Positions 1-64,000 of a stretch of 64,000 bases of DNA are shown in pieces (the first letter of the stretch is position 1; the number at the start of each line of letters is the position of its first letter). The position numbers and the translations under genes were made by a program. Under the pieces are notes generated by a model that was not told the origin of the DNA, ran no database searches, and saw nothing but the letters and a program-made list of their open reading frames with translations. The DNA lies in assembly GCF_027744825.2 (NCBI RefSeq), contig NC_071340.1:1061501-1125500 (forward strand), given 5' to 3'. This DNA comes from Synchiropus splendidus. Its lineage: Eukaryota > Chordata > Actinopteri > Syngnathiformes > Callionymidae.

Positions 1-188
1 TTTAACCTCCCACTATAGCAGAAAGGGTCTTTCTAGTAGTTGCACATCAAATCTAAACTGTCTGAAGTGTTTTTCCAAAGTTATCAACACTTTTATGTTT
101 GGCGTTCCGAAACCCACCTTATCTCAGGCTGAAAAGCGTTTTTGTGCATTGTGCCATAACTTTTCAGGGAAGCTTCAGAACATGAAAT
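1..188. repeat. Reference satellite monomer with internal dyads
   Basis: This is the first complete monomer and is representative of the family. It contains three inverted repeats. AAGTGTT at 65-71 pairs with AACACTT at 86-92 across a 14-nt loop. CTGAAAAG at 129-136 pairs with CTTTTCAG at 160-167 across 23 nt. AAAGTTAT at 77-84 matches ATAACTTT at 156-163. In gamma monomers the last pair grows to 9 bp because CAAAAG replaces CCAAAG. The stems are conserved in most copies. I found no CENP-B-box-like 17-mer on either strand. Short dyads are a known feature of several CENP-B-less centromeric satellites; a structural role here is inference. Confidence 0.7.
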
Positions 189-3100
189 TTTAACCTCCCA
201 CTATAGCAGAAAGGGTCTTTCTAGTAGGTGCACATCAAATCTAAGCTCTCTGAAGTGTTTTTCGAAAGTTATCAACACTTTTATGTTTGGCGTTCCGAAA
301 CCCACCTTATCTCAGGCTGAAAAGCGTTTTTGTGCATTGTGCCATAACTTTTCAGGAAAGCTTCAGAACATGAAATTTTAACCTCCCACTATAGCAGAAA
401 GGGTCTTTCTAGTAGTTGCACATCAAATCTAAACTGTCTGAAGTGTTTTTCCAAAGTTATCAACACTTTTATGTTTGGCGTTCCGAAACCCACCTTATCT
501 CAGGCTGAAAAGCGTTTTTACGCATTGTGCCATAACTTTTCAGGGAAGCTTCAGAACATGAAATTTTAACCTCCCACTATAGCAGAAAGGGTCTTTCTAG
601 TAGGTGCACATCAAATCTAAGCTCTCTGAAGTGTTTTTCGAAAGTTATCAACACTTTTATGTTTGGCGTTCCGAAACCCACCTTATCTCAGGCTGAAAAG
701 CGTTTTTGTGCATTGTGCCATAACTTTTCAGGAAAGCTTCAGAACATGAAATTTTAACCTCCCACTATAGCAGAAAGGGTCTTTCTAGTAGTTGCACATC
801 AAATCTAAACTGTCTGAAGTGTTTTTCCAAAGTTATCAACACTTTTATGTTTGGCGTTCCGAAACCCACCTTATCTCAGGCTGAAAAGCGTTTTTACGCA
901 TTGTGCCATAACTTTTCAGGGAAGCTTCAGAACATGAAATTTTAACCTCCCACTATAGCAGAAAGGGTCTTTCTAGTAGGTGCACATCAAATCTAAGCTC
1001 TCTGAAGTGTTTTTCGAAAGTTATCAACACTTTTATGTTTGGCGTTCCGAAACCCACCTTATCTCAGGCTGAAAAGCGTTTTTGTGCATTGTGCCATAAC
1101 TTTTCAGGAAAGCTTCAGAACATGAAATTTTAACCTCCCACTATAGCAGAAAGGGTCTTTCTAGTAGTTGCACATCAAATCTAAACTGTCTGAAGTGTTT
1201 TTCCAAAGTTATCAACACTTTTATGTTTGGCGTTCCGAAACCCACCTTATCTCAGGCTGAAAAGCGTTTTTGTGCATTGTGCCATAACTTTTCAGGAAAG
1301 CTTCAGAACATGAAATTTTAACCTCCCACTATAGCAGAAAGTGTCTTTCTAGTAGTTGCACATCAAATCTAAACTGTCTGAAGTGTTTTTCCAAAGTTAT
1401 TAACACTTTTATGTTTGGCGTTCCGAAACCCACCTTATCTCAGGCAGAAAAGCGTTTTTGTGCATTGTGCCATAACTTTTCAGGGAAGCTTCAGAACATG
1501 AAATTTTAACCTCCCACTATAGCAGAAAGGGTCTTTCTAGTAGTTGCACATCAAATCTAAACTGTCTGAAGTGTTTTTCCAAAGTTATTAACACTTTTAT
1601 GTTTGGCGTTCCGAAACCCACCTTATCTCAGGCTGAAAAGCGTTTTTGTGCATTGTGCCATAACTTTTCAGGGAAGCTTCAGAACATGAAATTTTAACCT
1701 CCCACTATAGCAGAAAGGGTCTTTCTAGTAGTTGCACATCAAATCTAAACTGTCTGAAGTGTTTTTCCAAAGTTATCAACACTTTTATGTTTGGCGTTCC
1801 GAAACCCACCTTATCTCAGGCTGAAAAGCGTTTTTGTGCATTGTGCCATAACTTTTCAGGGAAGCTTCAGAACATGAAATTTTAACCTCCCACTATAGCA
1901 GAAAGGGTCTTTCTAGTAGGTGCACATCAAATCTAAGCTCTCTGAAGTGTTTTTCGAAAGTTATCAACACTTTTATGTTTGGCGTTCCGAAACCCACCTT
2001 ATCTCAGGCTGAAAAGCGTTTTTGTGCATTGTGCCATAACTTTTCAGGAAAGCTTCAGAACATGAAATTTTAACCTCCCACTATAGCAGAAAGGGTCTTT
2101 CTAGTAGTTGCACATCAAATCTAAACTGTCTGAAGTGTTTTTCCAAAGTTATCAACACTTTTATGTTTGGCGTTCCGAAACCCACCTTATCTCAGGCTGA
2201 AAAGCGTTTTTACGCATTGTGCCATAACTTTTCAGGGAAGCTTCAGAACATGAAATTTTAACCTCCCACTATAGCAGAAAGGGTCTTTCTAGTAGGTGCA
2301 CATCAAATCTAAGCTCTCTGAAGTGTTTTTCGAAAGTTATCAACACTTTTATGTTTGGCGTTCCGAAACCCACCTTATCTCAGGCTGAAAAGCGTTTTTG
2401 TGCATTGTGCCATAACTTTTCAGGAAAGCTTCAGAACATGAAATTTTAACCTCCCACTATAGCAGAAAGGGTCTTTCTAGTAGTTGCACATCAAATCTAA
2501 ACTGTCTGAAGTGTTTTTCCAAAGTTATCAACACTTTTATGTTTGGCGTTCCGAAACCCACCTTATCTCAGGCTGAAAAGCGTTTTTACGCATTGTGCCA
2601 TAACTTTTCAGGGAAGCTTCAGAACATGAAATTTTAACCTCCCACTATAGCAGAAAGGGTCTTTCTAGTAGGTGCACATCAAATCTAAGCTCTCTGAAGT
2701 GTTTTTCGAAAGTTATCAACACTTTTATGTTTGGCGTTCCGAAACCCACCTTATCTCAGGCTGAAAAGCGTTTTTGTGCATTGTGCCATAACTTTTCAGG
2801 AAAGCTTCAGAACATCAAATTTTAACCTCCCACTATAGCAGAAAGGGTCTTTCTAGTAGTTGCACATCAAATCTAAACTGTCTGAAGTGTTTTTCCAAAG
2901 TTATCAACACTTTTATGTTTGGCGTTCCGAAACCCACCTTATCTCAGGCTGAAAAGCGTTTTTGTGCATTGTGCCATAACTTTTCAGGAAAGCTTCAGAA
3001 CATGAAATTTTAACCTCCCACTATAGCAGAAAGTGTCTTTCTAGTAGTTGCACATCAAATCTAAACTGTCTGAAGTGTTTTTCCAAAGTTATTAACACTT

Positions 3101-3196
3101 TTATGTTTGGCGTTCCGAAACCCACCTTATCTCAGGCTGAAAAGCGTTTTTGTGCATTGTGCCATAACTTTTCAGGGAAGCTTCAGAACATGAAAT
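1..3196. repeat. 9-monomer higher-order repeat (1692 bp)
   Basis: The type order alpha', beta, alpha, beta, alpha, beta, alpha-like, delta (with AAAGTGTC), delta fills 1-1692 and then repeats from 1693, with the copy ending after eight monomers. The marker AAAGTGTC recurs exactly 1692 bp apart (GTGTC at 1341 and 3033). The alternating alpha/beta section is effectively a 376-bp dimer repeated three times per unit. Confidence 0.8.
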
Positions 3197-5076
3197 TTTA
3201 ACCTCCCACTATAGCAGAAAGGGTCTTTCTAGTAGTTGCACATCAAATCTAAACTGTCTGAAGTGTTTTTCCAAAGTTATCAACACTTTTATGTTTGGCG
3301 TTCCGAAACCCACCTTATCTCAGGCTGAAAAGCGTTTTTACGCATTGTGCCATAACTTTTCAGGGAAGCTTCAGAACATGAAATTTTAAGCTCCCACTAT
3401 ACCAGAAAGGGTCTTTCTAGTAGGTGCACATCAAATCTAAGCTCTCTGAAGTGTTTTTCGAAAGTTATCAACACTTTTATGTTTGGCGTTCCGAAACCCA
3501 CCTTATCTCAGGCTGAAAAGCGTTTTTGTGCATTGTGCCATAACTTTTCAGGAAAGCTTCAGAACATGAAATTTTAACCTCCCACTATAGCAGAAAGGGT
3601 CTTTCTAGTAGTTGCACATCAAATCTAAACTGTCTGAAGTGTTTTTCCAAAGTTATCAACACTTTTATGTTTGGCGTTCCGAAACCCACCTTATCTCAGG
3701 CTGAAAAGCGTTTTTGTGCATTGTGCCATAACTTTTCAGGGAAGCTTCAGAACATGAAATTTTAACCTCCCACTATAGCAGAAAGGGTCTTTCTAGTAGT
3801 TGCACATCAAATCTAATCTGTCTGAAGTGTTTTTCCAAAGTTATCAACACTTTTATGTTTGGCGTTCCGAAACCCACCTTATCTCAGGCTGAAAAGCGTT
3901 TTTGTGCATTGTGCCATAACTTTTCAGGGAAGCTTCAGAACATGAAATTTTAACCTCCCACTATAGCAGAAAGGGTCTTTCTAGTAGTTGCACATCAAAT
4001 CTAAACTGTCTGAAGTGTTTTTCCAAAGTTATCAACACTTTTATGTTTGGCGTTCCGAAACCCACCTTATCTCAGGCTGAAAAGCGTTTTTACGCATTGT
4101 GCCATAACTTTTCAGGGAAGCTTCAGAACATGAAATTTTAACCTCCCACTATAGCAGAAAGGGTCTTTCTAGTAGGTGCACATCAAATCTAAGCAGTCTG
4201 AAGTGTTTTTCGAAAGTTATCAACACTTTTATGTTTGGCGTTCCGAAACCCACCTTATCTCAGGCTGAAAAGCGTTTTTGTGCATTGTGCCATAACTTTT
4301 CAGGGAAGCTTCAGAACATGAAATTTTAACCTCCCACTATAGCAGAAAGGGTCTTTCTAGTAGTTGCACATCAAATCTAAACTGTCTGAAGTGTTTTTCC
4401 AAAGTTATCAACACTTTTATGTTTGGCGTTCCGAAACCCACCTTATCTCAGGCTGAAAAGCGTTTTTGTGCATTGTGCCATAACTTTTCAGGGAAGCTTC
4501 AGAACATGAAATTTTAACCTCCCACTATAGCAGAAAGTGTCTTTCTAGTAGTTGCACATCAAATCTAAGCTGTCTGAAGTGTTTTTCAAAAGTTATCAAC
4601 ACTTTTATGTTTGGCGTTCCGAAACCCACCTTATCTCAGGCTGAAAAGCGTTTTTGTGCATTGTGCCATAACTTTTCAGGAAAGCTTCAGAACATGAAAT
4701 TTTAACCTCCCACTATAGCAGAAAGGGTCTTTCTAGTAGTTGCACATCAAATCTAAACTGTCTGAAGTGTTTTTCCAAAGTTATCAACACTTTTATGTTT
4801 GGCGTTCCGAAACCCACCTTATCTCAGGCTGAAAAGCGTTTTTACGCATTGTGCCATAACTTTTCAGGGAAGCTTCAGAACATGAAATTTTAACCTCCCA
4901 CTATAGCAGAAAGGGTCTTTCTAGTAGGTGCACATCAAATCTAAGCTCTCTGAAGTGTTTTTCAAAAGTTATCAACACTTTTATGTTTGGCGTTCCGAAA
5001 CCCACCTTATCTCAGGCAGAAAAGCGTTTTTGTGCATTGTGCCATAACTTTTCAGGGAAGCTTCAGAACATGAAAT

Positions 5077-8000
5077 TTTAACCTCCCACTATAGCAGAAA
5101 GGGTCTTTCTAGTAGTTGCACATCAAATCTAAACTGTCTGAAGTGTTTTTCCAAAGTTATTAACACTTTTATGTTTGGCGTTCCGAAACCCACCTTATCT
5201 CAGGCTGAAAAGCGTTTTTGTGCATTGTGCCATAACTTTTCAGGGAAGCTTCAGAACATGAAATTTTAACCTCCCACTATAGCAGAAAGGGTCTTTCTAG
5301 TAGTTGCACATCAAATCTAAACTGTCTGAAGTGTTTTTCCAAAGTAATCAACACTTTTATGTTTGGCGTTCCGAAACCCACCTTATCTCAGGCTGAAAAG
5401 CGTTTTTGTGCATTGTGCCATAACTTTTCAGGGAAGCTTCAGAACATGAAATTTTAACCTCCCACTATAGCAGAAAGGGTCTTTCTAGTAGTTGCACATC
5501 AAATCTAAGCTGTCTGAAGTGTTTTTCAAAAGTTATCAACACTTTTATGTTTGGCGTTCCGAAACCCACCTTATCTCAGGCTGAAAAGCGTTTTTGTGCA
5601 TTGTGCCATAACTTTTCAGGAAAGCTTCAGAACATGAAATTTTAACCTCCCACTATAGCAGAAAGGGTCTTTCTAGTAGTTGCACATCAAATCTAAACTG
5701 TCTGAAGTGTTTTTCAAAAGTTATCAACACTTTTATGTTTGGCGTTCCGAAACCCACCTTATCTCAGGCTGAAAAGCGTTTTTGTGCATTGTGCCATAAC
5801 CTTTCAGGAAAGCTTCAGAACATGAAATTTTAACCTCCCACTATAGCAGAAAGGGTCTTTCTAGTAGTTGCACATCAAATCTAAACTGTCTGAAGTGTTT
5901 TTGAAAAGTTATCAACACTTTTATGTTAGGCGTTCCGAAACCCACCTTATCTCAGGCTGAAAAGCGTTTTTACGCATTGTGCCATAACTTTTCAGGGAAG
6001 CTTCAGAACATGAAATTTTAACCTCCCACTATAGCAGAAAGGGTCTTTCTAGTAGGTGCACATCAAATCTAAGCTCTCTGAAGTGTTTTTCAAAAGTTAT
6101 CAACACTTTTATGTTTGGCGTTCCGAAACACACCTTATCTCAGGCAGAAAAGCGTTTTTGTGCATTGTGCCATAACTTTTCAGGGAAGCTTCAGAACATG
6201 AAATTTTAACCTCCCACTATAGCAGAAAGGGTCTTTCTAGTAGTTGCACATCAAATCTAAACTGTCTGAAGTGTTTCTCCAAAGTTATTAACACTTTTAT
6301 GTTTGGCGTTCCGAAACCCACCTTATCTCAGGCTGAAAAGCGTTTTTACGCATTGTGCCATAACTTTTCAGGGAAGCTTCAGAACATGAAATTTTAACCA
6401 CATCAAATCTAAACTGTCTGAAGTGTTTTTCCAAAGTAATCAACACTTTTATGTTTGGCGTTCCGAAACCCACCTTATCTCAGGCTGAAAAGCGTTTTTG
6501 TGCATTGTGCCATAACTTTTCAGGGAAGCTTCAGAACATGAAATTTTAACCTCCCACTATAGCAGAAAGGGTCTTTCTAGTAGTTGCACATCAAATCTAA
6601 GCTGTCTGAAGTGTTTTTCAAAAGTTATCAACACTTTTATGTCTGGCGTTCCGAAACCCACCTTATCTCAGGCTGAAAAGCGTTTTTGTGCATTGTGCCA
6701 TAACTTTTCAGGAAAGCTTCAGAACATGAAATTTTAACCTCCCACTATAGCAGAAAGGGTCTTTCTAGTAGTTGCACATCAAATCTAAACTGTCTGAAGT
6801 GTTTTTCAAAAGTTATCAACACTTTTATGTTTGGCGTTCCGAAACCCACCTTATCTCAGGCTGAAAAGCGTTTTTACGCATTGTGCCATAACTTTTCAGG
6901 GAAGCTTCAGAACATGAAATTTTAACCTCCCACTATAGCAGAAAGGGTCTTTCTAGTAGTTGCACATCAAATCTAAACTGTCTGAAGTGTTTTTCCAAAG
7001 TTATCAACACTTTTATGTTTGGCGTTCCGAAACCCACCTTATCTCAGGCTGAAAAGCGTTTTTACGCATTGTGCCATAACTTTTCAGGGAAGCTTCAGAA
7101 CATGAAATTTTAAGCTCCCACTATACCAGAAAGGGTCTTTCTAGTAGGTGCACATCAAATCTAAGCTCTCTGAAGTGTTTTTCGAAAGTTATCAACACTT
7201 TTATGTTTGGCGTTCCGAAACCCACCTTATCTCAGGCTGAAAAGCGTTTTTGTGCATTGTGCCATAACTTTTCAGGGAAGCTTCAGAACATGAAATTTTA
7301 ACCTCCCACTATAGCAGAAAGGGTCTTTCTAGTAGTTGCACATCAAATCTAAACTGTCTGAAGTGTTTTTCCAAAGTTATCAACACTTTTATGTTTGGCG
7401 TTCCGAAACCCACCTTATCTCAGGCTGAAAAGCGTTTTTGTGCATTGTGCCATAACTTTTCAGGGAAGCTTCAGAACATGACATTTTAACCTCCCACTAT
7501 AGCAGAAAGGGTCTTTCTAGTAGTTGCACATCAAATCTAAACTGTCTGAAGTGTTTTTCCAAAGTTATTAACACTTTTATGTTTGGCGTTCCGAAACCCA
7601 CCTTATCTCAGGCTGAAAAGCGTTTTTGTGCATTGTGCCATAACTTTTCAGGGAAGCTTCAGAACATGAAATTTTAACCTCCCACTATAGCAGAAAGGGT
7701 CTTTCTAGTAGTTGCACATCAAATCTAAACTGTCTGAAGTGTTTTTCCAAAGTAATCAACACTTTTATGTTTGGCGTTCCGAAACCCACCTTATCTCAGG
7801 CTGAAAAGCGTTTTTGTGCATTGTGCCATAACTTTTCAGGGAAGCTTCAGAACATGAAATTTTAACCTCCCACTATAGCAGAAAGGGTCTTTCTAGTAGT
7901 TGCACATCAAATCTAAGCTGTCTGAAGTGTTTTTCAAAAGTTATCAACACTTTTATGTTTGGCGTTCCGAAACCCACCTTATCTCAGGCTGAAAAGCGTT

Positions 8001-11000
8001 TTTGTGCATTGTGCCATAACTTTTCAGGAAAGCTTCAGAACATGAAATTTTAACCTCCCACTATAGCAGAAAGGGTCTTTCTAGTAGTTGCACATCAAAT
8101 CTAAACTGTCTGAAGTGTTTTTCAAAAGTTATCAACACTTTTATGTTTGGCGTTCCGAAACCCACCTTATCTCAGGCTGAAAAGCGTTTTTGTGCATTGT
8201 GCCATAACCTTTCAGGAAAGCTTCAGAACATGAAATTTTAACCTCCCACTATAGCAGAAAGGGTCTTTCTAGTAGTTGCACATCAAATCTAAACTGTCTG
8301 AAGTGTTTTTGAAAAGTTATCAACACTTTTATGTTAGGCGTTCCGAAACCCACCTTATCTCAGGCTGAAAAGCGTTTTTACGCATTGTGCCATAACTTTT
8401 CAGGGAAGCTTCAGAACATGAAATTTTAACCTCCCACTATAGCAGAAAGGGTCTTTCTAGTAGGTGCACATCAAATCTAAGCTCTCTGAAGTGTTTTTCA
8501 AAAGTTATCAACACTTTTATGTTTGGCGTTCCGAAACACACCTTATCTCAGGCAGAAAAGCGTTTTTGTGCATTGTGCCATAACTTTTCAGGGAAGCTTC
8601 AGAACATGAAATTTTAACCTCCCACTATAGCAGAAAGGGTCTTTCTAGTAGTTGCACATCAAATCTAAACTGTCTGAAGTGTTTCTCCAAAGTTATTAAC
8701 ACTTTTATGTTTGGCGTTCCGAAACCCACCTTATCTCAGGCTGAAAAGCGTTTTTACGCATTGTGCCATAACTTTTCAGGGAAGCTTCAGAACATGAAAT
8801 TTTAACCTCCCACTATAGCAGAAAGGGTCTTTCTAGTAGGTGCACATCAAATCTAAGCTCTCTGAAGTGTTTTTCAAAAGTTATCAACACTTTTATGTTT
8901 GGCGTTCCGAAACCCACCTTATCTCAGGCAGAAAAGCGTTTTTGTGCATTGTGCCATAACTTTTCAGGGAAGCTTCAGAACATGAAATTTTAACCTCCCA
9001 CTATAGCAGAAAGGGTCTTTCTAGTAGTTGCACATCAAATCTAAACTGTCTGAAGTGTTTTTCCAAAGTTATTAACACTTTTATGTTTGGCGTTCCGAAA
9101 CCCACCTTATCTCAGGCTGAAAAGCGTTTTTGTGCATTGTGCCATAACTTTTCAGGGAAGCTTCAGAACATGAAATTTTAACCTCCCACTATAGCAGAAA
9201 GGGTCTTTCTAGTAGTTGCACATCAAATCTAAACTGTCTGAAGTGTTTTTCCAAAGTAATCAACACTTTTATGTTTGGCGTTCCGAAACCCACCTTATCT
9301 CAGGCTGAAAAGCGTTTTTGTGCATTGTGCCATAACTTTTCAGGGAAGCTTCAGAACATGAAATTTTAACCTCCCACTATAGCAGAAAGGGTCTTTCTAG
9401 TAGTTGCACATCAAATCTAAGCTGTCTGAAGTGTTTTTCAAAAGTTATCAACACTTTTATGTCTGGCGTTCCGAAACCCACCTTATCTCAGGCTGAAAAG
9501 CGTTTTTGTGCATTGTGCCATAACTTTTCAGGAAAGCTTCAGAACATGAAATTTTAACCTCCCACTATAGCAGAAAGGGTCTTTCTAGTAGTTGCACATC
9601 AAATCTAAACTGTCTGAAGTGTTTTTCAAAAGTTATCAACACTTTTATGTTTGGCGTTCCGAAACCCACCTTATCTCAGGCTGAAAAGCGTTTTTACGCA
9701 TTGTGCCATAACTTTTCAGGGAAGCTTCAGAACATGAAATTTTAACCTCCCACTATAGCAGAAAGGGTCTTTCTAGTAGTTGCACATCAAATCTAAACTG
9801 TCTGAAGTGTTTTTCCAAAGTTATCAACACTTTTATGTTTGGCGTTCCGAAACCCACCTTATCTCAGGCTGAAAAGCGTTTTTACGCATTGTGCCATAAC
9901 TTTTCAGGGAAGCTTCAGAACATGAAATTTTAAGCTCCCACTATACCAGAAAGGGTCTTTCTAGTAGGTGCACATCAAATCTAAGCTCTCTGAAGTGTTT
10001 TTCGAAAGTTATCAACACTTTTATGTTTGGCGTTCCGAAACCCACCTTATCTCAGGCTGAAAAGCGTTTTTGTGCATTGTGCCATAACTTTTCAGGGAAG
10101 CTTCAGAACATGAAATTTTAACCTCCCACTATAGCAGAAAGGGTCTTTCTAGTAGTTGCACATCAAATCTAAACTGTCTGAAGTGTTTTTCCAAAGTTAT
10201 CAACACTTTTATGTTTGGCGTTCCGAAACCCACCTTATCTCAGGCTGAAAAGCGTTTTTGTGCATTGTGCCATAACTTTTCAGGGAAGCTTCAGAACATG
10301 ACATTTTAACCTCCCACTATAGCAGAAAGGGTCTTTCTAGTAGTTGCACATCAAATCTAAGCTGTCTGAAGTGTTTTTCAAAAGTTATCAACACTTTTAT
10401 GTTTGGCGTTCCGAAACCCACCTTATCTCAGGCTGAAAAGCGTTTTTACGCATTGTGCCATAACTTTTCAGGGAAGCTTCAGAACATGAAATTTTAACCT
10501 CCCACTATAGCAGAAAGGGTCTTTCTAGTAGTTGCACATCAAATCTAAACTGTCTGAAGTGTTTTTCCAAAGTTATCAACACTTTTATGTTTGGCGTTCC
10601 GAAACCCACCTTATCTCAGGCTGAAAAGCGTTTTTACGCATTGTGCCATAACTTTTCAGGGAAGCTTCAGAACATGAAATTTTAAGCTCCCACTATACCA
10701 GAAAGGGTCTTTCTAGTAGGTGCACATCAAATCTAAGCTCTCTGAAGTGTTTTTCGAAAGTTATCAACACTTTTATGTTTGGCGTTCCGAAACCCACCTT
10801 ATCTCAGGCTGAAAAGCGTTTTTGTGCATTGTGCCATAACTTTTCAGGGAAGCTTCAGAACATGAAATTTTAACCTCCCACTATAGCAGAAAGGGTCTTT
10901 CTAGTAGTTGCACATCAAATCTAAACTGTCTGAAGTGTTTTTCCAAAGTTATCAACACTTTTATGTTTGGCGTTCCGAAACCCACCTTATCTCAGGCTGA

Positions 11001-11056
11001 AAAGCGTTTTTGTGCATTGTGCCATAACTTTTCAGGGAAGCTTCAGAACATGACAT
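5077..11056. repeat. 15-monomer higher-order repeat (2820 bp), three copies
   Basis: Copy 1 (5077-7484, 2408 bp) is internally deleted, copy 2 (7485-10304, 2820 bp) is full length, and 10305-11056 is a partial third copy of the last four monomers. Rare markers recur at the expected spacing. GTTAGG near 5925/8333 and GTTTCTCC near 6273/8681 are 2408 apart. AGTAATC near 6435/9255, GTCTGG near 6641/9461, TAAGCTCCC near 7111/9931 and ACATTTT near 7481/10301 are 2820 apart. The last two recur again 752 bp later. Monomers 3197-5076, upstream of this unit, are ordinary satellite copies with a less regular order. Confidence 0.85.
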
Positions 11057-13124
11057 TTTAACCTCCCACAATAGCAGAAAGGGTCTTTCTAGTAGTTGCA
11101 CATCAAATCTAAGCTGTCTGAAGTGTTTTTCAAAAGTTATCAACACTTTTATGTTTGGCGTTCCGAAACCCACCTTATCTCAGGCTGAAAAGCGTTTTTG
11201 TGCATTGTGCCATAACTTTTCAGGAAAGCTTCAGAACATGAAATTTTAACCTCCCACTATAGCAGAAAGGGTCTTTCTAGTAGTTGCACATCAAATCTAA
11301 ACTGTCTGAAGTGTTTTTCCAAAGTTATCAACACTTTTATGTTTGGCGTTCCGAAACCCACCTTATCTCAGGCTGAAAAGCGTTTTTACGCATTGTGCCA
11401 TAACTTTTCAGGGAAGCTTCAGAACATGAAATTTTAACCTCCCACTATAGCAGAAAGGGTCTTTCTAGTAGGTGCACATCAAATCTAAGCTCTCTGAAGT
11501 GTTTTTCGAAAGTTATCAACACTTTTATGTTTGGCGTTCCGAAACCCACCTTATCTCAGGCTGAAAAGCGTTTTTGTGCATTGTGCCATAACTTTTCAGG
11601 AAAGCTTCAGAACATGAAATTTTAACCTCCCACTATAGCAGAAAGGGTCTTTCTAGTAGTTGCACATCAAATCTAAACTGTCTGAAGTGTTTTTCCAAAG
11701 TTATCAACACTTTTATGTTTGGCGTTCCGAAACCCACCTTATCTCAGGCTGAAAAGCGTTTTTACGCATTGTGCCATAACTTTTCAGGGAAGCTTCAGAA
11801 CATGAAATTTTAACCTCCCACTATAGCAGAAAGGGTCTTTCTAGTAGGTGCACATCAAATCTAAGCTCTCTGAAGTGTTTTTCGAAAGTTATCAACACTT
11901 TTATGTTTGGCGTTCCGAAACCCACCTTATCTCAGGCTGAAAAGCGTTTTTGTGCATTGTGCCATAACTTTTCAGGGAAGCTTCAGAACATGAAATTTTA
12001 ACCTCCCACTATAGCAGAAAGGGTATTTCTAGTAGTTGCACATCAAATCTAAACTGTCTGAAGTGTTTTTCCAAAGTTATCAACACTTTTATGTTTGGCG
12101 TTCCGAAACCCACCTTATCTCAGGCTGAAAAGCGTTTTTGTGCATTGTGCCATAACTTTTCAGGGAAGCTTCAGAACATGAAATTTTAACCTCCCACTAT
12201 AGCAGAAAGGGTCTTTCTAGTAGTTGCACATCAAATCTAAACTGTCTGAAGTGTTTTTCCAAAGTTATCAACACTTTTATGTTTGGCCTTCCGAAACCCA
12301 CCTTATCTCAGGCTGAAAAGCGTTTTTGTGCATTGTGCCATAACTTTTCAGGGAAGCTTCAGAACATGAAATTTTAACCTCCCACTATAGCAGAAAGGGT
12401 CTTTCTAGTAGTTGCACATCAAATCTAAGCTGTCTGAAGTGTTTTTCAAAAGTTATCAACACTTTTATGTTTGGCGTTCCGAAACCCACCTTATCTCAGG
12501 CTGAAAAGCGTTTTTGTGCATTGTGCCATAACTTTTCAGGGAAGCTTCAGAACATGAAATTTTAACCTCCCACTATAGCAGAAAGGGTCTTTCTAGTAGT
12601 TGCACATCAAATCTAAGCTGTCTGAAGTGTTTTTCAAAAGTTATCAACACTTTTATGTTTGGCGTTCCGAAACCCACCTTATCTCAGGCTGAAAAGCGTT
12701 TTTGTGCATTGTGCCATAACTTTTCAGGGAAGCTTCAGAACATGAAATTTTAACCTCCCACTATAGCAGAAAGGGTCTTTCTAGTAGTTGCACATCAAAT
12801 CTAAACTGTCTGAAGTGTTTTTCCAAAGTTATCAACACTTTTATGTTTGGCGTTCCGAAACCCACCTTATCTCAGGCTGAAAAGCGTTTTTACGCATTGT
12901 GCCATAACTTTTCAGGGAAGCTTCAGAACATGAAATTTTAACCTCCCACTATAGCAGAAAGGGTCTTTCTAGTAGGTGCACATCAAATCTAAGCTGTCTG
13001 AAGTGTTTTTCGAAAGTTATCAACACTTTTATGTTTGGCGTTCCGAAACCCACCTTATCTCAGGCTGAAAAGCGTTTTTGTGCATTGTGCCATAACTTTT
13101 CAGGGAAGCTTCAGAACATGAAAT

Positions 13125-16100
13125 TTTAACCTCCCACTATAGCAGAAAGGGTCTTTCTAGTAGTTGCACATCAAATCTAAGCTGTCTGAAGTGTTTTTCA
13201 AAAGTTATCAACACTTTTATGTTTGGCGTTCCGAAACCCACCTTATCTCAGGCTGAAAAGCGTTTTTGTGCATTGTGCCATAACTTTTCAGGGAAGCTTC
13301 AGAACATGAAATTTTAACCTCCCACTATAGCAGAAAGGGTCTTTCTAGTAGTTGCACATCAAATCTAAACTGTCTGAAGTGTTTTTCCAAAGTTATCAAC
13401 ACTTTTATGTTTGGCGTTCCGAAACCCACCTTATCTCAGGCTGAAAAGCGTTTTTACGCATTGTGCCATAACTTTTCAGGGAAGCTTCAGAACATGAAAT
13501 TTTAACCTCCCACTATAGCAGAAAGGGTCTTTCTAGTAGGTGCACATCAAATCTAAGCTCTCTGAAGTGTTTTTCGAAAGTTATCAACACTTTTATGTTT
13601 GGCGTTCCGAAACCCACCTTATCTCAGGCTGAAAAGCGTTTTTGTGCATTGTGCCATAACTTTTCAGGAAAGCTTCAGAACATGAAATTTTAACCTCCCA
13701 CTATAGCAGAAAGGGTCTTTCTAGTAGTTGCACATCAAATCTAAACTGTCTGAAGTGTTTTTCCAAAGTTATTAACACTTTTATGTTTGGCGTTCCGAAA
13801 CCCACCTTATCTCAGGCTGAAAAGCGTTTTTGTGCATTGTGCCATAACTTTTCAGGGAAGCTTCAGAACATGAAATTTTAACCTCCCACTATAGCAGAAA
13901 GGGTCTTTCTAGTAGTTGCACATCAAATCTAAACTGTCTGAAGTGTTTTTCCAAAGTTATTAACACTTTTATGTTTGGCGTTCCGAAACCCACCTTATCT
14001 CAGGCTGAAAAGCGTTTTTGTGCATTGTGCCATAACTTTTCAGGGAAGCTTCAGAACATGAAATTTTAACCTCCCACTATAGCAGAAAGGGTCTTTCTAG
14101 TAGTTGCACATCAAATGTAAACTGTCTGAAGTGTTTTTCCAAAGTTATCAACACTTTTATGTTTGGCGTTCCGAAACCCACCTTATCTCAGGCTTAAAAG
14201 CGTTTTTACGCATTGTGCCATAACTTTTCAGGGAAGCTTCAGAACATGAAATTTTAACCTCCCACTATAGCAGAAAGGGTCTTTCTAGTAGGTGCACATC
14301 AAATCTAAGCTGTCTGAAGTGTTTTTCGAAAGTTATCAACACTTTTATGTTTGGCGTTCCGAAACCCACCTTATCTCAGGCTGAAAAGCGTTTTTGTGCA
14401 TTGTGCCATAACTTTTCAGGGAAGCTTCAGAACATGAAATTTTAACCTCCCACTATAGCAGAAAGGGTCTTTCTCGTAGTTGCACATCAAATCTAAGCTG
14501 TCTGAAGTGTTTTTCAAAAGTTATCAACACTTTTATGTTTGGCGTTCCGAAACCCACCTTATCTCAGGCTGAAAAGCGTTTTTGTGCATTGTGCCATAAC
14601 TTTTCAGGAAAGCTTCAGAACATGAAATTTTAACCTCCCACTATAGCAGAAAGGGTCTTTCTAGTAGTTGCACATCAAATCTAAACTGTCTGAAGTGTTT
14701 TTCCAAAGTTATCAACACTTTTATGTTTGGCCTTCCGAAACCCACCTTATCTCAGGCTGAAAAGCGTTTTTGTGCATTGTGCCATAACTTTTCAGGGTAG
14801 CTTCAGAACATGAAATTTTAACCTCCCACTATAGCAGAAAGGGTCTTTCTAGTAGTTGCACATCAAATCTAAGCTGTCTGAAGTGTTTTTCAAAAGTTAT
14901 CAACACTTTTATGTTTGGCGTTCCGAAACCCACCTTATCTCAGGCTGAAAAGCGTTTTTGTGCATTGTGCCATAACTTTTCAGGAAAGCTTCAGAACATG
15001 AAATTTTAACCTCCCACTATAGCAGAAAGGGTCTTTCTAGTAGTTGCACATCAAATCTAAACTGTCTGAAGTGTTTTTCAAAAGTTATCAACACTTTTAT
15101 GTTTGGCGTTCCGAAACCCACCTTATCTCAGGCTGAAAAGCGTTTTTGTGCATTGTGCCATAACTTTTCAGGGAAGCTTCAGAACATGAAATTTTAACCT
15201 CCCACTATAGCAGAAAGGGTCTTTCTAGTAGTTGCACATCAAATCTAAGCTGTCTGAAGTGTTTTTCAAAAGTTATCAACACTTTTATGTTTGGCGTTCC
15301 GAAACCCACCTTATCTCAGGCTGAAAAGCGTTTTTGTGCATTGTGCCATAACTTTTCAGGAAAGCTTCAGAACATGAAATTTTAACCTCCCACTATAGCA
15401 GAAAGGGTCTTTCTAGTAGTTGCACATCAAATCTAAACTGTCTGAAGTGTTTTTCCAAAGTTATCAACACTTTTATGTTTGGCGTTCCGAAACCCACCTT
15501 ATCTCAGGCTGAAAAGCGTTTTTACGCATTGTGCCATAACTTTTCAGGGAAGCTTCAGAACATGAAATTTTAATCTCCCACTATAGCAGAAAGGGTCTTT
15601 CTAGTAGGTGCACATCAAATCTAAGCTCTCTGAAGTGTTTTTCGAAAGTTATCAACACTTTTATGTTTGGCGTTCCGAAACCCACCTTATCTCAGGCTGA
15701 AAAGCGTTTTTGTGCATTGTGCCATAACTTTTCTGGGAAGCTTCAGAACATGAAATTTTAACCTCCCACTATAGCAGAAAGGGTCTTTCTAGTAGTTGCA
15801 CATCAAATCTAAACTGTCTGAAGTGTTTTTCCAAAGTTATCAACACTTTTATGTTTGGCGTTCCGAAACCCACCTTATCTCAGGCTGAAAAGCGTTTTTA
15901 CGCATTGTGCCATAACTTTTCAGGGAAGCTTCAGAACATGAAATTTTAACCTCCCACTATAGCAGAAAGGGTCTTTCTAGTAGGTGCACATCAAATCTAA
16001 GCTGTCTGAAGTGTTTTTCGAAAGTTATCAACACTTTTATGTTTGGCGTTCCGAAACCCACCTTATCTCAGGCTGAAAAGCGTTTTTGTGCATTGTGCCA

Positions 16101-19100
16101 TAACTTTTCAGGGAAGCTTCAGAACATGAAATTTTAACCTCCCACTATAGCAGAAAGGGTCTTTCTAGTAGTTGCACATCAAATCTAAGCTGTCTGAAGT
16201 GTTTTTCAAAAGTTATCAACACTTTTATGTTTGGCGTTCCGAAACCCACCTTATCTCAGGCTGAAAAGCGTTTTTGTGCATTGTGCCATAACTTTTCAGG
16301 GAAGCTTCAGAACATGAAATTTTAACCTCCCACTATAGCAGAAAGGGTCTTTCTAGTAGTTGCACATCAAATCTAAGCTGTCTGAAGTGTTTTTCAAAAG
16401 TTATCAACACTTTTATGTTTGGCGTTCCGAAACCCACCTTATCTCAGGCTGAAAAGCGTTTTTGTGCATTGTGCCATAACTTTTCAGGGAAGCTTCAGAA
16501 CATGAAATTTTAACCTCCCACTATAGCAGAAAGGGTCTTTCTAGTAGTTGCACATCAAATCTAAGCTGTCTGAAGTGTTTTTCCAAAGTTATCAACACTT
16601 TTATGTTTGCCGTTCCGAAACCCACCTTATCTCAGGCTGAAAAGCGTTTTTGTGCATTGTGCCATAACTTTTCAGGAAAGCTTCAGAACATGAAATTTTA
16701 ACCTCCCACTATAGCAGAAAGGGTCTTTCTAGTAGTTGCACATCAAATCTAAACTGTCTGAAGTGTTTTTCCAAAGTTATCAACACTTTTATGTTTGGCG
16801 TTCCGAAACCCACCTTATCTCAGGCTGAAAAGCGTTTTTACGCATTGTGCCATAACTTTTCAGGGAAGCTTCAGAACATGAAATTTTAACCTCCCACTAT
16901 AGCAGAAAGGGTCTTTCTAGTAGGTGCACATCAAATCTAAGTTCTCTGAAGTGTTTTTCGAAAGTTATCAACACTTTTATGTTTGGCGTTCCGAAACCCA
17001 CCTTATCTCAGGCTGAAAAGCGTTTTTGTGCATTGTGCCATAACTTTTCAGGAAAGCTTCAGAACATGAAATTTTAACCTCCGACTATAGCAGAAAGGGT
17101 CTTTCTAGTAGTTGCACATCAAATCTAAACTGTCTGAAGTGTTTTTCCAAAGTTATCAACACTTTTATGTTTGGCCTTCCGAAACCCACCTTATCTCAGG
17201 CTGAAAAGCGTTTTTGTGCATTGTGCCATAACTTTTCAGGGTAGCTTCAGAACATGAAATTTTAACCTCCCACTATAGCAGAAAGGGTCTTTCTAGTAGT
17301 TGCACATCAAATCTAAGCTGTCTGAAGTGTTTTTCCAAAGTTATCAACACTTTTATGTTTGGCGTTCCGAAACCCACCTTATCTCAGGCTGAAAAGCGTT
17401 TTTACGCATTGTGCCATAACTTTTCAGGGAAGCTTCAGAACATGAAATTTTAACCTCCCACTATAGCAGAAAGGGTCTTTCTAGTAGGTGCACATCAAAT
17501 CTAAGCTCTCTGAAGTGTTTTTCGAAAGTTATCAACACTTTTATGTTTGGCGTTCCGAAACCCACCTTATCTCAGGCTGAAAAGCGTTTTTGTGCATTGT
17601 GCCATAACTTTTCAGGGAAGCTTCAGAACATGAAATTTTAACCTCCCACTATAGCAGAAAGGGTCTTTCTAGTAGGTGCACATCAAATCTAAGCTCTCTG
17701 AAGTGTTTTTCGAAAGTTATCAACACTTTTATGTTTGGCGTTCCGAAACCCACCTTATCTCAGGCTGAAAAGCGTTTTTGTGCATTGTGCCATAACTTTT
17801 CAGGGAAGCTTCAGAACATGAAATTTTAACCTCCCACTATAGCAGAAAGGGTCTTTCTAGTAGTTGCACATCAAATCTAAGCTGTCTGAAGTGTTTTTCA
17901 AAAGTTATCAACACTTTTATGTTTGCCGTTCCGAAACCCACCTTATCTCAGGCTGAAAAGCGTTTTTGTGCATTGTGCCATAACTTTTCAGGGAAGCTTC
18001 AGAACATGAAATTTTAACCTCCCACTATAGCAGAAAGGGTCTTTCTAGTAGTTGCACATCAAATCTAAACTGTCTGAAGTGTTTTTCCAAAGTTATCAAC
18101 ACTTTTATGTTTGGCGTTCCGAAACCCACCTTATCTCAGGCTGAAAAGCGTTTTTACGCATTGTGCCATAACTTTTCAGGGAAGCTTCAGAACATGAAAT
18201 TTTAACCTCCCACTATAGCAGAAAGGGTCTTTCTAGTAGGTGCACATCAAATCTAAGCTCTCTGAAGTGTTTTTCGAAAGTTATCAACACTTTTATGTTT
18301 GGCGTTCCGAAACCCACCTTATCTCAGGCTGAAAAGCGTTTTTGTGCATTGGGCCATAACTTTTCAGGAAAGCTTCAGAACATGAAATTTTAACCTCCCA
18401 CTATAGCAGAAAGGGTCTTTCTAGTAGTTGCACATCAAATCTAAACTGTCTGAAGTGTTTTTCCAAAGTTATTAACACTTTTATGTTTGGCGTTCCGAAA
18501 CCCACCTTATCTCAGGCTGAAAAGCGTTTTTGTGCATTGTGCCATAACTTTTCAGGGAAGCTTCAGAACATGAAATTTTAACCTCCCACTATAGCAGAAA
18601 GGGTCTTTCTAGTAGTTGCACATCAAATCTAAACTGTCTGAAGTGTTTTTCCAAAGTTATTAACACTTTTATGTTTGGCGTTCCGAAACCCACCTTATCT
18701 CAGGCTGAAAAGCGTTTTTGTGCATTGTGCCATAACTTTTCAGGGAAGCTTCAGAACATGAAATTTTAACCTCCCACTATAGCAGAAAGGGTCTTTCTAG
18801 TAGTTGCACATCAAATGTTAACTGTCTGAAGTGTTTTTCCAAAGTTATCAACACTTTTATGTTTGGCGTTCCGAAACCCACCTTATCTCAGGCTGAAAAG
18901 CGTTTTTACGCATTGTGCCATAACTTTTCAGGGAAGCTTCAGAACATGAAATTTTAACCTCCCACTATAGCAGAAAGGGTCTTTCTAGTAGGTGCACATC
19001 AAATCTAAGCTGTCTGAAGTGTTTTTCGAAAGTTATCAACACTTTTATGTTTGGCGTTCCGAAACCCACCTTATCTCAGGCTGAAAAGCGTTTTTGTGCA

Positions 19101-20080
19101 TTGTGCCATAACTTTTCAGGGAAGCTTCAGAACATGAAATTTTAACCTCCCACTATAGCAGAAAGGGTCTTTCTCGTAGTTGCACATCAAATCTAAGCTG
19201 TCTGAAGTGTTTTTCAAAAGTTATCAACACTTTTATGTTTGGCGTTCCGAAACCCACCTTATCTCAGGCTGAAAAGCGTTTTTGTGCATTGTGCCATAAC
19301 TTTTCAGGAAAGCTTCAGAACATGAAATTTTAACCTCCCACTATAGCAGAAAGGGTCTTTCTAGTAGTTGCACATCAAATCTAAACTGTCTGAAGTGTTT
19401 TTCCAAAGTTATCAACACTTTTATGTTTGGCCTTCCGAAACCCACCTTATCTCAGGCTGAAAAGCGTTTTTGTGCATTGTGCCATAACTTTTCAGGGTAG
19501 CTTCAGAACATGAAATTTTAACCTCCCACTATAGCAGAAAGGGTCTTTCTAGTAGTTGCACATCAAATCTAAGCTGTCTGAAGTGTTTTTCAAAAGTTAT
19601 CAACACTTTTATGTTTGGCGTTCCGAAACCCACCTTATCTCAGGCTGAAAAGCGTTTTTGTGCATTGTGCCATAACTTTTCAGGAAAGCTTCAGAACATG
19701 AAATTTTAACCTCCCACTATAGCAGAAAGGGTCTTTCTAGTAGTTGCACATCAAATCTAAACTGTCTGAAGTGTTTTTCCAAAGTTATCAACACTTTTAT
19801 GTTTGGCGTTCCGAAACCCACCTTATCTCAGGCTGAAAAGCGTTTTTGTGCATTGTGCCATAACTTTTCAGGGAAGCTTCAGAACATGAAATTTTAACCT
19901 CCCACTATAGCAGAAAGGGTCTTTCTAGTAGTTGCACATCAAATCTAAGCTGTCTGAAGTGTTTTTCAAAAGTTATCAACACTTTTATGTTTGGCGTTCC
20001 GAAACCCACCTTATCTCAGGCTGAAAAGCGTTTTTGTGCATTGTGCCATAACTTTTCAGGAAAGCTTCAGAACATGAAAT
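13125..20080. repeat. 12-monomer block repeated at 25-monomer spacing (4700 bp)
   Basis: Block 13125-15380 matches block 17825-20080 at a constant offset of 4700 bp. Shared rare markers are TTCTCGTAG (14471/19171), CAAATGT in place of CAAATCT (near 14114/18814), GGCCTTCC (14729/19429) and the GGGTAGCTTC change shortly after it. The GGCCTTCC/GGGTAG monomer also has a copy at 17173, only 13 monomers from the first, so a smaller unit is nested inside. The stretch 15381-17824 between the blocks and 11057-13124 before them are satellite monomers in mixed order. Confidence 0.75.
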
Positions 20081-21960
20081 TTTAACCTCCCACTATAGCA
20101 GAAAGGGTCTTTCTAGTAGGTGCACATCAAATCTAAGCTCTCTGAAGTGTTTTTCGAAAGTTATCAACACTTTTATGTTTGGCGTTCCGAAACCCACCTT
20201 ATCTCAGGCTGAAAAGCGTTTTTGTGCATTGTGCCATAACTTTTCAGGAAAGCTTCAGAACATGAAATTTTAACCTCCCACTATAGCAGAAAGTGTCTTT
20301 CTAGTAGTTGCACATCAAATCTAAACTGTCTGAAGTGTTTTTCCAAAGTTATCAACACTTTTATGTTTGGCGTTCCGAAACCCACCTTATCTCAGGCTGA
20401 AAAGCGTTTTTGTGCATTGTGCCATAACTTTTCAGGGTAGCTTCAGAACATGAAATTTTAACCTCCCACTATAGCAGAAAGGGTCTTTCTAGTAGTTGCA
20501 CATCAAATCTAAGCTGTCTGAAGTGTTTTTCAAAAGTTATCAACACTTTTATGTTTGGCGTTCCGAAACCCACCTTATCTCAGGCTGAAAAGTGTTTTTG
20601 TGCATTGTGCCATAACTTTTCAGGAAAGCTTCAGAACATGAAATTTTAACCTCCCACTATAGCAGAAAGGGTCTTTCTAGTAGTTGCACATCAAATCTAA
20701 ACTGTCTGAAGTGTTTTTCCAAAGTTATCAACACTTTTATGTTTGGCGTTCCGAAACCCACCTTATCTCAGGCTGAAAAGCGTTTTTACGCATTGTGCCA
20801 TAACTTTTCAGGGAAGCTTCAGAACATGAAATTTTAACCTCCCACTATAGCAGAAAGGGTCTTTCTAGTAGGTGCACATCAAATCTAAGCTCTCTGAAGT
20901 GTTTTTCGAAAGTTATCAACACTTTTATGTTTGGCGTTCCGAAACCCACCTTATCTCAGGCTGAAAAGCGTTTTTGTGCATTGTGCCATAACTTTTCAGG
21001 AAAGCTTCAGAACATGAAATTTTAACCTCCCACTATAGCAGAAAGTGTCTTTCTAGTAGTTGCACATCAAATCTAAACTGTCTGAAGTGTTTTTCCAAAG
21101 TTATCAACACTTTTATGTTTGGCGTTCCGAAACCCACCTTATCTCAGGCTGAAAAGCGTTTTTGTGCATTGTGCCATAACTTTTCAGGAAAGCTTCAGAA
21201 CATGAAATTTTAACCTCCCACTATAGCAGAAAGGGTCTTTCTAGTAGTTGCACATCAAATCTAAACGGTCTGAAGTGTTTTTCCAAAGTTATCAACACTT
21301 TTATGTTTGGCGTTCCGAAACCCACCTTATCTCAGGCTGAAAAGCGTTTTTGTGCATTGTGCCATAACTTTTCAGGGAAGCTTCAGAACATGAAATTTTA
21401 ACCTCCCACTGTAGCAGAAATGGTCTTTCTAGTAGTTGCACATCAAATCTAAGCTGTCTGAAGTGTTTTTCAAAAGTTATCAACACTTTTATGTTTGGCG
21501 TTCCGAAACCCACCTTATCTCAGGCTGAAAAGCGTTTTTGAGCATTGTGCCATAACTTTTCAGGAAAGCTTCAGAACATGAAATTTTAACCTCCCACTAT
21601 AGCAGAAAGGGTCTTTCTAGTAGTTGCACATCAAATCTAAACTGTCTGAAGTGTTTTTCCAAAGTTATCAACACTTTTATGTTTGGCGTTCCGAAACCCA
21701 CCTTATCTCAGGCTGAAAAGCGTTTTTGTGCATTGTGCCATAACTTTTCAGGGAAGCTTCAGAACATGAAATTTTAACCTCCCACTGTAGCAGAAAGGGT
21801 CTTTCTAGTAGTTGCACATCAAATCTAAGCTGTCTGAAGTGTTTTTCAAAAGTTATCAACACTTTTATGTTTGGCGTTCCGAAACCCACCTTATCTCAGG
21901 CTGAAAAGCGTTTTTGAGCATTGTGCCATAACTTTTCAGGAAAGCTTCAGAACATGAAAT

Positions 21961-24900
21961 TTTAACCTCCCACTATAGCAGAAAGGGTCTTTCTAGTAGT
22001 TGCACATCAAATTTAAACTGTCTGAAGTGTTTTTCCAAAGTAATCAACACTTTTATGTTTGGCGTTCCGAAACCCACCTTATCTCAGGCTGAAAAGCGTT
22101 TTTACGCATTGTGCCATAACTTTTCAGGGAAGCTTCAGAACATGAAATTTTAACCTCCCACTATAGCAGAAAGGGTCTTTCTAGTAGGTGCACATCAAAT
22201 CTAAGCTCTCTGAAGTGTTTTCCGAAAGTTATCAACACTTTTATGTTTGGCGTTCCGAAACCCACCTTATCTGAGGCTGAAAAGCGTTTTTGTGCATTGT
22301 GCCATAACTTTTCAGGGAAGCTTCAGAACATGAAATTTTAACCTCCCACTATAGCAGAAAGGGTCTTTCTAGTAGTTGCACATCAAATCTAAACTGTCTG
22401 AAGTGTTTTTCCAAAGTTATTAACACTTTTATGTTTGGCGTTCCGAAACCCACCTTATCTCAGGCTGAAAAGCGTTTTTGTGCATTGTGCCATAACTTTT
22501 CAGGAAAGCTTCAGAACATGAAATTTTAACCTCCCACTATAGCAGAAAGGATCTTTCTAGTAGTTGCACATCAAATCTAAACTGTCTGAAGTGTTTTTCC
22601 AAAGTTATCAACACTTTTATGTTTGGCGTTCCGAAACCCACCTTATCTCAGGCTGAAAAGCGTTTTTACGCATTGTGCCATAACTTTTCAGGGAAGCTTC
22701 AGAACATGAAATTTTAACCTCCCACTATAGCAGAAAGGGTCTTTCTAGTAGGTGCACATCAAATCTAAGCTCTCTGAAGTGTTTTTCGAAAGTTATCAAC
22801 ACTTTTATGTTTGGCGTTCCGAAACCCACCTTATCTCAGGCTGAAAAGCGTTTTTGTGCATTGTGCCATAACTTTTCAGGGAAGCTTCAGAACATGAAAT
22901 TTTAACCTCCCACTATAGCAGAAAGGGTCTTTCTAGTAGTTGCACATCAAATCTAAGCTGTCTGAAGTATTTTTCAAAAGTTATCAACACTTTTATGTTT
23001 GGCGTTCCGAAACCCACCTTATCTCAGGCTGAAAAGCGTTTTTGTGCATTGTGCCATAACTTTTCAGGAAAGCTTCAGAACATGACATTTTAACCTCCCA
23101 CTATAGCAGAAAGGGTCTTTCTAGTAGTTGCACATCAAATCTAAACTGTCTGAAGTGTTTTTCCAAAGTTATCAACACTTTTATGTTTGGCGTTCCGAAA
23201 CCCACCTTATCTCAGGCTGAAAAGCGTTTTTACGCATTGTGCCATAACTTTTCAGGGAAGCTTCAGAACATGAAATTTTAACCTCCCACTATAGCAGAAA
23301 GGGTCTTTCTAGTAGGTGCACATCAAATCTAAGCTCTCTGAAGTGTTTTTCGAAAGTTATCAACACTTTTATGTTTGGCGTTCCGAAACCCACCTTATCT
23401 CAGGCTGAAAAGCGTTTTTGTGCATTGTGCCATAACTTTTCAGGAAAGCTTCAGAACATGAAATTTTAACCTCCCACTATAGCAGAAAGGGTCTTTCTAG
23501 TAGTTGCACATCAAATCTAAACTGTCTGAAGTGTTTTTCCAAAGTTATCAACACTTTTATGTTTGGCGTTCCGAAACCCACCTTATCTCAGGCTGAAAAG
23601 CGTTTTTACGCATTGTGCCATAACTTTTCAGGGAAGCTTCAGAACATGAAATTTTAACATCCCACTATAGCAGAAAGGGTCTTTCTAGTAGGTGCACATC
23701 AAATCTAAGCTCTCTGAAGTGTTTTTCGAAAGTTATCAACACTTTTATGTTTGGCGTTCCGAAACCCACCTTATCTCAGGCTGAAAAGCGTTTTTACGCA
23801 TTGTGCCATAACTTTTCAGGGAAGCTTCAGAACATGAAATTTTAACCTCCCACTATAGCAGAAAGGGTCTTTCTAGTAGGTGCACATCAAATCTAAGCTC
23901 TCTGAAGTGTTTTTCGAAAGTTATCAACACTTTTATGTTTGGCGTTCCGAAACCCACCTTATCTCAGGCTGAAAAGCGTTTTTGTGCATTGTGCCATAAC
24001 TTTTCAGGAAAGCTTCAGAACATGAAATTTTAACCTCCCACTATACCAGAAAGGGTCTTTCTAGTAGGTGCACATCAAATGTAAGCTGTCTTAAGTGTTT
24101 TTCGAAAGTTATCAACACTTTTATGTTTGGCGTTCCGAAACCCACCTTATCTCAGGCTGAAAAGCGTTTTTGTGCATTGTGCCATAACTTTTCAGGGGAA
24201 GCTTCAGAACATGAAATTTTAACCTCCCACTATAGCAGAAAGGGTCTTTCTAGTAGTTGCACATCAAATCTAAGCTGTCTGAAGTGTTTTTCTAAAGTTA
24301 TCAACACTTTTATGTTTGGCGTTCCGAAACCCACCTTATCTCAGGCTGAAAAGCGTTTTTGTGCATTGTGCCATAACTTTTCAGGGAAGCTTCAGAACAT
24401 GAAATTTTAACCTCCCACTGTAGCAGAAAGGGTCTTTCTAGTAGTTGCACATCAAATCTAAGCTGTCTGAAGTGTTTTTCAAAAGTTATCAACACTTTTA
24501 TGTTTGGCGTTCCGAAACCCACCTTATCTCAGGCTGAAAAGCGTTTTTGTGCATTGTGCCATAACTTTTCAGGAAAGCTTCAGAACATGAAATTTTAACC
24601 TCCCACTATAGCAGAAAGGGTCTTTCTAGTAGTTGCACATCAAATCTAAACTGTCTGAAGTGTTTTTCCAAAGTTATCAACACTTTTATGTTTGGCGTTC
24701 CGAAACCCACCTTATCTCAGGCTGAAAAGCGTTTTTACGCATTGTGCCATAACTTTTCAGGGAAGCTTCAGAACATGAAATTTTAATCTCCCACTATAGC
24801 AGAAAGGGTCTTTCTCGTAGGTGCACATCAAATCTAAGCTCTCTGAAGTGTTTTTCGAAAGTTATCAACACTTTTATGTTTGGCGTTCCGAAACCCACCT

Positions 24901-27900
24901 TATCTCAGGCTGAAAAGCGTTTTTGTGCATTGTGCCATAACTTTTCAGGGAAGCTTCAGAACATGAAATTTTAACCTCCCACTATAGCAGAAAGGGTCTT
25001 TCTAGTAGTTGCACATCAAATCTAAACTGTCTGAAGTGTTTTTCCAAAGTTATCAACACTTTTATGTTTGGCGTTCCGAAACCCACCTTATCTCAGGCTG
25101 AAAAGCGTTTTTGTGCATTGTGCCATAACTTTTCAGGGAAGCTTCAGAACATGAAATTTTAACCTCCCACTATAGCAGAAAGGGTCTTTCTAGTAGGTGC
25201 ACATCAAATCTAAGCTCTCTGAAGTGTTTTTCGAAAGTTATCAACACTTTTATGTTTGGCGTTCCGAAACCCACCTTATCTCAGGCTGAAAAGCGTTTTT
25301 GTGCATTGTGCCATAACTTTTCAGGAAAGCTTCAGAACATGAAATTTTAACCTCCCACTATAGCAGAAAGGGTCTTTCTAGTAGTTGCACATCAAATCTA
25401 AACTGTCTGAAGTGTTTTTCCAAAGTTATCAACACTTTTATGTTTGGCGTTCCGAAACCCACCTTATCTCAGGCTGAAAAGCGTTTTTACGCATTGTGCC
25501 ATAACTTTTCAGGGAAGCTTCAGAACATGAAATTTTAACCACCCACTATAGCAGAAAGGGTCTTTCTAGTAGGTGCACATCAAATCTAAGCTCTCTGAAG
25601 TGTTTTTCGAAAGTTATCAACACTTTTATGTTTGGCGTTCCGAAACCCACCTTATCTCAGGCTGAAAAGCGTTTTTGTGCATTGTGCCATAACTTTTCAG
25701 GAAAGCTTCAGAACATGAAATTTTAACCTCCCACTATAGCAGAAAGTGTCTTTCTAGTAGTTGCACATCAAATCTAAGCTGTCTGAAGTGTTTTTCTAAA
25801 GTTATCAACACTTTTATGTTTGGCGTTCCGAAACCCACCTTATCTCAGGCTGAAAAGCGTTTTTGTGCATTGTGCCATAACTTTTCAGGAAAGCTTCAGA
25901 ACATGAAATTTTAACCTCCCACTATAGCAGAAAGGGTCTTTCTAGTAGTTGCACATCAAATCCAAACTGTCTGAAGTGTTTTTCCAAAGTTATCAACACT
26001 TTTATGTTTGGCGTTCCGAAACCCACCTTATCTCAGGCTGAAAAGCGTTTTTACGCATTGTGCCATAACTTTTCAGGGAAGCTTCAGAACATGAAATTTT
26101 AGCCTCCCACTATAGCAGAAAGGGTCTTTCTAGTAGGTGCACATCAAATCTAAGCTCTCTGAAGTGTTTTTCGAAAGTTATCAACACTTTTATGTTTGGC
26201 GTTCCGAAACCCACCTTATCTCAGGCTGAAAAGCGTTTTTGTGCATTGTGCCATAACTTTTCAGGGAAGCTTCAGAACATGAAATTTTAACCTCCCACTA
26301 TAGCAGAAAGGGTCTTTCTAGTAGTTGCACATCAAATCTAAACTGTCTGAAGTGTTTTTCCAAAGTTATTAACACTTTTATGTTTGGCGTTCGGAAACCC
26401 ACCTTATCTCAGGCTGAAAAGCGTTTTTGTGCATTGTGCCATAACTTTTCAGGGAAGCTTCAGAACATGAAATTTTAACCTCCCACTATAGCAGAAAGGG
26501 TCTTTCTAGTAGTTGCACATCAAATCTAAGCTGTCTGAAGTGTTTTTCAAAAGTTATCAACACTTTTATGTTTGGCGTTCCGAAACCCACCTTATCTCAG
26601 GCTGAAAAGCGTTTTTGTGCATTGTGCCATAACTTTTCAGGAAAGCTTCAGAACATGAAATTTTAACCTCCCACTATAGCAGAAAGGGTCTTTCTAGTAG
26701 TTGCACATCAAATCTAAACTGTCTGAAGTGTTTTTCCAAAGTTATCAACACTTTTATGTTTGGCGTTCCGAAACCCACCTTATCTCAGGCTGAAAAGCGT
26801 TTTTACGCATTGTGCCATAACTTTTCAGGGAAGCTTCAGAACATGAAATTTTAACCTCCCACTATAGCAGAAAGGGTCTTTCTAGTAGGTGCACATCAAA
26901 TCTAAGCTCTCTGAAGTGTTTTTCGAAAGTTATCAACACTTTTATGTTTGGCGTTCCGAAACCCACCTTATCTCAGGCTGAAAAGCGTTTTTGTGCATTG
27001 TGCCATAACTTTTCAGGGAAGCTTCAGAACATGAAATTTTAACCTCCCACTGTAGCAGAAAGGGTCTTTCTAGTAGTTGCACATCAAATCTAAGCTGTCT
27101 GAAGTGTTTTTCAAAAGTTATCAACACTTTTATGTTTGGCGTTCCGAAACCCACCTTATCTCAGGCTGAAAAGCGTTTTTGTGCATTGTGCCATAACTTT
27201 TCAGGAAAGCTTCAGAACATGAAATTTTAACCTCCCACTATAGCAGAAAGGGTCTTTCTAGTAGTTGCACATCAAATCTAAACTGTCTGAAGTGTTTTTC
27301 CAAAGTTATCAACACTTTTATGTTTGGCGTTCCGAAACCCACCTTATCTCAGGCTGAAAAGCGTTTTTACGCATTGTGCCATAACTTTTCAGGGAAGCTT
27401 CAGAACATGAAATTTTAATCTCCCACTATAGCAGAAAGGGTCTTTCTAGTAGGCGCACATCAAATCTAAGCTCTCTGAAGTGTTTTTCGAAAGTTATCAA
27501 CACTTTTATGTTTGGCGTTCCGAAACCCACCTTATCTCAGGCTGAAAAGCGTTTTTGTGCATTGTGCCATAACTTTTCAGGGAAGCTTCAGAACATGAAA
27601 TTTTAACCTCCCACTATAGCAGAAAGGGTCTTTCTAGTAGTTGCACATCAAATCTAAACTGTCTGAAGTGTTTTTCCAAAGTTATCAACACTTTTATGTT
27701 TGGCGTTCCGAAACCCACCTTATCTCAGGCTGAAAAGCGTTTTTGTGCATTGTGCCATAACTTTTCAGGGAAGCTTCAGAACATGAAATTTTAACCTCCC
27801 ACTATAGCAGAAAGGGTCTTTCTAGTAGGTGCACATCAAATCTAAGCTCTCTGAAGTGTTTTTCGAAAGTTATCAACACTTTTATGTTTGGCGTTCCGAA

Positions 27901-30900
27901 ACCCACCTTATCTCAGGCTGAAAAGCGTTTTTGTGCATTGTGCCATAACTTTTCAGGAAAGCTTCAGAACATGAAATTTTAACCTCCCACTATAGCAGAA
28001 AGGGTCTTTCTAGTAGTTGCACATCAAATTTAAACTGTCTGAAGTGTTTTTCCAAAGTAATCAACACTTTTATGTTTGGCGTTCCGAAACCCACCTTATC
28101 TCAGGCTGAAAAGCGTTTTTACGCATTGTGCCATAACTTTTCAGGGAAGCTTCAGAACATGAAATTTTAACCTCCCACTATAGCAGAAAGGGTCTTTCTA
28201 GTAGGTGCACATCAAATCTAAGCTCTCTGAAGTGTTTTCCGAAAGTTATCAACACTTTTATGTTTGGCGTTCCGAAACCCACCTTATCTGAGGCTGAAAA
28301 GCGTTTTTGTGCATTGTGCCATAACTTTTCAGGGAAGCTTCAGAACATGAAATTTTAACCTCCCACTATAGCAGAAAGGGTCTTTCTAGTAGTTGCACAT
28401 CAAATCTAAACTGTCTGAAGTGTTTTTCCAAAGTTATTAACACTTTTATGTTTGGCGTTCCGAAACCCACCTTATCTCAGGCTGAAAAGCGTTTTTGTGC
28501 ATTGTGCCATAACTTTTCAGGAAAGCTTCAGAAGATGAAATTTTAACCTCCCACTATAGCAGAAAGGATCTTTCTAGTAGTTGCACATCAAATCTAAACT
28601 GTCTGAAGTGTTTTTCCAAAGTTATCAACACTTTTATGTTTGGCGTTCCGAAACCCACCTTATCTCAGGCTGAAAAGCGTTTTTACGCATTGTGCCATAA
28701 CTTTTCAGGGAAGCTTCAGAACATGAAATTTTAACCTCCCACTATAGCAGAAAGGGTCTTTCTAGTAGGTGCACATCAAATCTAAGCTCTCTGAAGTGTT
28801 TTTCGAAAGTTATCAACACTTTTATGTTTGGCGTTCCGAAACCCACCTTATCTCAGGCTGAAAAGCGTTTTTGTGCATTGTGCCATAACTTTTCAGGGAA
28901 GCTTCAGAACATGAAATTTTAACCTCCCACTATAGCAGAAAGGGTCTTTCTAGTAGTTGCACATCAAATCTAAGCTGTCTGAAGTGTTTTTCAAAAGTTA
29001 TCAACACTTTTATGTTTGGCGTTCCGAAACCCACCTTATCTCAGGCTGAAAAGCGTTTTTGTGCATTGTGCCATAACTTTTCAGGAAAGCTTCAGAACAT
29101 GAAATTTTAACCTCCCACTATAGCAGAAAGGGTCTTTCTAGTAGTTGCACATCAAATCTAAACTGTCTGAAGTGTTTTTCCAAAGTTATCAACACTTTTA
29201 TGTTTGGCGTTCCGAAACCCACCTTATCTCAGGCTGAAAAGCGTTTTTACGCATTGTGCCATAACTTTTCAGGGAAGCTTCAGAACATGAAATTTTAACC
29301 TCCCACTATAGCAGAAAGGGTCTTTCTAGTAGGTGCACATCAAATCTAAGCTCTCTGAAGTGTTTTTCGAAAGTTATCAACACTTTTATGTTTGGCGTTC
29401 CGAAACCCACCTTATCTCAGGCTGAAAAGCGTTTTTGTGCATTGTGCCATAACTTTTCAGGAAAGCTTCAGAACATGAAATTTTAACCTCCCACTATAGC
29501 AGAAAGGGTCTTTCTAGTAGTTGCACATCAAATCTAAACTGTCTGAAGTGTTTTTCCAAAGTTATCAACACTTTTATGTTTGGCGTTCCGAAACCCACCT
29601 TATCTCAGGCTGAAAAGCGTTTTTACGCATTGTGCCATAACTTTTCAGGGAAGCTTCAGAACATGAAATTTTAACATCCCACTATAGCAGAAAGGGTCTT
29701 TCTAGTAGGTGCACATCAAATCTAAGCTCTCTGAAGTGTTTTTCGAAAGTTATCAACACTTTTATGTTTGGCGTTCCGAAACCCACCTTATCTCAGGCTG
29801 TAAAGCGTTTTTGTGCATTGTGCCATAACTTTTCAGGAAAGCTTCAGAACATGAAATTTTAACCTCCCACTATAGCAGAAAGTGTCTTTCTAGTAGTTGC
29901 ACATCAAATCTAAACTGTCTGAAGTGTTTTTCCAAAGTTATTAACACTTTTATGTTTGGCGTTCCGAAACCCACCTTATCTCAGGCTGAAAAGCGTTTTT
30001 GTGCATTGTGCCATAACTTTTCAGTGAAGCTTCAGAACATGAAATTTTAACCTCCCACTATAGCAGAAAGGGTCTTTCTAGTAGTTGCACATCAAATCTA
30101 AACTGTCTGAAGTGTTTTTCCAAAGTTATCAACACTTTTATGTTTGGCGTTCCGAAACCCACCTTATCTCAGGCTGAAAAGCGTTTTTACGCATTGTGCC
30201 ATAACTTTTCAGGGAAGCTTCAGAACATGAAATTTTAACCTCCCACTATAGCAGAAAGGGTCTTTCTAGTAGGTGCACATCAAATCTAAGCTGTCTTAAG
30301 TGTTTTTCGAAAGTTATCAACACTTTTATGTTTGGCGTTCCGAAACCCACCTTATCTCAGGCTGAAAAGCGTTTTTGTGCATTGTGCCATAACTTTTCAG
30401 GGGAAGCTTCAGAACATGAAATTTTAACCTCCCACTATAGCAGAAAGGGTCTTTCTAGTAGTTGCACATCAAATCTAAGCTGTCTGAAGTGTTTTTCTAA
30501 AGTTATCAACACTTTTATGTTTGGCGTTCCGAAACCCACCTTATCTCAGGCTGAAAGGCGTTTTTGTGCATTGTGCCATAACTTTTCAGGGAAGCTTCAG
30601 AACATGAAATTTTAATCTCCCACTGTAGCAGAAAGGGTCTTTCTAGTAGTTGCACATCAAATCTAAGCTGTCTGAAGTGTTTTTCAAAAGTTATCAACAC
30701 TTTTATGTTTGGCGTTCCGAAACCCACCTTATCTCAGGCTGAAAAGCGTTTTTGTGCATTGTGCCATAACTTTTCAGGAAAGCTTCAGAACATGAAATTT
30801 TAACCTCCCACTATAGCAGAAAGGGTCTTTCTAGTAGTTGCACATCAAATCTAAACTGTCTGAAGTGTTTTTCCAAAGTTATCAACACTTTTATGTTTGG

Positions 30901-33900
30901 CGTTCCGAAACCCACCTTATCTCAGGCTGAAAAGCGTTTTTACGCATTGTGCCATAACTTTTCAGGGAAGCTTCAGAACATGAAATTTTAATCTCCCACT
31001 ATAGCAGAAAGGGTCTTTCTCGTAGGTGCACATCAAATCTAAGCTCTCTGAAGTGTTTTTCGAAAGTTATCAACACTTTTATGTTTGGCGTTCCGAAACC
31101 CACCTTATCTCAGGCTGAAAAGCGTTTTTGTGCATTGTGCCATAACTTTTCAGGGAAGCTTCAGAACATGAAATTTTAACCTCCCACTATAGCAGAAAGG
31201 GTCTTTCTAGTAGTTGCACATCAAATCTAAACTGTCTGAAGTGTTTTTCCAAAGTTATCAACACTTTTATGTTTGGCGTTCCGAAACCCACCTTATCTCA
31301 GGCTGAAAAGCGTTTTTGTGCATTGTGCCATAACTTTTCAGGGAAGCTTCAGAACATGAAATTTTAACCTCCCACTATAGCAGAAAGGGTCTTTCTAGTA
31401 GGTGCACATCAAATCTAAGCTCTCTGAAGTGTTTTTCGAAAGTTATCAACACTTTTATGTTTGGCGTTCCGAAACCCACCTTATCTCAGGCTGAAAAGCG
31501 TTTTTGTGCATTGTGCCATAACTTTTCAGGAAAGCTTCAGAACATGAAATTTTAACCTCCCACTATAGCAGAAAGGGTCTTTCTAGTAGTTGCACATCAA
31601 ATCTAAACTGTCTGAAGTGTTTTTCCAAAGTTATCAACACTTTTATGTTTGGCGTTCCGAAACCCACCTTATCTCAGGCTGAAAAGCGTTTTTACGCATT
31701 GTGCCATAACTTTTCAGGGAAGCTTCAGAACATGAAATTTTAACCACCCACTATAGCAGAAAGGGTCTTTCTAGTAGGTGCACATCAAATCTAAGCTCTC
31801 TGAAGTGTTTTTCGAAAGTTATCAACACTTTTATGTTTGGCGTTCCGAAACCCACCTTATCTCAGGCTGAAAAGCGTTTTTGTGCATTGTGCCATAACTT
31901 TTCAGGAAAGCTTCAGAACATGAAATTTTAACCTCCCACTATAGCAGAAAGTGTCTTTCTAGTAGTTGCACATCAAATCTAAGCTGTCTGAAGTGTTTTT
32001 CTAAAGTTATCAACACTTTTATGTTTGGCGTTCCGAAACCCACCTTATCTCAGGCTGAAAAGCGTTTTTGTGCATTGTGCCATAACTTTTCAGGAAAGCT
32101 TCAGAACATGAAATTTTAACCTCCCACTATAGCAGAAAGGGTCTTTCTAGTAGTTGCACATCAAATCCAAACTGTCTGAAGTGTTTTTCCAAAGTTATCA
32201 ACACTTTTATGTTTGGCGTTCCGAAACCCACCTTATCTCAGGCTGAAAAGCGTTTTTACGCATTGTGCCATAACTTTTCAGGGAAGCTTCAGAACATGAA
32301 ATTTTAGCCTCCCACTATAGCAGAAAGGGTCTTTCTAGTAGGTGCACATCAAATCTAAGCTCTCTGAAGTGTTTTTCGAAAGTTATCAACACTTTTATGT
32401 TTGGCGTTCCGAAACCCACCTTATCTCAGGCTGAAAAGCGTTTTTGTGCATTGTGCCATAACTTTTCAGGGAAGCTTCAGAACATGAAATTTTAACCTCC
32501 CACTATAGCAGAAAGGGTCTTTCTAGTAGTTGCACATCAAATCTAAACTGTCTGAAGTGTTTTTCCAAAGTTATTAACACTTTTATGTTTGGCGTTCCGA
32601 AACCCACCTTATCTCAGGCTGAAAAGCGTTTTTGTGCATTGTGCCATAACTTTTCAGGGAAGCTTCAGAACATGAAATTTTAACCTCCCACTATAGCAGA
32701 AAGGGTCTTTCTAGTAGTTGCACATCAAATCTAAGCTGTCTGAAGTGTTTTTCAAAAGTTATCAACACTTTTATGTTTGGCGTTCCGAAACCCACCTTAT
32801 CTCAGGCTGAAAAGCGTTTTTGTGCATTGTGCCATAACTTTTCAGGAAAGCTTCAGAACATGAAATTTTAACCTCCCACTATAGCAGAAAGGGTCTTTCT
32901 AGTAGTTGCACATCAAATCTAAACTGTCTGAAGTGTTTTTCCAAAGTTATCAACACTTTTATGTTTGGCGTTCCGAAACCCACCTTATCTCAGGCTGAAA
33001 AGCGTTTTTACGCATTGTGCCATAACTTTTCAGGGAAGCTTCAGAACATGAAATTTTAACCTCCCACTATAGCAGAAAGGGTCTTTCTAGTAGGTGCACA
33101 TCAAATCTAAGCTCTCTGAAGTGTTTTTCGAAAGTTATCAACACTTTTATGTTTGGCGTTCCGAAACCCACCTTATCTCAGGCTGAAAAGCGTTTTTGTG
33201 CATTGTGCCATAACTTTTCAGGGAAGCTTCAGAACATGAAATTTTAACCTCCCACTGTAGCAGAAAGGGTCTTTCTAGTAGTTGCACATCAAATCTAAGC
33301 TGTCTGAAGTGTTTTTCAAAAGTTATCAACACTTTTATGTTTGGCGTTCCGAAACCCACCTTATCTCAGGCTGAAAAGCGTTTTTGTGCATTGTGCCATA
33401 ACTTTTCAGGAAAGCTTCAGAACATGAAATTTTAACCTCCCACTATAGCAGAAAGGGTCTTTCTAGTAGTTGCACATCAAATCTAAACTGTCTGAAGTGT
33501 TTTTCCAAAGTTATCAACACTTTTATGTTTGGCGTTCCGAAACCCACCTTATCTCAGGCTGAAAAGCGTTTTTACGCATTGTGCCATAACTTTTCAGGGA
33601 AGCTTCAGAACATGAAATTTTAATCTCCCACTATAGCAGAAAGGGTCTTTCTAGTAGGTGCACATCAAATCTAAGCTCTCTGAAGTGTTTTTCGAAAGTT
33701 ATCAACACTTTTATGTTTGGCGTTCCGAAACCCACCTTATCTCAGGCTGAAAAGCGTTTTTGTGCATTGTGCCATAACTTTTCAGGGAAGCTTCAGAACA
33801 TGAAATTTTAACCTCCCACTATAGCAGAAAGGGTCTTTCTAGTAGTTGCACATCAAATCTAAACTGTCTGAAGTGTTTTTCCAAAGTTATCAACACTTTT

Positions 33901-34182
33901 ATGTTTGGCGTTCCGAAACCCACCTTATCTCAGGCTGAAAAGCGTTTTTGTGCATTGTGCCATAACTTTTCAGGGAAGCTTCAGAACATGAAATTTTAAC
34001 CTCCCACTATAGCAGAAAGGGTCTTTCTAGTAGGTGCACATCAAATCTAAGCTCTCTGAAGTGTTTTTCGAAAGTTATCAACACTTTTATGTTTGGCGTT
34101 CCGAAACCCACCTTATCTCAGGCTGAAAAGCGTTTTTGTGCATTGTGCCATAACTTTTCAGGAAAGCTTCAGAACATGAAAT
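21961..34182. repeat. 33-monomer tandem duplication (about 6.2 kb)
   Basis: Copy 1 is 21961-27977 and copy 2 is 27978-34182. Rare markers pair up: CAAATTTAAAC (22008/28025), ATCTGAGG (CTGAGG at 22271/28288), AAGGATC (ATC at 22551/28568) and AACATCCC (near 23658/29675) are 6017 bp apart. From the single-G insertion onward (24195/30400), AACCACCC (25541/31746) and AATCCAAAC (25961/32166) are 6205 bp apart. The change from 6017 to 6205 means copy 2 holds one extra monomer between about 23.7 and 24.0 kb of copy 1, where the monomer order differs. Confidence 0.85.
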
Positions 34183-34746
34183 TTTAACCTCCCACTATAG
34201 CAGAAAGGGTCTTTCTAGTAGTTGCACATCAAATCTAAACTGTCTGAAGTGTTTTTCCAAAGTTATCAACACTTTTATGTTTGGCGTTCCGAAACCCACC
34301 TTATCTCAGGCTGAAAAGCGTTTTTACGCATTGTGCCATAACTTTTCAGGGAAGCTTCAGAACATGAAATTTTAACCTCCCACTATAGCAGAAAGGGTCT
34401 TTCTAGTAGGTGCACATCAAATCTAAGCTCTCTGAAGTGTTTTTCGAAAGTTATCAACACTTTTATGTTTGGCGTTCCGAAACCCACCTTATCTCAGGCT
34501 GAAAAGCGTTTTTGTGCATTGTGCCATAACTTTTCAGGAAAGCTTCAGAACATGAAATTTTAACCTCCCACTATAGCAGAAAGTGTCTTTCTAGTAGTTG
34601 CACATCAAATCTAAGCTGTCTGAAGTGTTTTTCTAAAGTTATCAACACTTTTATGTTTGGCGTTCCGAAACCCACCTTATCTCAGGCTGAAAAGCGTTTT
34701 TGTGCATTGTGCCATAACTTTTCAGGAAAGCTTCAGAACATGAAAT
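24406..34746. repeat. 14-monomer higher-order repeat (2632 bp) nested in the 33-mer
   Basis: Within each half of the 6.2-kb duplication a 14-monomer order recurs: 24406-27037 followed by a partial copy to 27977, and 30611-33242 followed by a partial copy to about 34746. Each copy starts with a gamma monomer carrying TGTAGC instead of TATAGC. The AAAGTGTC/CTAAAG (gamma') monomer also recurs at the expected position (25745 and 34582). Confidence 0.75.
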
Positions 34747-37700
34747 TTTAACCTCCCACTATAGCAGAAAGGGTCTTTCTAGTAGTTGCACATCAAATCT
34801 AAACTGTCGGAAGTGTTTTTCCAAAGTTATCAACACTTTTATGTTTGGCGTTCCGAAACCCACCTTATCTCAGGCTGAAAAGCGTTTTTGTGCATTGTGC
34901 CATAACTTTTCAGGGAAGCTTCAGAACATGAAATTTTAACCTCCCACTATAGCAGAAAGGGTCTTTCTAGTAGTTGCACATCAAATCTAAACTGTCTGAA
35001 GTGTTTTTCCAAAGTTATCAACACTTTTATGTTTGGCGTTCCGAAACCCACCTTATCTCAGGCTGAAAAGCGTTTTTGTGCATTGTGCCATAACTTTTCA
35101 GGGAAGCTTCAGAACATGAAATTTTAACCTCCCACTATAGCAAAAAGGGTCTTTCTAGTAGTTGCACATCAAATCTAAGCTGTCTGAAGTGTTTTTCAAA
35201 AGATATCAACACTTTTATGTTTGGCGTTCCGAAACCCACCTTATCTCAGGCTGAAAAGCGTTTTTGTGCATTGTGCCATAACTTTTCAGGGAAGCTTCAG
35301 AACATGAAATTTTAACCTCCCACTATAGCAGAAAGGGTCTTTCTAGTAGTTGCACATCAAATCTAAGCTGTCTGAAGTGTTTTTCTAAAGTTATCAACAC
35401 TTTTATGTTTGGCGTTCCGAAACCCACCTTATCTCAGGCTGAAAAGCGTTTTTGTGCATTGTGCCATAACTTTTCAGGAAAGCTTCAGAACATGAAATTT
35501 TAACCTCCCACTATAGCAGAAAGGGTCTTTCTAGTAGTTGCACATCAAATCTAAACTGTCTGAAGTGTTTTTCCAAAGTTATCTACACTTTTATGTTTGG
35601 CGTTCCGAAACCCACCTTATCTCAGGCTGAAAAGCGTTTTTACGCATTGTGCCATAACTTTTCAGGGAAGCTTCAGAACATGAAATTTTAACCTCCCACT
35701 ATAGCAGAAAGGGTCTTTCTAGTAGGTGCACATCAAATCTAAGCTCTCTGAAGTGTTTTTCGAAAGTTATCAACACTTTTATGTTTGGCGTTCCGAAACC
35801 CACCTTATCTCAGGCTGAAAAGCGTTTTTGTGCATTGTGCCATAACTTTTCAGGGAAGCTTCAGAACATGAAATTTTAACCTCCCACTATAGCAGAAAGG
35901 GTCTTTCTAGTAGTTGCACATCAAATCTAAACTGTCTGAAGTGTTTTTCCAAAGTTATTAACACTTTTATGTTTGGCGTTCCGAAACCCACCTTATCTCA
36001 GGCTGAAAAGCGTTTTTGTGCATTGTGCCATAACTTTTCAGGGAAGCTTCAGAACATGAAATTTTAACCTCCCACTATAGCAGAAAGGGTCTTTCTAGTA
36101 GTTGCACATCAAATCTAAGCTGTCTGAAGTGTTTTTCAAAAGTTATCAACACTTTTATGTTTGGCCTTCCGAAACCCACCTTATCTCAGGCTGAAAAGCG
36201 TTTTTGTGCATTGTGCCATAACTTTTCAGGGAAGCTTCAGAACATGAAATTTTAACCTCCCACTTTAGCAGAAAGGGTCTTTCTAGTAGTTGCACATCAA
36301 ATCTAAACTGTCTGAAGTGTTTTTCCAAAGTTATTAACACTTTTATGTTTGGCGTTCCGAAACCCACCTTATCTCAGGCTGAAAAGCGTTTTTGTGCATT
36401 GTGCCATAACTTTTCAGGGAAGCTTCAGAACATGAAATTTTAACCTCCCACTATAGCAGAAAGGGTCTTTCTAGTAGTTGCACATCAAATCTAAACTGTC
36501 TGAAGTGTTTTTCCAAAGTTATCAACACTTTTATGTTTGGCGTTCCGAAACCCACCTTATCTCAGGCTGAAAAGCGTTTTTGTGCATTGTGCCATAACTT
36601 TTCAGGGAAGCTTCAGAACATGAAATTTTAACCTCCCACTATAGCAGAAAGGGTCTTTCTAGTAGTTGCACATCAAATCTAAGCTGTCTGAAGTGTTTTT
36701 CAAAAGTTATCAACACTTTTATGTTTGGCGTTCCGAAACCCACCTTATCTCAGGCTGAAAAGCGTTTTTGTGCATTGTGCCATAACTTTTCAGGAAAGCT
36801 TCAGAACATGAAATTTTAACCTCCCACTATAGCAGAAAGGGTCTTTCTAGTAGTTGCAAATCAAATCTAAACTGTCTGAAGTGTTTTTCCAAAGTTATCA
36901 ACACTTTTATGTTTGGCGTTCCGAAACCCACCTTATCTCAGGCTGAAAAGCGTTTTTACGCATTGTGCCATAACTTTTCAGGGAAGCTTCAGAACATGAA
37001 ATTTTAACCTCCCACTATAGCAGAAAGGGTCTTTCTAGTAGGTGCACATCAAATCTAAGCTCTCTGAAATGTTTTTCGAAAGTTATCAACACTTTTATGT
37101 TTGGCGTTCCGAAACCCACCTTATCTCAGGCTGAAAAGCGTTTTTGTGCATTGTGCCATAACTTTTCAGGGAAGCTTCAGAACATGAAATTTTAACCTCC
37201 CACTATAGCAGAAAGTGTCTTTCTAGTAGTTGCACATCAAATCTAAACTGTCTGAAGTGTTTTTCCAAAGTTATCAACACTTTTATGTTTGGCGTTCCGA
37301 AACCCACCTTATCTCAGGCTGAAAAGCGTTTTTGTGCATTGTGCCATAACTTTTCAGGGAAGCTTCAGAACATGAAATTTTAACCTCCCACTGTAGCAGA
37401 AAGGGTCTTTCTAGTAGTTGCACATCAAATCTAAGCTGTCTGAAGTGTTTTTCAAAAGTTATCAACACTTTTATGTTTGGCGTTCCGAAACCCACCTTAT
37501 CTCAGGCTGAAAAGCGTTTTTGTGCATTGTGCCATAACTTTTCAGGGAAGCTTCAGAACATGAAATTTTAACCTCCCACTATAGCAGAAAGGGTCTTTCT
37601 AGTAGTTGCACATCAAATCTAAACTGTCTGAAGTGTTTTTCCAAAGTTATTAACACTTTTATGTTTGGCGTTCCGAAACCCACCTTATCTCAGGCTGAAA

Positions 37701-38694
37701 AGCGTTTTTGTGCATTGTGCCATAACTTTTCAGGGAAGCTTCAGAACATGAAATTTTAACCTCCCACTATAGCAGAAAGGGTCTTTCTAGTAGTTGCACA
37801 TCAAATCTAAACTGTCTGAAGTGTTTTTCCAAAGTTATCAACACTTTTATGTTTGGCGTTCCGAAACCCACCTTATCTCAGGCTGAAAAGCGTTTTCATG
37901 CATTGTGCCATAACTTTTCAGGGAAGCTTCAGAACATGAAATTTTAACCTCCCACTATAGCAGAAAGGGTCTTTCTAGTAGGTGCACATCAAATCTAAGC
38001 TGTCTGAAGTGTTTTTCGAAAGTTATCAACACTTTTATGTTTGGCGTTCCGAAACCCACCTTATCTCAGGCTGAAAAGCGTTTTTGTGCATTGTGCCATA
38101 ACTTTTCAGGAAAGCTTCAGAACATGAAATTTTAACATCCCACTATAGCAGAAAGGGTCTTTCTAGTAGTTGCACATCAAATCTAAACTGTCTGAAGTGT
38201 TTTTCCAAAGTTATCAAGACTTTTATGTTTGGCGTTCCGAAACCCACCTTATCTCAGGCTGAAAAGCGTTTTTACGCATTGTGCCATAACTTTTCAGGGA
38301 AGCTTCAGAACATGAAATTTTAACCTCCCACTATAGCAGAAAGGGTCTTTCTAGTAGGTGCACATCAAATCTAAGCTCTCTGAAGTGTTTTTCGAAAGTT
38401 ATCAACACTTTTATGTTTGGCGTTCCGAAACCCACCTTATCTCAGGCTGAAAAGCGTTTTTGTGCATTGTGCCATAACTTTTCAGGGAAGCTTCAGAACA
38501 TGAAATTTTAACCTCCCACTATAGCAGAAAGGGTCTTTCTAGTAGTTGCACATCAAATCTAAACTGTCTGAAGTGTTTTTCCAAAGTTATCAACACTTTT
38601 ATGTTTGGCGTTCCGAAACCCACCTTATCTCAGGCTGAAAAGCGTTTTTGTGCATTGTGCCATAACTTTTCAGGGAAGCTTCAGAACATGAAAT

Positions 38695-41528
38695 TTTAAC
38701 CTCCCACTATAGCAGAAAGGGTCTTTCTAGTAGGTGCACATCAAATCTAAGCTCTCTGAAGTGTTTTTCGAAAGTTATCAACACTTTTATGTTTGGCGTT
38801 CCGAAACCCACCTTATCTCAGGCTGAAAAGTGTTTTTGTGCATTGTGCCATAACTTTTCAGGAAAGCTTCAGAACATGAAATTTTAACCTCCCACTATAG
38901 CAGAAAGGGTCTTTCTAGTAGTTGCACATCAAATCTAAACTGTCTGAAGTGTTTTTCCAAAGTTATCAACACTTTTATGTTTGGCGTTCCGAAACCCACC
39001 TTATCTCAGGCTGAAAAGCGTTTTTACGCATTGTGCCATAACTTTTCAGGGAAGCTTCAGAACATGAAATTTTAACCTCCCACTATAGCAGAAAGGGTCT
39101 TTCTAGTAGGTGCACATCAAATCTAAGCTCTCTGAAGTGTTTTTCGAAAGTTATCAACACTTTTATGTTTGGCGTTCCGAAACCCACCTTATCTCAGGCT
39201 GAAAAGCGTTTTTGTGCATTGTGCCATAACTTTTCAGGAAAGCTTCAGAACATGAAATTTTAACCTCCCACTATAGCAGAAAGTGTCTTTCTAGTAGTTG
39301 CACATCAAATCTAAGCTGTCTGAAGTGTTTTTCTAAAGTTATCAACACTTTTATGTTTGGCGTTCCGAAACCCACCTTATCTCAGGCTGAAAAGCGTTTT
39401 TGTGCATTGTGCCATAACTTTTCAGGAAAGCTTCAGAACATGAAATTTTAACCTCCCACTAAAGCAGAAAGGGTCTTTCTAGTAGTTGCACATCAAATCC
39501 AAACTGTCTGAAGTGTTTTTCCAAAGTTATCAACACTTTTATGTTTGGCGTTCCGAAACCCACCTTATCTCAGGCTGAAAAGCGTTTTTACGCATTGTGC
39601 CATAACTTTTCAGGGAAGCTTCAGAACATGAAATTTTAGCCTCCCACTATAGCAGAAAGGGTCTTTCTAGTAGGTGCACATCAAATCTAAGCTCTCTGAA
39701 GTGTTTTTCGAAAGTTATCAACACTTTTATGTTTGGCGTTCCGAAACCCACCTTATCTCAGGCTGAAAAGCGTTTTTGTGCATTGTGCCATAACTTTTCA
39801 GGGAAGCTTCAGAACATGAAATTTTAACCTCCCACTATAGCAGAAAGGGTCTTTCTAGTAGTTGCACATCAAATCTAAACTGTCTGAAGTGTTTTTCCAA
39901 AGTTATTAACACTTTTATGTTTGGCGTTCCGAAACCCACCTTATCTCAGGCTGAAAAGCGTTTTTGTGCATTGTGCCATAACTTTTCAGGGAAGCTTCAG
40001 AACATGAAATTTTAACCTCCCACTATAGCAGAAAGGGTCTTTCTAGTAGTTGCACATCAAATCTAAACTGTCTGAAGTGTTTTTCCAAAGTTATCAACAC
40101 TTTTATGTTTGGCGTTCCGAAACCCACCTTATCTCAGGCTGAAAAGCGTTTTTGTGCATTGTGCCATAACTTTTCAGGGAAGCTTCAGAACATGAAATTT
40201 TAACCTCCCACTATAGCAGAAAGGGTCTTTCTAGTAGGTGCACATCAAATCTAAGCTCTCTGAAGTGTTTTTCGAAAGTTATCAACACTTTTATGTTTGG
40301 CGTTCCGAAACCCACCTTATCTCAGGCTGAAAAGTGTTTTTGTGCATTGTGCCATAACTTTTCAGGAAAGCTTCAGAACATGAAATTTTAACCTCCCACT
40401 ATAGCAGAAAGGGTCTTTCTAGTAGTTGCACATCAAATCTAAACTGTCTGAAGTGTTTTTCCAAAGTTATCAACACTTTTATGTTTGGCGTTCCGAAACC
40501 CACCTTATCTCAGGCTGAAAAGCGTTTTTACGCATTGTGCCATAACTTTTCAGGGAAGCTTCAGAACATGAAATTTTAACCTCCCACTATAGCAGAAAGG
40601 GTCTTTCTAGTAGGTGCACATCAAATCTAAGCTCTCTGAAGTGTTTTTCGAAAGTTATCAACACTTTTATGTTTGGCGTTCCGAAACCCACCTTATCTCA
40701 GGCTGAAAAGCGTTTTTGTGCATTGTGCCATAACTTTTCAGGAAAGCTTCAGAACATGAAATTTTAACCTCCCACTATAGCAGAAAGTGTCTTTCTATTA
40801 GTTGCACATCAAATCTAAGCTGTCTGAAGTGTTTTTCTAAAGTTATCAACACTTTTATGTTTGGCGTTCCGAAACCCACCTTATCTCAGGCTGAAAAGCG
40901 TTTTTGTGCATTGTGCCATAACTTTTCAGGAAAGCTTCAGAACATGAAATTTTAACCTCCCACTAAAGCAGAAAGGGTCTTTCTAGTAGTTGCACATCAA
41001 ATCCAAACTGTCTGAAGTGTTTTTCCAAAGTTATCAACACTTTTATGTTTGGCGTTCCGAAACCCACCTTATCTCAGGCTGAAAAGCGTTTTTACGCATT
41101 GTGCCATAACTTTTCAGGGAAGCTTCAGAACATGAAATTTTAGCCTCCCACTATAGCAGAAAGGGTCTTTCTAGTAGGTGCACATCAAATCTAAGCTCTC
41201 TGAAGTGTTTTTCGAAAGTTATCAACACTTTTATGTTTGGCGTTCCGAAACCCACCTTATCTCAGGCTGAAAAGCGTTTTTGTGCATTGTGCCATAACTT
41301 TTCAGGGAAGCTTCAGAACATGAAATTTTAACCTCCCACTATAGCAGAAAGGGTCTTTCTAGTAGTTGCACATCAAATCTAAACTGTCTGAAGTGTTTTT
41401 CCAAAGTTATTAACACTTTTATGTTTGGCGTTCCGAAACCCACCTTATCTCAGGCTGAAAAGCGTTTTTGTGCATTGTGCCATAACTTTTCAGGGAAGCT
41501 TCAGAACATGAAATTTTAACCTCCCACT
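38695..41528. repeat. 8-monomer higher-order repeat (1504 bp)
   Basis: Copy 1 (38695-40198) has the order beta, alpha, beta, gamma', alpha, beta, delta, alpha'. Copy 2 (from 40199) repeats the first seven types and is followed by the monomer that the retroelement interrupts. The rare changes AAAAGTGTTTTTG (38831/40335), CTAAAGCAG (39461/40965) and AATCCAAAC (39498/41002) are all 1504 bp apart. Part of the same unit reappears on the other side of the element at about 51154-51900. The site equivalent to the insertion in copy 1 (about 40025) is intact. Positions 34747-38694 hold satellite monomers without a clear unit. Confidence 0.82.
41524..41528 (+). repeat. Target-site duplication, left copy (CCACT)
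   Basis: The 5-bp CCACT directly before the element is repeated directly after it at 45337-45341. Removing the element and one copy restores an intact satellite monomer, which identifies both element boundaries to the base. A 5-bp duplication is usual for Ty3/Gypsy integrases. Confidence 0.95.
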
Positions 41529-41657
41529 TGTCATGGCTCCGCTTCCAGGCTCCTAGTCCTGGTTTTGCTTCTCTCCCTCTGTTTCCTTTGGCACACGGCT
41601 GGAGCCGATTACCCCCTGATTACGGTCTTCAAGAACACCTGGGCTCCAGCAACGTGT

Positions 41658-41668
41658 GCCAGATCGTT
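41658..41668 (+). promoter_or_regulatory. Putative self-primer / transcript 5' end in the LTR
   Basis: GCCAGATCGTT at this position is the exact reverse complement of 42289-42299, just inside the 5' LTR. In Tf1/Sushi-group elements the first 11 nt or so of the transcript fold back on the primer-binding site and prime minus-strand synthesis instead of a tRNA. If that holds here, transcription starts at or near 41658. The same 11-mer is in the 3' LTR at 44743-44753. No TATA box lies just upstream. Confidence 0.65.
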
Positions 41669-41772
41669 GTGTCTTTGTTTCCTGCCACTTCTCCTAGTCC
41701 CTGTGTGTTTCCACGTTCCCTATGGTGATTCCTGTGATTTTGGACTCCTCTCGATCCCCTGTGGTAACTCCC

Positions 41773-41909
41773 GGTTCTCGTGTCTCTCCCTGTGTTCGGC
41801 TTCTGCGGTTCTCGTGTCTCTCCCTGTGTTCGGCTTCTGCGGTTCTCGTGTCTCTCCCTGTGTTCGGCTTCTGCGGTTCTTGTGTCTCTCTCCCTGTGTT
41901 CGGCTTTTA
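41773..41909 (+). repeat. 34-bp tandem repeat inside the 5' LTR
   Basis: Units start at 41773, 41807, 41841 and 41875 with GGTTCTCG (GGTTCTTG in the last, which also carries an extra CT). The 3' LTR has only the first and last of these. The middle units are therefore a local expansion in the 5' LTR or a loss from the 3' LTR. Confidence 0.9.
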
Positions 41910-42171
41910 CTTCTGTGCTCTTGCTAGTTCTTTTGTTACATTGTTTAACCCTGCTGTCCTGAGTTAGTGTTTTTTGGTTTCTTGCTGTTTGCCGCGTGTT
42001 TCTTGGTTTTCTTTTGTAGTTTATTCTCGGTTTTCATTTGTGATTTAAGTTCATTTAACTCCCGGTTCGGTGACGCTTTCTGTTAGTTTCATTACTGTTT
42101 TTACACTTTGCGTTTGCTCTGTTTCTTCCCGGTTCGGTGACGCTTTCTGTTCTATTTTAGTTTGTTTAATT

Positions 42172-42177
42172 ATTAAA
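42172..42177 (+). promoter_or_regulatory. Possible polyadenylation signal ATTAAA (5' LTR copy)
   Basis: ATTAAA is a common variant of the vertebrate polyadenylation signal. The functional copy would be the one in the 3' LTR at 45222-45227. It lies in an AT-rich stretch that also contains TTTATAA (42183-42189), so the same segment could alternatively be a TATA box, which would move the transcription start and argue against the self-priming model. Confidence 0.35.
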
Positions 42178-42288
42178 TATTATTTATAACTCCGTCCTGC
42201 CTCCAGTGCCTTTCACCACTCGCACTTGGGTCTTGGTCACGTCCTCCTACGTGGCTTTAGCTCCCTCGTCCCTTTGACTCGTGACAGA

Positions 42289-42299
42289 AACGATCTGGC
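42289..42299 (+). promoter_or_regulatory. Primer-binding site, complementary to own LTR
   Basis: AACGATCTGGC lies two bases after the end of the 5' LTR, where the primer-binding site of an LTR retrotransposon belongs. It does not begin with TGG as a conventional tRNA-primed site does at the LTR edge. Instead it pairs perfectly over 11 nt with 41658-41668. The next outward bases on either side do not pair. Confidence 0.65.
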
Positions 42300-42306
42300 C
42301 ATAATT

Positions 42307-44979
42307 ATGGACCCAGCAGTGGTGAAAGGCTGGCAGGAGGAATTAGACGCTCAGGCCACCAGTATAGGTAATATGGAGAGGATGACTCTGTCCATTTTTG
42401 AGGTGTTGGACTCAATAGCTCAATCAGTCACGCGGCTTTCCTCCCGCTCTGCTATGTCCGGTGTTCCACTTGCTTCTTCTGCTCTTCCGTCGGAGCCAAT
42501 TCTGTCTGTTCCCGTCCGTGATTTTTTTTTTCGTGACTCTTGTGTTTCCCCGTCTTCGCCTCCCGTGGTCTCCGGCGCTGCTCTCAAGCCGCCGCCTCCC
42601 GTGGTCTCCGGCGCTGCTCTCAAGCCGCCGCCTCCCGTGGTCTCCGGCACTGCTCTCAAGCCGCCGCCTCCCGTGGTCTCCGGCGCTGCTCTCAAGCCGC
42701 CGCCTCCCATGGTCTCCGGCGCTGCTCTCCAGCCAGCGGCTCTCCAGCCGCCGCCTCCCGTGGTCTCCGGCGCAGCTCTCAAGCCGGCCCTTCCCGTGGT
42801 CTCCGGCGCAGCTCTCAAGCCGGCCCTTCCCGTGGTCTCGGGCGCAGCTCTCAAGCCGGCGCCTCCCGTGGTCTCCGCCGCAGCTCTCAAGCCGGCGCCT
42901 CCCGTGGTCTCCGCCGCAGCTCTCAAGCCGGCGCCTCCCGTGGTCTCCGCCGCAGCTCTCAAGCCGGCGCCTCCCGTGGTCCCCGGCGCTGCTCTCAAGC
43001 CGGCGTCTCCCGTGGTCTCCGGCGCGGCCCTCCAGCCAGCGGCTCTCCAGCTGGCGCCTCCCCAGCCGGCGCCTCCCGTGTCTTCCGGCGCGGCTCTCCA
43101 GCCGGCGCCTCCCGTGTCTTCCGGCGCGGCTCTCCAGCCGGCGCCTCCCATGGTCTCTGGCGCAGCTCCCCAGCCGGCGCCTTCCCTGGTCTCCGGTGCG
43201 GCTCTCCAGCCGGCGCCTTCCCTGGTCTCCGGTGCGGCTCTCCAGCCGGCGCCTTCCCTGGTCTCTGGCGCGGCTCTCCAGCCGGCGCCTCCCCTGTTTT
43301 CCGGCGCGGCTCTCCAGCCGGCGCCTCCCCTGTTTTCCGGCGCGGCTCTCCAACCGGCGCCTCCCCTGTTTTCCGGCGCGGCTCTCCAGCCGGCGCCTCC
43401 CCTGTTTTCCGGCGCGGCTCTCCAGCCGGCGCCTCCCCTGGTCTCCGGCGCGGCTCTCCAGCCGGCGCCTTCCCTGGTCTCCGGCGCGGCTCTCCAGCCG
43501 GCGCCTCCCCTGTTCTCCGGCGCAGCTCTCCAGCCGGCGCCTCCCCTGGTCAGGCCGCTGCCTCCCAAAAACTCCGGCGCGGTTCCCAAGCCGTCGCCTC
43601 CCGAACCTTCCTGCGCGGCTCCCAGGCCGCCGTCTCCCGATCCTTCCTGTGCGGCTCCCGGGCCGTCTCCTCCCGAGGGCCCCTACGCGGCTCCCGGGCC
43701 GTCTCCTCCCGAGGGCCCCTACGCGGCTCCCGGGCCGTCTCCTCCCGATGGCCCCTACGCGGCTCCCAAGCCGCCGCCGCGGCCTCCCGACGTCTCCAGC
43801 GTGGCTCACACGCCGCCGCCGCCGCGGCCTCCCGACGTCTCCAGCGTGGCTCACAAGCCGCCGCCGCCGCCGCGGCCTCCCGACGTCTCCAGCGTGGCTC
43901 ACAAGCCGCCGCCGCGGCCTCCCGACGTCTCCAGCGTGGCTCACAAGCCGCCGCCGCCGTGGCCTCCCGACGTCTCCAGCGTGGCTCCCAAGTCGCCGCC
44001 GCCGTGGCCTCCCGACGTCTCCAGCGTGGCTCCCAAGTCGCCGCCGCCGTGGCCTCCCGACGTCTCCAGCGCGGCTCCCAAGCCGCCGCCGCCGTGGCCT
44101 CCCGACGTCTCCAGCGCGGCTCCCAAGCCGCCGCCGCCGCCTCCCGACGTCTCCAGCGTGGCTCCCAAGCAGCCGCCGCCGCCTCCCGACGTCTTCAGCG
44201 TGGCTCCCAAGCAGCCGCCGCCGCCTCCCGACGTCTTCAGCGTGGCTCCCAAGCAGCCGCCGCCGCCTCCCGACGTCTTCAGCGTGGCTCCCAAGCAGCC
44301 GCCGCCGCCTCCCGACGTCTTCAGCGTGGCTCCCAAGCCGCCGCCGCCTCCCGACGTCTTCAGCGTGGCTCCCAAGCCGCCGCCGCGGCCTCCCCACGTC
44401 TTCAGCGTGGCTCCCAAGCCGCCGCCGCGGCCTCCCGAAGACCCCAGCCGCAACTTCCCACCCGCCACCTCTCCAGTACCCCAGCTTGTCTTCCGGGTCG
44501 CTGCAGCCCGGCTCTTCCAGTCGCTCCAATGGGCCTCCTCCTCCCCTCGTCTACGACGACCGTCCATCCAGGACTGGTGGAACACCAAGAGGTGTTCTTT
44601 AAGGGGGGGGTACTGTCATGGCTCCGCTTCCAGGCTCCTAGTCCTGGTTTTGCTTCTCTCCCTCTGTTTCCTTTGGCACACGGCTGGAGCCGATTACCCC
44701 CTGATTACGGTCTTCAAGAACACCTGGGCTCCAGCAACGTGTGCCAGATCGTTGTGTCTTTGTTTCCTGCCACTTCTCCTAGTCCCTGTGTGTTTCCACG
44801 TTCCCTATGGTGATTCCTGTGATTTTGGACTCCTCTCGATCCCCTGTGGTAACTCCCGGTTCTCGTGTCTCTCCCTGTGTTCGGCTTCTGCGGTTCTTGT
44901 GTCTCTCTCCCTGTGTTCGGCTTTTACTTCTGTGCTCTTGCTAGTTCTTTTGTTACATTGTTTAACCCTGCTGTCCTGA
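42307..44979 (+). CDS. Gag-like N-terminus fused to Pro/Ala-rich repeat protein
   Basis: I chose ATG 42307 (MDPAVVKGW...) because it is the first start after the primer-binding site and resembles the MDP start of Sushi-type gag proteins. The frame is also open upstream into the LTR to 42226. Residues 1 to about 86 form a short non-repetitive head with a likely helical stretch (about 9-45). Residues from 87 are three repeat arrays: 26 units of a 12-residue SGAALxP motif, 6 units of another 12-residue motif, and 15 units of a 13-16-residue DVxSVAPK-poly-Pro motif. A tail follows that reads through the polypurine tract into the 3' LTR, where it is hydrophobic and Cys-rich before the stop at 44979. 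No capsid major-homology region, CCHC knuckle or pol domain is visible. The other two forward frames are also open across the repeats, so coding of this exact product is uncertain. It may bind element RNA or be non-functional. Confidence 0.5.
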   Translation: MDPAVVKGWQEELDAQATSIGNMERMTLSIFEVLDSIAQSVTRLSSRSAMSGVPLASSALPSEPILSVPVRDFFFRDSCVSPSSPPVVSGAALKPPPPVVSGAALKPPPPVVSGTALKPPPPVVSGAALKPPPPMVSGAALQPAALQPPPPVVSGAALKPALPVVSGAALKPALPVVSGAALKPAPPVVSAAALKPAPPVVSAAALKPAPPVVSAAALKPAPPVVPGAALKPASPVVSGAALQPAALQLAPPQPAPPVSSGAALQPAPPVSSGAALQPAPPMVSGAAPQPAPSLVSGAALQPAPSLVSGAALQPAPSLVSGAALQPAPPLFSGAALQPAPPLFSGAALQPAPPLFSGAALQPAPPLFSGAALQPAPPLVSGAALQPAPSLVSGAALQPAPPLFSGAALQPAPPLVRPLPPKNSGAVPKPSPPEPSCAAPRPPSPDPSCAAPGPSPPEGPYAAPGPSPPEGPYAAPGPSPPDGPYAAPKPPPRPPDVSSVAHTPPPPRPPDVSSVAHKPPPPPRPPDVSSVAHKPPPRPPDVSSVAHKPPPPWPPDVSSVAPKSPPPWPPDVSSVAPKSPPPWPPDVSSAAPKPPPPWPPDVSSAAPKPPPPPPDVSSVAPKQPPPPPDVFSVAPKQPPPPPDVFSVAPKQPPPPPDVFSVAPKQPPPPPDVFSVAPKPPPPPDVFSVAPKPPPRPPHVFSVAPKPPPRPPEDPSRNFPPATSPVPQLVFRVAAARLFQSLQWASSSPRLRRPSIQDWWNTKRCSLRGGYCHGSASRLLVLVLLLSLCFLWHTAGADYPLITVFKNTWAPATCARSLCLCFLPLLLVPVCFHVPYGDSCDFGLLSIPCGNSRFSCLSLCSASAVLVSLSLCSAFTSVLLLVLLLHCLTLLS
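42565..43545 (+). repeat. 36-bp coding minisatellite (array A)
   Basis: 26 units of 36 bp encode a 12-residue repeat that drifts from VVSGAALKPPPP to LFSGAALQPAPP along the array. Units 5 and 13 carry in-frame additions of 15 and 30 bp. Every length change is a multiple of three. The unit is rich in C, and the neighbouring units are often identical, which indicates local expansion. Confidence 0.9.
43573..43788 (+). repeat. 36-bp coding minisatellite (array B)
   Basis: Six units of 36 bp encode motifs from SGAVPKPSPPEP through SCAAPGPSPPEG to PYAAPKPPPRPP. The unit is related to array A in its AAP core but is clearly a separate expansion, and its last unit leads directly into array C. Confidence 0.85.
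43789..44436 (+). repeat. 39-48-bp coding minisatellite (array C)
   Basis: Fifteen units encode DVSSVAHK or DVFSVAPK followed by five to seven mostly Pro residues. Unit lengths vary by whole CCG or CGG codons (13-16 residues), so the variation comes from trinucleotide slippage inside a larger repeat. Confidence 0.88.
44601..44610 (+). promoter_or_regulatory. Polypurine tract for plus-strand priming
   Basis: AAGGGGGGGG lies three bases before the 3' LTR, where the RNase H-resistant plus-strand primer of LTR retrotransposons sits. A TAA stop in a second reading frame (44600-44602) overlaps its start. Confidence 0.85.
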
Positions 44980-45336
44980 GTTAGTGTTTTTTGGTTTCTT
45001 GCTGTTTGCCGCGTGTTTCTTGGTTTTCTTTTGTAGTTTATTCTCGGTTTTCATTTGTGATTTAAGTTCATTTAACTCCCGGTTCGGTGACGCTTTCTGT
45101 TTTGACTTTTTACAAATTTTTGTGCACTTCTGTTAGTTTCATTACTGTTTTTACACTTTGCGTTTGCTCTGTTTCTTCCCGGTTCGGTGACGCTTTCTGT
45201 TCTATTTTAGTTTGTTTAATTATTAAATATTATTTATAACTCCGTCCTGCCTCCAGTGCCTTTCACCACTCGCACTTGGGTCTTGGTCACGTCCTCCTAC
45301 GTGGCTTTAGCTCCCTCGTCCCTTTGACTCGTGACA
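44614..45336 (+). repeat. 3' long terminal repeat (723 bp)
   Basis: This is the counterpart of 41529-42286, offset by 3085 bp at its start. It has two units of the 34-bp tandem (from 44858 and 44892) instead of four, and keeps a 33-bp piece (45101-45133) that is missing from the 5' LTR. Elsewhere the two copies read the same. Confidence 0.95.
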
Positions 45337-45341
45337 CCACT
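45337..45341 (+). repeat. Target-site duplication, right copy (CCACT)
   Basis: This matches 41524-41528 and is followed at once by ATAGCAG, the normal continuation of the satellite monomer. Confidence 0.95.
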
Positions 45342-48333
45342 ATAGCAGAAAGGGTCTTTCTAGTAGTTGCACATCAAATCTAAGCTGTCTGAAGTGTTTT
45401 TCAAAAGTTATCAACACTTTTATGTTTGGCGTTCCGAAATCCACCTTATCTCAGGCTGAAAAGCGTTTTTGTGCATTGTGCCATAACTTTTCAGGAAAGC
45501 TTCAGAACATGAAATTTTAACGTCCCACTATAGCAGAAAGGGTCTTTCTAGTAGGTGCACATCAAATCTAAGCTGTCTGAAGTGTTTTTCGAAAGTTATC
45601 AACACTTATGTTTGGCGTTCCGAAACCCACCTTATCTCAGGCTGAAAAGCGTTTTTGTGCATTGTGCCATAACTTTTCAGGGAAGCTTCAGAACATGAAA
45701 TTTTAACCTCCCACTATAGCAGAAAGGGTCTTTCTAGTAGTTGCACATCAAATCTAAGCTGTCTGAAGTGTTTTTCTAAAGTTATCAACACTTTTATGTT
45801 TGGCGTTCCGAAACCCACCTTATCTCGGGCTGAAAAGCGTTTTTGTGCATTGTGCCATAACTTTTCAGGAAAGCTTCAGAACATGAAATTTTAACCTCCC
45901 ACTATAGCAGAAAGGGTCTTTCTAGTAGGTGCACATCAAATCTAAGCTCTCTGAAGTGTTTTTCGAAAGTTATCAACACTTTTATGTTTGGCGTTCCGAA
46001 ACCCACCTTATCTCAGGCTGAAAAGCGTTTTTGTGCATTGTGCCATAACTTTTCAGGGAAGCTTCAGAACATGAAATTTTAACCTCCCACTATAGCAGAA
46101 AGGGTCTTTCTAGTAGTTGCACATCAAATCTAAACTGTCTGAAGTGTTTTTCCAAAGTTATTAACACTTTTATGTTTGGCGTTCCGAAACCCACCTTATC
46201 TCAGGCTGAAAAACGTTTTTGTGCATTGTGCCATAACTTTTCAGGGAAGCTTCAGAACATGAAATTTTAACCTCCCACTATAGCAGAAAGGGTCTTTCTA
46301 GTAGTTGCACATCAAATCTAAACTGTCTGAAGTGTTTTTCCAAAGTTATCAACACTTTTATGTTTGGCGTTCCGAAACCCACCTTATCTCAGGCTGAAAA
46401 GCGTTTTTGTGCATTGTGCCATAACTTTTCAGGGAAGCTTCAGAACATGAAATTTTAACCTCCCACTATAGCAGAAAGGGTCTTTCTAGTAGTTGCACAT
46501 CAAATCTAAACTGTCTGAAGTGTTTTTCCAAAGTTATCAACACTTTTATGTTTGGCGTTCCGAAACCCACCTTATCTCAGGCTGAAAAGCGTTTTTGTGC
46601 ATTGTGCCATAACTTTTCAGGGAAGCTTCAGAACATGAAATTTTAACCTGCCACTATAGCAGAAAGGGTCTTTCTAGTAGTTGCACATCAAATCTAAGCT
46701 GTCTGAAGTGTTTTTCAAAAGTTATCAACACTTTTATGTTTGGCGTTCCGAAACCCACCTTATCTCAGGCTGAAAAGCGTTTTTGTGCATTGTGCCATAA
46801 CTTTTCAGGAAAGCTTCAGAACATGAAATTTTAACCTCCCACTATAGCAGAAAGGGTCTTTCTAGTAGTTGCACATCAAATCTAAACTGTCTGAAGTGTT
46901 TTTCCAAAGTTATCAACACTTTTATGTTTGGCGTTCCGAAACCCACCTTATCTCAGGCTGAAAAGCGTTTTTACGCATTGTGCCATAACTTTTCAGGGAA
47001 GCTTCAGAACATGAAATTTTAACCTCCCACTATAGCAGAAAGGGTCTTTCTAGTAGGTGCACATCAAATCTAAGCTCTCTGAAGTGTTTTTCGAAAGTTA
47101 TCAACACTTTTATGTTTGGCGTTCCGAAACCCACCTTATCTCAGGCTGAAAAGCGTTTTTGTGCATTGTGCCATAACTTTTCAGGAAAGCTTCAGAACAT
47201 GAAATTTTAACCTCCCACTATAGCAGAAAGGGTCTTTCTAGTAGTTGCACATCAAATCTAAACTGTCTGAAGTGTTTTTCCAAAGTTATCAACACTTTTA
47301 TGTTTGGCGTTCCGAAACCCACCTTATCTCAGGCTGAAAAGCGTTTTTACGCATTGTGCCATAACTTTTCAGGGAAGCTTCAGAACATGAAATTTTAACC
47401 TCCCACTATAGCAGAAAGGGTCTTTCTAGTAGGTGCACATCAAATCTAAGCTCTCTGAAGTGTTTTTCGAAAGTTATCAACACTTTTATGTTTGGCGTTC
47501 CGAAACCCACCTTATCTCAGGCTGAAAAGCGTTTTTGTGCATTGTGCCATAACTTTTCAGGAAAGCTTCAGAACATGAAATTTTAACCTCCCACTATAGC
47601 AGAAAGTGTCTTTCTAGTAGTTGCACATCAAATCTAAGCTGTCTGAAGTGTTTTTCTAAAGTTATCAACACTTTTATGTTTGGCGTTCCGAAACCCACCT
47701 TATCTCAGGCTGAAAAGCGTTTTTGTGCATTGTGCCATAACTTTTCAGGAAAGCTTCAGAACATGAAATTTTAACCTCCCACTATAGCAGAAAGGTTCTT
47801 TCTAGTAGTTGCACATCAAATCTAAACTGTCTGAAGTGTTTTTCCAAAGTTATCAACACTTTTATGTTTGGCGTTCCGAAACCCACCTTATCTCAGGCTG
47901 AAAAGCGTTTTTACGCATTGTGCCATAACTTTTCAGGGAAGCTTCAGAACATGAAATTTTAACCTCCCACTATAGCAGAAAGGGTCTTTCTAGTAGGTGC
48001 ACATCAAATCTAAGCTCTCTGAAGTGTTTTTCGAAAGTTATCAACACTTTTATGTTTGGCGTTCCGAAACCCACCTTATCTCAGGCTGAAAAGCGTTTTT
48101 GTGCATTGTGCCATAACTTTTCAGGGAAGCTTCAGAACATGAAATTTTAACCTCCCACTATAGCAGAAAGGGTCTTTCTAGTAGTTGCACTTCAAATCTA
48201 AACTGTCTGAAGTGTTTTTCCAAAGTTATTAACACTTTTATGTTTGGCGTTCCGAAACCCACCTTATCTCAGGCTGAAAAGCGTTTTTGTGCATTGTGCC
48301 ATAACTTTTCAGGGAAGCTTCAGAACATGAAAT

Positions 48334-51153
48334 TTTAACCTCCCACTATAGCAGAAAGGGTCTTTCTAGTAGTTGCACATCAAATCTAAGCTGTCTGAAG
48401 TGTTTTTCAAAAGTTATCAACACTTTTATGTTTGGCGTTCCGAAACCCACCTTATCTCAGGCTGAAAAGCGTTTTTGTGCATTGTGCAATAACTTTTCAG
48501 GAAAGCTTCAGAACATGAAATTTTAACCTCCCACTATAGCAGAAAGGGTCTTTCTAGTAGGTGCACATCAAATCTAAGCTGTCTGAAGTGTTTTTCGAAA
48601 GTTATCAACACTTTTATGTTTGGCGTTCCGAAACCCACCTTATCTCAGGCTGAAAAGCGTTTTTGTGCATTGTGCCATAACTTTTCAGGGAAGCTTCAGA
48701 ACATGAAATTTTAACCTCCCACTATAGCAGAAAGGGTGTTTCTAGTAGTTGCACATCAAATCTAAGCTGTCTGAAGTGTTTTTCTAAAGTTATCAACACT
48801 TTTATGTTTGGCGTTCCGAAACCCACCTTATCTCAGGCTGAAAAGCGTTTTTGTGCATTGTGCCATAACTTTTCAGGAAAGCTTCAGAACATGAAATTTT
48901 AACCTCCCACTATAGCAGAAAGGGTCTTTCTAGTAGTTGCACATCAAATCTAAACTGTCTGAAGTGTTTTTCCAAAGTTATCAACACTTTTATGTTTGGC
49001 GTTCCGAAACCCACCTTATCTCAGGCTGAAAAGCGTTTTTACGCATTGTGCCATAACTTTTCAGGGAAGCTTCAGAACATGAAATTTTAACCTCCCGCTA
49101 TAGCAGAAAGGGTCTTTCTAGTAGGTGCACATCAAATCTAAGCTCTCTGAAGTGTTTTTCGAAAGTTATCAACACTTTTATGTTTGGCGTTCCGAAACCC
49201 ACCTTATCTCAGGCTGAAAAGCGTTTTTGTGCATTGTGCCATAACTTTTCAGGAAAGCTTCAGAACATGAAATTTTAACCTCCCACAATAGCAGAAAGGG
49301 TCTTTCTAGTAGTTGCACATCAAATCTAAACTGTCTGAAGTGTTTTTCCAAAGTTATCAACACTTTTATGTTTGGCGTTCCGAAACCCACCTTATCTCAG
49401 GCTGAAAAGCGTTTTTACGCATTGTGCCATAACTTTTCAGGGAAGCTTCAGAACATGAAATTTTAACCTCCCACTATAGCAGAAAGGGTCTTTCTAGTAG
49501 GTGCACATCAAATCTAAGCTCTCTGAAGTGTTTTTCGAAAGTTATCAACACTTTTATGTTTGGCGTTCCGAAACCCACCTTATCTCAGGCTGAAAAGCGT
49601 TTTTGTGCATTGTGCCATAACTTTTCAGGAAAGCTTCAGAACATGAAATTTTAACCTCCCACTATAGCAGAAAGGGTCTTTCTAGTAGTTGCACATCAAA
49701 TCTAAACTGTCTGAAGTGTTTTTCCAAAGTTATCAACACTTTTATGTTTGGCGTTCCGAAACCCACCTTATCTCAGGCTGAAAAGCGTTTTTACGCATTG
49801 TGCCATAACTTTTCAGGGAAGCTTCAGAACATGAAATTTTAACCTCCCACTATAGCAGAAAGGGTCTTTCTAGTAGGTGCACATCAAATCTAAGCTCTCT
49901 GAAGTGTTTTTCGAAAGTTATCAACACTTTTATGTTTGGCGTTCCGAAACCCACCTTATCTCAGGCTGAAAAGCGTTTTTGTGCATTGTGCCATAACTTT
50001 TCAGGAAAGCTTCAGAACATGAAATTTTAACCTCCCACTATAGCAGAAAGTGTCTTTCTAGTAGTTGCACATCAAATCTAAGCTGTCTGAAGTGTTTTTC
50101 TAAAGTTATCAACACTTTTATGTTTGGCGTTCCGAAACCCACCTTATCTCAGGCTGAAAAGCGTTTTTGTGCATTGTGCCATAACTTTTCAGGAAAGCTT
50201 CAGAACATGAAATTTTAACCTCCCACTATAGCAGAAAGGTTCTTTCTAGTAGTTGCACATCAAATCTAAGCTGTCTGAAGTGTTTTTCAAAAGTTATCAA
50301 CACTTTTATGTTTGGCGTTCCGAAACCCACCTTATCTCAGGCTGAAAAGCGTTTTTGTGCATTGTGCAATAACTTTTCAGGAAAGCTTCAGAACATGAAA
50401 TTTTAACCTCCCACTATAGCAGAAAGGGTCTTTCTAGTAGGTGCACATCAAATCTAAGCTGTCTGAAGTGTTTTTCGAAAGTTATCAACACTTTTATGTT
50501 TGGCGTTCCGAAACCCACCTTATCTCAGGCTGAAAAGCGTTTTTGTGCATTGTGCCATAACTTTTCAGGGAAGCTTCAGAACATGAAATTTTAACCTCCC
50601 ACTATAGCAGAAAGGGTGTTTCTAGTAGTTGCACATCAAATCTAAGCTGTCTGAAGTGTTTTTCTAAAGTTATCAACACTTTTATGTTTGGCGTTCCGAA
50701 ACCCACCTTATCTCAGGCTGAAAAGCGTTTTTGTGCATTGTGCCATAACTTTTCAGGAAAGCTTCAGAACATGAAATTTTAACCTCCCACTATAGCAGAA
50801 AGGGTCTTTCTAGTAGTTGCACATCAAATCTAAACTGTCTGAAGTGTTTTTCCAAAGTTATCAACACTTTTATGTTTGGCGTTCCGAAACCCACCTTATC
50901 TCAGGCTGAAAAGCGTTTTTACGCATTGTGCCATAACTTTTCAGGGAAGCTTCAGAACATGAAATTTTAACCTCCCGCTATAGCAGAAAGGGTCTTTCTA
51001 GTAGGTGCACATCAAATCTAAGCTCTCTGAAGTGTTTTTCGAAAGTTATCAACACTTTTATGTTTGGCGTTCCGAAACCCACCTTATCTCAGGCTGAAAA
51101 GCGTTTTTGTGCATTGTGCCATAACTTTTCAGGAAAGCTTCAGAACATGAAAT
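48334..51153. repeat. 5-monomer block repeated at 10-monomer spacing (1880 bp)
   Basis: Block 48334-49273 (gamma, beta-like, gamma', alpha, beta) is repeated at 50214-51153. Shared rare markers 1880 bp apart are TGCAATAAC (48481/50361 region), AGGGTGTTTC (48731/50611 region) and CCTCCCGCTATAG (49091/50971 region). A third, partial copy starts at 55102, where TGCAATAAC recurs near 55253. Stretches 45342-48333 and 51154-57733 are otherwise satellite monomers in mixed order. Confidence 0.75.
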
Positions 51154-54100
51154 TTTAACCTCCCACTATAGCAGAAAGTGTCTTTCTAGTAGTTGCACAT
51201 CAAATCTAAGCTGTCTGAAGTGTTTTTCTAAAGTTATCAACACTTTTATGTTTGGCGTTCCGAAACCCACCTTATCTCAGGCTGAAAAGCGTTTTTGTGC
51301 ATTGTGCCATAACTTTTCAGGAAAGCTTCAGAACATGAAATTTTAACCTCCCACTAAAGCAGAAAGGGTCTTTCTAGTAGTTGCACATCAAATCCAAACT
51401 GTCTGAAGTGTTTTTCCAAAGTTATCAACACTTTTATGTTTGGCGTTCCGAAACCCACCTTATCTCAGGCTGAAAAGCGTTTTTACGCAATGTGCCATAA
51501 CTTTTCAGGGAAGCTTCAGAACATGAAATTTTAGCCTCCCACTATAGCAGAAAGGGTCTTTCTAGTAGGTGCACATCAAATCTAAGCTCTCTGAAGTGTT
51601 TTTCGAAAGTTATCAACACTTTTATGTTTGGCGTTCCGAAACCCACCTTATCTCAGGCTGAAAAGCGTTTTTGTGCATTGTGCCATAACTTTTCAGGGAA
51701 GCTTCAGAACATGAAATTTTAACCTCCCACTATAGCAGAAAGGGTCTTTCTAGTAGTTGCACATCAAATCTAAACTGTCTGAAGTGTTTTTCCAAAGTTA
51801 TTAACACTTTTATGTTTGGCGTTCCGAAACCCACCTTATCTCACGCTGAAAAGCGTTTTTGTGCATTGTGCCATAACTTTTCAGGGAAGCTTCAGAACAT
51901 GAAATTTTAACCTCCCACTATAGCAGAAAGGGTCTTTCTAGTAGTTGCACATCAAATCTAAGCTGTCTGAAGTGTTTTTCAAAAGTTATCAACACTTTTA
52001 TGTTTGGCGTTCCGAAACCCACCTTATCTCAGGCTGAAAAGCGTTTTTGTGCATTGTGCCATAACTTTTCTGGAAAGCTTCAGAACATGAAATTTTAACC
52101 TCCCACTATAGCAGAAAGGGTCTTTCTAGTAGGTGCACATCAAATCTAAGCTGTCTGAAGTGTTTTTCGAAAGTTATCAACACTTTTATGTTTGGCGTTC
52201 CGAAACCCACCTTATCTCAGGCTGAAAAGCGTTTTTGTGCATTGTGCCATAACTTTTCAGGGAAGCTTCAGAACATGAAATTTTAACCTCCCACTATAGC
52301 AGAAAGGGTCTTTCTAGTAGTTGCACATCAAATCTAAGCTGTCTGAAGTGTTTTTCTAAAGTTATCAACACTTTTATGTTTGGCGTTCCGAAACCCACCT
52401 TATCTCAGGCTGAAAAGCGTTTTTGTGCATTGTGCCATAACTTTTCAGGAAAGCTTCAGAACATGAAATTTTAACCTCCCACTATAGCAGAAAGGGTCTT
52501 TCTAGTAGTTGCACATCAAATCTAAACTGTCTGAAGTGTTTTTCCAAAGTTATCAACACTTTTATGTTTGGCGTTCCGAAACCCACCTTATCTCAGGCTG
52601 AAAAGCGTTTTTACGCATTGTGCCATAACTTTTCAGGGAAGCTTCAGAACATGAAATTTTAACCTCCCACTATAGCAGAAAGGGTCTTTCTAGTAGGTGC
52701 ACATCAAATCTAAGCTCTCTGAAGTGTTTTTCGAAAGTTATCAACACTTTTATGTTTGGCGTTCCGAAACCCACCTTATCTCAGGCTGAAAAGCGTTTTT
52801 GTGCATTGTGCCATAACTTTTCAGGGAAGCTTCAGAACATGAAATTTTAACCTCCCACTATAGCAGAAAGGGTCTTTCTAGTAGTTGCACATCAAATCTA
52901 AACTGTCTGAAGTGTTTTTCCAAAGTTATTAACACTTTTATGTTTGGCGTTCCGAAACCCACCTTATCTCAGGCTGAAAAGCGTTTTTGTGCATTGTGCC
53001 ATAACTTTTCAGGGAAGCTTCAGAACATGAAATTTTAACCTCCCACTATAGCAGAAAGGGTCTTTCTAGTAGTTGCACATCAAATCTAAACTGTCTGAAG
53101 TGTTTTTCCAAAGTTATCAACACTTTTATGTTTGGCGTTCCGAAACCCACCTTATCTCAGGCTGAAAAGCGTTTTTGTGCATTGTGCCATAACTTTTCAG
53201 GGAAGCTTCAGAACATGAAATTTTAACCTCCCACTATAGCAGAAAGGGTCTTTCTAGTAGTTGCACATCAAATCTAAGCTGTCTGAAGTGTTTTTCAAAA
53301 GTTATCAACACTTTTATGTTTGGCGTTCCGAAACCCACCTTATCTCAGGCTGAAAAGCGTTTTTGTGCATTGTGCCATAACTTTTCAGGGAAGCTTCAGA
53401 ACATGAAATTTTAACCTCCCACTATAGCAGAAAGGGTCTTTCTAGTAGTTGCACATCAAATCTAAACTGTCTGAAGTGTTTTTCCAAAGTTATCAACACT
53501 TTTATGTTTGGCGTTCCGAAACCCACCTTATCTCAGGCTGAAAAGCGTTTTTGTGCATTGTGCCATAACTTTTCAGGGAAGCTTCAGAACATGAAATTTT
53601 AACCTCCCACTATAGCAGAAAGGGTCTTTCTAGTAGTTGCACATCAAATCTAAACTGTCTGAAGTGTTTTTCCAAAGTTATCAACACTTTTATGTTTGGC
53701 GTTCCGAAACCCACCTTATCTCAGGCTGAAAAGCGTTTTTGTGCATTGTGCCATAACTTTTCAGGGAAGCTTCAGAACATGAAATTTTAACCTCCCACTA
53801 TAGCAGAAAGGGTCTTTCTAGTAGTTGCACATCAAATCTAAACTGTCTGAAGTGTTTTTCCAAAGTTATCAACACTTTTATGTTTGGCGTTCCGAAACCC
53901 ACCTTATCTCAGGCTGAAAAGCGTTTTTGTGCATTGTGCCATAACTTTTCAGGGAAGCTTCAGAACATGAAATTTTAACCTGCCACTATAGCAGAAAGGG
54001 TCTTTCTAGTAGTTGCACATCAAATCTAAGCTGTCTGAAGTGTTTTTCAAAAGTTATCAACACTTTTATGTTTGGCGTTCCGAAACCCACCTTATCTCAG

Positions 54101-57100
54101 GCTGAAAAGCGTTTTTGTGCATTGTGCCATAACTTTTCAGGAAAGCTTCAGAACATGAAATTTTAACCTCCCACTATAGCAGAAAGGGTCTTTCTAGTAG
54201 TTGCACATCAAATCTAAACTGTCTGAAGTGTTTTTCCAAAGTTATCAACACTTTTATGTTTGGCGTTCCGAAACCCACCTTATCTCAGGCTGAAAAGCGT
54301 TTTTACGCATTGTGCCATAACTTTTCAGGGAAGCTTCAGAACATGAAATTTTAACCTCCCACTATAGCAGAAAGGGTCTTTCTAGTAGGTGCACATCAAA
54401 TCTAAGCTCTCTGAAGTGTTTTTCGAAAGTTATCAACACTTTTATGTTTGGCGTTCCGAAACCCACCTTATCTCAGGCTGAAAAGCGTTTTTGTGCATTG
54501 TGCCATAACTTTTCAGGAAAGCTTCAGAACTTGAAATTTTAACCTCCCACTATAGCAGAAAGGGTCTTTCTAGTAGTTGCACATCAAATCTAAACTGTCT
54601 GAAGTGTTTTTCCAAAGTTATCAACACTTTTATGTTTGGCGTTCCGAAACCCACCTTATCTCAGGCTGAAAAGCGTTTTTACGCATTGTGCCATAACTTT
54701 TCAGGGAAGCTTCAGAACATGAAATTTTAACCTCCCACTATAGCAGAAAGGGTCTTTCTAGTAGGTGCACATCAAATCTAAGCTCTCTGAAGTGTTTTTC
54801 GAAAGTTATCAACACTTTTATGTTTGGCGTTCCGAAACCCACCTTAACTCAGGCTGAAAAGCGTTTTTGTGCATTGTGCCATAACTTTTCAGGGAAGCTT
54901 CAGAACATGAAATTTTAACCTCCCACTATAGCAGAAAGGGTCTTTCTAGTAGTTGCACATCAAATCTAAACTGTCTGAAGTGTTTTTCCAAAGTTATTAA
55001 CACTTTTATGTTTGGCGTTCCGAAACCCACCTTATCTCAGGCTGAAAAGCGTTTTTGTGCATTGTGCCATAACTTTTCAGGGAAGCTTCAGAACATGAAA
55101 TTTTAACCTCCCACTATAGCAGAAAGGGTCTTTCTAGTAGTTGCACATCAAATCTAAGCTGTCTGAAGTGTTTTTCAAAAGTTATCAACACTTTTATGTT
55201 TGGCGTTCCGAAACCCACCTTATCTCAGGCTGAAAAGCGTTTTTGTGCATTGTGCAATAACTTTTCAGGAAAGCTTCAGAACATGAAATTTTAACCTCCC
55301 ACTATAGCAGAAAGGGTCTTTCTAGTAGGTGCACATCAAATCTAAGCTGTCTGAAGTGTTTTTCGAAAGTTATCAACACTTTTATGTTTGGCGTTCCGAA
55401 ACCCACCTTATCTCAGGCTGAAAAGCGTTTTTGTGCATTGTGCCATAACTTTTCAGGGAAGCTTCAGAACATGGAATTTTAACCTCCCACTATAGCAGAA
55501 AGGGTCTTTCTAGTAGTTGCACATCAAATCTAAGCTGTCTGAAGTGTTTTTCTAAAGTTATCAACACTTTTATGTTTGGCGTTCCGAAACCCACCTTATC
55601 TCAGGCTGAAAAGCGTTTTTGTGCATTGTGCCATAACTTTTCAGGAAAGCTTCAGAACATGAAATTTTAACCTCCCACTATAGCAGAAAGTGTCTTTCTA
55701 GTAGTTGCACATCAAATCTAAACTGTCTGAAGTGTTTTTCCAAAGTTATCAACACTTTTATGTTTGGCGTTCCGAAACCCACCTTATCTCAGGCTGAAAA
55801 GCGTTTTTACGCATTGTGCCATAACTTTTCAGGGAAGCTTCAGAACATGAAATTTTAACCTCCCACTATAGCAGAAAGGGTCTTTCTAGTAGTTGCACAT
55901 CAAATCTAAACTGTCTGAAGTGTTTTTCCAAAGTTATCAACACTTTTATGTTTGGCGTTCCGAAACCCACCTTATCTCAGGCTGAAAAGCGTTTTTACGC
56001 ATTGTGCCATAACTTTTCAGGGAAGCTTCAGAACATGAAATTTTAACCTCCCACTATAGCAGAAAGGGTCTTTCTAGTAGGTGCACATCAAATCTAAGCT
56101 GTCTGAAGTGTTTTTCGAAAGTTATCAACACTTTTATGTTTGGCGTTCCGAAACCCACCTTATCTCAGGCTGAAAAGCGTTTTTGTGCATTGTGCCATAA
56201 CTTTTCAGGGAAGCTTCAGAACATGAAATTTTAACCTCCCACTATAGCAGAAAGGGTCTTTCTAGTAGTTGCACATCAAATCTAAGCTGTCTGAAGTGTT
56301 TTTCTAAAGTTATCAACACTTTTATGTTTGGCGTTCCGAAACCCACCTTATCTCAGGCTGAAAAGCGTTTTTGTGCATTGTGCCATAACTTTTCAGGAAA
56401 GCTTCAGAACATGAAATTTTAACCTCCCACTATAGCAGAAAGGGTCTTTCTAGTAGTTGCACATCAAATCTAAACTGTCTGAAGTGTTTTTCCAAAGTTA
56501 TCAACACTTTTATGTTTGGCGTTCCGAAACCCACCTTATCTCAGGCTGAAAAGCGTTTTTACGCATTGTGCCATAACTTTTCAGGGAAGCTTCAGAACAT
56601 GAAATTTTAACCCCCCACTATAGCAGAAAGGGTCTTTCTAGTAGGTGCACATCAAATCTAAGCTCTCTGAAGTGTTTTTCGAAAGTTATCAACACTTTTA
56701 TGTTTGGCGTTCCGAAACCCACCTTATCTCAGGCTGAAAAGCGTTTTAGTGCATTGTGCCATAACTTTTCAGGGAAGCTTCAGAACATGAAATTTTAACC
56801 TCCCACTATAGCAGAAAGGGTCTTTCTAGTAGTTGCACATCAAATCTAAGCTGTCTGAAGTGTTTTTCAAAAGTTATCAACACTTTTATGTTTGGCGTTC
56901 CGAAACCCACCTTATCTCAGGCTGAAAAGCGTTTTTGTGCATTGTGCCATAACTTTTCAGGAAAGCTTCAGAACATGAAATTTTAACCTCCCACTATAGC
57001 AGAAAGGGTCTTTCTAGTAGGTGCACATCAAATCTAAGCTGTCTGAAGTGTTTTTCGAAAGTTATCAACACTTTTATGTTTGGCGTTCCGAAACCCACCT

Positions 57101-57733
57101 TATCTCAGGCTGAAAAGCGTTTTTGTGCATTGTGCCATAACTTTTCAGGGAAGCTTCAGAACATGAAATTTTAACCTCCCACTATAGCAGAAAGGGTCTT
57201 TCTAGTAGTTGCACATCAAATCTAAGCTGTCTGAAGTGTTTTTCTAAAGTTATCAACACTTTTATGTTTTGCGTTCCGAAACCCACCTTATCTCAGGCTG
57301 AAAAGCGTTTTTGTGCATTGTGCCATAACTTTTCAGGAAAGCTTCAGAACATGAAATTTTAACCTCCCACTATAGCAGAAAGGGTCTTTCTAGTAGTTGC
57401 ACATCAAATCTAAACTGTCTGAAGTGTTTTTCCAAAGTTATCAACACTTTTATGTTTGGCGTTCCGAAACCCACCTTATCTCAGGCTGAAAAGCGTTTTT
57501 ACGCATTGTGCCATAACTTTTCAGGGAAGCTTCAGAACATGAAATTTTAACCTCCCACTATAGCATAAAGGGTCTTTCTAGTAGGTGCACATCAAATCTA
57601 AGCTCTCTGAAGTGTTTTTCGAAAGTTATCAACACTTTTATGTTTGGCGTTCCGAAACCCACCTTATCTCAGGCTGAAAAGCGTTTTTGTGCATTGTGCG
57701 ATAACTTTTCAGGGAAGCTTCAGAACATGAAAT

Positions 57734-60700
57734 TTTAACCTCCCACTATAGCAGAAAGGGTCTTTCTAGTAGTTGCACATCAAATCTAAACTGTCTGAAG
57801 TGTTTTTCCAAAGTTATTAACACTTTTATGTTTGGCGTTCCGAAACCCACCTTATCTCAGGCTGAAAAGCGTTTTTGTGCATTGTGCCATAACTTTTCAG
57901 GGAAGCTTCAGAACATGAAATTTTAACCTCCCACTGTAGCAGAAAGGGTCTTTCTAGTAGTTGCACATCAAATCTAAGCTGTCTGAAGTGTTTTTCAAAA
58001 GTTATCAACACTTTTATGTTTGGCGTTCCGAAACCCACCTTATCTCAGGCTGAAAAGCGTTTTTGTGCATTGTGCCATAACTTTTCAGGGAAGCTTCAGA
58101 ACATGAAATTTTAACCTCCCACTATAGCAGAAAGGGTCTTTCTAGTAGTTGCACATCAAATCTAAACTGTCTGAAGTGTTTTTCCAAAGTTATTAACACT
58201 TTTATGTTTGGCGTTCCGAAACCCACCTTATCTCAGGCTGAAAAGCGTTTTTGTGCATTGTGCCATAACTTTTCAGGGAAGCTTCAGAACATGAAATTTT
58301 AACCTCCCACTATAGCAGAAAGGGTCTTTCTAGTAGTTGCACATCAAATCTAAACTGTCTGAAGTGTTTTTCCAAAGTTATCAACACTTTTATGTTTGGC
58401 GTTCCGAAACCCACCTTATCTCAGGCTGAAAAGCGTTTTTGTGCATTGTGCCATAACTTTTCAGGGAAGCTTCAGAACATGAAATTTTAACCTCCCACTA
58501 TAGCAGAAAGGGTCTTTCTAGTAGGTGCACATCAAATCTAAGCTCTCTGAAGTGTTTTTCGAAAGTTATCAACACTTTTATGTTTGGCGTTCCGAAACCC
58601 ACCTTATCTCAGGCTGAAAAGCGTTTTTGTGCATTGTGCCATAACTTTTCAGGGAAGCTTCAGAACATGAAATTTTAACCTCCCACTATAGCAGAAAGGG
58701 TCTTTCTAGTAGTTGCACATCAAATCTAAACTGTCTGAAGTGTTTTTCCAAAGTTATTAACACTTTTATGTTTGGCGTTCCGAAACCCACCTTATCTCAG
58801 GCTGAAAAGCGTTTTTGTGCATTGTGCCATAACTTTTCAGGGAAGCTTCAGAACATGAAATTTTAACCTCCCACTATAGCAGAAAGGGTCTTTCTAGTAG
58901 TTGCACATCAAATCTAAACTGTCTGAAGTGTTTTTCCAAAGTTATCAACACTTTTATGTTTGGCGTTCCGAAACCCACCTTATCTCAGGCTGAAAAGCGT
59001 TTTTACGCATTGTGCCATAACTTTTCAGGGAAGCTTCAGAACATGAAATTTTAACCTCCCACTATAGCATAAAGGGTCTTTCTAGTAGGTGCACATCAAA
59101 TCTAAGCTCTCTGAAGTGTTTTTCGAAAGTTATCAACACTTTTATGTTTGGCGTTCCGAAACCCACCTTATCTCAGGCTGAAAAGCGTTTTTGTGCATTG
59201 TGCGATAACTTTTCAGGGAAGCTTCAGAACATGAAATTTTAACCTCCCACTATAGCAGAAAGGGTCTTTCTAGTAGTTGCACATCAAATCTAAACTGTCT
59301 GAAGTGTTTTTCCAAAGTTATTAACACTTTTATGTTTGGCGTTCCGAAACCCACCTTATCTCAGGCTGAAAAGCGTTTTTGTGCATTGTGCCATAACTTT
59401 TCAGGGAAGCTTCAGAACATGAAATTTTAACCTCCCACTGTAGCAGAAAGGGTCTTTCTAGTAGTTGCACATCAAATCTAAGCTGTCTGAAGTGTTTTTC
59501 AAAAGTTATCAACACTTTTATGTTTGGCGTTCCGAAACCCACCTTATCTCAGGCTGAAAAGCGTTTTTGTGCATTGTGCCATAACTTTTCAGGGAAGCTT
59601 CAGAACATGAAATTTTAACCTCCCACTATAGCAGAAAGGGTCTTTCTAGTAGTTGCACATCAAATCTAAACTGTCTGAAGTGTTTTTCCAAAGTTATTAA
59701 CACTTTTATGTTTGGCGTTCCGAAACCCACCTTATCTCAGGCTGAAAAGCGTTTTTGTGCATTGTGCCATAACTTTTCAGGGAAGCTTCAGAACATGAAA
59801 TTTTAACCTCCCACTATAGCAGAAAGGGTCTTTCTAGTAGTTGCACATCAAATCTAAACTGTCTGAAGTGTTTTTCCAAAGTTATCAACACTTTTATGTT
59901 TGGCGTTCCGAAACCCACCTTATCTCAGGCTGAAAAGCGTTTTTGTGCATTGTGCCATAACTTTTCAGGGAAGCTTCAGAACATGAAATTTTAACCTCCC
60001 ACTATAGCAGAAAGGGTCTTTCTAGTAGGTGCACATCAAATCTAAGCTCTCTGAAGTGTTTTTCGAAAGTTATCAACACTTTTATGTTTGGCGTTCCGAA
60101 ACCCACCTTATCTCAGGCTGAAAAGCGTTTTTGTGCATTGTGCCATAACTTTTCAGGGAAGCTTCAGAACATGAAATTTTAACCTCCCACTATAGCAGAA
60201 AGGGTCTTTCTAGTAGTTGCACATCAAATCTAAACTGTCTGAAGTGTTTTTCCAAAGTTATTAACACTTTTATGTTTGGCGTTCCGAAACCCACCTTATC
60301 TCAGGCTGAAAAGCGTTTTTGTGCATTGTGCCATAACTTTTCAGGGAAGCTTCAGAACATGAAATTTTAACCTCCCACTGTAGCAGAAAGGGTCTTTCTA
60401 GTAGTTGCACATCAAATCTAAGCTGTCTGAAGTGTTTTTCAAAAGTTATCAACACTTTTATGTTTGGCGTTCCGAAACCCACCTTATCTCAGGCTGAAAA
60501 GCGTTTTTGTGCATTGTGCCATAACTTTTCAGGGAAGCTTCAGAACATGAAATTTTAACCTCCCACTATAGCAGAAAGGGTCTTTCTAGTAGTTGCACAT
60601 CAAATCTAAACTGTCTGAAGTGTTTTTCCAAAGTTATTAACACTTTTATGTTTGGCGTTCCGAAACCCACCTTATCTCAGGCTGAAAAGCGTTTTTGTGC

Positions 60701-62621
60701 ATTGTGCCATAACTTTTCAGGGAAGCTTCAGAACATGAAATTTTAACCTCCCACTATAGCAGAAAGGGTCTTTCTAGTAGTTGCACATCAAATCTAAACT
60801 GTCTGAAGTGTTTTTCCAAAGTTATTAACACTTTTATGTTTGGCGTTCCGAAACCCACCTTATCTCAGGCTGAAAAGCGTTTTTGTGCATTGTGCCATAA
60901 CTTTTCAGGGAAGCTTCAGAACATGAAATTTTAACCTCCCACTGTAGCAGAAAGGGTCTTTCTAGTAGTTGCACATCAAATCTAAGCTGTCTGAAGTGTT
61001 TTTCAAAAGTTATCAACACTTTTATGTTTGGCGTTCCGAAACCCACCTTATCTCAGGCTGAAAAGCGTTTTTGTGCATTGTGCCATAACTTTTCAGGGAA
61101 GCTTCAGAACATGAAATTTTAACCTCCCACTATAGCAGAAAGGGTCTTTCTAGTAGTTGCACATCAAATCTAAACTGTCTGAAGTGTTTTTCCAAAGTTA
61201 TTAACACTTTTATGTTTGGCGTTCCGAAACCCACCTTATCTCAGGCTGAAAAGCGTTTTTGTGCATTGTGCCATAACTTTTCAGGGAAGCTTCAGAACAT
61301 GAAATTTTAACCTCCCACTATAGCAGAAAGGGTCTTTCTAGTAGTTGCACATCAAATCTAAACTGTCTGAAGTGTTTTTCCAAAGTTATCAACACTTTTA
61401 TGTTTGGCGTTCCGAAACCCACCTTATCTCAGGCTGAAAAGCGTTTTTGTGCATTGTGCCATAACTTTTCAGGGAAGCTTCAGAACATGAAATTTTAACC
61501 TCCCACTATAGCAGAAAGGGTCTTTCTAGTAGGTGCACATCAAATCTAAGCTCTCTGAAGTGTTTTTCGAAAGTTATCAACACTTTTATGTTTGGCGTTC
61601 CGAAACCCACCTTATCTCAGGCTGAAAAGCGTTTTTGTGCATTGTGCCATAACTTTTCAGGGAAGCTTCAGAACATGAAATTTTAACCTCCCACTATAGC
61701 AGAAAGGGTCTTTCTAGTAGTTGCACATCAAATCTAAACTGTCTGAAGTGTTTTTCCAAAGTTATTAACACTTTTATGTTTGGCGTTCCGAAACCCACCT
61801 TATCTCAGGCTGAAAAGCGTTTTTGTGCATTGTGCCATAACTTTTCAGGGAAGCTTCAGAACATGAAATTTTAACCTCCCACTGTAGCAGAAAGGGTCTT
61901 TCTAGTAGTTGCACATCAAATCTAAGCTGTCTGAAGTGTTTTTCAAAAGTTATCAACACTTTTATGTTTGGCGTTCCGAAACCCACCTTATCTCAGGCTG
62001 AAAAGCGTTTTTGTGCATTGTGCCATAACTTTTCAGGGAAGCTTCAGAACATGAAATTTTAACCTCCCACTATAGCAGAAAGGGTCTTTCTAGTAGTTGC
62101 ACATCAAATCTAAACTGTCTGAAGTGTTTTTCCAAAGTTATTAACACTTTTATGTTTGGCGTTCCGAAACCCACCTTATCTCAGGCTGAAAAGCGTTTTT
62201 GTGCATTGTGCCATAACTTTTCAGGGAAGCTTCAGAACATGAAATTTTAACCTCCCACTATAGCAGAAAGGGTCTTTCTAGTAGTTGCACATCAAATCTA
62301 AACTGTCTGAAGTGTTTTTCCAAAGTTATCAACACTTTTATGTTTGGCGTTCCGAAACCCACCTTATCTCAGGCTGAAAAGCGTTTTTGTGCATTGTGCC
62401 ATAACTTCTCAGGGAAGCTTCAGAACATGAAATTTTAACCTCCCACTATAGCAGAAAGGGTCTTTCTAGTAGGTGCACATCAAATCTAAGCTCTCTGAAG
62501 TGTTTTTCGAAAGTTATCAACACTTTTATGTTTGGCGTTCCGAAACCCACCTTATCTCAGGCTGAAAAGCGTTTTTGTGCATTGTGCCATAACTTTTCAG
62601 GAAAGCTTCAGAACATGAAAT
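57734..62621. repeat. 5-monomer higher-order repeat (940 bp), highly uniform
   Basis: The order delta, gamma with TGTAGC, delta, alpha', beta occurs at 57734-58673, 59238-60177, 60742-61681 and 61682-62621, with a three-monomer partial copy at 60178-60741. The first pentamer is followed by delta, alpha and beta monomers. The beta monomers at about 57546 and 59050 share GCATAAAGG and GTGCGATAAC, so the same region also shows a 1504-bp (8-mer) period. By eye the copies are nearly identical, which suggests recent amplification or conversion. Positions 62622-64000 return to mixed satellite order. Confidence 0.8.
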
Positions 62622-64000
62622 TTTAACCTCCCACTATAGCAGAAAGGGTCTTTCTAGTAGTTGCACATCAAATCTAAACTGTCTGAAGTGGTTTTCCAAA
62701 GTTATCAACACTTTTATGTTTGGCGTTCCGAAACCCACCTTATCTCAGGCTGAAAAGCGTTTTTACGCATTGTGCCATAACTTTTCAGGGAAGCTTCAGA
62801 ACATGAAATTTTAACCTCCCACTATAGCAGAAAGTGTCTTTCTAGTAGTTGCACATCAAATCTAAACTGTCTGAAGTGTTTTTCCAAAGTTATCAACACT
62901 TTTATGTTTGGCGTTCCGAAACCCACCTTATCTCAGGCTGAAAAGCGTTTTTACGCATTGTGCCATAACTTTTCAGGGAAGCTTCAGAACATGAAATTTT
63001 AACCTCCCACTATAGCAGAAAGGGTCTTTCTAGTAGGTGCACATCAAATCTAAGCTCTCTGAAGTGTTTTTCGAAAGTTATCAACACTTTTATGTTTGGC
63101 GTTCCGAAACCCACCTTATCTCAGGCTGAAAAGCGTTTTTGTGCATTGTGCCATAACTTTTCAGGGAAGCTTCAGAACATGAAATTTTAACCTCCCACTA
63201 TAGCAGAAAGGGTCTTTCTAGTAGTTGCACATCAAATCTAAGCTGTCTGAAGTGTTTTTCTAAAGTTATCAACACTTTTATGTTTGGCGTTCCGAAACCC
63301 ACCTTATCTCAGGCTGAAAAGCGTTTTTGTGCATTGTGCCATAACTTTTCAGGAAAGCTTCAGAACATGAAATTTTAACCTCCCACTATAGCAGAAAGGG
63401 TCTTTCTAGTAGGTGCACATCAAATCTAAGCTGTCTGAAGTGTTTTTCGAAAGTTATCAACACTTTTATGTTTGGCGTTCCGAAACCCACCTTATCTCAG
63501 GCTGAAAAGCGTTTTTGTGCATTGTGCCATAACTTTTCAGGGAAGCTTCAGAACATGAAATTTTAACCTCCCACTATAGCAGAAAGGGTCTTTCTAGTAG
63601 TTGCACATCAAATCTAAGCTGTCTGAAGTGTTTTTCTAAAGTTATCAACACTTTTATGTTTGGCGTTCCGAAACCCACCTTGTCTCAGGCTGAAAAGCGT
63701 TTTTGTGCATTGTGCCATAACTTTTCAGGAAAGCTTCAGAACATGAAATTTTAACCTCCCACTATAGCAGAAAGGGTCTTTCTAGTAGTTGCACATCAAA
63801 TCTAAACTGTCTGAAGTGTTTTTCCAAAGTTATCAACACTTTTATGTTTGGCGTTTCGAAACCCACCTTATGTCAGGCTGAAAAGCGTTTTTACGCATTG
63901 TGCCATAACTTTTCAGGGAAGCTTCAGAACATGAAATTTTAACCTCCCACTATAGCAGAAAGGGTCTTTCTAGTAGGTGCACATCAAATCTAAGCTCTCT

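What the first reader, a model, noticed from the sequence alone, without database searches (positions are those of the whole stretch)
41658..42299. Perfect 11-nt match between LTR and primer-binding site suggests self-priming
GCCAGATCGTT (41658-41668) is the exact reverse complement of 42289-42299, the position of the primer-binding site. An 11-nt perfect match placed exactly there is very unlikely by chance in a 758-bp LTR. In the Tf1/Sushi group of Ty3/Gypsy elements the transcript's own 5' end is the primer. Here a non-autonomous element with no pol has kept the whole cis signal, so it could use the machinery of a self-priming partner. It also predicts a transcription start at 41658 and an unusually short U3.
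Basis: partly seen in the sequence, partly recalled or inferred. Interest (0 to 1): 0.75.

Follow-up and report, generated by a model that had tools for sequence, protein, structure and literature searches.

The report
Self-primed jumping element lacking polymerase
A young retrotransposon copy sitting in satellite DNA, with no recognisable polymerase gene, still carries RNA signals that would let its own 5' end start DNA copying, a known trick of the Tf1/sushi group, so it probably borrowed a relative's enzymes to move.

Summary
In detail: GCCAGATCGTT (41658-41668) is the exact reverse complement of 42289-42299, two bases past the 5' LTR; chance of an 11-nt match at that place is about 5 in 10,000. 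The longest LTR/internal match is another, 13 nt, joining U5 (42208-42220) to the gag start (42318-42330) and bracketing the primer site; that stem folds at z -5.29, 0 of 200 shuffles as stable. Primer/PBS duplex plus flanking duplexes is the published Tf1 "pretzel" (PMC10085805, passages). The LTRs show 0 mismatches in 690 aligned columns and no retroelement domain was found in 11 frames, so a young copy probably moved in trans. A U3 hairpin ending inside the 11-mer (0 of 400 LTR shuffles as stable; 1 of 200) could mask only the 3' RNA copy of the primer. Against: standard folding never forms primer/PBS together with the bracket, because they cross. The mechanism is known; this is a new non-autonomous case. 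No relatives could be fetched, so covariation, start site and partner are untested. Host unknown, probably a fish (inference).

The parts
41529..42286 (+). 5' LTR, 758 bp, TGTCATGG...CGTGACA
41587..41663 (+). U3 hairpin (20 pairs, 2-nt bulge) whose 3' arm covers the first six bases of the 11-mer
41658..41668 (+). putative self-primer GCCAGATCGTT, predicted 5' end of the RNA
   Evidence: start site inferred
42172..42177 (+). ATTAAA, likely poly(A) signal; the only AATAAA/ATTAAA in the LTR
42191..42233 (+). U5 arm of the bracketing stem, with the 13-nt core 42208-42220
42289..42299 (+). primer-binding site AACGATCTGGC, 2 nt after the LTR
42309..42341 (+). gag-start arm of the bracketing stem, with the 13-nt core 42318-42330; overlaps the first codons after ATG 42307
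42307..44976 (+). open frame: gag-like start (label from position and recall), Pro-rich minisatellite (36- and 42-nt units), tail running into the 3' LTR; Pfam shows only a sub-cut-off Pro-rich hit
44601..44610 (+). polypurine tract AAGGGGGGGG, followed by TAC and the 3' LTR
44614..45336 (+). 3' LTR, 723 bp, 0 mismatches to the 5' LTR in 690 aligned columns
44672..44748 (+). 3' copy of the U3 hairpin; 44743-44748 (start of the 3' copy of the 11-mer) paired in the fold of 44560-44800
45337..45341 (+). target-site duplication CCACT (also 41524-41528) in the 188-bp satellite

Best explanation
The element at 41529-45336 is a recently inserted, non-autonomous LTR retrotransposon whose transcript carries a Tf1/sushi-type self-priming leader. 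Transcription starts at or near 41658 (inferred). The U5/gag-start stem (42191-42233 with 42309-42341) holds the PBS in its loop (predicted fold; role inferred). The 5'-terminal 11 nt pair with the PBS as a pseudoknot, the RNase H of a partner's reverse transcriptase cuts behind base 11, and the freed 3' end is extended into U5 (inferred from Tf1). The first two bases copied are the 2-nt spacer, which a partner's integrase would trim back to CA (inferred). The retained start of the gag-like frame is best read as RNA, not protein, since it holds one arm of the stem.
For: Exact 11-nt complement at the PBS position, 5 of 10,000 shuffles; 13-nt bracketing complement, 9 of 20,000 shuffles for the last 90 nt of the LTR against the first 50 internal nt; stem region z -5.29, 0 of 200. 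Tf1's first 11 bases pair with its PBS and RNase H cuts between bases 11 and 12 (PMC7175516, passages); its leader has three duplexes, and self-priming is common to Tf1/sushi elements (PMC10085805, passages). No TGG before 42296 in the internal region. 0 mismatches in 690 LTR columns, 5-nt target duplication and clean ends speak for recent, complete reverse transcription. Both ends read TGACA|G outward, fitting 2-nt trimming.
Against: RNAfold gives primer/PBS pair probabilities of 0.66-1.0 only if the RNA is cut at 42310; with the gag-start arm included they fall to 0.0. Both duplexes together form a pseudoknot whose penalty I did not compute; keeping primer and PBS open costs 8.3 kcal/mol against -17.7 for their duplex. 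Tf1's third duplex is here at best a 4-bp helix plus a 3-bp one. No TATA-like motif upstream of 41658, and an initiator-like match points to 41661. No relatives, so no covariation. A Tcn1-clade element, SM-Tcn1, showed evidence of neither tRNA priming nor self-priming (PMC2864245, passages).
Confidence: 0.78

Rival explanations
1. Chance match: the element is primed by an unrecognised tRNA or tRNA fragment, and the 11-mer is coincidence.
For: The host's tRNAs were not available for comparison; an 11-nt match somewhere between LTR and interior arises in 26 of 300 shuffles.
Against: At the PBS position it arises in 5 of 10,000. The first TGG after the LTR is at 42296, the tenth base, and the 20 nt from there do not fit the conserved T-arm positions of tRNAs (compared by hand, tRNA rules recalled). 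The bracketing stem would be a second coincidence.
Confidence: 0.08
2. Transcription starts downstream, near 42213, from TTTATAA at 42183; the 11-mer is then not in the 5' end of the RNA.
For: TTTATA at 42183 is the only TATA-like match of the three motifs tried in the LTR.
Against: [quoted passage not shown] A start near 42213 would leave no such signal in R or U5.
Confidence: 0.1
3. A dead deletion product: the copy arose once by template switching and its leader signals are relics of an autonomous parent, with no trans-mobilised family.
For: A single copy was examined and no partner seen; the LTRs differ by two indels (68 and 33 nt) without substitutions, which could reflect switching.
Against: The copy itself completed reverse transcription and integration: clean termini, 5-nt target duplication, LTRs without mismatch. 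The signals therefore probably worked at least once.
Confidence: 0.12

Closest known systems
Tf1 of Schizosaccharomyces pombe (founder of self-priming; PMC7175516 and PMC10085805, passages)
   Same: 11-nt primer complementary to the PBS just behind the LTR; LTR/PBS-flank duplex; LTR retrotransposon
   Different: Tf1 codes its own Gag, protease, reverse transcriptase and integrase; here no such domain is found. The third Tf1 duplex is weak here. The U3 hairpin over the primer copy was not mentioned in the passages I saw
Vertebrate Tf1/sushi elements such as sushi-ichi of Takifugu (Butler et al. 2001, not held; cited in PMC10085805 and PMC6317226, passages)
   Same: Self-priming group reported from vertebrates; poly(A) signal near the LTR 3' end as in the Sushi LTR model (PMC3601003, passages)
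TRIM-type non-autonomous LTR elements (PMC6934838, passages)
   Same: LTRs, PBS and PPT kept, coding capacity lost
   Different: TRIMs are under 1 kb with a tRNA-type PBS by that definition; this is 3.8 kb with a self-priming type PBS and a Pro-rich minisatellite inside
U5/leader and U5/AUG pairings of retroviruses (recalled)
   Same: U5 pairs with sequence near the gag start
   Different: No self-primer there; retroviruses use tRNA

Membership tests
Tf1/sushi group | LTR segment complementary to the PBS behind the 5' LTR | tested here: met
   11 nt exact, 5 of 10,000 shuffles
Tf1/sushi group | Pretzel: flanking duplexes between PBS-adjacent sequence and LTR | tested here: inconclusive
   One strong duplex (13-nt core, z -5.29); the other only 4 + 3 bp; no covariation data
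Tf1/sushi group | Self-primer is the 5' end of the RNA | not testable with these tools
   No transcript data; TATA-like motifs absent upstream
Tf1/sushi group | No tRNA-type PBS | tested here: inconclusive
   No TGG before 42296; host tRNAs not available
Tf1/sushi group | RT/IN phylogeny and chromodomain | not testable with these tools
   No pol in the element by Pfam
LTR retrotransposon | Two LTRs TG...CA, PPT, target duplication | tested here: met
TRIM | Under 1 kb, tRNA-complementary PBS | tested here: not met
   3808 bp; no tRNA-type PBS found

The most novel reading that the evidence does not exclude
The RNA carries a built-in rule for which primer copy is used. The 11-mer lies in R and so occurs at both RNA ends, but the U3 hairpin, present only at the 3' end, pairs its first six bases there (44743-44748). 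Only the 5' copy is free to reach the PBS, which would confine priming, and the RNase H cut, to the correct end. With the U5/gag-start stem this would be an asymmetric masking switch, kept by an element that has otherwise discarded its proteins; I saw no such switch in the passages and listings.
Probability: 0.2. Interest if true: 0.6.

Novelty: new member of a known kind. Interest (0 to 1): 0.4.

Why it matters
Self-priming is established for Tf1 and, in vertebrate relatives, inferred from sequence. A young element without recognisable polymerase that keeps primer, PBS and bracketing stem suggests which leader parts are needed in cis, and that a reverse transcriptase of this group can act on another element's RNA. 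It also offers a reason for a retained gag start (an RNA arm, not a protein) and a testable idea on how two identical primer copies in one RNA are told apart.

Tried and rejected
Relatives. The exact 20-mer across LTR end and PBS in viral contigs: 0. GACANNAACGATCTGGC: 109 stretches, 0 of 109 with CCAGATCGTT within 1500 bp upstream, taken as chance. PPT/LTR junction pattern: 6 stretches in viral contigs and 25 in genome contigs; in 31 of 31 no 18-mer of the following 200 nt recurs upstream in the locus. Gag-like start (residues 1-72) and tail (710-800) against the protein collection: 55 and 320 candidates, none at E <= 10. PDB (gag-like start only), NCBIfam (start and tail) and Rfam (41400-45500) gave none. 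Distant blastn of 41529-42400 in phages: no match. No tRNA gene in the window (bacterial settings). So the covariation test could not be done.

Coding. Pfam on the main frame gave only PF06346 Drf_FH1 (E 5.4e-9, 36.5 bits, below its cut-off of 40), a Pro-rich match. Ten further stop-to-stop frames gave two sub-cut-off hits on one minus frame (PF23348, PF14642), taken as compositional. With the main frame that is 11 of the 20 frames listed; nine, of 61 to 89 aa, were not scanned. The long frame is not evidence of coding: four other frames of more than 380 aa overlap it.

Rejected: the 13-nt match as the self-primer, since its partner lies 32 nt past the LTR end and would not give correct LTR ends. 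Rejected: the U3 hairpin as part of the 5' leader, since it lies upstream of the predicted start; if the RNA did start at 41588 the hairpin would cover the primer.

Literature. Listings only: 20 of 50 shown; 15 of 15; 40 of 185; 20 of 59; 20 of 118; 20 of 67; 6 of 6; 15 of 16. Passages seen: PMC3601003, PMC6317226, PMC7175516, PMC4600332, PMC6934838, PMC10085805, PMC2864245, PMC7472051, PMC4340606; none was read whole. The text search for 10-mers of the site listed no retrotransposon title among its 40. In these listings I saw no title on a non-autonomous self-priming element; most subscription papers are not held, Butler et al. 2001 among them.

Full report
What is there. By Tandem Repeats Finder the window is a 188-bp satellite array with one large insert, a 3808-bp element at 41529-45336. 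It has a 758-bp 5' LTR and a 723-bp 3' LTR, both TGTCATGG...CGTGACA, a 5-nt target duplication CCACT, and an empty site that matches the satellite unit (28-nt core found 250 times). The LTRs show no substitution in 690 aligned columns and two indels, 68 nt (two 34-nt units, extra in the 5' LTR) and 33 nt (extra in the 3' LTR). So the insertion is young.

The observation. The 11-mer at 41658-41668 is the exact reverse complement of 42289-42299, which occurs once in the window. A match of 11 nt or more for the 13 nt behind the LTR arises in 5 of 10,000 dinucleotide shuffles of the LTR. Anywhere in the internal region it arises in 26 of 300, so the exact position carries the weight. As an outside control, 0 of 109 contig stretches with the PBS-like pattern have CCAGATCGTT within 1500 bp upstream.

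The longest LTR/internal complement is another: 13 nt, 42208-42220 with 42318-42330, 9 of 20,000 shuffles for the last 90 nt of the LTR against the first 50 internal nt. Extended, it forms helices of 3, 7, 13, 2 and 7 bp between 42191-42233 and 42309-42341, enclosing the PBS; the stretch 42186-42345 folds at -65.5 kcal/mol, z -5.29, 0 of 200 shuffles as stable. One arm lies in U5 just past ATTAAA (42172), the other over the first codons of the gag-like frame (ATG 42307). This fits the published description of Tf1's leader: a central self-primer/PBS duplex flanked by duplexes between PBS-adjacent sequence and the LTR, the 'pretzel', said to be possible for several other Tf1/sushi elements too (PMC10085805, passages). 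The third duplex is weak here: a 4-bp helix (TGTC 41670-41673 with GACA 42283-42286) and a 3-bp one take the primer duplex from -17.7 to -25.1 kcal/mol.

Result against a simple reading. RNAfold forms primer/PBS (pair probabilities 0.66-1.0) only when the sequence stops at 42310; once the gag-start arm is included the bracketing stem wins and primer/PBS falls to 0.0 in all three longer folds from 41658. The two cross as a pseudoknot, which that program cannot draw. Keeping primer and PBS open costs 8.3 kcal/mol (-159.8 to -151.5) against -17.7 for their duplex, so both together are plausible before a pseudoknot penalty that I did not compute.

Start site. The model implies U3 of 129 nt, and, if R ends near 42199 (my choice), R of 542 and U5 of 87 nt. 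The same paper also reports an AT-rich, possibly TATA-like stretch in Sushi LTRs, which I could not place here. Against a start at exactly 41658: no TATA-like motif upstream of it, and the initiator-like GCCAGA (BBCABW, consensus recalled; 8 matches in the LTR) would put +1 at 41661 and shorten the primer to 8 nt.

Termini. The 2-nt spacer between LTR and PBS means that cDNA primed at 42288 ends two bases beyond CA. At the other end TAC separates the G-run from TG, so both ends read TGACA|G outward. That fits integrase trimming (inference).

Coding. Pfam finds no retroelement domain in the main frame or in ten other frames; the interior is Pro-rich minisatellite. 'Gag-like' rests on position and recall; no database supports homology. 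The element must therefore probably have moved in trans. Because a stem arm lies over the first twelve codons, retention of this start is explained by RNA function (inference).

U3 hairpin. The most stable 80-nt stretch of the LTR starts at 41585 (-37.6 kcal/mol; 0 of 400 LTR shuffles and 0 of 300 local shuffles reach it; shuffling the 93-nt piece itself, 1 of 200 does, z -3.56). Its 3' arm ends inside the 11-mer. At the 3' RNA end, where U3 is present, 44743-44748 are paired. This would hide the second copy of the primer there. It may instead be a promoter dyad or a meaningless palindrome.

Limits. The request for the window's own genome did not complete in 11 tries; no relatives were found in the collections searched; the host is unknown, and 'fish' is inference from recalled resemblance to fish sushi elements. 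Host tRNAs were not available.

Verdict. Observation confirmed; interpretation well supported on self-priming, untested on start site and partner. The mechanism is known; a non-autonomous carrier with a strong bracketing stem is a new member of that kind, and the masking hairpin is the boldest open idea.

Noticed in passing
41587-41663 and 44672-44748: Very stable U3 hairpin whose 3' arm runs into the 11-mer; could mask the 3' primer copy.
   Followed up: partly
42191-42233 with 42309-42341: Long U5/gag-start stem enclosing the PBS, z -5.29.
   Followed up: yes
41772-41906 vs 44857-44923; 45095-45128: LTR pair without substitutions but with a 34-nt tandem unit copy difference (68 nt) and a 33-nt indel between TTCTGTT repeats, perhaps slippage during reverse transcription.
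   Followed up: partly
42061 and 42128 (45078 and 45178): A 24-nt motif CCCGGTTCGGTGACGCTTTCTGTT is present twice in each LTR.
   Followed up: no
42557-44438: Pro-rich minisatellites of 36- and 42-nt units fill the interior; several frames stay open on both strands.
   Followed up: partly
6247-6551: Within the 188-bp satellite array a 152-nt period appears, i.e. a unit short by 36 nt.
   Followed up: no
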